Assembly (NCBI RefSeq): GCF_040218225.1
Contig: NZ_JAVJQO010000009.1
Location: forward strand, 1-44,275
Length of the DNA stretch: 44,275 nt
Source of the DNA: Gracilimonas sp.
GTDB lineage: Bacteria > Bacteroidota > Rhodothermia > Balneolales > Balneolaceae
Direction: 5' to 3'
Shown here: in pieces, positions 1-44,275 of the stretch
Layout: every line of letters starts with the position of its first letter
Position numbering within the stretch: position 1 is the first letter of the stretch
Program-made: the position numbers and the translations under genes
The notes under the pieces: generated by a model
The model's database searches: none
The model's input: only the letters and a program-made list of their open reading frames with translations
What the model was told of the DNA's origin: nothing

Positions 1-1
1 C

Positions 2-151
2 GATGGCGTGGAGATGGTAATGCCGGGAGATAATGTGAAGTTAAGCGTAGAACTCATCCAGCCGGTAGCGATGGAAGAGGGACTGCGATTTGCGATACGC
101 GAAGGTGGCCGCACTGTCGGTGCCGGAGTGGTAACTAAAATATTGGATTAA
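2..151 (+). CDS. tuf: Elongation factor Tu, C-terminal end (partial)
   Basis: This is the last 49 codons and stop of EF-Tu, the GTPase that delivers aminoacyl-tRNA to the ribosome. The visible part is the end of domain 3, including PGDNV, a basic/acidic stretch, [15 protein letters not shown] and the terminal KILD, all hallmarks of bacterial EF-Tu. The gene is cut by the window start, so the GTPase domain is not seen. The order tuf, tRNA-Trp, secE, nusG is the classical bacterial arrangement and supports the call. Confidence 0.95.
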
Positions 152-180
152 GATAATACCTTAAATAAGGCCAGTGCATA

Positions 181-204
181 GAGCAGACGGTTACCCGCCT
201 GCTC
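181..204 (+). terminator. Hairpin between tuf and tRNA-Trp (weak terminator or processing site)
   Basis: GAGCAG at 181-186 pairs with CTGCTC at 199-204, and CGG pairs with CCG inside, with one A/C mismatch and a TTAC loop. It is not followed by a real T tract, so it may be only a partial terminator or a site where the tuf transcript is separated from the tRNA. Confidence 0.4.
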
Positions 205-217
205 TTGTGCGCTTTAT

Positions 218-290
218 ACGGGTGTAGCTCAGTTGGCAGAGCACTGGTCTCCAAAACCAGGTGTCGGGAGTTCGAGCCTCTCCACCCGTG
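218..290 (+). tRNA. tRNA-Trp (anticodon CCA)
   Basis: A full cloverleaf can be folded by hand. The 7-bp acceptor stem ACGGGTG (218-224) pairs with CACCCGT (283-289), followed by discriminator G290. The D arm contains AGCTCAGTTGGCAGAGC. The anticodon stem is CTGGT/ACCAG with loop CTCCAAA and anticodon CCA, and the T arm contains GTTCGAG. The 3' CCA is not encoded. It sits 17 bases before secE, as in many bacteria where tRNA-Trp leads the secE-nusG-rpl transcript. Confidence 0.97.
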
Positions 291-307
291 CAGATAAAAT
301 AAATGAT

Positions 308-490
308 ATGAGCAAGATTAATGATTTTTTTGACGGTGTTGTAAAGGAATTCAAGAAGGTTTCCTGGCCGACCCAGAAAGAGCTGATCGATAACACGATT
401 ATCGTGGTGGTTTTTTCAATCATAATTTCGGTATTCATCTTTGGTGTTGATCAAATGTACAGCACCATATTAGAAGCTATTTATAATTAA
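308..490 (+). CDS. secE: Preprotein translocase subunit SecE
   Basis: This 60-residue protein is the small clamp subunit of the SecYEG channel in the inner membrane. It shows the hallmark amphipathic stretch with KKVSWPTQKE at residues 16-25, then a single transmembrane helix at about 29-49. The length matches single-helix SecE proteins. I chose the ATG at 308. An in-frame ATG at 233 would lie inside tRNA-Trp and add 25 residues unlike SecE. The stop is 2 bases before nusG, so the two genes are co-transcribed. Confidence 0.96.
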   Translation: MSKINDFFDGVVKEFKKVSWPTQKELIDNTIIVVVFSIIISVFIFGVDQMYSTILEAIYN

Positions 491-492
491 TA

Positions 493-1050
493 ATGAGCAA
501 AGAATTAACACATGATTGGTACGTAGTTCGCTGCTTTTCCAGTCATGAAAAAAAGGTTAAAGAGTTTCTCGAGCGCGAAATTGAAGATCAGGGTTTAGAG
601 GATAAGATTAAGGAAATCTTGATTCCTACTGAAACGGTTGTTGAGATTCGCTCTGGAAAGAAGCGTACCCGAGAGAAAAACTTTTTCCCCGGTTATATTC
701 TTTTGAATACTCATTATGATGAAGAAGTAAACAATTTGATACAAAGCGCACCTTCCTGCCTTGGTTTTTTGAAGGTAGGTAAAAATGAAACGGTGCCAAC
801 TCCACTGAAAGATCACGAAGTCAAACGCATCATTGGACGAGTGAAAGACGGTGGTGATGAACCACGGAATATTGAAATTCCGTACAGCGAGGGAGACCTG
901 GTTAAAGTGATATCCGGTCCGTTTAAAGATTTTGACGGAACCGTTCAGGAAGTAAACCCTGAAAAACTAAAGCTGAGAGTCATGGTCAGTATTTTTGGCC
1001 GTAAGACTCCGGTTGAAGTAGATGTTAGCCAAGTTGAATCCGCTACATAA
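493..1050 (+). CDS. nusG: Transcription termination/antitermination protein NusG
   Basis: NusG binds RNA polymerase, suppresses pausing and links it to Rho or the ribosome. The 185-residue protein has the NGN domain first (DWYVVRCFSSHEKKV at residues 8-22, FFPGYILLN at 64-72). It then has a C-terminal KOW domain at about 131-183, with EGDLVKVISGPFKDFDGTV and a typical ending in VEVDVSQVE. It starts 2 bases after secE, the usual operon partner. There is no large insertion between NGN and KOW, so it is a housekeeping NusG rather than a specialised paralogue such as UpxY. Confidence 0.97.
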   Translation: MSKELTHDWYVVRCFSSHEKKVKEFLEREIEDQGLEDKIKEILIPTETVVEIRSGKKRTREKNFFPGYILLNTHYDEEVNNLIQSAPSCLGFLKVGKNETVPTPLKDHEVKRIIGRVKDGGDEPRNIEIPYSEGDLVKVISGPFKDFDGTVQEVNPEKLKLRVMVSIFGRKTPVEVDVSQVESAT

Positions 1051-1123
1051 AGAACCTAGTTGATGCACACTAGCTATTACGCAAATTAAACAGAAGTTAT
1101 TAATTATAGGATCCTGAGAATCC

Positions 1124-1555
1124 ATGGCTAAAAAAGTTGAGAAAATCCTGAAGCTCCAGATTGTTGGGGGGCAGGCAAACCCTGCGCCACCTGTTGGACC
1201 GGCACTCGGTCAGGCGGGAATCAATATTATGGAGTTTTGTAAAGCCTTTAACGCTAAGACTCAGGACAAGGCCGGAACTGTTGTTCCTGTTGAGATTACA
1301 GTTTATGCTGATAAGTCTTTTACATTCAAAACAAAGACTCCACCAGCACCTGTACTTCTTAAGAAAGCAGCGAAAATCAAGTCCGGATCAGGTGAACCTA
1401 ACCGAAATAAAGTAGGTACAGTAACCTGGAGCCAATGCAAAGAAATCGCAGAAGAAAAGATGGAAGACTTAAATGCGTTTGACATCGAAGCTGGCGCGGA
1501 AATGGTTGCAGGAACGGCTCGCAGTATGGGTCTTAGAGTAAATCGCGAAAAGTAA
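1124..1555 (+). CDS. rplK: 50S ribosomal protein L11
   Basis: L11 forms part of the GTPase-associated centre with 23S rRNA and the L7/L12 stalk. The 143-residue length is normal. The N-terminal domain carries the proline-rich [19 protein letters not shown] region (about residues 21-39), the site linked to thiostrepton-type antibiotics, and the C-terminal rRNA-binding domain ends in [11 protein letters not shown] 73-base leader separates it from nusG and contains a small 5-bp hairpin (CTAGT 1056-1060 with ACTAG 1069-1073) of unknown meaning. rplA follows 13 bases later. Confidence 0.98.
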
Positions 1556-1568
1556 GGAAATTGTGATC

Positions 1569-2267
1569 ATGGCAAAAAGAGGAAAGAAATATCAACAGGC
1601 CGTGGCACTCGTGAACCCCGAGGTAGAGTATACTTTGGAAGAAGCGTGCGATCTGGTTAAAAAAACATCTAACACGAACTTTGATGCATCCGTTGATGTC
1701 GACGTGCGATTGGGAGTTGATCCCCGTCATGCCGACCAAATGGTGCGTGGTACAGTGAGCTTGCCTCATGGTACTGGTAAAGAAGTTACAGTTTTGGCTC
1801 TCGTTAACGAAGCCAAGCAGGATGAAGCCAGAGAAGCTGGTGCCGACCATGTTGGTCTTGATGATTACATCACGAAAATAGAAGAGGGGTGGGCAGATAT
1901 CGATGTGATAATTGCAACACCCGACGTAATGGGTAAACTCGGTAAGCTTGGGCGCTTTTTAGGGCCCCGCGGACTGATGCCTAACCCTAAGAGTGGAACC
2001 GTAACAATGGATGTGGCCGATGCTGTTAAGCAAGTTAAAGCCGGTCAGATTGATTTCCGTGTTGATAAAGCCGGAATCCTACATACATCTATTGGTAAAG
2101 TAAGTTTCGATGCAAATGACCTTAAGGAGAATGCAGAGTCATTTTTCCGTACGGTAATGAGCTTGAGACCGGCTTCCGCAAAAGGGCTGTATGTGAAAAG
2201 TGTTTTCATAAGCAGCACAATGGGACCAAGCATCCCGATAAGCAGAACCGCAGTTACATCCCTATAA
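1569..2267 (+). CDS. rplA: 50S ribosomal protein L1
   Basis: L1 builds the mobile L1 stalk near the ribosomal E site and in many bacteria represses its own operon. The protein of 232 residues includes the family signature near [20 protein letters not shown] and a conserved SSTMGPSIP near the C-terminus, followed by a slightly extended tail. I chose the ATG at 1569, about 10 bases after an AAGGAAA site. A GTG at 1563 in the same frame would be too close to that site. It follows rplK closely and precedes rplJ by 17 bases. Confidence 0.97.
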
Positions 2268-2284
2268 TAGGAGGAAATTAAATT

Positions 2285-2806
2285 ATGCCTACTGCAGAAA
2301 AGCGTGCAATTCTTGATGAACTTACCGAAAAACTGAAAAGTTCGAGTGCTTTATACATTGCGAACTATTCAGGAATGTCGGTACCTGAAGTCAATGAATT
2401 GCGTGGTGCATTTCGTAAGGGAGATATTAGATTCAAAGTTTACAAGAACAAACTTGTAAAGCTCGCAATGAAAGAAGTTGGTGGATACGATGATATTATC
2501 CCCTCATTGGTTGAGCAGAATGCTTTTGCATTCGTTGAAGAAGAATTATCTGCACCTGCCAAGGTATTGAAAGATTTTATCAAGGATAATAATAAGCCAG
2601 AATTCAAAGCAGCTATCGTAGACGGAGATTTTTACGGTGCGGATAAGCTGGACGTTCTCGCAGCTATGAAGTCGAAGGACGAGATTATTGGCGATATCCT
2701 TGGTCTGTTGATGGCCCCACTATCAAATGTAGTTGGAGCGCTTGAAGCACAAGGATCTAACCTTGTTGGTGCTGTTAAAACCATCGCTGAAAAAGGCGAA
2801 GAGTAA
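2285..2806 (+). CDS. rplJ: 50S ribosomal protein L10
   Basis: L10 anchors the L7/L12 dimers to the ribosome. The 173 residues fit the family: the N-terminal rRNA-binding domain includes SSALYIANYSGMSVPEVNEL and YKVKNKL-like YKNKLVKLA, and the C-terminal helix (about 140-170) is the L7/L12 docking region. A good Shine-Dalgarno site, TAGGAGGA, lies at about 2268-2275. With only 17 bases to rplA, no separate long L10 leader of the Escherichia coli type is possible between these two genes. Confidence 0.97.
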   Translation: MPTAEKRAILDELTEKLKSSSALYIANYSGMSVPEVNELRGAFRKGDIRFKVYKNKLVKLAMKEVGGYDDIIPSLVEQNAFAFVEEELSAPAKVLKDFIKDNNKPEFKAAIVDGDFYGADKLDVLAAMKSKDEIIGDILGLLMAPLSNVVGALEAQGSNLVGAVKTIAEKGEE

Positions 2807-2859
2807 CCCTTATTTATTACAACTAGAATTTTTTATATCAAAACAACTGGAGATAACAA

Positions 2860-3240
2860 ATGGCTGACGTTAAAGAATTAGCTGAACAGCTTGTCAACCT
2901 AACAATTAAAGAAGCAAACGAACTTGCTAAAGTTCTTGAAGAAGAATACGATATCAAACCTGCTCAAGCTGCTGTTGCAGTAGCTGGACCTGCTGGTGGT
3001 GGAGATGCTGCTGGTGGTGGAGAAGAGCAAACTGAGTTTGACGTAGTTCTGAAAAGCGCTGGTGCAAAGAAAATCGCGGTAATCAAAGAAGTACGCGGTA
3101 TCACTGGTCTTGGGCTGAAAGAAGCCAAAGAATTGGTTGACGGAGCTCCTAATACTGTTAAAGAAGCAGTAGCTAAAGAAGAAGCTGAGCAAATCAAAGC
3201 CAAGCTTGAAGAAGCTGGTGCCGAAGTAGAGCTTAAGTAA
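2860..3240 (+). CDS. rplL: 50S ribosomal protein L7/L12
   Basis: L7/L12 forms the flexible stalk that recruits translation factors. The 126-residue protein has the N-terminal dimerisation helix pair (residues 1 to about 34), a Gly/Ala-rich hinge ([15 protein letters not shown]) and the C-terminal domain with [20 protein letters not shown], the factor-binding face. The 53-base gap to rplJ contains the Shine-Dalgarno-like CTGGAG near 2845. It is followed by a strong intercistronic hairpin before rpoB, which may lower rpoB/rpoC expression relative to the ribosomal proteins. Confidence 0.98.
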
Positions 3241-3262
3241 CTCATACTTACACATTCGTTGG

Positions 3263-3292
3263 TAGCCAATGCCGTGAAAACGGTATTGGCTA
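3263..3292 (+). promoter_or_regulatory. rplL-rpoB intercistronic hairpin (attenuator or RNase processing site)
   Basis: Bases 3263-3275 pair with 3280-3292 to give a 13-bp stem with a single G/U wobble and a GAAA tetraloop. No T tract follows, so this is not a standard terminator. A weaker hairpin follows (ACCCCA 3312-3317 with TGGGGT 3325-3330). In Escherichia coli the same gap holds an attenuator and an RNase III site that set the ribosomal protein to polymerase ratio. A similar role here is inferred from position and structure. Confidence 0.7.
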
Positions 3293-3373
3293 TTGGCGTC
3301 TATATAAATTGACCCCATTAGCCCTGGGGTTTGCCCGTATCATTTACCTTCAATCTAAGAGGAGAGGTTCCTT

Positions 3374-6300
3374 TTGAGCAAGAAGATGCAAACTATTCCG
3401 AACACGGAACGCTTATCGTTTGGTAAAACCAAGCACGTATTGGATTATCCGGATTTTCTGGATATCCAGTTAGAGTCATTCGAAAAATTTGTACAACTTG
3501 ATATTGCTCCCAACGAGCGAGAAAATCAAGGACTACAACGAATTTTTAATGAAAATTTTCCAATTCAGGACAGTCGCGAAACGCACATCCTTGAATTTCT
3601 TTATTATAATGTGGATGTGCCTCGTTATACGATTGCTGAATGCCAGGATCGTGGCCTGACGTATTCCGTTCCGCTTAAAGCAAAATTGCGATTATCATCG
3701 GTTGATGATAGCGACGAAGCCAGCGAAACTATTGAGCAGGAAGTATTTTTAGGAGACCTGCCCTGGATGTCGAATCGCGGAACATTCATCATCAACGGTG
3801 CTGAGCGCGTTATTGTAAGCCAGCTTCACCGTTCACCAGGTGTATTCTTTGGACAAAACGTTCACCCGAACGGTACACAGCTATATTCTGCTCGTGTTAT
3901 TCCTTTCAAAGGTTCATGGATTGAATTTACTACTGATATTCGTGACGTTCTTTGGGCTTATATCGATCGTAAGAAGAAAGTTCCGGCCACTACATTATTA
4001 CGTGCGCTTGGTTATTCTTCCGATATCGAACTGCTAAGCCTTTTCGAGCTTTCTGAAGAAATTAAATTTGGTAAGAAAGATCATTACAACAAAAATCTTG
4101 TTGGCAAGCGACTTGCCGAGAACATTGTTGTAGAGAGCATGGAAGAGGTAGTTGATGATGAGACCGGTGAAGTTACCGAAGCTCTGAATCGTCAAATTAT
4201 CTTCGAACGTGATCACGAATTGACGGAAGATGACTACGGCTCACTAAAAGATGCAGAAGTTGAAAAAGTTCTGGTACAGAAAATCTCAGCTGAAGAGTCT
4301 GAGCGTTCTGTAATGATGAACACACTCCGTAAGGATCCTACCTACGATGAGAGTACTGCACTTGGAGAAATTTACCAGCAGATTAGGTCCGGTGAAATGC
4401 CAGATCCGGAAACTGCGCGATCTATCCTTGAGAGACTGTTCTTCAGCGACAAGAAATATGATCTTGGTGAGGTCGGTCGTTACCGATTGAATAAGCGTCT
4501 GAAATTAGACCAGGAAAATACCGTACAGTATCTGACAAAAGAAGATATTGTAGCGATTGTGAAAGAGGTTATCCGTCTGAAGAACCTGAAATCTCAGGTT
4601 GATGATATTGACCATTTAAGTAACCGACGTGTACGAACCGTAGGTGAGCAGTTAGGTCAGCAGTTCGCAATTGGTCTTGCCCGAATGGCACGTACCATCC
4701 GCGAGCGTATGAACTCTCGTGATGCTGAGCAGCTTACTCCACAGGATCTCGTGAATGCACGTACCATTTCAAGTGTGATTAACACTTTCTTTGGTACCAA
4801 CCAGCTTTCACAGTTTATGGATCAAACCAACCCATTGGCGGAGCTGACGCACAAGCGTCGTATGTCTGCATTAGGACCTGGTGGTCTGACTCGTGAGCGA
4901 GCCGGTTTTGAGGTTCGTGACGTTCACTATACACACTATGGACGTCTCTGCCCGATTGAAACGCCTGAGGGACCAAATATTGGTTTGATTTCCTCACTGT
5001 GTGTGCACGCGAAAGTAAACGACTTCGGATTCATTGAAACTCCTTACCGTAAAGTGAAAGAGGGTAAAGTTTCTAAAGATGTTGAATACCTCGCTGCTGA
5101 GCAGGAAGATGAAACAGTTATCGCTCAGGCTAACGCTGAGATAGATGATAAAGGTATTTTTGAGAGTGAAGCTATTTTCTCTCGTACACGTGAAGGTAAC
5201 TACCTGCGTGTGAAACCAGATGAAATTGAATATATGGATGTTGCCACCAACCAGATTACTTCTCTGGCGGCAGCACTGATTCCATTTATTGAACATGATG
5301 ATGCTAACCGTGCCCTGATGGGTTCGAACATGCAGCGTCAGGCTGTTCCGCTTCTTCGTCCAGAAGCTCCTGTAGTGGGAACCGGACTTGAGCAGAGAGC
5401 AGCTCGCGACTCACGTGCTATCATTACCGCAGATGCGGACGGTGAAGTAGTATACGTAAGTGCGACTGAAATCCGGGTTAAATACGATCGTTCTGAAGAT
5501 GAGCAGCATTGCTACTTCGACGGTGGTGTGAAAACATACAGGCTGGATAAGTTCATTCGTACGAATCAGGATACTACCATTAACCAGCGTCCGGTTGTGA
5601 AGATTGGCGATAAAGTGAAAGCCGGTCAGGCTCTTGCCGACGGTTGTTCAACCGACAAGGGTGAGCTTGCTCTTGGCCGTAACCTACTTGTGGCTTTCAT
5701 GCCATGGCGCGGTTATAACTTTGAGGATGCCATTGTAGTAAGTGAGCGCATCGTTCAAGACGATATTTATACTTCCATTCACGTAACGGAATTCGAACAA
5801 CAGGTTCGTGATACCAAGCGTGGAGAAGAAGAACTAACTCGTGAAATTCCAAACGTAAGTGAGGAAGCAACCCGCAACCTCGACGAGCGTGGAATTATTC
5901 GCGTAGGTGCCAAGATTGAACACGGTGATATCCTGGTAGGTAAGATCACTCCGAAAGGAGAAACCGATCCAACCCCGGAAGAAAAACTACTCCGTGCTAT
6001 CTTTGGTGATAAAGCCGGTGATGTAAAAGATGCATCTCTGAAAGTACCTCCGGGTGTTCAGGGAACCGTAATCGACACCAAGCTTTTCAGCCGTAAGCGT
6101 GATGAGTTGGTATCTCGCAAAGAAGAGAAGAAACGCGTTGAGCAGGAAGAAGAACGTCACTCCCAAAAAGTTGCTGAACTGAATCAGCAGTGGGCAGACA
6201 AGATGTATTCATTGCTTCGCGATAAAACTTCTCCGGGTGTATACAACTACAGTCATGTAGAGTTGATCCCGAAAGGCGAGAAATACAAGAAATCTGTATT

Positions 6301-7201
6301 TGAAGAATTAGATCCGGTAAATATTAACGAAAACATTGACTGGGCCACAGATGGTGAGCTTGTGAAGATGGTTCGTAGATTATTTGCCAACTACCGCGAG
6401 CTTCGTCGTGAAATTGACACCGAAGCTAAGCGTCGTAAATTTGCGATTCAGGTAGGAGATGAACTCCCACCGGGAATCATCCAGAAAGCAAAAGTTTATG
6501 TTGCTAAGAAACGTAAGCTGCACGTGGGTGATAAGATGGCCGGTCGTCACGGTAACAAGGGTGTGGTTGCTAAAATCGTACCTCAGGAAGACATGCCGTT
6601 TATGGAAGACGGAACCCCGGTTGACATCTGTCTTAACCCGCTGGGTGTACCTTCCCGTATGAACCTCGGTCAGATTTACGAAACCATTCTTGGATGGGCC
6701 GCTAAGAAAATGGGTGTGACGTTTGCGTCGCCTATCTTCGACGGTGCTTCTATGGATGAAGTTAGAGAAAAATTAAAAGAAGCCGGATTGCCTGAAGATG
6801 GCCGCGTAAACCTTTACGACGGACGAACAGGCGAGCCATTCGCGCAGAAGACAACCGTAGGTTATATCTACATGTTGAAACTGAACCACCTGATTCAGGA
6901 CAAGATGCACTCTCGTTCTATCGGGCCATATTCACTCATTACGCAACAGCCATTGGGCGGTAAAGCTCAGTTTGGTGGTCAGCGTCTTGGTGAGATGGAG
7001 GTTTGGGCACTGTACGCATATGGTGCATCCAGCATCTTGAAAGAAATGCTCACTGTGAAAAGTGATGACGTAAAAGGGCGCTCTAAAGTTTATGAAGCTA
7101 TCGTGAAAGGTGAGAACCTGCCCGATGGTGACGTGCCCGAATCATTCAAGGTATTGTTACGAGAGCTTATGGGTCTCGGCCTTGAAATGCATATTGAATA
7201 A
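3374..7201 (+). CDS. rpoB: DNA-directed RNA polymerase subunit beta
   Basis: The beta subunit forms half of the RNA polymerase active-site cleft. The protein has 1275 residues. The rifampicin-binding cluster starts near residue 478 (LSQFMDQTNPLAELTHKRR, then MSALGPGG) and has the usual drug-sensitive residues. The active-site loop GDKMAGRHGNKG lies at 1052-1063. The C-terminal clamp region contains GGKAQFGGQRLGEMEVWAL. A TTG start at 3374 fits, because AGAGGAGAGG lies at about 3358-3367 and the first residues, SKKMQTIPN, are family-like. It follows rplL after a structured 133-base gap and precedes rpoC by 30 bases. Confidence 0.98.
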   Translation: MSKKMQTIPNTERLSFGKTKHVLDYPDFLDIQLESFEKFVQLDIAPNERENQGLQRIFNENFPIQDSRETHILEFLYYNVDVPRYTIAECQDRGLTYSVPLKAKLRLSSVDDSDEASETIEQEVFLGDLPWMSNRGTFIINGAERVIVSQLHRSPGVFFGQNVHPNGTQLYSARVIPFKGSWIEFTTDIRDVLWAYIDRKKKVPATTLLRALGYSSDIELLSLFELSEEIKFGKKDHYNKNLVGKRLAENIVVESMEEVVDDETGEVTEALNRQIIFERDHELTEDDYGSLKDAEVEKVLVQKISAEESERSVMMNTLRKDPTYDESTALGEIYQQIRSGEMPDPETARSILERLFFSDKKYDLGEVGRYRLNKRLKLDQENTVQYLTKEDIVAIVKEVIRLKNLKSQVDDIDHLSNRRVRTVGEQLGQQFAIGLARMARTIRERMNSRDAEQLTPQDLVNARTISSVINTFFGTNQLSQFMDQTNPLAELTHKRRMSALGPGGLTRERAGFEVRDVHYTHYGRLCPIETPEGPNIGLISSLCVHAKVNDFGFIETPYRKVKEGKVSKDVEYLAAEQEDETVIAQANAEIDDKGIFESEAIFSRTREGNYLRVKPDEIEYMDVATNQITSLAAALIPFIEHDDANRALMGSNMQRQAVPLLRPEAPVVGTGLEQRAARDSRAIITADADGEVVYVSATEIRVKYDRSEDEQHCYFDGGVKTYRLDKFIRTNQDTTINQRPVVKIGDKVKAGQALADGCSTDKGELALGRNLLVAFMPWRGYNFEDAIVVSERIVQDDIYTSIHVTEFEQQVRDTKRGEEELTREIPNVSEEATRNLDERGIIRVGAKIEHGDILVGKITPKGETDPTPEEKLLRAIFGDKAGDVKDASLKVPPGVQGTVIDTKLFSRKRDELVSRKEEKKRVEQEEERHSQKVAELNQQWADKMYSLLRDKTSPGVYNYSHVELIPKGEKYKKSVFEELDPVNINENIDWATDGELVKMVRRLFANYRELRREIDTEAKRRKFAIQVGDELPPGIIQKAKVYVAKKRKLHVGDKMAGRHGNKGVVAKIVPQEDMPFMEDGTPVDICLNPLGVPSRMNLGQIYETILGWAAKKMGVTFASPIFDGASMDEVREKLKEAGLPEDGRVNLYDGRTGEPFAQKTTVGYIYMLKLNHLIQDKMHSRSIGPYSLITQQPLGGKAQFGGQRLGEMEVWALYAYGASSILKEMLTVKSDDVKGRSKVYEAIVKGENLPDGDVPESFKVLLRELMGLGLEMHIE

Positions 7202-7231
7202 TTTCACTGTTAATAATTTGGAGGAACATCC

Positions 7232-10200
7232 TTGCCAGTAACTAAGACATTAACAGTCACCAAAGATTTCGACAGCATTGGGGTATCCCTTGCTTCCGCG
7301 GAAACGATTTTATCTCGTTCCCACGGCGAAGTCTTGACTCCTGAGACAATAAACTATCGAACCTTTAAGCCGGAAATGGACGGTCTTTTCTGTGAAAAGA
7401 TCTTCGGGCCGGTGAAGGATTATGAATGCCACTGTGGTAAATACAAGCGTATCCGCTACAAGGGAATTATCTGCGACCGTTGCGGTGTGGAAGTTACCCG
7501 GAAAGCTGTACGCCGTGAGCGAATGGGGCACATTACCCTTACCGTTCCTGTAGTACACATTTGGTACTTCAAATCTCTTCCTAACAAGATCGCTTACCTT
7601 CTTGGAATGAGCTCCAAGAACCTGGATAAGATCGTTTATTACGAAACATTCGTAGTGATCAATCCTGGTGTGGCGCGTGACCTCGGTTATGCCCAGGGCG
7701 ATATGATCTCTGAAGAAGAGAAATGGGATATTTTAGAACAGCTGCCAGAAGATAACCAGGAACTGGATGACGACGATGACGACAAATTCATCGTGAAGGA
7801 AGGAGCCGATGCTCTTGAAGCACTCCTTGGCGATCTGGATCTTGACGATCTGGCTTACAATTTGCGTTATGAAGTGAAGCATGAGACTTCACAGATGCGT
7901 AAGAAGAAAAAGCTGAAGCGTCTTCAGGTGATTGAGTCATTCCGTGCGGCTAACCAGCATACCGAAAACCGTCCCGAGTGGATGGTACAGAGTGTAATTC
8001 CGGTAATTCCACCAGAATTACGTCCGTTGGTACCGCTTGAAGGTGGTCGTTTTGCAACATCTGATTTGAACGATCTTTACCGTCGTGTGATCATCCGTAA
8101 CAATCGTCTGAAGAGATTGATTGATATCAAAGCTCCTGATGTAATTCTCCGAAATGAGAAACGCATGCTGCAGGAAGCGGTTGATTCTCTGTACGACAAC
8201 TCAAGAAAATCAAACGCAGTACGAAATAACAACCGACCGCTTAAATCACTTTCAGATATGCTGAAAGGTAAGAGTGGCCGTTTCCGTCAAAACCTTCTTG
8301 GTAAGCGTGTTGACTATTCCGGTCGTTCTGTGATTGTGGTAGGACCCGAGCTGAAAATGCACGAATGTGGTCTGCCAAAAGAGATGGCGGTTGAGCTCTA
8401 CAAACCATTTATTATCCGACGACTCATTGAGCGTGGATATGTGAAAACGGTTAAGAGCGCTAAGAAAGTAGTAGACCGACGTGATGCCGTTGTATGGGAA
8501 GTCCTTGAAAATGTAATTGACGGACACCCCGTACTTCTTAACCGTGCTCCAACCTTGCACAGGTTAGGTATTCAGGCTTTCCAGCCGGTACTTATTGAAG
8601 AAAAAGCTATCCGACTACACCCGCTCGCATGTACAGCGTTTAACGCTGACTTTGACGGTGATCAGATGGCTGTTCACCTTCCATTAAGTCACGATGCGGT
8701 TCTTGAAGCATCTGTGCTGATGTTAGGTTCACACAATATTTTATCTCCTGCGAACGGAGGCCCGATTGCGGTTCCTTCTCAGGATATGATTTTAGGTCTG
8801 TACTATCTCACCAAGCCAAATGATGGCCAGAAAGGCGAAGGAAAAACATTCTCTTCTCCTGCAGAAGTATTGGTTGCCTTCGACCAGGGTAAGATTGCTA
8901 CACATGCCAAAATCAACGTTCGAATTCCAGCGGTAAACGAGGAAGGAGAAACCGTTCACGAAGTGATTAAAACTTCAACGGGACGAGTACTCTTCAACCA
9001 GATTACACCGAAGGAAATCCCATTCATCAACAAGACACTCGGTAAAAAAGAACTGAGAAATCTGATTGGTGATATTCATGCTAAAGTAGGAACGGCGAAA
9101 ACTTCCCGATTCCTCGACGACATGAAGAAAGTTGGTTATGAAGAAGCCACAATTGGTGGTCTGTCTTTCAGCCTTGATGATATCATTATTCCGGATGCTA
9201 AAGGTGAGTTGATCACTAAAGCGAAGGATGAAGTGACTGATATTCAAGGTCGTTATGAGATGGGTTTCATTACCGATAACGAGCGTTACAATCAGGTTAT
9301 TGATAAATGGACCAGTACCACAAACCGTGTGTCTGAAACATTATTCTCAGCTCTTGCGAGCGACAGAGATGGTTTCAACCCGGTATATATGATGGCGGAT
9401 TCCGGAGCTCGAGGTTCTAAAGAGCAGATTCGTCAGTTAGGTGGTATGCGTGGTCTGATGGCGAAACCTCAGAAGAGTTCCATGCAGCAGGGCAATGAGG
9501 TAATTGAGAACCCGATTCTTTCTTCTTTCAAAGAAGGGCTGACGGTACTTGAGTACTTTATCTCTACTCACGGTGCGCGTAAAGGTCTTGCCGATACCGC
9601 TCTTAAAACTGCCGATGCTGGTTACCTGACTCGTCGTCTGGTTGATGTTTCACAAGATGTGATCATCAACGAGAAAGACTGTGGTACCCTCCGTGGTATT
9701 AAGATGGCGGCTCTGAAAGACAACGAAGATATTATCGAAAGTCTCGAAGATCGTATTATCGGGCGTGTTTCACTCCACGATATCTACGATCCTATTTCTG
9801 ACGAGCTTATTTGTGAAGCCAACCAGATGATTGATGAGGTTGTAGCTCAGAAAATCGCAGAGACTTCTATCGAAGAAGTAGAAATTCGTTCAGTACTTAC
9901 CTGTGAAACCGGACGTGGTGTATGTGCCAAATGTTATGGCCGTGACCTCGCACGGGGAACCGTAGTTGAGAAAGGGGAAGCCGTAGGGGTTATCGCTGCT
10001 CAGTCTATTGGTGAGCCGGGTACACAGCTGACCCTTCGAACCTTCCACGTTGGTGGTACGGCATCTCGTCTGGAGGCTGAATCTCAGCATAAGACGAAAT
10101 TCGAAGGTAAAGTAGAATTTGAAAACGTTCGCGTTGTGGTTTACGACGACGGTGAAGAAGAACACAATGTGGTTCTCTCCCGTGCTGGTGAAATCAAGAT

Positions 10201-11548
10201 TGTGAACGATGAAGGTAAAGTTCTTATCAACTACAATGTGCCTTACGGTTCAGAGATGTTGGTTGAGGAAGGCGATGTGGTACCTAAAGGAGCTGTGCTC
10301 TGTAAGTGGGATCCATATAACGCCCTTATCTTCTCAGAAATTGACGGTACCGTTGAATACAAAGATATCATTGACGGAGTAACTTCGTCTGAGGATACCG
10401 ATGCTCAAACCGGTCACCGTGAAAAAGTTATCACCGACTCCAAAGATCGCTCGCTGGTACCAACCCTCGTGATCAAAGGAACCAAAGACCGAATCCGCGA
10501 AAATACACTGCCTGTTGATACTCACATCGTTATTGAAGACGGTGCCAAGGTTGAAGCTGGTCAGGTTATTGCTAAGATTCCGCGTGCTACATCCAAGTCT
10601 AAGGATATCACCGCCGGTCTGCCGCGTGTAACTGAACTATTTGAAGCACGTTCTCCAAGTGAACCTGCCGTTGTTTCTGAAATTGACGGTATTGTTGAAA
10701 TGGGTGGGCGTAAGCGTGGTTCACAAGAGGTATTTGTGAAATCCAAAGACGGAACGGATGAGAAGAAATATCTGATCTCGCTGAGCAAACATATTTTGGT
10801 TCAATCCAATGATTTTGTGAAAGCTGGTCAGCCTCTCTCAGACGGTACTATTCCGGCTCAGGATATTCTGAATATTCTCGGACCTTATGCTGTACAGTCG
10901 TATCTCGTGAATGAAATTCAGGAGGTTTACCGACTACAGGGTGTGAAAATCAATGACAAGCACATTGAGGTTATTGTACGCACCATGATGCAGAAGGTAG
11001 AAATCACCGATCCGGGCGATACCATGTTCCTTGAAGGAGACAAAGTGGATCGCTTTGAAGTGAATATCAAGAACGACGAACTGATTGGTAAGTTTGTAGT
11101 TACCAACCCAGGTGGATCTGACCTTAAGAAAGGGGCTATCCTTGACCGTCGTGAAGTTAGAGATATAAACAACGAGCTGATTAAAGAAGGTGCAGAAGAA
11201 CTCGAAACCCGTGAAGCAGAGCCGGCTATTTCTAAGCCAATTCTGTTGGGTATTACTCGAGCTGCTCTTTCAACCGACAGTTGGTTGTCAGCTGCTTCCT
11301 TCCAGGAAACAACCAAGGTACTTACTCAGGCTTCTATTGAGGCCAAGAAAGACTTCCTCCGCGGACTTAAAGAGAATGTGGTGGTTGGACATAAAGTGCC
11401 TGCCGGTACCGGTCTTCGCGACTACAACGACATTGTTGTTGGGTCTAAGAAAGACATGGAAGAAGGAGACGAGGAAATCGCCAAGGTATTTGAAGAACTT
11501 GGTGGAAGTGAAAATGGTGAAAGCGAAACCGCCGAAGCCGAAGACTAA
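7232..11548 (+). CDS. rpoC: DNA-directed RNA polymerase subunit beta prime
   Basis: The beta prime subunit supplies the catalytic magnesium site. In this 1438-residue protein NADFDGD sits at 471-477, with D473, D475 and D477 as the metal ligands. The N-terminal zinc ribbon has C66, C68, C81 and C84, and a second zinc site contains [13 protein letters not shown]. An acidic run of six aspartates at 179-184 and a very acidic C-terminal tail are noticeable. A TTG start at 7232 follows GGAGG at 7220-7224. It is the last gene of the cluster and is followed by a strong terminator. Confidence 0.98.
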
Positions 11549-11593
11549 TCACTTCAGCAACTCTTCGTTAGCCGAAGTAGCATAGATAAAATT

Positions 11594-11629
11594 AAAAGCC
11601 CTGTTCATTAAGTTGAGCAGGGCTTTTTT
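11594..11629 (+). terminator. Rho-independent terminator of the rpoBC operon
   Basis: An 11-bp stem (11597-11607 with 11614-11624, core GCCCTG/CAGGGC, one G/U pair) has a 6-base loop and runs into T6 at 11624-11629. Four A residues upstream extend the pairing. It closes the transcript started upstream of secE. Confidence 0.9.
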
Positions 11630-11655
11630 GTTTTATCTAATCAACGTATATCGTT

Positions 11656-11681
11656 GTCATGCTGAATTTAGTTCAGTATCA
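11656..11681 (+). repeat. Solitary half-unit of the GTCA-hairpin repeat family
   Basis: GTCA is followed by a 7-bp hairpin, TGCTGAA-N5-TTCAGTA, the same layout as the left end of the 108-bp repeats at 13277 and 13753. One G-C pair is replaced by a G/T wobble and the loop differs. No right end is visible, so this is a remnant or a single unit. The rest of the 287-base gap before the next gene shows nothing I recognise. Confidence 0.7.
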
Positions 11682-11835
11682 TGATGTTTGATCATCTTGA
11701 TTAACTAGTCTACGATTAGCTAGAAACCTTCCACTAAAGTATCGAGTCTTCAGTTTGTTGCCCTGCATTCATTTGCTTCTAAGAAATTAATTTTGCTATT
11801 TCTAAGTAAATAATAATGATTTAACATCATAGAAA

Positions 11836-12393
11836 ATGACCAATGACAGATTAGAGAACTCGGAAGAAGTAAACGATAAAAACACAATAAATAGTAGTTC
11901 CAGTGTTAATGAGCCCCATTTCTTTAGTACCTCAAATTTTAAGTTGGTACTAATGTCAATTTGTACTTTCGGGATTTATGAACTTTTTTGGTTTTATAAA
12001 AATTGGGATTTGATAAAAAACAGGTGGGCTCAAAAGATAATGCCTTTTTGGCGGGCTTTTTTTGCACCGATTTGGGCTTACAGTTGTTTTAAAGAGATTA
12101 AGAATGCTGCACTTCAAAACAATTTATCACAGACATTGCCAATCGTTTTTTTAGCGGTAGGATATTTTATAATTCAGGCACTATGGAGATTGCCAGATCC
12201 ATATTGGTTGCTTTCAACGTTTAGTTTTGTATTTATTATTCCAGCTAATAATGTTGCGCTAAGAGTTAATGAGAGTATCAACCCAAGTTTTGAAAATAAC
12301 TCTTATTTCTCAGGAACAAATATAATTGCCATTGTTATAGGTGGCTTATTATTTGTATTAGGGTTACTGGAAACGGTTATGCCAAGTGGATAA
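11836..12393 (+). CDS. Multi-pass membrane protein of unknown function
   Basis: The 185-residue product has a hydrophilic N-terminal tail (about 1-30), then conserved-looking FKLVLMSICTFGIYELFWFY (35-54) and MPFWRAFFAPIW (69-80), then about three more hydrophobic segments (103-117, 124-138, 162-179). The CTFGIYELFWFYKNW pattern recalls DUF4234-like and related inner-membrane proteins of unknown function, but I cannot assign a role. The gene is AT-rich compared with the ribosomal cluster and stands alone after the rpoC terminator. It may be co-transcribed with the small gene 29 bases downstream. Confidence 0.7.
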   Translation: MTNDRLENSEEVNDKNTINSSSSVNEPHFFSTSNFKLVLMSICTFGIYELFWFYKNWDLIKNRWAQKIMPFWRAFFAPIWAYSCFKEIKNAALQNNLSQTLPIVFLAVGYFIIQALWRLPDPYWLLSTFSFVFIIPANNVALRVNESINPSFENNSYFSGTNIIAIVIGGLLFVLGLLETVMPSG

Positions 12394-12422
12394 AGAATAA
12401 TCATACTTTGGAGTATTAAGGA

Positions 12423-12584
12423 ATGGACTTCATTCTTATCATTTTAATCGTAGGTTCAATTGGTGGTGTGATAAAATCTGTCCATGAAATCAAAAAAAAG
12501 AGGATGGAAAAGGAAGAGTTGAAAGAAAAATTGGGAGATGAATATGATGAGTATATTGAAATGCGAAAAAAGAAAACTTACTAG
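12423..12584 (+). CDS. Small single-pass membrane protein, 53 residues
   Basis: An ATG at 12423 opens a 53-codon frame. The product begins MDFILIILIVGSIGGVIKSV, a short hydrophobic helix, and continues with a highly charged Lys/Glu-rich tail of about 33 residues ending in RKKKTY. Sequence upstream includes GGAG at about 12411-12414. It lies between two larger genes on the same strand with short gaps, which supports its being real. Its function is unknown, and chance occurrence is possible because it is short. Confidence 0.55.
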   Translation: MDFILIILIVGSIGGVIKSVHEIKKKRMEKEELKEKLGDEYDEYIEMRKKKTY

Positions 12585-12613
12585 AGGCTTAATTTTATGA
12601 AGAATTTTTTGTT

Positions 12614-13213
12614 TTGATCTTCACTTTCTTCTCATCAAGTATTTTTGCTCAGTCAAATTCTTTTACCGGAAAAATTCTTTACGAATATAGCTTTCAGAAG
12701 CCCGATACAAAAGAAGATATTACTGATCGTTTAGCCCCTGAGTTAGGGTATGAGCAGCATTATTTTATCAATTCCAAGAATTACAAGGCCTATGATGAAA
12801 ACGGAAATTTTGTTCAGTCTTATAATAGTGAAACTAACAAGTATTATTTTCTGGATCCTTTAACAGATCAAATCATGGTTATTAATGGATCAATAAAAAC
12901 TTCCCAAAATGTTAAGGTTACTTATTTAGATGATATAGAAGTCATAATGGGAAAAAAGTGTAAGAAATTGATCGTTAAAACTGAAAGACAAGAAACGATA
13001 TACTACTACTCGGAGGAGATAAGGGTAAACCCAGAACCATTTTTAAATCACCATTTTGGAGATTGGAGTTATTACATGGAAGCAAGTAATGGTGCTCTGC
13101 CGCTTAAATATGTCGTTGAAAACGAACAGTATACCTGGATTTCGACAGCTAAAGAAATCGAAGAGATGAAACTAAGTTATAAGGATTTTGATCCGGATAT
13201 TATATTCGAGTAA
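12614..13213 (+). CDS. Secreted protein of unknown function, signal peptide apparently frameshifted
   Basis: The frame from TTG 12614 codes for 199 residues beginning MIFTFFSSSIFAQS, a signal peptide lacking its basic start. An ATG at 12597 is one base out of frame. Adding one T to the T6 run at 12605-12610 would give MKNFFVLIFTFFSSSIFAQ, an ideal signal peptide with cleavage after AQ. The gene therefore looks broken by a homopolymer change, phase-variable, or miscalled in sequencing. The mature part (FTGKILYEYSF near its start, YYYSEEIRVNP in the middle) vaguely resembles GLPGLI/DUF4412-like exported Bacteroidota proteins; this is a weak call. Confidence 0.65.
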   Translation: MIFTFFSSSIFAQSNSFTGKILYEYSFQKPDTKEDITDRLAPELGYEQHYFINSKNYKAYDENGNFVQSYNSETNKYYFLDPLTDQIMVINGSIKTSQNVKVTYLDDIEVIMGKKCKKLIVKTERQETIYYYSEEIRVNPEPFLNHHFGDWSYYMEASNGALPLKYVVENEQYTWISTAKEIEEMKLSYKDFDPDIIFE

Positions 13214-13225
13214 CTTTTTTTCCTC

Positions 13226-13248
13226 GTTCCGTAGCTCTGCTGCGGAAC
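13226..13248. repeat. Palindrome, 9-bp stem, unlike the GTCA repeats
   Basis: GTTCCGTAG (13226-13234) pairs with CTGCGGAAC (13240-13248) around a CTCTG loop, with one G/T wobble. A T tract precedes it rather than follows it on the plus strand, so it is not a normal terminator for the gene ending at 13213. It could be a second dispersed palindrome family, but only one copy was seen here. Confidence 0.5.
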
Positions 13249-13276
13249 ACCACACCGAGCCTCTGCCTCAAATCTT

Positions 13277-13384
13277 GTCATGCTGAACTTGATTCAGCAT
13301 CTGAAGAAGGCGAAACTTTAGCGAAGGAGCGTGTCAAAAACAGGCAATCACTCCCTTCAGACCCTGAATCAAGTTCAGGGTGAC
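13277..13384 (+). repeat. 108-bp REPIN-like repeat, copy R1
   Basis: The unit begins with GTCA and ends with TGAC. The left end has a hairpin TGCTGAA-N5-TTCAGCA. The right end, read on the other strand, has GTCA followed by CCCTGAA-N5-TTCAGGG. The two ends are thus inverted copies whose stems differ by paired, compensating changes, enclosing about 50 bases that include CTTTAGCGAAGGAGC. Copy R2 at 13753 has the same length and orientation and differs at only 5 positions. The GIY-YIG gene lies between R1 and R2. Confidence 0.9.
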
Positions 13385-13409
13385 AACCTATTTTAACATA
13401 CTTAAATGA

Positions 13410-13700
13410 TTAACCTCTCAATGTAGGATAAAGATCCGCCAAATCAGGGTTCAGTGTTTTAATCAATTCCCATTTCCAAGCTCTTTTCCAGTTCTTTAGT
13501 TGCTTTTCTCTTTCTATAGCATCAGAAATGGTACCGTGTTCTTCTGCATACAACAGAATTATACATTTGTATTTTGCAGTAAACTCCGAGCCTTCGCCTT
13601 GTTTATGCTCCCAGATTCTACGGTTTAAGTTATTGGTTACTCCAATGTATAAAGTAGTCCGGGCTATGTTGGATAGTATGTAGACATAGGCCTTGGTCAT
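13410..13700 (-). CDS. GIY-YIG endonuclease-like protein (UPF0213/COG2827 type), copy 1
   Basis: The 96-residue product is a single GIY-YIG domain. It has YVYIL at 5-9 (the GIY strand), LYIGVT at 17-22 (the YIG strand), R27/R28, EH at 31-32 and the AIEREKQLKNW helix at 61-71 carrying the conserved Glu (E63 or E65), then LIKTLNPDL. Family members are predicted Mg-dependent nucleases; the cellular role of this subfamily is not established. I chose the ATG at 13700 because the copy at 21169-21459 starts at the same point and shares the bases before it. An ATG at 13757 would extend it into repeat R2. The gene sits 25 bases from R1 and 52 bases from R2. Confidence 0.88.
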   Translation of the reverse strand: MTKAYVYILSNIARTTLYIGVTNNLNRRIWEHKQGEGSEFTAKYKCIILLYAEEHGTISDAIEREKQLKNWKRAWKWELIKTLNPDLADLYPTLRG

Positions 13701-13752
13701 ATAAGTATGAGCGTTTTGAGAGGTATTCCTTACAAAACCTTTTTTAGATGTC

Positions 13753-13860
13753 GTCATGCTGAACTTGATTCAGCATTTGAATAAGGCGAAACTTTAGCGA
13801 AGGAGCATGTCAAAAACAGGCAATCACTCCTTTCAGACCCTGAATCAAGTTCAGGGTAAC
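13753..13860 (+). repeat. 108-bp REPIN-like repeat, copy R2
   Basis: It is a direct repeat of R1 (103 of 108 positions identical by eye) with the same GTCA-hairpin ends and internal spacer. Similarity continues a few bases to the right of both copies (AACCT). It covers the 5' side of the minus-strand GIY-YIG gene. R1-gene-R2 therefore forms a cassette spanning 584 bases. Confidence 0.9.
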
Positions 13861-13952
13861 AACCTTTTTTGCAGTCGCTTTGCAATTTGGAACTCTCCGT
13901 AATTTTCATTTTAAGTTTATGCTAATAAATTTTTCAAAAATCGGAGGTACTT

Positions 13953-14645
13953 GTGTCTATTCTAGAGAGAACATGTAATCTATCAATATATTTATGCGTG
14001 GCTGTAGCTGCTTTATTAGCTTTCACTACAGCATGCAGCGATAATTCAACCGGAAGTAACGGATCGTCAAATAATCCGCAGTCATTTTCAGTAAAAGGAG
14101 AGCTGTCCGGCTATGATCATGGCGAACAAGAGCTGTATCAAGCCGAAGACTTTGTAGATTTGATTGACGGAACTATTAATGCAGATGGTACATTTACTGT
14201 TGAATTTTTAGGTGAGGAAGCAGTTCAGGAAGCGTTAAAACCACTAAGTGATGATAGCGAAGGGTTTGTATCGATGTACTGCCGGAATGCAGTCCGGGAA
14301 AATCTTGACGATGGTCACCAGTTTGTTGGACTGAGTGTATTCAATTTTACCTACGGTGAAGAAACCAATGTAGGTGGGATAGGACTTAGCAGTGGCGCTC
14401 CAAATAGAAATGTTTATCCACCAAGTAGTGATTTTAGAGGAGAATACCAGGTTCGCTGGATATATTCCACACACGAAGCCACGATATCTGAAGAATGTGA
14501 TTCAGGCAGCGGTGGAACTGAGGAAGTTGAAATCGAATTAATGGAAGGCTGGAATGAGGTTATTTTTAATGTAAGTGATGGCGAACGTTTAAGAATGTAT
14601 ACTGGCGAACGCCCTTCGGAAGTTGGCTGGACATTGGAAACATAA
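13953..14645 (+). CDS. Putative lipoprotein of unknown function
   Basis: The 230-residue product has a signal sequence with hydrophobic core (about 9-24) and a lipobox-like FTTAC with C28, followed by a Ser/Asn/Gly-rich linker, typical of Bacteroidota outer-membrane lipoproteins. The rest is acidic and beta-rich, without a domain I recognise. It contains two further cysteines in a region (MYCRNAV and EECDSG) that might form a disulfide. The start is GTG at 13953, 5 bases after GGAGG (13943-13947). It lies alone between repeat R2 and the DoxX gene on the other strand. Confidence 0.72.
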   Translation: MSILERTCNLSIYLCVAVAALLAFTTACSDNSTGSNGSSNNPQSFSVKGELSGYDHGEQELYQAEDFVDLIDGTINADGTFTVEFLGEEAVQEALKPLSDDSEGFVSMYCRNAVRENLDDGHQFVGLSVFNFTYGEETNVGGIGLSSGAPNRNVYPPSSDFRGEYQVRWIYSTHEATISEECDSGSGGTEEVEIELMEGWNEVIFNVSDGERLRMYTGERPSEVGWTLET

Positions 14646-14667
14646 TGGAATGTCGTTCCCTTTTTGG

Positions 14668-14694
14668 CCATGCTGAAATTTAATTCAGTATTTG
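14668..14694 (+). repeat. Solitary half-unit of the GTCA-hairpin repeat family
   Basis: GCCA replaces GTCA and is followed by TGCTGAA, a 6-base loop and TTCAGTA, matching the left-end hairpin of R1/R2 with one wobble pair. No second end follows. It lies between the stop of the lipoprotein gene and the terminator of doxX. Confidence 0.6.
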
Positions 14695-14711
14695 GAATGA
14701 TGAACCTTATC

Positions 14712-14747
14712 AAAAAAAACCCGCAAGGCTCTGAAGTCTTGCGGGTT
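14712..14747 (-). terminator. Rho-independent terminator of the DoxX gene
   Basis: AACCCGCAAG (14718-14727) pairs with CTTGCGGGTT (14738-14747), a perfect 10-bp stem. On the minus strand the stem is followed by eight T residues (A run 14712-14719), so it ends the transcript of the DoxX gene that stops at 14777. Confidence 0.9.
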
Positions 14748-14776
14748 ATCTAAAGGCTAAATTAATCAGGATTACT

Positions 14777-15196
14777 TTACAGAGGCGTTGCTTCAGAGCT
14801 TCCGGTATCTGAAGGTTTTCCCAACATATCATCGAGTGAATAGCTTCCGGTTCCCATTATAGATAAAGCTAAGCTGGTGAGTAGCAACATAATCTCAAGT
14901 CGCATGCCGCTGAAGCCTCCATCCCCACCCATCTTTACCGTAAAAATGGCTACCAGCATAGTAAATGCCAGAAGTATTCCCGGAATTTCAACTTTGTATC
15001 CAACCAACATCATAATCCCGCCTACAAATTCAACCAAGGCAACTACCCAGGCCATTACTCCAGCCATAGGAATACCGATATTACCGAAAAATCCCTGAAC
15101 ACCTTCAATTCCGGTTAGTTTGCCCCATCCTGCAATGATAAAAATAACACCAACACCTATTCGTAGCAGTAGAATTGCTAAGTTTTTATTTTTCAT
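14777..15196 (-). CDS. DoxX family membrane protein
   Basis: This 139-residue protein has about four transmembrane helices (roughly 6-25, 44-66, 71-89, 97-115) and the family-typical start ILLLRIGVGVIFIIAGWGKL with the conserved GWGKL motif. It also has FVGGIMMLVG in the second helix. DoxX proteins are inner-membrane proteins of uncertain function, some linked to quinone or thiosulfate metabolism or to redox stress. No partner subunit is nearby, so a thiosulfate:quinone role is not supported. It is a single-gene unit with its own terminator. Confidence 0.88.
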   Translation of the reverse strand: MKNKNLAILLLRIGVGVIFIIAGWGKLTGIEGVQGFFGNIGIPMAGVMAWVVALVEFVGGIMMLVGYKVEIPGILLAFTMLVAIFTVKMGGDGGFSGMRLEIMLLLTSLALSIMGTGSYSLDDMLGKPSDTGSSEATPL

Positions 15197-15281
15197 AAAA
15201 TCTCCAATTTGGGTTTAAGGGTATAACCAATCTATTTTAAATGGACTAAACTTCAAAAGAAAAAGTTTAATGTCTAACTAA

Positions 15282-15800
15282 ATGACTCAATCCGAAGCGA
15301 TAAGACTTATCGAAGAAGCAGGTTTTAAAGGTAATCAGGCAGAGAAATGGGTAGATCTGGGTTGTGGGAGCGGCTTGTTTAGCTATGCACTGGCTCAGAT
15401 ATTATCAAAAGATAGTCATATTCTGATGGTGGATAAGGTCAATCAGGCTCCGATAAAGTCATCGGTTCATGGTATTCATTTAGAGTTCTTGCAGATGGAT
15501 TTCAGTAAACAACAACTTCCGAAAGATGAATATGATGGTATTTTGATGGCTAACTCTCTTCATTATGTGAAAAACAAAAAGACATTCATTCAAAAGTTAA
15601 CACATCATCTCTCAGAAAATGGAAGACTGGTTATTGTCGAGTATGGCACAAATAATGCAAATCCCTGGATTCCATACCCGATCACATTAAGGCAGCTGGA
15701 AGAATTATTTAAGGAGGAAGGATTTAAATCAGTAAGAAAAATCGGTGAACGCCCATCCAGATACGGACATAAGAATATGTATGCAGCGGAAGTAAGATAG
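15282..15800 (+). CDS. Class I SAM-dependent methyltransferase
   Basis: The 172-residue product has the Rossmann-fold SAM signature VDLGCGSGL at 24-32 (motif I), MVDKV around 49-53 with the acidic ribose-binding residue D51, LQMDF at 70-74 and the motif IV-like NSLHYVK at 91-97. It resembles small methyltransferases of the Methyltransf_11/25 type; the substrate cannot be read from sequence. It is transcribed divergently from DoxX with an 85-base gap and converges on the M28 peptidase. Confidence 0.85.
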   Translation: MTQSEAIRLIEEAGFKGNQAEKWVDLGCGSGLFSYALAQILSKDSHILMVDKVNQAPIKSSVHGIHLEFLQMDFSKQQLPKDEYDGILMANSLHYVKNKKTFIQKLTHHLSENGRLVIVEYGTNNANPWIPYPITLRQLEELFKEEGFKSVRKIGERPSRYGHKNMYAAEVR

Positions 15801-15832
15801 ACCAGTGACCAAATTAAGATTCAGTCACTGGT
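15801..15832. terminator. Hairpin between convergent genes (probable bidirectional terminator)
   Basis: ACCAGTGAC (15801-15809) pairs perfectly with GTCACTGGT (15824-15832) across a 14-base loop. It begins one base after the methyltransferase stop and lies 19 bases from the stop of the convergent peptidase gene. There is no T tract, so its strength is uncertain. Confidence 0.55.
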
Positions 15833-15851
15833 TGGCAGGTCAATTCAATAT

Positions 15852-17402
15852 TTAGTTGCCACCATCACGGTTAGCGGTACGGGGACTAGGCCATTCCATT
15901 TGTTCGCCTGTCCACCGGCTAACGGGAAGAACCGCTTTATCACGAGGGAAAGTTTCGGGATCTTCGCTGGCCATATAGGTTAAAATCGCAGTTAAGATGG
16001 CATTACTTCGAACATCATCGAAAACGATTTTATCATAGGTATCACGATTAGTGTGCCAGGTATAATTCCAGTAACTCCAGCTTAATGAACTCAGAGAAAA
16101 CCCGGGAGCTCCGGCTGATACAAAGGATGCATAATCGGAGCCACCACCACCAGGGGTTCCCGGAAAGGTAGTTTCAATATGCTGGGTAATATCACGCGGT
16201 ACGGCTTCCAGCCACCTTCCCAAAAACTCGTAAGCATGAAGAAATCCCTGTCCTGAGATCCGAACTACACGTCCGGTCCCATTATCCTGATTAAATAATG
16301 CCTGCATGTTGTCAACGATTTCAGGATTATCTTCCACAAAAGCTGCTGATCCGTTCAGTCCCTGTTCTTCGCTCCCCCAAAGTCCCACAATAATGGTTCT
16401 TTTTGGGTTTGGATACACTTCTTTCAGGATTCGTGCGGCTTCCATCATGGTAATTGAACCTGTGGCATTGTCAGTGGCTCCGGTTCCGCCATCCCAGGAG
16501 TCGTAATGAGCAGAAAGGATGATATATTCATCGGCTTTTTCTGAACCGGGAATCGTAGCAATGGTATTGAAAGTCGGAACTTTCCCCAATTTCTTGGATT
16601 GTGCATTAACTTTGATTTTGGGTTCATCGCCATATTCAACCATGCGATACAGCATACCATAATCTTCAAGAGCAAGGTCTATAACGGGTACTTTTTTGGT
16701 TCCTGCACTAAAGATTTTGTTTACGCCAAACCCACTTGACCAGCGTGACTGAATGATTCCAGCAGCTCCGGCTTCTTCCAGAACCGGCAGTATTTCACGT
16801 GAGTTGTAGCCAATTTTATCGAATCGGGCTCGCCAGGCATCTTCCATAGCATCGCGCCCCTCTTTCATTTTTTCAAAAGATTCTTCGGTAGCGAATTCTT
16901 CCCAGTTATAATCAGGTCGTCCAGTGGGTTGCATCATTGAGACAAGGATGAATTTTCCTTTGATGGTTTTCAGCCATTCTTCAAAAGCCGCTTTATTTTC
17001 TACGTCGGGGATAATATCCAAACCTCCTTCTACGCCACCTTTTTTAGTAGCAGGACTCCAGGCAAGCTGCATCCCTTCCAGTGATACTACACGCGGTGAA
17101 ATCAAGTCAATATGGGTGATGCCACGTTCCCACCCCTGCCATTGGCCAAACTGCTGATTCTCTGCTGAGATACCCCATTCTTCAAACTGTTCCACCGCCC
17201 ATTCATGAGCATGTTGCATCTGTGGTGTACCCACAAGCCGTGGTCCGATTACATCGGTAAGCTGATGTGCCAGATATTCCAGCTGCGAATTTTCAGTCGC
17301 TTCTTGTACGATAGCATCCACCATTTCGTCGGTTGTCTGAGCATTGACCAGGCCGAATGGCAGCAACATCGAAATGCATAGTAATAATGTGATTCTTTTC
17401 AT
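15852..17402 (-). CDS. Secreted M28 family metallopeptidase
   Basis: The 516-residue protein starts with a Sec signal peptide (MKRITLLLCISMLLPFGLVN then AQ). A PA-like insert region spans about 125-275, and the zinc peptidase domain follows. Metal ligands can be followed: H299 in SAHYDSWDGG, D311 in ATDNATG, E345/E346 in WGSEEQG, D373 in NQDNGTG and H450 in WHTNRDT. M28 enzymes of this layout are di-zinc aminopeptidases or carboxypeptidases that trim peptides outside the cytoplasm. All catalytic residues are present. The gene is preceded by a terminator, so it has its own promoter. Confidence 0.92.
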   Translation of the reverse strand: MKRITLLLCISMLLPFGLVNAQTTDEMVDAIVQEATENSQLEYLAHQLTDVIGPRLVGTPQMQHAHEWAVEQFEEWGISAENQQFGQWQGWERGITHIDLISPRVVSLEGMQLAWSPATKKGGVEGGLDIIPDVENKAAFEEWLKTIKGKFILVSMMQPTGRPDYNWEEFATEESFEKMKEGRDAMEDAWRARFDKIGYNSREILPVLEEAGAAGIIQSRWSSGFGVNKIFSAGTKKVPVIDLALEDYGMLYRMVEYGDEPKIKVNAQSKKLGKVPTFNTIATIPGSEKADEYIILSAHYDSWDGGTGATDNATGSITMMEAARILKEVYPNPKRTIIVGLWGSEEQGLNGSAAFVEDNPEIVDNMQALFNQDNGTGRVVRISGQGFLHAYEFLGRWLEAVPRDITQHIETTFPGTPGGGGSDYASFVSAGAPGFSLSSLSWSYWNYTWHTNRDTYDKIVFDDVRSNAILTAILTYMASEDPETFPRDKAVLPVSRWTGEQMEWPSPRTANRDGGN

Positions 17403-17493
17403 GAATCCGATCTCCGATTCTGTCAGTTAAGATTAACCGGAGAATATATTCTATTAATCTATAAAAGGGGGAGACTGAAATTTCTTTTTACGA

Positions 17494-17523
17494 ATAAAAA
17501 AACCGCCTCAAAAGAGACGGTTT
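17494..17523 (-). terminator. Rho-independent terminator of the rhodanese gene
   Basis: A 10-bp stem (17500-17509 with 17514-17523, one mismatch-free G/T pair) with a TTTT loop on the minus strand is followed by a T-rich run there (A run 17496-17502). It separates the rhodanese gene from the downstream M28 peptidase. Confidence 0.88.
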
Positions 17524-17550
17524 CCTGCGCTATCATGTGGATGTTAAATT

Positions 17551-17898
17551 TTACACGTCAGTTCCGGCTAATTCATAGCCAGCTTGTCTCCAGCCAGCAA
17601 GGCCTTCTTCAAAATCACTGACGTTGGTATAACCCATTTCTTCCAGCTTCTGTGCAAGATTAGGAGACGCATCACAATCGGAATTTGCGCAGTAAACAAT
17701 AATTTCGGCATCCATAAACGGAATAACCTCTTTAGCCACTTCGGCGTTTTCCGTTGGTATATTTAGGGAACCCGGAATATGCTTAGCCAGATAGGCATCA
17801 CGTGATAGTGCATTTATAATTATTGGCGAATGTTCGCCTGTCATTTTTCGATGTAAAGTTTCTACGTCTGTTCGTTGAAGTGTTGCTGTGGCAGTCAT
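17551..17898 (-). CDS. Rhodanese-like domain protein
   Basis: The 115-residue single-domain protein has the N-terminal CH2A-like HIPGSLNIP (40-48) and the active-site loop starting at C70 in VYCANSDCD, the cysteine that carries a persulfide in rhodaneses. The C-terminal end has the typical FEEGLAGWRQAGYEL. It has no signal peptide, so it is cytoplasmic. Rhodaneses transfer sulfane sulfur to acceptors such as thiols or carrier proteins. The sulfur operon at 32444-34583 is the nearest possible functional partner, but it is 14 kb away. Confidence 0.9.
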   Translation of the reverse strand: MTATATLQRTDVETLHRKMTGEHSPIIINALSRDAYLAKHIPGSLNIPTENAEVAKEVIPFMDAEIIVYCANSDCDASPNLAQKLEEMGYTNVSDFEEGLAGWRQAGYELAGTDV

Positions 17899-17961
17899 AA
17901 TCTTTGAGTTTAGATTCGACTTTTTACTTCACTTTCATAACAAATCATAGCCTGTTCACAT

Positions 17962-19098
17962 TCAGAGATGCTTCTCTTTATAAATGGAAAAGAATGTATG
18001 GGCAGAGGGTTCTATGATCTCATCCGGAAAATCATAGGCAGGATTATGCAGTGGGGGCAGGCTTTCTCCGGCTCCAAAACCAAATTGGGCACCTTTATTT
18101 GTTGCGGTGAAGTAGGCGAAATCTTCAGACCAATTGTTGGGATGTTTCATTTGCTGAACCGTTAGTTTATTGGACTCGGCAGACTTAGTAATCATGTCCA
18201 CACAATCAGGGTCATTGAGAGTAGCAGGATAGATTTCTGAATAACTCCAGTCATAATCCAGCCCATTTTCCTGTGCCAGTTCTCCAACAATGGCTTCTGA
18301 TTTATTGCAAAGCAGATCAAGGTCATCGTTTTCATAGGCCCTTAATGTGATGCCCATTTCCAAGCTTCCAGGAGAAACCCCGAAAGCAATCTCACCCAAC
18401 CGGATATATATCAGCGTGGCTATGGTGTGGTCTTTAAAAGAAGATTGATCATTGTTAGCGAGATTCAGAATTTGATCCGTAATTTTGGTAGCTGTTTCGT
18501 AGGGGTTCAATCCGTTTTGAGGTTCTGCCGCATGGGATGTCCGCCCCTCAAGTTTTATGGTGAAGCCACAGGAAGCAGCAGAAAAACTTCCTTTTTTCAG
18601 TAATATAGTATTCTTTTCGACGCCGGGAATATTATGAAGGGCAAAGATATAATCCGGGGAAAGGGCATGGAATTCTTTGGATTCCACAACATCTTTAGCA
18701 CCAAGGTAGGTTTCTTCCGCTGGCTGAAAGAGTAAAACAGCTTTTCCTTTCTTTGGGCGGTTCTGGGAAATAAGCTGACCTAATCGAGCTATGATAGCCA
18801 TGTGCCCATCATGCCCACATAAATGGGCAACTCCTTTAATAGATGACCGATAAGCCCGGTTCGGTTTTTCCTGAATAGGAAGTGCATCCAGTTCACACCG
18901 AAAAATCAGGGTTTCCCCGGCTTCTTCCCCCTCAAATACGAATGCCTTCCCCGTTTTTGAAATGGATATTTCTTTATCCGGATTTAATGGTTCGAAAAAA
19001 GATGAAATGCGTTTTGAAGTTTCAAACTCCAGGTTTGATAATTCAGGGTAACGGTGAAGGGTACGTCTCAGGTTGATGACATCTTGTAAATCGGACAT
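17962..19098 (-). CDS. M20 family amidohydrolase (N-acyl amino acid deacylase-like)
   Basis: The 378-residue enzyme belongs to the M20D amidohydrolase group that removes acyl or amide groups from amino acid conjugates. It shows RCELDALPI (67-75), CGHDGHM (94-100, metal ligands C94 and H96), QPAEE (125-129, with the general base E128 and ligand E129) and ALHNIPG, followed by a dimerisation domain with SHAAEPQNGLNPYE. No signal peptide is visible, so it acts in the cytoplasm. Its start is 3 bases from the stop of the RidA gene upstream on the same strand, which points to one operon with RidA and the aminotransferase. Confidence 0.9.
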   Translation of the reverse strand: MSDLQDVINLRRTLHRYPELSNLEFETSKRISSFFEPLNPDKEISISKTGKAFVFEGEEAGETLIFRCELDALPIQEKPNRAYRSSIKGVAHLCGHDGHMAIIARLGQLISQNRPKKGKAVLLFQPAEETYLGAKDVVESKEFHALSPDYIFALHNIPGVEKNTILLKKGSFSAASCGFTIKLEGRTSHAAEPQNGLNPYETATKITDQILNLANNDQSSFKDHTIATLIYIRLGEIAFGVSPGSLEMGITLRAYENDDLDLLCNKSEAIVGELAQENGLDYDWSYSEIYPATLNDPDCVDMITKSAESNKLTVQQMKHPNNWSEDFAYFTATNKGAQFGFGAGESLPPLHNPAYDFPDEIIEPSAHTFFSIYKEKHL

Positions 19099-19101
19099 AA
19101 A

Positions 19102-19587
19102 CTAATTTTTAACAGCTGTAACCATGATTTCTACTTTCGCATCCAGCGGAATACGGCTGACCTCAACAACCGCTCGTGCAGGTGGGTTTTCAGGAAAATA
19201 CTGAATATAAATATCATTGAACGAACCATAGTCATCCATATCATCCAAAAAAACCTGTGCTTTCACAACATCTGACATTGCAAAACCAGCCTCTTCTAAG
19301 ACTGCTTTAATATTATTCAGGGTTTGATGGGTTTGTGAATTAAGGTCATCACCAGCCAGTTCCCGGCTTTCCGGAATCAGGCCAATTTGCCCGGAAAGAT
19401 AGAGTGTGTTACCAACCTGAATGGCCTGGGAGTATACTCCAACTGATGCGGGTGCTTTATCAGTATTAATGACTTTCTTTTGCTGTTCTGTACTTGTCTC
19501 AGTTTCAACCTCAATGCAGGATGAAAATACTCCTATAATTATCAGGCTGACAAGAGGTAGTTTAAAAGTGAAATTTTCTATCTTCAT
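19102..19587 (-). CDS. RidA/YjgF family lipoprotein
   Basis: This is a RidA domain (about residues 38-160) behind a lipoprotein signal: lipobox GVFSSC with C24 as the lipid site. RidA hydrolyses reactive enamine/imine intermediates released by PLP enzymes. The catalytic Arg is present as R138 in PPARAVVEV, and SGQIGL and the terminal EIMVTAV also match. Most RidA proteins are cytosolic, so an exported, membrane-anchored version is unusual. It lies between the M20 enzyme (3-base gap) and a signal-bearing PLP aminotransferase, suggesting it cleans up that enzyme's products in the envelope. Confidence 0.9.
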   Translation of the reverse strand: MKIENFTFKLPLVSLIIIGVFSSCIEVETETSTEQQKKVINTDKAPASVGVYSQAIQVGNTLYLSGQIGLIPESRELAGDDLNSQTHQTLNNIKAVLEEAGFAMSDVVKAQVFLDDMDDYGSFNDIYIQYFPENPPARAVVEVSRIPLDAKVEIMVTAVKN

Positions 19588-19609
19588 AAGTTCGAATATT
19601 TAGGTAGTT

Positions 19610-19626
19610 GTCACACTGAATTTGAT
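19610..19626 (+). repeat. Fragment of the GTCA-hairpin repeat in an operon gap
   Basis: GTCA-CACTGAATTTGAT matches the first 17 bases of the repeat family with two differences, after which similarity stops. It sits in the 62-base gap between the aminotransferase and RidA genes. It is short enough that chance cannot be ruled out. Confidence 0.35.
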
Positions 19627-19649
19627 GGGGCTCTGCATAAACGCCTTTA

Positions 19650-20939
19650 CTAAACTTTTTTAATCTGATCTTTCATAGCGCTGATAAACCGGTCAATTTC
19701 TTCCAGGGTAGTGTAAACATTTGGAGTGACACGAATACCCCGAAACTGATCGCGATTAATGGGAGTGGTAATAATACGATAATCACGCCAAAGAGCACTA
19801 TTCAGATCATTGGGTTCCATCCCCTTGATTTCGACCGTGGCAATTCCGCAGGCATATGTTGGGTTTCGGCTGGTATGAAGAACTACTTTGTCTCCATCCA
19901 CAAGCTCGTCAATCCAAAGATCATTAAGGTGTTTAAGCCGGGCTTCCTTGCGGGCTGAGCCGATACCTTCATGGAAAGTTAAGGCCTCACCAATAGCCAG
20001 GAAATTAGCAGCCGGGTGAGTGCCGATTTCCTCAAACTTACGGATGTCTTCGTCCTGTGATTCTTCTGCTGCCATCAAAGGCCAGAGGTCTTTAATCTTG
20101 TTTTTACGGACGTAAAGCATACCCGTTCCATGAGGTGCAAATAGCCATTTATGAAGGCTGGATGTATAATAATCACAATCCAGATCCGAATGATTAAATG
20201 TAAAATGAGCGAAAGCGTGGGCGCCATCTACAATAACCGGTATTCCTTTTTTACGAGCCATCTGCACCACTTTTTTTACAGGGAGAATCTGCCCTGTAAG
20301 GTTGATGATATGGCACATCAAAATCAGCTTGGTATTTGGAGTGATAGCCTCTTCGAATCGGCGAACAATCTCGGCATCATCTTCTGCCGGCACCGGGATA
20401 CTTATTTGGTTAAGTTTGATGCCTTCACGTCTTTCCCGCTGTTTAAAGGTATTGATCATCCGGGGGTAATCCTGGTCGGTTGTCAATACTTCATCACCTG
20501 CTTTCAAATCGAAACCAAACTGGCAAATTTGCAAGCTTTCAGAAGCATTTCTGGTGATGGCGATTTCTTCAGTATCTACCCCAAAGTTACGAGCCAGCCG
20601 TTGTCTTACGCCTTCTCTTCGGGGTTCTAAAATCCTCCACATATTATATACCGGTGCCTGATTGGAGAAGTCCAGATGCTTTTTCATGGCTTCCTGCACA
20701 AATGCCGGGGAAGGGCTAACGCCTCCATTATTCAGGTTGATGAGGCTTCTATCTACGGTGAAGGCTTGCTGTACATGAGCCCAGAAATCTTCATTTCGGG
20801 CAATTTCTTTAGCGGTACCCGAATAGTTTCCAAGGTCTTCTTTAAGGCTGTGATACTTTAGCGGATTAAAAAAAGTTGAGGCTGTTAATGCCGCTGCCCC
20901 GCCACTGATTTTTTTTAAGAACTGTTTCCGTGTTTCCAT
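19650..20939 (-). CDS. Exported class V aminotransferase (PLP)
   Basis: The 429-residue protein has a fold-type I PLP domain of the class V group, close to isopenicillin N epimerase-like and cysteine desulfurase-like enzymes. The cofactor residues are D238 in VIVDGAHA, H241, and Lys K264 in SSLHKW. The N-terminus (TRKQFLKKISGGAAALTAST) looks like a Tat signal with RK in place of RR; Tat export would fit a cofactor inserted in the cytoplasm. It is first in a probable operon with the RidA lipoprotein and the M20 enzyme. The substrate cannot be told from sequence. Confidence 0.87.
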   Translation of the reverse strand: METRKQFLKKISGGAAALTASTFFNPLKYHSLKEDLGNYSGTAKEIARNEDFWAHVQQAFTVDRSLINLNNGGVSPSPAFVQEAMKKHLDFSNQAPVYNMWRILEPRREGVRQRLARNFGVDTEEIAITRNASESLQICQFGFDLKAGDEVLTTDQDYPRMINTFKQRERREGIKLNQISIPVPAEDDAEIVRRFEEAITPNTKLILMCHIINLTGQILPVKKVVQMARKKGIPVIVDGAHAFAHFTFNHSDLDCDYYTSSLHKWLFAPHGTGMLYVRKNKIKDLWPLMAAEESQDEDIRKFEEIGTHPAANFLAIGEALTFHEGIGSARKEARLKHLNDLWIDELVDGDKVVLHTSRNPTYACGIATVEIKGMEPNDLNSALWRDYRIITTPINRDQFRGIRVTPNVYTTLEEIDRFISAMKDQIKKV

Positions 20940-21049
20940 TGCAATTCCCCTTTTATGCTGATTGGGAATTAGCCATAGAAAAGCAAAAAAGCAAGCCGGA
21001 TTATAGGTAGTATGGCGTTATTATGAACCAACAGGCCGGCAGATACAGG

Positions 21050-21145
21050 TTGATTCAGCATTAGTAGAGGTCGAGGTAGCAGCCAATAGATTAGGAAGAT
21101 TCAAGCAATCAATCCTTTCAGACCCTGAATCAAGTTCAGGGTGAC
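21050..21145 (+). repeat. Degraded REPIN-like repeat, copy R3
   Basis: The right end is well kept: CCCTGAA-N5-TTCAGGG hairpin plus GTGAC, with the CAATCAATCCTTTCAGA stretch before it as in R2. The left end survives only as TTGATTCAGCAT and the middle has diverged. It lies 23 bases from the stop of GIY-YIG copy 2, matching the R1 position for copy 1. Confidence 0.8.
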
Positions 21146-21168
21146 TACATGTTAAATAAAACATGCAA

Positions 21169-21459
21169 TTAGCCCCTTAGTATTGGATAAAGGTCAACTA
21201 AATCAGGATTGAGGGTTTTAATTAAATCCCACTTCCAGGCTTTTCTCCAGTTCTTTAGCTGTTTTTCTCTTTCTATTGCATCAGATATAGTACCGTGTTC
21301 TTCGGTATAAAGTAGAATCGTACACTTGTATTTTGCGGTAAATGTAGAACCTTTCCCCTGCTTGTGTTCCCAAACTCTGCGGCTAATATCCTTAGTCACC
21401 CCAATGTATAAAGTAGTTCGGCCAATATTTGACAGTATGTATACATAAGCACCTCTCAT
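21169..21459 (-). CDS. GIY-YIG endonuclease-like protein (UPF0213/COG2827 type), copy 2
   Basis: The 96-residue protein is the same length as copy 1 at 13410-13700 and identical at 79 of 96 positions. All motif residues are kept: YVYIL, LYIGVT, RR, WEHKQG and AIEREKQLKNW. Differences are mostly conservative, which suggests selection on the protein. The bases before the ATG also match copy 1 (GCTC, T/A, TACTTA). It again lies on the minus strand between two members of the GTCA-hairpin repeat, R3 and R4. It is a predicted nuclease with unknown biological role. Confidence 0.88.
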   Translation of the reverse strand: MRGAYVYILSNIGRTTLYIGVTKDISRRVWEHKQGKGSTFTAKYKCTILLYTEEHGTISDAIEREKQLKNWRKAWKWDLIKTLNPDLVDLYPILRG

Positions 21460-21539
21460 GTAAGTAAGAGCAATTTAAAAGCAATTACTTACACTCTTCT
21501 CCGATGTTTCTAAGAACCCACCAATTATGCCTCCGGGTC

Positions 21540-21613
21540 GTCATGCTGAATTTAATTCAGCATCTGAGGAGGAAGGTGATGTAGAGAAGGAGTTTGTCAT
21601 GTTCAGGGTTGAT
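21540..21613 (+). repeat. Shortened REPIN-like repeat, copy R4
   Basis: The left end is intact: GTCA followed by TGCTGAA-N5-TTCAGCA with a changed loop. The middle keeps GAAGGAG. The right end is reduced to GTTCAGGGTTGAT, so about 34 bases including half of the right hairpin are missing. It flanks the 5' side of GIY-YIG copy 2, as R2 does for copy 1. Confidence 0.8.
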
Positions 21614-21624
21614 AGCTTTTCAAT

Positions 21625-21658
21625 AAAAAAGCCCTGCTCAATTTCTTGGTCAGGGCTT
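21625..21658 (-). terminator. Rho-independent terminator of the YtxH gene
   Basis: AAGCCCTG (21629-21636) pairs with CAGGGCTT (21651-21658). On the minus strand the stem runs into T6 (A run 21625-21630). It ends the transcript of the minus-strand gene that stops at 21687. Confidence 0.88.
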
Positions 21659-21686
21659 CAAGTTCTTAAAAATGTAATCTATTCGA

Positions 21687-21995
21687 TCAGGCTTTTTTCT
21701 TAGCTGTTTCGATAGATTCCAATAAATCTTCGGCTTCCTTAATCAGTCCTTCTGCTTTTTCTTTAGCATCTAAAACTACTTTGTCGCCTTTCTCTTTAGC
21801 TTCAGAAACTAAAATCTCTTTTTCTTCACGAAGTTGCTCAATTAAATCATTGAGCTCATCGTAATAGTTGCTGAGTCTGTAAGAGAGGCGGTCTCTTGTG
21901 TTTTTGCCTGTATCCGGAGCGTAAAGCAATGCAAATGCAGCGCCAACAAGGGCTCCTGAAATAATTCCTGAAATAAAATCTGATGATCTGCTCAT
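21687..21995 (-). CDS. YtxH domain-containing protein
   Basis: The 102-residue protein has a glycine-rich hydrophobic helix (about 8-25), then the YtxH signature LLYAPDTGKNTRDRL (23-37), then a long Lys/Glu-rich amphipathic helix likely to form a coiled coil. YtxH proteins are small membrane-anchored, stress-associated proteins of unknown mechanism. The gene has its own terminator and no evident operon partner. Confidence 0.87.
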   Translation of the reverse strand: MSRSSDFISGIISGALVGAAFALLYAPDTGKNTRDRLSYRLSNYYDELNDLIEQLREEKEILVSEAKEKGDKVVLDAKEKAEGLIKEAEDLLESIETAKKKA

Positions 21996-22150
21996 AATTT
22001 TTTCTCCTTTTTATATTCTAAACAAGTATAGCGCAAACAAGTTCCAAATTCCAAGTCTCCGCGTGATTTTTATACAAAATTAAAAGTGGACTAGATTTTG
22101 CGTAATTATCAATCTCGCATTGAGATACGCTATTGACAGCCGAAAAATTA

Positions 22151-25100
22151 TTACGCCTCAGCCACGGTTTTGTTACCTCTGAATAATGTCTTGAACCATT
22201 GTATTACTATACTGAGTGATACGGATAAAACGGGGGTAATAAATAAGGTCAGTATGGACCCGAACATTAACCCTCCAATCACAGCTTTTGCCAATGGTGA
22301 CCATGTTTCTGCTCCGGAACCAATCTCAAGGGAAAGAGGAATCATAGAGCAGATGGTTGTGATCGCTGTCAATAAAATGGGTCTCATTCTGCGACGACAT
22401 GCTTCCAGGATACTTTTTAACAGAGTAGAATCTCTTTTTAAGAGATCATTTTCCATGCCTTTGGTGTACAGGTGCATATAATCCACCAGTACAATTCCGT
22501 TATTTACAATAATTCCCACCAGCATAAATACCCCAATGTTAGCGGTAGTACTTAGTGGGTCGCCGATCATAAATAAGAAGGCAAGAGCGCCAAACATAGC
22601 AAGTGGAATACACAACCAAATTACGAATGGATCCCGGAAGTTTTCAAAGAGGGAAGCCATGATCATGAACATAAGTATCAAGGCAGCCATCAGAGCAAAA
22701 CCAAACTCAGATTGCCCCTGCTGTGTCTCCTGTGTTCCGCCGGTAAACTCGTATCGGTATCCGTCAGGCAGAACGATCTCAGATTCTATGAAATCACGAA
22801 CTACCTTCTCATACTCAAGCGCATTTCCCTGGATTTGAATATTCACATCAAGTACGGTCTCGCGATCACGGCGCTGGAAAGAATCAACTCCGCGTACGGG
22901 AATGAATTCACCTACCGCTGCAACTGGAATACGCTGATCCTCAAACTGAAATACTTCCAGGTCAAATAATTCTTCCCGGCTTGTAAGAGCTTGTTTTTGA
23001 GTACGGACTTCAATGGGGATTTCCCGGCCTTCATTAATAAAGTATCCGGCATTGTTACCAAGGGTTTGGGTTCTCATAGCCGATGCAATGGTATTCAGAT
23101 TTGTGCCAAGGCGTGCTAGCCGCTCACGATCGGCTATAAAATGAAGTTCCGGTGTTGGATCTGTGCGGCCATTGTCTACATCAATAACCGTTGGATCCTG
23201 CATCATCCTGGCTTCAATTTTTTGGGAAATGGCCAGTAATTCCTCAATATCGGCTCCAATTAAACTAAGCCGGATTGAATTTCCACCTGAATCCCAGCCT
23301 CGCCCAAAGCGAAGTCCGCCGCCTTCAACCCGTACACGTACATCTACGCCCGGCGCGGTTAATTCCTGTCTGAGTTGAGCTGCAAATTGCGTGCTGCTTA
23401 TCTCGCGTTGTGTTTCCGGGACCAGGGTCAGGCTGATTTCACCCCTGTTACTGGAATTATTCCATCGGCTTCGGCCAATATTGGTAATAATGGTTTCCAC
23501 TTCCGGCATGTTATCAACCCGGCGGCTGAATTCATCCAATACATCCGCAGTCTTTATTAGCTGACTTCCTTCCGGAAGGCTGATGTTAACATCGATTTGC
23601 CCGGAGTCTGCTTCAGGAAATCCTTCTTTTGGGATGTTGGTGTATAGTAAAAATGTACCGGCTGCAATAGCTATCATTCCTAAAAGCGGAACCCACTTGT
23701 GTTGGAAAAACCATCCCAGGATTTTGGTGTAGCCTTTTTCGAGTTTAGAGATACCTTTAAAAGCCCAGTTCTTTTGGTTGAATTGTTTAGCATCCAGAGC
23801 CAAAAGTGAAATTACGGGTACCAGAATAATTGAAGACAGGAATGAAAACCCGATAGCAAAACAGATGGCATAGGCAAATTCCCGGAAGAAAGCGCCTTGT
23901 GTTCCTGATATCATAATGATAGGTACAAAGACCCCGAGGGTAGTAAGGGTAGAGCCAAGCAAGGCTCCAATTACCTCATTGGTTCCCTGGAGTGCGGCAT
24001 CAAACCGGGATAATCCGTCTTCCAGTTTTCGGGCTATGCTTTCTGTTACCACGATGGAGTTATCCACCAAAAGCCCGATAGCGAGTGCAAGAGCAGAAAT
24101 TGTAAGGATATTTAAGGTAAGGTCAGCTGCGTACATAGCCGCAAAGGTGGCAGCTATAGAAACAGGTATAGTAGAAGCGACAACCAGTGAAATACGCCAT
24201 CCGCCCATAAAGACAAGAATGACCAGGATAACCACAACCAGAGCAGCCACAGCTGACTGGGACAGGTTATTGATAGAGTCTTCAATGGTTTTTCCTTCAT
24301 CAGAAAGAACTCGTAAGGTGACTCCCGGCGGTAATACTTCGTTGATCTCAGGAACCACTTCTTTCACGGCATTTACCACGTCGAGCGTGTTGGCATCTGA
24401 ATTTTTCTGGACTTCTACCGAGACACTGTTTTTGCCATTTACTTTTACCAGACTGGTGATATCTGTAAAGCCGTCGCTAACATCAGCGACATCTTTTACC
24501 CGAATGGGGATGCCATTTTCAGACATACGGATAATGGTATTCCGGATTTGCTCTACGGTCTCATAAGTTGATTCTGCCCGTATGCTATAATTTGTGCGGT
24601 TAGTAACCACATTGCCTATGGGAAGCTGAACATTGTTAGAGCGTAGTGCATTTTCAATATCAGAAGGAACAAGGTTGTATTGTGCCAGCGACATAGGCGA
24701 GACATCCACATAGATACGGCGTTCTAACCCGCCTTGAGTTTCAGCAGATGCTAGCCCTTCAATCCGTTCAAGTCGCGTTTCGACCAATTCCAGACCTATA
24801 TTTCGAAGTTCGTCCAGCCCCCGGTTATCAGCGTCAATACTGAGCCTCATAATGGGCCTGTTTTCCGGGTCAAATTGGAAAATAACGGGTTCCTGGGCCT
24901 GCTGGGGAAGTTCACCCCGAATTTGATCGATGGCTTTCCGGACTTTTAATTCCGTTTTTCGGATGTCGGAACCTTCACGTAATCGCAAAATGATAAAGGC
25001 ACTTCCGCGGCTAACCCGGGCTTCAAGGGTTTCAATTCCTTCAATAGCCGAAAGTGCTCCCTCTATAGGGCTTACAATGATTCGGTTGATGTCTTCCGGG

Positions 25101-25273
25101 GCTACATTATTATATCCGGTTGATACAGCCAACACCGGTATGTTTAAGGATGGATAAAGTGTAACCTTGAGATTGGTTAATGAAAATACTCCAAATCCGA
25201 TCACGATCAGTGTAGTCATGATGACCGTGATAGGGCGTTTTAGGATACTTCCTGCTACGGAAAATTGCTTCAT
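22151..25273 (-). CDS. RND efflux transporter permease (HAE1/AcrB-like), second of a tandem pair
   Basis: The 1040-residue protein has the RND layout: an N-terminal helix, a large periplasmic loop (about 33-335), six helices, a second loop (about 560-860) and six helices. In helix 4, GLLVDNSIVV carries D404 of the proton relay, with N405 where AcrB has a second Asp. The PSLNIPVLAV and APEDINRIIVSPIE regions are typical of HAE1-family pumps. Its ATG overlaps the stop of the upstream pump gene by 4 bases, indicating translational coupling. Substrates are unknown. Confidence 0.93.
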   Translation of the reverse strand: MKQFSVAGSILKRPITVIMTTLIVIGFGVFSLTNLKVTLYPSLNIPVLAVSTGYNNVAPEDINRIIVSPIEGALSAIEGIETLEARVSRGSAFIILRLREGSDIRKTELKVRKAIDQIRGELPQQAQEPVIFQFDPENRPIMRLSIDADNRGLDELRNIGLELVETRLERIEGLASAETQGGLERRIYVDVSPMSLAQYNLVPSDIENALRSNNVQLPIGNVVTNRTNYSIRAESTYETVEQIRNTIIRMSENGIPIRVKDVADVSDGFTDITSLVKVNGKNSVSVEVQKNSDANTLDVVNAVKEVVPEINEVLPPGVTLRVLSDEGKTIEDSINNLSQSAVAALVVVILVILVFMGGWRISLVVASTIPVSIAATFAAMYAADLTLNILTISALALAIGLLVDNSIVVTESIARKLEDGLSRFDAALQGTNEVIGALLGSTLTTLGVFVPIIMISGTQGAFFREFAYAICFAIGFSFLSSIILVPVISLLALDAKQFNQKNWAFKGISKLEKGYTKILGWFFQHKWVPLLGMIAIAAGTFLLYTNIPKEGFPEADSGQIDVNISLPEGSQLIKTADVLDEFSRRVDNMPEVETIITNIGRSRWNNSSNRGEISLTLVPETQREISSTQFAAQLRQELTAPGVDVRVRVEGGGLRFGRGWDSGGNSIRLSLIGADIEELLAISQKIEARMMQDPTVIDVDNGRTDPTPELHFIADRERLARLGTNLNTIASAMRTQTLGNNAGYFINEGREIPIEVRTQKQALTSREELFDLEVFQFEDQRIPVAAVGEFIPVRGVDSFQRRDRETVLDVNIQIQGNALEYEKVVRDFIESEIVLPDGYRYEFTGGTQETQQGQSEFGFALMAALILMFMIMASLFENFRDPFVIWLCIPLAMFGALAFLFMIGDPLSTTANIGVFMLVGIIVNNGIVLVDYMHLYTKGMENDLLKRDSTLLKSILEACRRRMRPILLTAITTICSMIPLSLEIGSGAETWSPLAKAVIGGLMFGSILTLFITPVLSVSLSIVIQWFKTLFRGNKTVAEA

Positions 25274-28200
25274 GCCAATGCCTCTTGTGGTTTAGCTAAA
25301 GGGTCTTCTTTATGAACGGCGTCAAAGCCGAATTTTTCAACCAGGCTGTTGATGATATTGTAAAAACAAGGCACTACAAAAAGCATCAACAAAGTACTCA
25401 TGGTCAGTCCGCCAATAACAGTTCTTGCCATTGGACTCCATGTTTCTGAACCGGAACCCAATTCCAATGCCAGTGGCACCATCGAGAGGATGGTCGTAAA
25501 TGCCGTCATCAAAATAGGACGTAAACGTCGGGTTGCTCCATCAACAATGGCTTTTTCCCTGTCAATTCCGCGTGCTTGTAAAATTTTGATGTAGTCAATC
25601 ATCACAATACCATTGTTTACAACAATACCGGTTAACAAAATAAGCCCAACCATTGATGTTACACTTATAGAGGTGCCGGTAATCCAAAGCATAAGGAGTA
25701 CACCTGTTAGCGCAAGGGGTATGGTCAATATGATGATAAATGGTTCGACCAGACTTTCAAATTGTGAAGCCATCACCATATAGGTTAAAATACCGGCGAT
25801 CATGAATGCTATCATCAGGAAGCCAAATGACTCTGCCTGTTCTTCAGCTGTACCAGAAATTTCATACCTGTATTCATCCGGCCAGTTTACCTGATCAAGG
25901 GATGCCCGGGCTCGTTCGGAAGCAGTGGCAAGGTCAATATCTTCAAGCTCGGCTGTAACTTCCGTTACCCGTTCCTGGTCGATACGCAGTACATTAGTTG
26001 GGCCGGTGTAGCGCTCAATACGAGCCAGGTTCTTTAAGGGCATCCATTCTCCTGCCGGAGTTTGTATTTGTATATTTGCCAAATCTACAGATTGAGCTTT
26101 ATCGCGGGGATCAAGTTCTACCACTACTTCAAATTCCACACCCTGATCTACGAAGGCTGTAGCCACATTTCCTTTTACGGCATTACTAACTGCGCTTGCC
26201 ACCTGATTTGTATTCATGCCAAGGCGGGAAATGCGTTCACGGTCCATAATAAGCCTTAACTCTGGCCGCCCCTGATCTCCTGAACTGAATACGTTGTTTA
26301 TCCCATCAATATCGAGGAGTCGCGATTTTACGCCATCGGCTAACTCTTTCTTGGTTTCGGGATTGTATCCAAAAATCTGTACGATCAGTCCTGTTTCTCC
26401 ATCGGGACTGAGTGGGTCGATAATAACTTCCTGAATTTGTACTCCAGGTACAATTTGCAGCTCGCGTAGTAGCGATGCTGTGATCTCAGCCTGCGAGCGG
26501 TTCCGTTCACTTTGTGAGACCAATTCAACCCGAACTGTACCAGTAAAACCACCGGGATCGTCGGCCCCTTCAATACCTTCTTTGTCCCCATAATCAGAAA
26601 CAACAAGCCGGGCTTCCGGAACTTCTTGTTGAATGATGGATTCAACCTGTGCCATCGAACGTTCCAATTCAAAAAGGTTAATACCGGGTTCACGCTGTAC
26701 TTCAAGCACAAAAGCGTTCTCATCTACCCGAGGGAAAAATTCTCCTCCAATCACATAAAAAAGAGGAACACTGGCTACAAATAACAGGAAGGCTGCAAGT
26801 ACAACGCGTCCGCTTTTACCGATTACTTTCTGGAGCTGGTTTTGATAAGTAGATTCGAGTCTTTGGAGCAGATCGCCAAAGAAACGAGCAATTTTATTAT
26901 TTGCACTCATATCAAGTACTGAATCTTTAAAAAACTGGGAAGCCATCAACGGGATAAGCGTCAGTGCCACCAGGGTAGAAACGATCAGTGAAAATGAAAT
27001 GGTAAGGGCGAGATCACGGAATAAAAACCCGGCAATGCCCGGGACAAACAAAATAGGAAGGAACACAACCAGCGTAGTCAAAGTGGATACAATGATTGGA
27101 ACGGCAACCTCTTTAGCTCCGCTTACCGAAGCCTCATCTCGGCCGGAGCCTTGTTCCCTGAAACGGAAAATATTCTCAAGTACCACAACCGCATTATCAA
27201 CTACAAGACCCACGGCAAGGGTCAAACCTGAAAGAGAAATGATATTCAGGCTCAGGTCGGCCAGATCCATCACTAAAAAAGTAGTAACAATAGAAACCGG
27301 GATGGAAATAGCAATAATAGTCGCCGAGCGACCGCTTCTCAAAAAGGCGAGCAATATCAGAACAACCAAAATAATTGCCTGAACGCCCGTCCAAAGCAGG
27401 TTGCTGATGGATTGTTCTATAAAGTCGGCCTTGTTGGTGAGTACTGACACTTCTACATCGGATGGCAAACTTACTTGAATTTCATCCAGTCCATCTACTA
27501 CAGCATTAGCCGCAGTAACCACATTGGCATCACTCTGGCGATACACATTTACAATGATTCCATCTTCGCCATTTACCCGGACATTACCGATGGGTTGAGC
27601 GATACCATCATCTACGCTGGCAATATCTTTCAACAGCAGTGGCTGTCCATCTCTAACAGTGATGATCGTATTCCGAATTTGGTTCACGTCTTTAAACTCA
27701 CCGATGGTACGTAAAGAGTAATTTGTATTTCCCTCAGTGAGCTGACCAGCGGGGACCTGGATGTTTTCCTGCTGAAGTTTCTGAGCAATTTCCTGAATGG
27801 TAATATTGTAAAGCCGCATCTGTTCATTGTTGATGCGTACGTTTATCTGCCGCTCAAGTCCACCGGAAGTCTCAGCGGAAGCAATCCCATTAATGCGTTC
27901 AATACGCTGTTCTAATACCTGTTTTGAGTACGTGCGTAACTCGCGCGGGCTACGGGCATTGGAGGTCAGGGTAAGCACGACAATAGGTTCCTGATTGGGG
28001 TCGTAAGAAAACACAAGCGGGGTTTCGGCGTCATCCGGAATTTGGCGTTCCACAAAACCCAGCTCTTTCCGCACGTCGTTTTCAGCTTGGTATAGATCCG
28101 TTCCCCATTCAAAATTCAGTTTTACGACAGAAGCACCCTGACTTGAAAGAGAGCGAACTTTACGGATACCACTAATACTCCCAACAGATTCTTCGATGGG

Positions 28201-28398
28201 GCGGGTCACCAGCGTTTCAATGTCTTCCGGGGCTACGCCTTCATAACTGGTGTAAACGGTAATGGTTGGAAATGAAACATCCGGATATAGATTTAATCTC
28301 AGATTCTGTAATCCATAAAATCCAAACCCCAGAAGGATCAGGGTAGACATCAAAAATGTAATAGGGCGATCAACCGCTAATTTGGATAAAGATCCCAT
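25270..28398 (-). CDS. RND efflux transporter permease (HAE1/AcrB-like), first of a tandem pair
   Basis: The 1042-residue pump shares the RND layout. It has APEDIETLVTRPIEE (56-70), a helix 4 proton-relay region GLVVDNAVVVLEN with D401, and the repeated RPILMTAFTTILSMVPLAL in the C-terminal half. It starts 2 bases after the stop of the adaptor gene on the same strand and overlaps the second pump by 4 bases. Tandem pumps served by one adaptor recall MdtBC-type heteromeric transporters, but whether these two assemble together cannot be read from sequence. Confidence 0.93.
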   Translation of the reverse strand: MGSLSKLAVDRPITFLMSTLILLGFGFYGLQNLRLNLYPDVSFPTITVYTSYEGVAPEDIETLVTRPIEESVGSISGIRKVRSLSSQGASVVKLNFEWGTDLYQAENDVRKELGFVERQIPDDAETPLVFSYDPNQEPIVVLTLTSNARSPRELRTYSKQVLEQRIERINGIASAETSGGLERQINVRINNEQMRLYNITIQEIAQKLQQENIQVPAGQLTEGNTNYSLRTIGEFKDVNQIRNTIITVRDGQPLLLKDIASVDDGIAQPIGNVRVNGEDGIIVNVYRQSDANVVTAANAVVDGLDEIQVSLPSDVEVSVLTNKADFIEQSISNLLWTGVQAIILVVLILLAFLRSGRSATIIAISIPVSIVTTFLVMDLADLSLNIISLSGLTLAVGLVVDNAVVVLENIFRFREQGSGRDEASVSGAKEVAVPIIVSTLTTLVVFLPILFVPGIAGFLFRDLALTISFSLIVSTLVALTLIPLMASQFFKDSVLDMSANNKIARFFGDLLQRLESTYQNQLQKVIGKSGRVVLAAFLLFVASVPLFYVIGGEFFPRVDENAFVLEVQREPGINLFELERSMAQVESIIQQEVPEARLVVSDYGDKEGIEGADDPGGFTGTVRVELVSQSERNRSQAEITASLLRELQIVPGVQIQEVIIDPLSPDGETGLIVQIFGYNPETKKELADGVKSRLLDIDGINNVFSSGDQGRPELRLIMDRERISRLGMNTNQVASAVSNAVKGNVATAFVDQGVEFEVVVELDPRDKAQSVDLANIQIQTPAGEWMPLKNLARIERYTGPTNVLRIDQERVTEVTAELEDIDLATASERARASLDQVNWPDEYRYEISGTAEEQAESFGFLMIAFMIAGILTYMVMASQFESLVEPFIIILTIPLALTGVLLMLWITGTSISVTSMVGLILLTGIVVNNGIVMIDYIKILQARGIDREKAIVDGATRRLRPILMTAFTTILSMVPLALELGSGSETWSPMARTVIGGLTMSTLLMLFVVPCFYNIINSLVEKFGFDAVHKEDPLAKPQEALA

Positions 28399-28400
28399 GC

Positions 28401-29747
28401 TTACTGCTCGTTTGAGGTTGAATCAGCTTGTTGTTGTCTTAAGTCGCGAAGATAAGCCATGCGCTCTTCCCGAGACATATCCTGCATCTTTTCACGTGCT
28501 TCTGCACGTTCTGCTTCACTCATATTATCCAGTGGGTTTTGCCTTTCTCCTGATGCAGAGTTCTGCTCCTGATTTCCAAGCTGTCGTTGTTGCGGGGTCT
28601 GGAATCGTTCTCCGGATGCAACCTGAATGCGTGCACCATCATCCAGCCCGCTTTGGCCGGTTACAATAATTTTATCACTTGGAAGCAGACCGCTGAGAAC
28701 CTCAATTCGATCTCCCTGTTCAATTCCCAATTCAAGTTCACGGCGTTCCGCAACCGTATCTCCTCGTGAGACAAACACGGAATAACTTCGTTCCAGGTCA
28801 ATGGTATTTGTTTCCGGGTTGATTACCGTCTCTACCTGTTCCACCAGTGCACTTCGGGGTACAACCATTGCCCGATCTTTGGTAGTGATATTGATAATGT
28901 TCTCAACTAAAACCCCCGGATAAATGGAATTACCTCTGGAAGTAAGCGTAATAACAACTTCACCAAGTCCCGTAGTGGCATCCAGTTGAGGGCTTTTGCG
29001 GGATACAACGCCTTTAGCACTTACTCCGCTTTCATTTGAAACTCGCAAACTAACTTCTTGTCCAATCTTTACAGCCCTCCAGTCCTGAACGGGCAGATAT
29101 ATTCTTGATTCATACCCATTGGTACTGGCGACCTGGAATAACTCCGTTCCATTAGTGGCTAAATCACCAACCTCGAGAGCTCTTGATGTAACCACTCCAT
29201 TTACCGGAGATCGAACAACGGTGTTATTAAAATCCTCTTGTGCTTGTGTGAGTGCAGAACGCGCTGACTCAAACTGTGCCCTTGAACTCTGATAGGCTGC
29301 TTGTGCAATATCTAATGCTGATTCGCTGGTTAAATCGCGCTCCATCAGGCTTTGTTGCCTTATATATTCTGAGCTGTCTCTGCGAAGGGCGATCTGGCTT
29401 TGCTGTAATTGAGATTTCGCCTGACTGAGCTGATCTCTGAACGTGGCATCGTAAATTTTAGCGAGTGCTTCTCCCTGACGTACCGTGTCTCCAAGATCAA
29501 CATAGATTTCGGTAATGCGATTGCTAACCTGTGGTAAAACCGAAATTACGTTTTGAGCTTTTACGTTACCAAAAGAGCGAACCTGATCGGCTATAGCATC
29601 GATTTCGACTTCGCTGGTTTCTACACTGGTAGCCTGACGGCCACTAAATCCAGAAAAACCAGACCGACTATTTTCATTCGAATTATCATTGCCACAGCTA
29701 ATTAGTAATAAGCTAAGAACAGCAATTTGTAAATAAGATATTTTCAC
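28401..29747 (-). CDS. RND periplasmic adaptor (membrane fusion) lipoprotein
   Basis: The 448-residue adaptor begins with a lipoprotein signal (LLLISC, lipid site C18). It then has the split lipoyl/barrel-sandwich halves (VYVDLGDTVRQGEALAKI-like IYVDLGDTVRQGEALAKIYD, and RSPVNGVVTSRALEVGD). A coiled-coil hairpin of about 100 residues lies between them, followed by beta-barrel and membrane-proximal domains. It would bridge the two RND pumps to an outer-membrane channel. A charged, glutamine-rich helical tail (about 380-448, with REERMAYLRDLRQQQ) is an unusual extension. No TolC-like gene lies in the window. It is the first gene of the operon. Confidence 0.93.
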   Translation of the reverse strand: MKISYLQIAVLSLLLISCGNDNSNENSRSGFSGFSGRQATSVETSEVEIDAIADQVRSFGNVKAQNVISVLPQVSNRITEIYVDLGDTVRQGEALAKIYDATFRDQLSQAKSQLQQSQIALRRDSSEYIRQQSLMERDLTSESALDIAQAAYQSSRAQFESARSALTQAQEDFNNTVVRSPVNGVVTSRALEVGDLATNGTELFQVASTNGYESRIYLPVQDWRAVKIGQEVSLRVSNESGVSAKGVVSRKSPQLDATTGLGEVVITLTSRGNSIYPGVLVENIINITTKDRAMVVPRSALVEQVETVINPETNTIDLERSYSVFVSRGDTVAERRELELGIEQGDRIEVLSGLLPSDKIIVTGQSGLDDGARIQVASGERFQTPQQRQLGNQEQNSASGERQNPLDNMSEAERAEAREKMQDMSREERMAYLRDLRQQQADSTSNEQ

Positions 29748-29857
29748 TTTGTCTTGATTGAATTTTAGTCTTTTTAGACCCTAAAGGTTGAACAGCTTAA
29801 GTTCATTATAAAGTTTGATTTTACAAGGTCTTGTTTTGTAAAAAAAAGAAATTAATA

Positions 29858-29872
29858 GTTACGAGTTGTAAC
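29858..29872. promoter_or_regulatory. Inverted repeat, possible operator
   Basis: GTTAC-N5-GTAAC forms a perfect 5-bp dyad in the 189-base gap between the efflux operon and the divergent transaldolase gene. Its place fits a repressor site acting on either promoter. No regulator gene is nearby, so this rests on position and symmetry alone. Confidence 0.3.
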
Positions 29873-29876
29873 AAGA

Positions 29877-29903
29877 TTGAGAGGAAATGAATCCTTATCT
29901 TTA
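29877..29903 (+). promoter_or_regulatory. Candidate Bacteroidota-type promoter for the transaldolase gene
   Basis: TTG at 29877-29879 and TATCTTTA at 29896-29903, 16 bases apart, resemble the TTG / TAnnTTTG pattern of Bacteroidota sigma factors. It ends 33 bases before the start codon. The match is imperfect. Confidence 0.3.
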
Positions 29904-29936
29904 GAAGACAAATAACAATCAAACTTTCGTTCACTT

Positions 29937-30596
29937 ATGAAATTTTTTATTGACACAGCCGATCTCGATGAAATTAAAGAAGCCAATGACCTTGGTGTTC
30001 TTGATGGGGTGACGACCAACCCAAGCCTCTGTGCTAAAATTGGAGTTCGGGATTTTGAAGGACATATCGCCAAAATTTGTGAAATGGTTACCGGGGATGT
30101 TTCCGCCGAGGTTGTTTCAACTGAGTATGACGATATCGTGAAGGAAGGCCGGAATATTGCAAAAATTGCCGACAACGTGGTGGTTAAAGTTCCTTTGATT
30201 AAAGATGGCATTAAAGCGATTAAAACTTTTTCTGAAGAAGGAATCAAAACAAACTGTACCTTGTGCTTTTCTCCCACACAGGCGCTGATAGCAGCAAAAG
30301 CCGGAGCTACTTACATATCCCCATTTTTAGGTCGTTTGGATGATATTTCATCCGACGGCATGCAGCTGATTCGTGATATCGTCACTATTTATGACAACTA
30401 CGGATACGAAACGGAAGTATTGGCTGCAAGTATCCGTCACCCAATGCATCTGCTTGAATGTGCAAAAGAAGGAGCAGATGTAGCTACTATGCCTCTTGGT
30501 GTAATTAAGAGCTTGCTAAAACATCCACTGACCGACAGCGGGCTTGAGCGCTTCCTGGCTGATTGGGATAAGCTTCAAAAAAGCCTGGAAGACTAA
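29937..30596 (+). CDS. tal: Transaldolase, small FSA/TalC-like type
   Basis: The 219-residue TIM-barrel protein begins [13 protein letters not shown] with D6. It has TTNPS at 26-30 (N28), the Schiff-base lysine K84 in VVVKVPL, and SPFLGRLDD at 128-136. The residue at 130 is Phe and the position after SA is Glu (SAEVV), as in true transaldolases. Fructose-6-phosphate aldolases carry Tyr and Gln at those sites. So a transaldolase of the pentose phosphate pathway is more likely than FSA, though automated pipelines often use the FSA name. It is a single gene between a divergent efflux operon and a bidirectional terminator. Confidence 0.9.
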
Positions 30597-30651
30597 GAAT
30601 TACTTAGCGATTCCTGAGTAGAATCAAGGATGTATATAACCGTATAAATTT

Positions 30652-30681
30652 AAAAGCGGAGGAATTTCCCTCCGCTTTTTT
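30652..30681. terminator. Bidirectional Rho-independent terminator
   Basis: AAAAGCGGAGG (30652-30662) pairs perfectly with CCTCCGCTTTT (30669-30679) and continues into T6 on the plus strand, with A4 giving T4 on the minus strand. It serves the convergent transaldolase and amidase genes. Confidence 0.92.
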
Positions 30682-30686
30682 AGTTT

Positions 30687-32252
30687 CTACAAACCGGCAT
30701 TTTTAAATTCAGGAGCTTTTCTGACCTTCGTGCCTTGTTCAAAAGCATAAGCTATTTCGAGAAGTTCGGGTTCACTCCATGCTCTTCCAAAGAATGAAAT
30801 TCCCACAGGCAAGCCATCAATATATCCCATGGGAACTGTAATGTTTGGATATCCCGCACGGGCGGCAGGGGAACTGGAAGAAACAGCAAAATTATCGCCA
30901 TTGGTAAGGTCGGTTTTCCATGCAGGTCCGCCGGTTGGTCCAATAATAGCATCCAGGTTATGCTCATCCATTACCTTATCGATGCCTTCCTCGCGGGTGA
31001 ATTTCATCATTCGGGACAGTGCATTGGTATATTCTTCGGAAGTTAAATCCCCCTTTTGACTGGCAGTAATCAAAAGATCATGATCGAAGTAATGCATTTC
31101 TACAGAGTCAGCCAGGGTAGAGTCAACCAATTCAGACATGGATTTAACCGGAGCATCATCACCAAGCGAAGCAAAGTATTTATTCAGTCCATCTTTGAAT
31201 TCATAAAGCAATACCTGGAAAGAGTCTCCGCCCACATTTTCTGACGAGATGCGGTCGATCTCGATTACAGTTACTCCCTGGCTTTCCAAAAACCGAACGG
31301 TTTGGTGCATCAGGGTATCTACGCGGTGATGCCCGCCAAGCGAGCCGGTCCATAGCCCGATTCGTTTGCCTTCTAATCCATTTGCATTGAGAAATTGAGT
31401 GTAGTCGGCATGAAAATTCCCTTCGCTTGCAGCGGTTTTAGAGTCTGCCTCATCTATACCAACCATGGTTCCAAGCGCGATAGCAGCGTCTTCAACGGTG
31501 CGGGTCATAGGTCCGGGAGTGTCCTGGGTATGCGAAATAGGAATGATTCCCGAACGGCTTAATAATCCTACGGTTGGTTTGATACCAACCAACCCGTTTG
31601 CTGAAGAAGGACAGGTGATAGATCCATTCGTTTCAGTGCCAATGGCAAAGACGGCTAAATTTGCCGAAGCCGCAGCTCCCGAACCGGCGCTGGAACCACA
31701 CGGGTTTCGGGTAACATCGTACGGATTGTGTGTTTGTCCGCCTAAAGCACTCCAGCCACTGGATGAAAAATTACTATGAAAATTAGCCCATTCACTCAGG
31801 TTGGCTTTACCAATAATGATAGCACCGGCATCTCTTAGTTTTTGAGTGATAAAGGCATCCTGATCAGGAACAGAACCTTTCATGATGTTTGCCCCGGCTG
31901 TAGTTGGCATATCGTAAGTGTCAATATTGTCTTTCAGTACAACCGGAATTCCATGCAGAGGGCCTCTTTTGGTGCCCGCTTGCAGTTCTTCATCCAGCTG
32001 CCGTGCAACTTCCATGGCATTTGGGTTTATATAAATCATTGAGTTGAGCTGGGGCCCAAAATCATCGATTGCCTCAATGCGTTTCAGGTAGGCATCGGTT
32101 ATATCCTGGATAGTAAAATCCCCATTCTCATATCCGGCTTGTAATTCAGTAATGGTAATTTCTTCAAGGTCCAGTTTATGATATCCGGATTGTGGCTCGC
32201 AGGCAATGAATAATAAAAAAGCGGACAGTAAATAGAGTGAAAGTTGTTTCAT
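30687..32252 (-). CDS. Amidase signature family lipoprotein
   Basis: The 521-residue enzyme has the Ser-cisSer-Lys triad of the amidase signature family: K107 in VVLKDN, S187 in CGSSAGSGAAAS and the nucleophile S211 in ETNGSITCPSS. A lipoprotein signal with lipobox LFIAC (C18) places it in the envelope. Family members hydrolyse carboxamides. GatA is excluded because this protein is exported and has no GatB/GatC partners nearby. The start at 32252 gives the complete signal peptide. Confidence 0.92.
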   Translation of the reverse strand: MKQLSLYLLSAFLLFIACEPQSGYHKLDLEEITITELQAGYENGDFTIQDITDAYLKRIEAIDDFGPQLNSMIYINPNAMEVARQLDEELQAGTKRGPLHGIPVVLKDNIDTYDMPTTAGANIMKGSVPDQDAFITQKLRDAGAIIIGKANLSEWANFHSNFSSSGWSALGGQTHNPYDVTRNPCGSSAGSGAAASANLAVFAIGTETNGSITCPSSANGLVGIKPTVGLLSRSGIIPISHTQDTPGPMTRTVEDAAIALGTMVGIDEADSKTAASEGNFHADYTQFLNANGLEGKRIGLWTGSLGGHHRVDTLMHQTVRFLESQGVTVIEIDRISSENVGGDSFQVLLYEFKDGLNKYFASLGDDAPVKSMSELVDSTLADSVEMHYFDHDLLITASQKGDLTSEEYTNALSRMMKFTREEGIDKVMDEHNLDAIIGPTGGPAWKTDLTNGDNFAVSSSSPAARAGYPNITVPMGYIDGLPVGISFFGRAWSEPELLEIAYAFEQGTKVRKAPEFKNAGL

Positions 32253-32443
32253 GGGTAAGGTTGGTTAATCCATTAATTGAGGATGGAATATACAAGGGAA
32301 GGGATGGATTTCCAGTGTAATTGGAAGTTTTTACAGCGTATGCTTGCGTAATATTTTATTCATCAAAAATTCATATGAAAGGTGTACAGTGATTTAAGCC
32401 TTTTGTAAAAGGTGGAATCTAACAATTTTGGGAGGGAGCAATC

Positions 32444-33697
32444 ATGAAGAATATCGTGATTTTAGGTGCAGGAACTGCCGGGACGGTAATGCTCAATAAA
32501 CTAAGGTATGCTCTTGAGCCTGATGAGTGGAAGCTGACCATCGTTGACAAGGATGAGAATCACTATTATCAACCGGGCTTTCTCTTTATACCGTTTGGAA
32601 TATATAAACCGGAAGAGGTTGTCAAGCTCAAAAGAGACTATCTCCCCGAGGATGCAGAATTCATCGTGTCAGATATTGACCAGATTGATGCTAAGAACAA
32701 ATTGGTTTATCTGGATAATCAGGATGTTCTTCAATACGACTATTTAATTATTGCGACCGGAACGGAAATTTGTCCGGAAGAAATTGAAGGGATGAAGGAT
32801 GTACATTGGTATAGTTCCATTTTTGATTTTTATACACTTGAGGGAGCTTTAGCTCTGGCAGAATTTCTGAAAACATGGAAAGGCGGAAAAATGGTCGTGA
32901 ACATTGCAGAAATGCCAATCAAATGTCCGGTAGCTCCTCTGGAATTCGTCTTTCTGGCTGATGATTACTTTCGAAAAAGAGGAATGCGTGAACAAGTGGA
33001 AATCATTCTTGTTACACCATTGGATAGTGCTTTTACAAAACCGGTTGCCGCCGCTGAACTTGGAGGGTTCATGAGTGACAAGGGAATTAAAATTGTCACC
33101 GAATTCAATATTGGCTGGGTAGATAATGAAAGGAAAAAGATTGTTTCCTGGGATGAAAGAGAAGTAGATTTTGACCTGCTTGTTACAATTCCTACAAACA
33201 TGGGGAATAAAGCTATCGAAAGAAGTGGGTTGGGGGATGAGCTGAATTTTGTTCCAACCGATAAACATACACTTCAATCCAAAGAATGGGAGAATATCTT
33301 TGTAATTGGTGATGCTACCGACCTTCCAACATCCAAAGCAGGATCCGTAGCCCATTTTGAGTCAGAGATTCTATTTGAGAACCTTATGAATATTATTAAG
33401 GGTCGCCCTATGACCGCGAGTTTTGATGGTCACGCTAACTGTTTTATAGAATCAGGAGACGGAAAAGGTTTGCTCATTGATTTCAACTATGAGGTAGAGC
33501 CACTGCCGGGTAAATTTCCTATTCCCGTCGTTGGTCCTTTCTCTTTGCTAAAGGAAACCAGGATGAATCACCTGGGGAAAATGGGATTCAAGTGGCTCTA
33601 TTGGAACGTGCTGCTAAAGGGAATGGATATGCCTCTTGAATCAAAAATGAGTATGTCTGGCAAATATTACCCGAATGTGAAAAATGGATTTTCATAA
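32444..33697 (+). CDS. Sulfide:quinone oxidoreductase-like flavoprotein
   Basis: The 417-residue protein begins with an FAD-binding GAGTAG at 8-13 and has the second dinucleotide region ending VIGDATDLPTSKAGSVAHF at about 287-305. Three cysteines, C110, C161 and C333, lie at spacings like those of sulfide:quinone oxidoreductases, in which they form the active-site polysulfide chain and FAD link. This enzyme would oxidise sulfide at the membrane and pass electrons to quinone. A strong site, GGAGGG (32431-32436), precedes the start. It leads a likely operon with TusE-like and DsrE-like genes. A persulfide- or flavocytochrome-type relative remains possible. Confidence 0.87.
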   Translation: MKNIVILGAGTAGTVMLNKLRYALEPDEWKLTIVDKDENHYYQPGFLFIPFGIYKPEEVVKLKRDYLPEDAEFIVSDIDQIDAKNKLVYLDNQDVLQYDYLIIATGTEICPEEIEGMKDVHWYSSIFDFYTLEGALALAEFLKTWKGGKMVVNIAEMPIKCPVAPLEFVFLADDYFRKRGMREQVEIILVTPLDSAFTKPVAAAELGGFMSDKGIKIVTEFNIGWVDNERKKIVSWDEREVDFDLLVTIPTNMGNKAIERSGLGDELNFVPTDKHTLQSKEWENIFVIGDATDLPTSKAGSVAHFESEILFENLMNIIKGRPMTASFDGHANCFIESGDGKGLLIDFNYEVEPLPGKFPIPVVGPFSLLKETRMNHLGKMGFKWLYWNVLLKGMDMPLESKMSMSGKYYPNVKNGFS

Positions 33698-33717
33698 ACA
33701 AAAAACTGAGGTTTGTG

Positions 33718-34032
33718 ATGGATGTTAAACTATTAAATAAACAATTGGAATATGATAAAGACGGTCACTTAGCTAATCGTGAAGATTGGTCAGAAGCACT
33801 AGCTCAGGAACTGGCTTATCTGGAAGATGTAGGGGAGTTAACCGACCGGCACTGGACGGTCATCAATTTCATGCGCAAAGAATTTGATGAAAAGGGAGAT
33901 GCTCCTTCAATTAGGAAGCTTAATAAACAGAGTAGAGTTTCAACAAAAGAACTGTATGCACTTTTCCCAAAAGGTCCGGCAAAGAAGGCAGCTAAAATTG
34001 CGGGCCTTCCCAAGCCAAAAGGATGCATTTAA
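33718..34032 (+). CDS. tusE: TusE/DsrC/DsvC family sulfur relay protein
   Basis: The 104-residue protein matches the DsrC fold, with REDWSEALAQELA near residue 21 and the C-terminal arm GPAKKAAKIAGLPKPKGCI. The penultimate cysteine C103 (CysA) is present. The second cysteine of true DsrC, 11 residues earlier, is replaced by A92. That makes it TusE-like: a persulfide carrier rather than a dissimilatory sulfite reductase partner. I chose ATG 33718, 6 bases after GAGG, over the adjacent GTG 33715. It lies between an SQR-like and a DsrE-like gene. Confidence 0.9.
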   Translation: MDVKLLNKQLEYDKDGHLANREDWSEALAQELAYLEDVGELTDRHWTVINFMRKEFDEKGDAPSIRKLNKQSRVSTKELYALFPKGPAKKAAKIAGLPKPKGCI

Positions 34033-34061
34033 ATATTAACAATGGTTAAGGAGGAGGTGTT

Positions 34062-34583
34062 ATGGATAAATTCGAATCTCAAACAATGAACGCCGGTCTT
34101 TATGATCGTGAAGAAAAAGCCAAACCGATAGAAAGAGTATCTATAATTATTTCCAAGGGATCGTTGGAGGGAGTGTATCCTGGCTTAATTATGGCAAACG
34201 GAGCGCGTATGGAAGGAATTGAAGCAACCATGTTCTTTACTTTTTTTGGGATGGAGGCAATCATCAACAAAAAAATGGATCACTTGAAAGTAGCTACTGT
34301 TGGCAATCCTGCTATGCATATTCCTACAATGATAGGCGGACTGCCGGGGATGTCAGCATTTGCTACCAGTAGAATGAAGGCAGAGATGGAAAAGCTGGAT
34401 ATCCCGCCGGTTAGAGAGTTCCTCGAGATGATACATGATGCGGGCGGTCAACTTTATGCATGCAGAGCATCGGTTGATATGTTCCATCTTACGGAGGAAG
34501 ATTTCTGTGACGAACTGGATGGTATACTTTCAGTAGGTGAATTCTATGAGAAGTCGGCTGGTGCAGAAATTATATTCACCTAA
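34062..34583 (+). CDS. DsrE/DsrF-like (DsrE2/DsrE3 type) sulfur carrier family protein
   Basis: The 173-residue protein has the DsrE-like alpha/beta fold with VSIIISKGSLEGVYPGLIMA at 26-45 and the conserved cysteine region LYACRASVDMF (C134), plus C149. Related proteins accept sulfane sulfur and hand it to TusA-like carriers. A very strong ribosome site, AAGGAGGAGG, lies at 34048-34057. It is the last gene of the operon with SQR-like and TusE-like genes. Its stop overlaps the stop of a convergent gene by a few bases. Confidence 0.87.
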   Translation: MDKFESQTMNAGLYDREEKAKPIERVSIIISKGSLEGVYPGLIMANGARMEGIEATMFFTFFGMEAIINKKMDHLKVATVGNPAMHIPTMIGGLPGMSAFATSRMKAEMEKLDIPPVREFLEMIHDAGGQLYACRASVDMFHLTEEDFCDELDGILSVGEFYEKSAGAEIIFT

Positions 34584-34900
34584 TTAAAACTTAAAAGTAA
34601 AAGCACCCCAAAGATAATGTTTGGGATGGTACCGTATTTAGCATCATCCCAAGCACCTATGATCATTACTTGTGAGATCAGGATAGCGGAAAAACCAAGA
34701 CCAAGATACAGACTGTTTTCAGCCATATAAAGATTAACGGCCGAGATAATGAGAATAAAACTGATCAGCCAGAAAGTACCTGCTGTTTTAGAAACAGGAA
34801 GTTTTAATTCTCCAAAATCTGCAAATTGGTATGCTTTTAAAAAGCCAAGGAGATGGATGAGGCCATGAAGGGTCATGAAAATGGCAATGGCTGTTTTCAT
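34580..34900 (-). CDS. Small membrane protein of unknown function
   Basis: The 106-residue protein has four hydrophobic segments (about 4-24, 40-57, 63-80, 90-104) joined by short loops. The start MKTAIAIFMTLHGLIHLLGF contains two histidines in the first helix, a feature seen in several uncharacterised Bacteroidota membrane proteins. No function can be assigned. Its last codons overlap the end of the DsrE-like gene on the other strand. Confidence 0.75.
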   Translation of the reverse strand: MKTAIAIFMTLHGLIHLLGFLKAYQFADFGELKLPVSKTAGTFWLISFILIISAVNLYMAENSLYLGLGFSAILISQVMIIGAWDDAKYGTIPNIIFGVLLLLSFN

Positions 34901-34974
34901 GTAAACTCCTTTTCTGATTAGAAATTATCGGATTTTAAGAAGCTTTAGTAAAGATTTGATGAATAAACGAGCTT

Positions 34975-37356
34975 TTACTTAACCAGGGATAACTTTCTGG
35001 ATGCCGAAAAGTCCTCGGTTTTAATGCGGTAAATATAAAACCCACTGGATAGTTTAGAAGCATCAAAAGTAACAGTATGCCAGCCAGCTGATTTATAGTC
35101 ATCTTCCAGGGTGGCTACCGTTTGTCCAAGCATATTTAGCACTTCTATTTCTACATGGGTAGCTTCCGGAATGCTGTATCGTATGAATGTTATAGGATTA
35201 AAGGGGTTGGGATAGTTTTGTTCCAGTTTATATTCCAGATTATTGCTGAACGCCGATTTTCTGACCGGAGAACGTACTGCTTTAAAGCTTCTCTCCTCAG
35301 ACCAGTCCGAGTTCCCTCCAATATTGGTCGCTTGCATACGCCAGAATAATTGCTGTTTGGAAGGAAGGTTCTTCTCGAAAGTCAGGGAAGAGTCAGTTGC
35401 AATAAAAGTGGAATCGAAGATCACCTCTTCAAATTCTTCGTCTGAGGCTAATTGAAGCCGGTAGTTTTCGGCTCGTTTTGTTTCATACCAGGAAAAAAAA
35501 GGTTTTGTGGAAGCATCTTCGGCTTCATCTTCGGGTGTTTTTAATTCAACAACTTCCGGTCTTTCTATAATGGTGATAAACTCAGAAGGTTCACTCCAAG
35601 GCCCCATCTCGTCGGCATTTGTACCTCGTACCCGCCAGTGATAATAGCTTAGATATTCTAAAGGCTCTTTCAGGGTATATGTGGTAGTATCAATATCAGT
35701 AATATTGAATTTGACAGGGCTAAAATCTTCATTATCAGAAATTTGCAACTGATAATGATCAGCCAAAAATGCTTCTTCCCAACTAAAAGTGGGAGAGGTA
35801 TTAATGTGCTCTTCCAAGCCAAAAGGCTGTTCCAGTTCTACGATTTCAGGTATACGAAAGACTTTCAGGGGAAAGATTTTTTTGTAGAACTGACTTTCAA
35901 AACTGAGATCGTATTCTCCCTTATCATTTACTGTAGACTGCCATATCATCGAAAAAGTAGTGTCTTCTCCGGGATCGAGTGAGATGTCGAATAATTGGTC
36001 TAGTTCAGTTCCTTTTCCGTCATTAAGTATGATGTCATTTGTGTCAGAGTAGTACCCCGCATTTTTTACAGCGACTTCAAACTCGATTAAATCACCACTG
36101 GTTATGGAAGACGCTCCTTCAACTTCAGTAATTACGAAATAAGGCATGGTCCATAACAGTTGTGGGGTTTTATCGGGCACATAACCCCAGATTTTATTAA
36201 ATGAAAACCCCTTCAAATGCTGATAGCTTTCAGCTCCTGTAATTTGGGCAGCAGAAACAGCAGATATGCCCTCCATAGTACCCTTACTTAGGGGTTTTTT
36301 CTGTGTTGAGGAATCTTTATTCCAGAAACCAGCTTTTACCGGATCACGGTTCACCCCGATAAACCCCCCGGCATCAATGGTTCCTTCAACTTTGCTGGTC
36401 GTATAGCATTCTTCGATGATTCCATCTTTGCGGTTTACCCCAGCTAAACCACCTACCAGATTAAACCCTTTCACATCTCCAGATGAATACGACCATTGTA
36501 TCTCACCAGAGTGATTATTTCCGACCAATCCCCCCACATACGACCTTCCGGATGCAGCAGCTGTTGAAAAAGAACGAGTGATTATTCCTCCATTACTTCC
36601 GGTAAGGCCTCCAACCGAAGAGGCTTCTTCTCCGGTAGCTGAGCCAGATGATATTGATTCTGAGATCAAGCCATCATAATTATTTCCAACCAATACGCCA
36701 ATATTATGTCCGGTTCCCGAGACCTGAGCCTCAGCTACAGCCCGAATAACTCGACCCCGGTTAATTCCGGTTACGCCTCCTACATAAGAGCGACCAATGA
36801 CAGAAGTTTTGCTCTCCGTGTTTTCAACCCTTCCCCGGTTAAAACCAACTATGCCACCCACATATGTTCTGCCTGTTATCTTTCCTGTAACTGAAGAACC
36901 TGAGATCGTACTTTTTGATGCACGGCCAGCAAGACTCCCGGTTGTATTTCCGCCTTTTATGAAAATGCTATCCAGATGAATATTCTGCAATTCAGCATTG
37001 TTTAGCAGTCCAAATAAGCCAACATATTCTGAATTAGGACGGTTTATATTAAGCTTGTTAACTCTAAAATCCTTTCCATCAAGGCTCCCTGTAAATCCCT
37101 TATCATTTGAGCCAATCGGTAGAAATCCTTTTCCATCATTCCAGGATGAAGTTTCAGCTGCTTCAATATCATTAACAAGAATGAAATGTTTATCCAGATG
37201 ATTACTGACTTCCTGAAGCTGCTGTATATCAGATATTTGATACGGATCATTCGCTGAACCTGAACCACCGGAAAATTGTGCGTAAACTTCACCCAAGCCC
37301 GATAAGCATAAAAGAATGATATATAAGTGAGGCCTGAAAAAGATGTTTTTAGTCAC
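34975..37356 (-). CDS. Secreted GLUG-repeat protein with T9SS sorting domain
   Basis: The 793-residue protein has a signal peptide (about 1-26, ending VYAQ). A series of GLUG-like repeats runs about 145-340, with recurring YVGGLVGNN, YVGGIVGFN and GGLAGVN. Next come a CARDB-like beta domain (about 410-505) and two fibronectin-like modules starting near 520 and 610 (PTFSWEE and PFFSWYE). The C-terminal type IX secretion sorting domain has LEQNYPNPFNP and ends RKLSLVK. It is probably exposed on the cell surface and may act in adhesion or matrix binding. No partner gene lies directly beside it. Confidence 0.9.
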   Translation of the reverse strand: MTKNIFFRPHLYIILLCLSGLGEVYAQFSGGSGSANDPYQISDIQQLQEVSNHLDKHFILVNDIEAAETSSWNDGKGFLPIGSNDKGFTGSLDGKDFRVNKLNINRPNSEYVGLFGLLNNAELQNIHLDSIFIKGGNTTGSLAGRASKSTISGSSVTGKITGRTYVGGIVGFNRGRVENTESKTSVIGRSYVGGVTGINRGRVIRAVAEAQVSGTGHNIGVLVGNNYDGLISESISSGSATGEEASSVGGLTGSNGGIITRSFSTAAASGRSYVGGLVGNNHSGEIQWSYSSGDVKGFNLVGGLAGVNRKDGIIEECYTTSKVEGTIDAGGFIGVNRDPVKAGFWNKDSSTQKKPLSKGTMEGISAVSAAQITGAESYQHLKGFSFNKIWGYVPDKTPQLLWTMPYFVITEVEGASSITSGDLIEFEVAVKNAGYYSDTNDIILNDGKGTELDQLFDISLDPGEDTTFSMIWQSTVNDKGEYDLSFESQFYKKIFPLKVFRIPEIVELEQPFGLEEHINTSPTFSWEEAFLADHYQLQISDNEDFSPVKFNITDIDTTTYTLKEPLEYLSYYHWRVRGTNADEMGPWSEPSEFITIIERPEVVELKTPEDEAEDASTKPFFSWYETKRAENYRLQLASDEEFEEVIFDSTFIATDSSLTFEKNLPSKQQLFWRMQATNIGGNSDWSEERSFKAVRSPVRKSAFSNNLEYKLEQNYPNPFNPITFIRYSIPEATHVEIEVLNMLGQTVATLEDDYKSAGWHTVTFDASKLSSGFYIYRIKTEDFSASRKLSLVK

Positions 37357-37471
37357 AAAATTAAATTTTCATCTAAAGTCTTTCCTTCTCTAAAAAATAT
37401 CATTTTCAGTGGTAGGTGCCAATAGGGATATTCCAGGAATGTAGTTCTGGGTTGCGGGCAGGCTCAGTTTC

Positions 37472-38554
37472 TTAGCCTTGAAAGGTGATTGTAAAAGTAG
37501 TCCCGATATCGACCTTGCTATCAACAGAAATATGACCACCCAGACTGCTAACATGATTATATACTAAATAAAGACCAATACCTTTACTGTCTTCGAGATC
37601 ATGAAATTTTTGATACAGCCCAAAAACTTTTTCCCCTTGTTTTTCACTATCAAAACCCCGCCCATTATCAGAGAATATAAGCTGCTTTTTACCCTCAGCT
37701 ATTTGTGTGGTGATGGAAATAACCGGAGGCCGGTCGGGATGGGCATATTTAATGGAGTTCGAAATAAGGTTTAGAAAAATACTTTCAAGGTAATCGGGGT
37801 GAAATTCTATGATTTGAAAATCATCCAGATTAATATCAAAAGTGGTTTCTGAATCTGATATGAGGGATTCTAGGGAGTTAATTACAGATTTCAGTACGTC
37901 CGCAATATTCAAGTCCCCGACAGGAATATGCAGTGTCTTATTATTTTTTAGCCCATCAATATGTTGATCCAGAGTTCTCTTAAGTTTTTCCGTGGATGTT
38001 TTAAGCAACTCCACAAACTCTCTGGTTTCAGGTTCCTTGATATTGGAAATATCCATCAACCCAAAAATAGTGAGTATACTGCTGATGGGAGACCTTAAAT
38101 CATGAGAGGTGCTAAAGTTCAGTTGCTTTAGCTGCTTGTTGGATTGGGTTAATTCAGATAAAAGCTTATTTCTTTTCTGTTCAAGCTTTTTCTTATGTGT
38201 GATATTTTTAGCAATGGCATATACAACCTCTTTATCGGCCTGGGGAATAGATGTCCACGAAAACCATAACGTTTTTCCGCTTTTAGAGATATAACGGTTT
38301 TCAAAGTTCAGTAATGGCTTCCCCGCATGAATATTTTGTCGATGCTTCGCCGTAATTTGCTTGTCTTCCGGGTGCACAAAATGATTGACGGGTTTAGCCA
38401 TTAGCTCTTCTTTCGAATACTCCAAAAGTTTACAGAGGGCTGGGTTTATTTTTTTGAAATAACCATCAAAGCCCGCAATGCATAACAAGTCAGTCGTTTG
38501 CTCAAAAAAGGGTTGTAATGAATATTCAGTTATTTTTTCCGGATTCTTGTCCAT
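37472..38554 (-). CDS. PAS domain sensor histidine kinase (cytoplasmic)
   Basis: The 360-residue kinase has a PAS domain (about 13-118, with FVHPEDKQ and a typical NITHKKKLE PAC end), and a dimerisation helix with the phospho-accepting H151 in STSHDLRSPISS. The ATPase domain has LNLISNSIKYA (N box), FSDNGRGFD (G1) and GIGLYLVYNHVSSLGG (G2). No transmembrane segment is present, so it senses an internal signal. No response regulator is adjacent, so it is an orphan kinase here. Confidence 0.9.
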   Translation of the reverse strand: MDKNPEKITEYSLQPFFEQTTDLLCIAGFDGYFKKINPALCKLLEYSKEELMAKPVNHFVHPEDKQITAKHRQNIHAGKPLLNFENRYISKSGKTLWFSWTSIPQADKEVVYAIAKNITHKKKLEQKRNKLLSELTQSNKQLKQLNFSTSHDLRSPISSILTIFGLMDISNIKEPETREFVELLKTSTEKLKRTLDQHIDGLKNNKTLHIPVGDLNIADVLKSVINSLESLISDSETTFDINLDDFQIIEFHPDYLESIFLNLISNSIKYAHPDRPPVISITTQIAEGKKQLIFSDNGRGFDSEKQGEKVFGLYQKFHDLEDSKGIGLYLVYNHVSSLGGHISVDSKVDIGTTFTITFQG

Positions 38555-38709
38555 TTCGTATAAAGATTTGCAAATACCTAAAGCTTCTTTTCAATATAGG
38601 AAAGAGAAACCAATTTCAGCCATAGACTGAATAACGGTAAATGCACCATAGGTTTAGAAGCTTATTGCAACCCAATTCTATCTAAGAAACAAGGTTTTAA
38701 CTTTAAGCT

Positions 38710-40188
38710 TCAGGCTTCTCCTATTAAATCCTGAGCTATGATTGAAGAAGAAAGTACTCCGGGTAATCCTGCACCGGGGTGTGTGCCGGCGCCAACGAAA
38801 TATAGATTTTCAACATCTTCTGATTTATTGTGAGGCCGGAACCAAGCCGACTGAGTCAAAATAGGTTCTACAGAAAAAGCAGATCCTTTATAGCTATTTA
38901 ATACATTTTGGAAGTGCAGGGGATCTATGTAGTGTTCAGCAATAATATTTTCCTGCAAATCGGGCAGATAGTTCTCTTCCAGGAAGTTCATGATAGCGTC
39001 CCGGTATTTGGGCGCCATTTCATTCCAGTCGGTACCGCTGTCCAGATGAGGTACAGGAGATAGTACATAAAACCCTTCACAACCTTCCGGGGCCATAGAC
39101 GGATCAGTGATGGTAGGCATATGTAAGTAGAGAGAGAAGTCTTCTGCCAGATGTTTTTTATGAAAAATATCTTCCAGTAATCCCTTGTATCGGTCGCCCA
39201 GAATAATATTATGATGAGCCAATCCGGAATCGAGGTATCGTTTTTTGGTTCCAAAATAAATCACAAAAAGCGACATGCTGTACTTAGTGCGCTCAATCTT
39301 GCGATCGGTGTATTTTTTGCGGTGTACAGGGTTGATTAGGTTTTTGTAGGTGAAGGCTACATCGGCATTAGACACAACTTCATCAGCCTGTAGTTTTTCT
39401 CTATTCTTGAGTCTTACACCGGTTGCTTTGCCGTTTGTAATAAGGATTTCCTCTACCTCAGCTTCAGTATGGATGTTGCCGCCTTGCTCGAGGATAAGTT
39501 TCTCAAGGGCATTTACAATGGCTCCGGTTCCACCCATCGCATAATGAACCCCCCATTCACGTTCCAGGTAGTGAATCATAGCATAGATTGAAGTTGTATC
39601 AAAAGGATTACCACCTACCAAAAGAGGGTGAAATGAAAAGCAGCGTTTGAGGAAGTCATCCTCTATAAACTGCTCTACGTATTTATAGACTGTTTTGTAA
39701 GACTGAAGCTTAATAAGGTCAGGAGCTACTTTCAGCATATCTGTAAACTTCAGGAAGGGCTTGTCTGCCAGTTCCACGAAGCCTTTGTCGAATATCGCTT
39801 TCGTGGTTTTGATAAACTTCTCATAGCCTTCTATATCAGACGGATTTCGCTTTCGGATTTCTTCCAGGGTAAACTCATGATCATTATTATAATCGAAGTG
39901 TTTCCCATCAGCATCAAATATTCTGTAGAAGGGATCGCAGGGAACAAACTCCACGTAATCTTCCCGTTTCTTTCCTGCTGCTTCAAAAATATCATCAAAC
40001 ATAAATGGAGCCGTAATAACCGTAGGACCGCCATCAAACTTAAAGCCGTTTTTCTCATAGACGTAGGCACGCCCGCCAAGCTTATCTCTTTTTTCGAGGA
40101 TGGTAACATCATGGCCGGCAGAAAGCAGCCGGGAAGCCGCGCCTAAGCCACCAAATCCGCTGCCTATAACAATGATTTTCTTTTTCAT
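38710..40188 (-). CDS. crtI: Phytoene desaturase (CrtI type)
   Basis: The 492-residue flavoprotein starts with the FAD motif [10 protein letters not shown] at 9-18 and E32 in [13 protein letters not shown]. It has FDGGPTVIT at 51-59 and the C-terminal CrtI signature [15 protein letters not shown], which binds the cofactor. CrtI-type enzymes introduce double bases into phytoene to give lycopene or related carotenoids. Length and motifs fit the family. No crtB, crtY or other carotenoid gene is seen in this window, so a related step such as neurosporene or diapophytoene desaturation cannot be excluded. Confidence 0.92.
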
Positions 40189-40250
40189 TGAAAGTTAATT
40201 TTAGGTTTTGTGCGGAAAACGGAAAATCAGGACTAATCAATCCCGAAATT

Positions 40251-40919
40251 TCAATTATTTTCAATCTGTTTTACGAAACCTGCATGCCCTTGCTGGTTTA
40301 AGCGATTCATCTCGTTTTTCGCTTCTTCAGGATCTGTATAGGTTCCTTTATAAACGCGGTAAAACTTTTTGCCATTTACTTTAACAGTCTCTACAAAACT
40401 TCCGTCAACTTTTGCGGAATGCTTGTCAGCTTCGCTCTTGGTTTGATATGATCCAAGCTGAACGGTGTAGGTGGGTACTTTGATATCTGTAATTCGCGAA
40501 TTCTCCAAATCTCCTTTAACCAGATAAAGTCTTACCCGGGCAGTTCCAGGGCCAATCATATCAATTTCTTTAGCAGCAGCTCTGGATAAATCTATGATTC
40601 GGTCTTTTGCATATGGTCCGCGATCGTTTATGCGAACCTGAACTGTTTTTCCGTTATCCAGATTTTCGACCAACAAAATTGTTCCAAAAGGAAGTGTCCG
40701 GTGAGCGGCTGTTACTCCATCCATGTCATAAACTTCGCCATTGGCGGTTAGTTTTCCATGGAAATTAGGGCCATACCAACTGGAAATGCCGGTTTCGATG
40801 GAGCGGGCATTTTCTGAAGAAGCGGGAGCTGTAAAATCAGCTCCTCTTTTTGTAACTCCACAAGCAGAAAATATAGCTGCTGAGACTACAAACAGAGTAA
40901 TGACTTTAAACGAATGCAT
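40251..40919 (-). CDS. rlpA: RlpA-like septal ring lytic transglycosylase lipoprotein with SPOR domain
   Basis: The 222-residue lipoprotein has lipobox IFSAC (C20), then the double-psi beta-barrel domain (about 45-136): SSWYGPNFHGKLTANGE with E62, AAHRTLPFGT with H73, and INDRGPY with D99. These are the active-site residues of RlpA, which cleaves peptidoglycan strands lacking stem peptides. A SPOR domain (about 149-222) that targets denuded glycan at the division septum ends the protein. It lies 62 bases downstream of the crtI start on the same strand. Confidence 0.93.
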   Translation of the reverse strand: MHSFKVITLFVVSAAIFSACGVTKRGADFTAPASSENARSIETGISSWYGPNFHGKLTANGEVYDMDGVTAAHRTLPFGTILLVENLDNGKTVQVRINDRGPYAKDRIIDLSRAAAKEIDMIGPGTARVRLYLVKGDLENSRITDIKVPTYTVQLGSYQTKSEADKHSAKVDGSFVETVKVNGKKFYRVYKGTYTDPEEAKNEMNRLNQQGHAGFVKQIENN

Positions 40920-40974
40920 GCAGATGATTTAAATTGAACTACTAAAATATATCCTGCTTTGTGGTGAAATGCTA

Positions 40975-41973
40975 TCAGGCAGATTTCAGAATAACCGAAA
41001 ACACGGACCCTTTGCCAGCCTCGGTGTCCAGTTCTATGCGCCCATCCATTCTGTGAACTAATTTTTGAACAATAAAGAGTCCGAGGCCCGTAGTCTTTTC
41101 ACCACCAGTTGGGGCGGCAGATAATTTAGAGAACTTACTGTACAGTCTCTTTTTATCCTCTTTCGTGAAGCCAGGTCCTTCATCACCAACACTAATTTTA
41201 ACCTTATCTGTATTTGAGAGATGTTGTACAGTGATGGTTACTTCAGAGTTTGGCCGGGAGAATTTATAGGCATTATTAACCAGGTTTTCCAGTACCCGGG
41301 TTAACGCGTCTTGATCAGCTAAGACATCAGGTATATTATCCTCAATTTTCAAGGAGGTTTTAATAGATTTTTTCTCTCCTAAAATTCTGAGGGAATTGAA
41401 AACTTCGGTAACGGTTTGTTCTGCAGAAATCGGTTTTGGATTAATCTTAACTTCACCTAGTTCAATTTTATTGGCGTCCATCATGTTGCTGACCAGATTA
41501 TTAATGCGCATGGTCAAGTCATGAATGTTGCCAGCATATTCCTCGATCTCTTCAGGAGGGAGTTTATCTGCATCCATTGCCAGGAGCTCTGATATAGCTG
41601 TGATGGAACTAAGAGGACTGCGTAAATCGTGTGATACTACACCAATGAAGCGGTGGATATTATCGTTGAGGTGGGAAAGGTTTCTGGCGCCGTCACTTAA
41701 AGATTTATTTAGAGCATCCTGACGTTCCTGCTGTTTTTTGTAGGAAAGAAGGATAGTGCCCAGAATCAAAAGACCTATTAGTGAGATAGAAAATAATATG
41801 ATGAGAGCCTCACGGGTAAGCCAATCTAAACTTCCTGCAAAATGAAGTAATCCCAATGGGTTAAAATCGAGCAGATAGTTTAATCCTACCTCACCCACTG
41901 AAATAGCACACAATCTATCCCAGAAGCTTAGTGAGACGATTAACATACCTGCCAGGTATGTGCCGCCAATCAT
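40975..41973 (-). CDS. Membrane sensor histidine kinase
   Basis: The 332-residue kinase has a hydrophobic N-terminal segment and a clear transmembrane helix at 56-77. A short linker leads to the dimerisation helix with H115 in SHDLRSPLSS. The ATPase domain contains LENLVNNAYKF, GDEGPGF and TGLGLFIVQKLV. The outer part is only about 35 residues, so a membrane or intracellular cue is plausible. No response regulator is beside it. The start at 41973 is the first ATG; the N-terminal region has no clear ribosome site. Confidence 0.88.
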   Translation of the reverse strand: MIGGTYLAGMLIVSLSFWDRLCAISVGEVGLNYLLDFNPLGLLHFAGSLDWLTREALIILFSISLIGLLILGTILLSYKKQQERQDALNKSLSDGARNLSHLNDNIHRFIGVVSHDLRSPLSSITAISELLAMDADKLPPEEIEEYAGNIHDLTMRINNLVSNMMDANKIELGEVKINPKPISAEQTVTEVFNSLRILGEKKSIKTSLKIEDNIPDVLADQDALTRVLENLVNNAYKFSRPNSEVTITVQHLSNTDKVKISVGDEGPGFTKEDKKRLYSKFSKLSAAPTGGEKTTGLGLFIVQKLVHRMDGRIELDTEAGKGSVFSVILKSA

Positions 41974-42075
41974 TTGTTACCCTTAAAAGCTGTATTTCCT
42001 AAAGTTTGAGGAATATAGGCTTATGCTTTGATAAAATCATTTTCGAAAAATTTTTCCGGAAATTTTTTCTAAATC

Positions 42076-42129
42076 GCAGTCCTTTGATTATTAGAACTGC
42101 AAAAAAACCACCCGATCAGGTAGTTTTTT
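42076..42129. terminator. Tandem hairpins with T tract between divergent genes
   Basis: A small stem GCAGT/ACTGC (42076-42080 with 42096-42100) precedes a terminator-like hairpin. There, the A6 stretch plus C (42102-42108) pairs with G plus T6 (42123-42129), and ACC pairs with GGT inside a single mismatch. Neighbouring genes are transcribed away from it, so it may end a small RNA or insulate the two promoters. Confidence 0.5.
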
Positions 42130-42216
42130 ATCAAAGGAAAAAGAGTACAATAATATTTAATCCGTTGTTTAGTGCTTTGTAAAGATCTAAAACAATACAA
42201 ATCAAATAATAAAACT

Positions 42217-42726
42217 ATGCGGTTATACAAAACTCTGCTTGTTCTGTGCGGACTCTTAATAAGTTCTGCAACGCAAGCTCAAAGTGTAATTTCATTTATG
42301 GGCGGCACACTAGAAAGCTCAACTATGACGCTCAGCTTTACGGCTGGTGAAGCACTGGTTGGTAACTTTAGTGGTAACTCTATAAGTGTAGCAGGGGGAT
42401 TCAGTAATGGCAATGACCTAGTGTCTACATCTAATGAAATTCCAAAGGATGACTTGCCGGTTACATTTCGGTTAAGGCAGAACTATCCGAACCCATTTAA
42501 TCCTTCCACAAACATTTCCTTTGACTTACCAAGGTCATCAGAAATCAGGCTGGAAGTTTTTAATTCGATAGGTGCAAAAGTGGCAATACTTGCTGAAGGG
42601 CGAAAACCAGCGGGCAGTTACACACTTCGTTTTAATGCTTCAACTTTTGCCAGCGGTATGTATTTCTACCGGTTTATAGCAGATGGTAAAGTTATATCAA
42701 CTCAAAAAATGCTTTTGATCAAGTAA
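42217..42726 (+). CDS. Small T9SS-sorted surface protein
   Basis: The 169-residue protein has a signal peptide (cleavage near ATQAQ, about residue 22). A short domain follows with TAGEALVGNFSGNSISVAGGFSNG, resembling the GEPVIGT...TQGF unit often found before T9SS tails. The type IX sorting domain has NYPNPFNP at 89-96 and ends TQKMLLIK. I chose ATG 42217, which begins a proper signal peptide, over a GTG at 42172. It precedes the S74 protein by 19 bases, and the pair are probably co-expressed. Confidence 0.87.
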   Translation: MRLYKTLLVLCGLLISSATQAQSVISFMGGTLESSTMTLSFTAGEALVGNFSGNSISVAGGFSNGNDLVSTSNEIPKDDLPVTFRLRQNYPNPFNPSTNISFDLPRSSEIRLEVFNSIGAKVAILAEGRKPAGSYTLRFNASTFASGMYFYRFIADGKVISTQKMLLIK

Positions 42727-42745
42727 TTTAAAAAAGGACAATAAA

Positions 42746-44275
42746 ATGAATAAAATATTCTACAAACTAATTTTTACGATATTGGCTGTATTATTCGCAG
42801 CTGAAGTGATGGCACAGGTTCCCCAGGGATTCAATTTTCAGGCAGTGGCAAGGAATGCAGATGGCGATCTGATAACTAATTCGGAACTTGGCGTGCGGGT
42901 AAGTGTGCTTCAGGGAAGTGAAACAGGAACGGCCGTGTATATCGAAACTCAAACACCAACTACAAGTGCGGCAGGCTCTTTTCAGATTGTGATTGGTGAA
43001 GGCACTTCGGAAGATGATTTCAGTACCATCGACTGGTCATCTGATAATTATTATGTGAAACTGGAAATCGATGCTGCCGGTGGAACAGAGTACGAAGAAC
43101 TTGGAACTACACGACTTCTATCTGTTCCATATGCTTTGCTTGCTCATGATGTAGTAAATGAAGGAAGCGGAAGCACTGAACCAATTACAGAGTATACTCT
43201 TAATACAACGGAAGGAGATACATCATTTACTGTGAGCGCGATCGGTAATTCTGGTTTGGCTGCTATCAGAGGTAACTCCAGCACAGATGGAGTAAATTAT
43301 GGTGTTATTGGTACAGCAAATTCAACCTCTTCTAATGCCAATACTATGTATGGAGTATTCGGAACGGCTCCAGGAGATGGAACAGGTACTCAAATAGGAG
43401 TCATAGGTTCAGCAATCAACGATGCTGGTACAGGCGGCCGGCGTTACGGGTTATATGGTCAGGCTCGTTCTCAGGGAAGAGAAAACATTGGGGGATTTGG
43501 TGTAGGCCTTGGCCCTGGTGATGGAGAAATAGTGCCTTTAGGAGATCCTCGTGAAGCCGAGGGAAATGTAGGTGGCTATAATGTTGGTTTCGTGGGCTGG
43601 GCTCGTGATAACTTAAATGGAAACCTGGGAATTAGAGGATTTGTTTATGGAGATCAAGGCGGAAGAATAAATATAGCTGGAGCATTTCATAATGAAGCAA
43701 CTGCTATTGGTATTAATAATGGTGTTGAAACCCTTGTGAAAGGATCACAAACTTTAAACCGGGGATATTTTGGAGTAGTTGATGGGGCAACCAAAAATAT
43801 TGGTATGCAGATGTATGTCAATAATGGGATCTCAAATATTGGTTTAGATATTCATGCTGATACAGCGGCCGTTTTTCATGGCTTGGTAGAAGTAAATCAT
43901 GACCTTCAAGTAAATGGTGATATCCGTCATACAGGGGGTATTACCCAAACCTCTGACCGTAATCTGAAAGAAAATATTCAGCCGCTGCAAAATGGGTTGA
44001 GTACTATCATGAAGCTAAACCCCACCACCTATCATTTTCGGGGTAATGGAGAGTATAAAGGACTGAAGCTTTCTTCCGGTCTGCATTATGGGCTTATTGC
44101 TCAGGAAGTAGAACAAGTTCTGCCTTCGCTGGTCAAAAATAATCTTCATACTTATTCTGAAATGAAGGTAGACGGGCAAGGTCCTGACGCCATATCAGAA
44201 ACTGAAATTGAGAAAACCATGGAATATAAAACCATGAACTACACGGAGCTGATTCCGGTGCTCATCAAAGGAATG
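42746..44275 (+). CDS. Tail fiber-like protein with S74 chaperone domain (partial, 3' cut)
   Basis: The frame is open from ATG 42746 to the window end (510 codons). It has a signal peptide (AAEVMAQ end). An N-terminal domain common in Bacteroidota follows, with VPQGFNFQAVARNADG and LLSVPYALLAHD. The central Gly-rich stretch is degenerate (YGVIGTA, YGVFGTA, IGVIGSA, YGLYGQA). The last part is a peptidase S74 intramolecular chaperone with S403 and K408 in SDRNLKE, the self-cleavage dyad, and YGLIAQEVEQVLPSLV. Such proteins form trimeric fibers. It lacks a T9SS tail so far and may rely on the gene upstream. Confidence 0.87.
   Translation, partial: MNKIFYKLIFTILAVLFAAEVMAQVPQGFNFQAVARNADGDLITNSELGVRVSVLQGSETGTAVYIETQTPTTSAAGSFQIVIGEGTSEDDFSTIDWSSDNYYVKLEIDAAGGTEYEELGTTRLLSVPYALLAHDVVNEGSGSTEPITEYTLNTTEGDTSFTVSAIGNSGLAAIRGNSSTDGVNYGVIGTANSTSSNANTMYGVFGTAPGDGTGTQIGVIGSAINDAGTGGRRYGLYGQARSQGRENIGGFGVGLGPGDGEIVPLGDPREAEGNVGGYNVGFVGWARDNLNGNLGIRGFVYGDQGGRINIAGAFHNEATAIGINNGVETLVKGSQTLNRGYFGVVDGATKNIGMQMYVNNGISNIGLDIHADTAAVFHGLVEVNHDLQVNGDIRHTGGITQTSDRNLKENIQPLQNGLSTIMKLNPTTYHFRGNGEYKGLKLSSGLHYGLIAQEVEQVLPSLVKNNLHTYSEMKVDGQGPDAISETEIEKTMEYKTMNYTELIPVLIKGM

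Follow-up and report, generated by a model that had tools for sequence, protein, structure and literature searches.

Small GIY-YIG genes in a Gracilimonas genome and its relatives regularly lie beside GTC-tagged hairpin repeats, and the repeat sequence tracks the clade of the protein, not the genome. This tracking makes it very probable that every GIY-YIG nuclease has a repeat of its own which it recognises. Gene and surrounding repeats may be regarded as a cognate pair, i.e. a small site-specific nuclease with its recognition hairpins. We consider it likely that such Ssn-like nucleases are expressed in competence and nick hairpins in transforming single-stranded DNA. This proposal builds on the association and covariation of repeats and proteins, on relocated genes, on orthologous sites that lack the gene, on lone units or remnants, and on a promoter sequence that is shared. 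The observation of the initial annotation, two GIY-YIG genes between members of one repeat family, is correct and wider in scope than first described.

Two GIY-YIG genes and their repeat units

The window, i.e. the whole stretch of 44,275 nucleotides that was analysed, contains two minus-strand GIY-YIG genes coding for 96 aa each. Gene 1 is located at 13410-13700. The start in the ORF list, 13757, falls within a repeat unit and the ATG at 13700 is the better start. On the stop side lies a complete 108-bp unit (13277-13384, plus strand) which consists of two inverted GTC-tagged hairpins around a spacer, with the stems ATGCTGAA/TTCAGCAT and ACCCTGAA/TTCAGGGT and 5-nt loops. The second complete 108-bp unit (13753-13860, plus strand) is located on the start side in the same orientation and is 93% identical in a 123-nt register. 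Gene 2 (21169-21459) has a right half unit on its stop side (21102-21145, plus strand; a hairpin with the GTC tag on the minus strand) and a degenerate unit on its start side (21540-21613, plus strand), in which the left hairpin at 21540-21564 is intact and the right half decayed. A further degenerate half unit of the family at 11654-11680 (plus strand) was a weak match (E 0.1). The annotated stop-side gaps of 25 and 23 bp were correct in the window, but the near-equal spacing is not general: the nearest stop-side tagged hairpin lay at a median distance of 42 bp for genes of the own genome, 33 bp for the family and 16.5 bp for the named set from other phyla. Folded as single-stranded DNA, the unit at 13277-13384 had a z-score of -7.4 against shuffled sequences (0 of 200 equal); its hairpins taken singly had -3.4 and -3.6 (1 and 2 of 200 shuffles equal, respectively). 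For the unit at 13753-13860 z was -4.7.

The two proteins share 82% identity and match the Pfam GIY-YIG domain with E = 3e-16 (gene 1) and 1.4e-17 (gene 2). In the gene 2 product Y7, Y18, R28, H32, E65 and N84 are present (AF2 model, pLDDT 94), and active-site-type residues are invariant across 35 GIY-YIG proteins. As judged from sequence and AF2 model, the window proteins are stand-alone GIY-YIG domains with an intact active site, as in the Ssn family. The nearest solved structures were UPF0213 (YhbQ-like) by sequence and the group of UPF0213, Slx1 and the UvrC N-terminal domain by fold. These have the GIY-YIG fold in common with the window proteins; none is known to come with repeats. A group I intron or homing GIY-YIG endonuclease was rejected: the proteins are single domains of 96 aa, an Rfam search of the window returned tRNA only and no intron, and the TIGR01453 scores of 18-21 bits stayed below its cut-off of 56.

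The repeats fit the CGTC REP superfamily. Its members have an unpaired tag at one end (CGTC, also TGTC or CCTC), an AT-initial stem of 8 bp, a loop of 5 and a short tail, mostly CCA, and are mostly head-head dimers, often heterodimers; their description reports no associated transposase and does not contain the word GIY-YIG (Di Nocera et al., 2013, PMC3733652). The window hairpin has a stem of 8 and a loop of 5, within the superfamily ranges of 8-9 and 4-5. The units of the window and of a further locus, L007, are head-head dimers, i.e. two inverted REPs, and the REPIN-like layout seen initially holds. The tag had to be revised: instead of 'GTCA plus hairpin', GTC, mostly as CGTC or TGTC, directly before a usually AT-initial stem fits better. 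Over all tagged hairpins the base preceding GTC was T in 186, C in 166, G in 50 and A in 46 cases; tails were CTC (148), CTT (85), CCA (84, here a minority), CTG (55) and CTA (52). Exceptions are long imperfect arms in some clades and one window arm which starts with AC. The difference to the published superfamily is the consistent presence of a GIY-YIG gene. Literature joining CGTC REPs with GIY-YIG was not found in a search largely outside subscription journals, which does not imply absence in print.

Association, covariation and relocation across genomes

In the own genome all nine short GIY-YIG genes are beside GTC-tagged hairpins, seven of them on both sides; tagged hairpins were absent beside a Cho-like gene and on the upstream side of uvrC. 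With a rule that demands a stem starting with AT or AC and a C in the tail, hairpins were present within 350 bp of 71/80 family genes and 64/74 genes of the named set. Control segments, taken no closer than 700 bp to a GIY-YIG gene, had them in 22/473 (family) and 27/396 cases (named set), i.e. 5-7%, and Markov-resampled flanks in 7/800 and 10/740, respectively. When the rule was tightened to a stem of 7 and a loop of at most 12, it recovered 3/9 own, 36/80 family and 51/74 named genes versus 0/34, 4/473 and 16/396 controls; since fewer genes are recovered in this way, many units must be imperfect or long-armed. Direct repeats (score at least 40) flanked 8/9 own and 41/80 family genes compared to 1/322 control pairs; in the named set the ratio was 18/77 to 3/274.

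The own genome combines nine GIY-YIG paralogues with at least six different repeats. Across genomes, similarities of repeat and protein were correlated with r = 0.545, whereas within-genome shuffling gave a mean of 0.139 and 0/500 shuffles reached the observed value; here and in the Fisher tests below phylogeny was handled by the within-genome shuffle only. Among same-genome pairs, the repeat was shared (similarity at least 0.8) by 3% of the 65 pairs whose proteins were 35-45% identical and by 8/8 pairs whose proteins were at least 80% identical. The named set (n = 72) yielded r = 0.36, which was reached by 0/1000 permutations. When protein columns were compared with stem positions by mutual information, residues 70-72 of the window protein stood out, as did 45, 67 and 48; uncorrected for phylogeny, this is a lead only. 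In the AF2 model, residues 70-72 form an interhelical loop that follows E65.

Co-occurrence was examined in 92 genomes. One repeat was present in 8/8 genomes with the cognate gene versus 14/84 without (p = 3e-6), and a second repeat, counted from five copies upward, in 12/13 versus 11/79 (p = 4e-8). Most copies are distant from the gene; by hand count 8/27 were near it in G024 and 8/34 in G022. Cognate repeats thus occur next to the gene as well as scattered over the genome, as for Ssn. The proposed tracking of repeat number with gene presence is strong as co-occurrence but not strict: G023, G026 and G031 have 33, 13 and 14 copies of one repeat without a cognate protein (E<=1e-25), and in G067, where the cognate gene is missing, another repeat reaches 66 copies. 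In part, this is the very case which the initial annotation had named as refuting it, repeats equally common in strains lacking this GIY-YIG subfamily. Its suggestion that the protein recognises or spreads the repeats was supported for recognition by association, covariation and co-occurrence; an active role of the protein in spreading is a conjecture, and repeats are abundant in some genomes lacking the cognate gene.

The presence of GIY-YIG genes is patchy: 67/92 family genomes have them, and copy numbers range from 0 to 13. Gene 2 of the window was missing at 7/7 orthologous sites. The gene beside locus 1 (13953-14645) was sought in ten genomes for a site test and found in one, its own. The locus comparison called for initially revealed gene absence, and at some sites where relatives hold a GIY-YIG gene a lone unit or remnant was left. 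Of 90 same-clade GIY-YIG pairs, 71 shared no same-side context, which indicated relocation. Precise insertion junctions or target duplications were not observed at the sites compared. At L007 the genome with a lone unit was G024, which is the more distant one and has no more than the left flank in common, and the nearer G023 and G027 were empty; therefore, loss and gain cannot be ordered at this site. Elsewhere, a full unit in G027 corresponded to a right end only in G023. Since this apparently was a deletion between CAAGT microhomologies, the difference reflects loss and not an empty site. Several GIY-YIG copies matched through a stop codon, which in some of them may simply mark where the gene ends.

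A promoter shared with DNA-uptake genes

A promoter-like element precedes both window genes on the minus strand, with the ATG following 4 nt on: TGTAAGGAAT-N14-TCATAC for gene 1 (13705-13734; one mismatch to the regulon consensus) and TGTAAGTAAT-N14-TCTTAC for gene 2 (21464-21493), a leaderless layout. In the own genome this pattern occurred at 23 sites, always with a spacer of 14; a reversed-pattern control gave 0. In this one genome the genes concerned are comEC, yifB/comM, radC, ssb, recA, recQ, three RAYT-type genes, two of which score above the family cut-off, as well as IS200 TnpA and five GIY-YIG genes. As a sequence motif common to comEC, comM, ssb, radC and recA, the promoter appears to define a competence-type regulon. 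In other loci examined it precedes GIY-YIG genes and two integron integrases. Some GIY-YIG loci have a recombinase gene in their neighbourhood, among them integron integrase. The flanks of the three RAYT-type genes and of the IS200 transposase, which are elsewhere in the genome, were without tagged hairpins. The promoter core was within 100 nt of 25/90 genes (own 6/9, family 19/81) and of 0/81 genes in the named set. Therefore, competence control would be lineage- or copy-specific.

An SOS or DNA-damage regulon is an unlikely reading of the same promoter. RecA, SSB, RecQ and RadC are members of predicted SOS networks in Bacteroidetes (PMC8565304), yet the regulon includes ComEC and YifB/ComM, and the fixed -35/-10-like spacing resembles a sigma-factor promoter. 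LexA control was rejected because the published Balneolaeota LexA site, TTACACATATTTTWTACATA (PMC7739468), differs from the regulon motif.

Probable function of the gene-repeat pairs

The window proteins resemble the Ssn single-strand nucleases of Neisseria and, compared by description, presumably belong to the same or a very close subfamily. Chenal, Veyrier and colleagues are said to have described Ssn in 2025 (Nat Commun) as site-specific single-strand GIY-YIG nucleases with NTS repeats; Ssn-NTS reportedly modulates transformation. Thus, the annotated 'no settled role' for this subfamily is probably outdated. Common features are a small stand-alone GIY-YIG protein, dispersed cognate repeats (dRS3/CGTC-1 type) and a link to natural transformation. 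Features that may set the present system apart from Ssn are nine paralogues and at least six repeats in one genome, genes mostly between direct units, lone units at sites where relatives hold the gene, and a shared competence-type promoter. The repeats are REP dimers of the CGTC type. In single-stranded DNA, one of the hairpins is most likely where the nuclease binds and nicks, as reported for Ssn. For several copies in this lineage, expression appears to start from the competence-type promoter, alongside genes for the DNA-uptake channel and recombination. Because the promoter is common to these genes, the natural substrate probably is transforming single-stranded DNA. Because the genes often sit between direct unit copies, recombination between units would gain, lose or multiply gene and units and leave lone units. 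This is reminiscent of retrotransposon solo LTRs as an analogy, with a gene between direct repeats and lone repeats at the sites of relatives; here, however, the setting is bacterial, reverse transcription is absent and the units are hairpin dimers.

Possibly, though doubtfully, the units serve the host as terminators or as modulators of transformation, and the host retains the nuclease to control transformation, not as a selfish gene. The competence-type promoter in common with host genes and the reported Ssn-NTS modulation agree with this. Patchy presence, gene absence at orthologous sites and the copies matched through the stop codon, allowing for own ends, argue against it.

It is rather unlikely that the nuclease is transposase-like and copies or moves units as proposed for RAYTs and REPINs, gene and units being a mobile element. 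Inverted pairs of tagged hairpins, dispersed, and a gene family that has its own repeats as partners are features of REPIN-RAYT as well, and dispersed units, tandem arrays, co-occurrence, same-clade relocation and gene absence at orthologous sites would fit. REPIN-RAYT differs in its HUH tyrosine transposase beside repeats tagged GTAG; here a GIY-YIG gene is often between direct copies and the window tag is GTC. Against a mobile element, no joining activity is known for GIY-YIG enzymes, which are nucleases, the compared sites lack precise junctions or target duplications, ordinary recombination accounts for lone units and for tandem arrays of unit plus linker, and repeats persist without the gene. 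That genes and repeats merely pile up at recombination hotspots or where intergenic space tolerates them is very improbable: both are intergenic and some loci are near recombinase genes, yet the low control frequency, the absence of the hairpin beside the Cho-like gene and upstream of uvrC, and above all the clade-specific pairing within genomes led us to reject it.

The preferred reading of cognate nuclease-repeat pairs has a tentative extension, which we consider less likely than the pairs themselves. Under one competence sigma promoter a guild of hairpin-recognising single-strand enzymes might have its habitat in natural transformation, i.e. GIY-YIG nucleases with CGTC repeats, RAYTs, IS200 TnpA and, in relatives, the integron integrase. 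Nicks at hairpins of transforming single-stranded DNA would let GIY-YIG genes home into lone units; if so, gene and repeats would spread without a transposase.

CGTC-type REPs have been without a dedicated enzyme since 2013, and one enzyme family is now attached to them across phyla. The clade-by-clade matching provides many natural nuclease-target pairs, several of them within one genome. A competence-type promoter is proposed for Balneolota; through it, DNA uptake is linked with GIY-YIG nucleases, an IS200 transposase and RAYT-type genes. The data suggest that the GIY-YIG proteins act on incoming single-stranded DNA, and genes flanked by repeats may move with their help. What single-strand nucleases associated with repeats do in transformation thus becomes directly testable.

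Tagged hairpins beside GIY-YIG genes

A 96-aa GIY-YIG gene (13410..13700, minus strand) has a 108-bp unit on either side (13277-13384 and 13753-13860). A second 96-aa GIY-YIG gene (21169-21459, minus strand) is likewise flanked, by a half unit on one side and by a degenerate one on the other. This agreed with the initial annotation, which had placed both genes between members of one repeat family. A full unit is a pair of inverted hairpins, each with an unpaired GTC tag. Folded as single-stranded DNA, the unit at 13277-13384 had a z of -7.4 (-3.4 and -3.6 for its hairpins singly) and that at 13753-13860 a z of -4.7. The layout is like that of REPINs, and to this extent the earlier comparison was borne out; however, tag and enzyme differ, hence the pair is not a REPIN system. 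An ORF adjoining the first locus (13953-14645) had no relative in nine other same-genus genomes searched.

The window is a single contig (G000:C9), and the 3.54 Mb genome to which it belongs has 11 GIY-YIG places, nine of which are short genes (Pfam). By eye, GTC-bounded repeats flanked all nine on both sides. A fixed rule asked for a tagged hairpin no farther off than 350 bp: GTC, a stem of ≥5 bp starting with AT, a loop of 3-60 and a following C. It was satisfied on at least one side of 9/9 and on both sides of 7/9. The Cho-like gene (L010) had no tagged hairpin in 3.2 kb, even when GTCA[TC] was allowed. With the latter rule uvrC (L009) had a single one, 1.1 kb upstream of the GIY domain, in a stretch that excluded the downstream end of uvrC. 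Direct copies on both sides (score ≥40) were found for eight of the nine short genes vs 1/322 control pairs; the exception was the second window gene, the units of which are degenerate.

A profile of the nine proteins matched in 67 of 92 Balneolaceae genomes (E≤1e-6). Two samples were examined: 80 of the listed family places, hand-chosen with the same genus first and then down the list, and a named set, the best 80 of at least 583 relatives in species-representative genomes. Altogether 173 genes were found; duplicate loci (L042, L064) and genes with a flank below 200 nt were dropped before counting. By the initial annotation, such genes usually standing without flanking repeats would have counted against its inference. 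A tagged hairpin was present at 71/80 family and 64/74 named genes (on both sides at 55 and 43). Control segments, taken no closer than 700 bp, had one in 22/473 and 27/396, and first-order Markov resampling of the flanks gave 7/800 and 10/740. Under stricter criteria (stem 7, loop ≤12) 36/80 and 51/74 remained, with controls at 4/473 and 16/396. Direct copies on both sides (score ≥40) occurred at 41/80 family genes and at only 18/77 named genes (control 3/274). At score ≥25 inverted flank matches were as frequent as direct ones in the named set (40/77 and 32/77; controls 3/274 and 7/274). By record titles, this set covers Bacteroidota, several Proteobacteria classes, Elusimicrobia, Patescibacteria, Chloroflexi, Nitrospinae, Leptospiraceae, Firmicutes and others. 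In the published description of the CGTC REP superfamily, tag and tail bases resemble those seen here, where CT-tails outnumber CCA. Four loci (L202, L056, L069, L062) each contained two GIY-YIG matches. Several places, e.g. G040:C1:439537, G039:C1:152384 and G010:C9:9314, matched through a stop codon, so that some members look decayed, although part of these stops may simply mark where the gene ends.

Pairing of protein and repeat

One repeat is common to both window genes. The paralogue pairs L005/L011 and L006/L008 each have their own, as do L003, L004 and L007. Across genomes, the similarity of the repeats correlated with the identity of the proteins (r 0.545; 81 Balneolaceae genes in 30 genomes). 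Shuffling the repeats only between genes that share a genome gave a mean r of 0.139 (sd 0.044), and 0/500 shuffles reached the observed value. Same-genome pairs had a repeat in common in 3% of 65 at 35-45% protein identity, in half of 10 at 65-80% and in 8/8 at ≥80%. The named set (n = 72) gave r 0.364 (0/1000 permutations). This covariation within and across genomes is the best support for the notion that the protein would read its repeat. GTCATTCCCGCGAAGGCGGG-type repeats, which we take to be the dRS3 type of Neisseria, are carried by one clade.

The initial annotation had proposed to test whether repeat number tracks presence of the gene. GTCATYGCGAGGAG was present in 22/92 genomes (control pattern, one match across all), i.e. 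in 8/8 with its cognate GIY-YIG gene (E≤1e-40) vs 14/84 without; at least five copies were present in 6/8 vs 5/84 and at least 10 in 4/8 vs 4/84. GTCATCCTGAACTTGTTTCAGGATC (≤1 mismatch) was present in 35/92, with at least five copies in 12/13 with the cognate vs 11/79 without. The p values (3e-6 for the presence of GTCATYGCGAGGAG, 4e-8 for GTCATCCTGAACTTGTTTCAGGATC) overstate the evidence because the genomes are related and cut-offs were picked after the hits had been seen. The trend held, yet the link is not strict: G023, G026 and G031 have 33, 13 and 14 copies of GTCATYGCGAGGAG and G067 has 66 of GTCATCCTGAACTTGTTTCAGGATC (≤1 mismatch) without a cognate match at E≤1e-25.

Gene movement and sites without the gene

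Flanking context was compared in 90 same-clade gene pairs of the genus (≥60% identity, same-genome paralogues counted). No same-side context was in common in 71/90, one side in 14/90 and both in 5/90; two of the 71 had opposite sides in common. This contrasts with the window as a whole, which is for the most part collinear with relatives across 40 kb. The comparison of orthologous loci proposed earlier did yield sites without the gene. The interval with the second window gene measures 747 bp here and 284, 135, 469, 170, 169, 124 and 127 bp in G023, G024, G027, G021, G028, G026 and G029. GIY-YIG motif and tagged hairpin were both absent from it in 7/7 relatives; the G027 version contains other repeats.

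At the L007 site, ~1840 bp of this genome are taken up by the gene and six units, two on one side of it and four on the other. In G023 and G027 the site comprises ~124 bp and no unit; in G024, with only the left flank in common, there is one lone unit and no gene. At the L003 site the gene stands between three units and two. G023 and G027 have just a half-unit remnant of L003 type, and farther along two imperfect hairpins of another type. A further palindrome family (TAGCTCCGTCCTTCAGG...CGGAGCTA), presumably IS200-like, occurs in G023 and G027 regions aligned to the window (L284-L289), in intervals where the present genome has GIY-YIG genes. In G023, which is without the cognate gene, five gene-less L007-repeat units stand in tandem (G023:C2:672357-673239, period ~183 bp).

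A proposed competence-type promoter and probable kinship of the proteins

TGTAAGKAAT-N14-TCTNAC lies directly upstream of the start codon in some Balneolaceae copies. Its core precedes 6/9 short genes of this genome, 19/81 family and 0/81 named genes (0.66 expected over all). A search of this genome for the full pattern, which allowed spacers of 13-18, gave 23 sites, each with spacer 14 (reversed control, 0). Five precede GIY-YIG genes by 4-5 nt, thus the mRNA would be leaderless. Further sites precede ComEC (by 4 nt), YifB/ComM, RadC, SSB, RecQ, an Endonuclease_NS protein, IS200 TnpA (103 nt), RAYT-type genes (L332 and L339 over the RAYT cut-off, L326 below), three 23S IVP four-helix-bundle proteins, a PIN, a TPR and one unassigned protein; the distance is 168 nt for RecA and 183 nt for a PAS-domain protein. 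A LexA site was rejected since the element differs from the published Balneolaeota site.

The three RAYT-type genes and the IS200 transposase (set L326/L332/L339/L327) have this promoter in common; flank repeat scores were 39 (direct) for L339 and 29 (inverted) for L327 and L332. The 23S IVP genes (L323, L336, L340) have the promoter, but no tagged repeats. In congeners, two integron integrases over the TIGR02249 cut-off (L165:872-1825(+), L175:3080-4039(-)) carry this same TGTAAGGAAT promoter at loci where a GIY-YIG gene is present as well.

Y7, Y18, G20, R28, H32, E65 and N84 are among the residues invariant in 35 diverse members. By sequence the best PDB match was UPF0213. With the structure model (pLDDT 94) Foldseek returned UPF0213, Slx1 and UvrC-N, none at E≤0.001 (best 1.7e-3). 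The pair would work like the Ssn nuclease and its NTS sites in Neisseria, and the proteins described here likely belong to Ssn. The combination of ComEC, YifB/ComM, RadC, SSB and RecA is the hallmark of a competence regulon. We infer from the sequences that the promoter-bearing genes would be competence-induced. We put forward as possibly new the tie to competence, the presence of several distinct pairs in one genome and the behaviour of the lone units.
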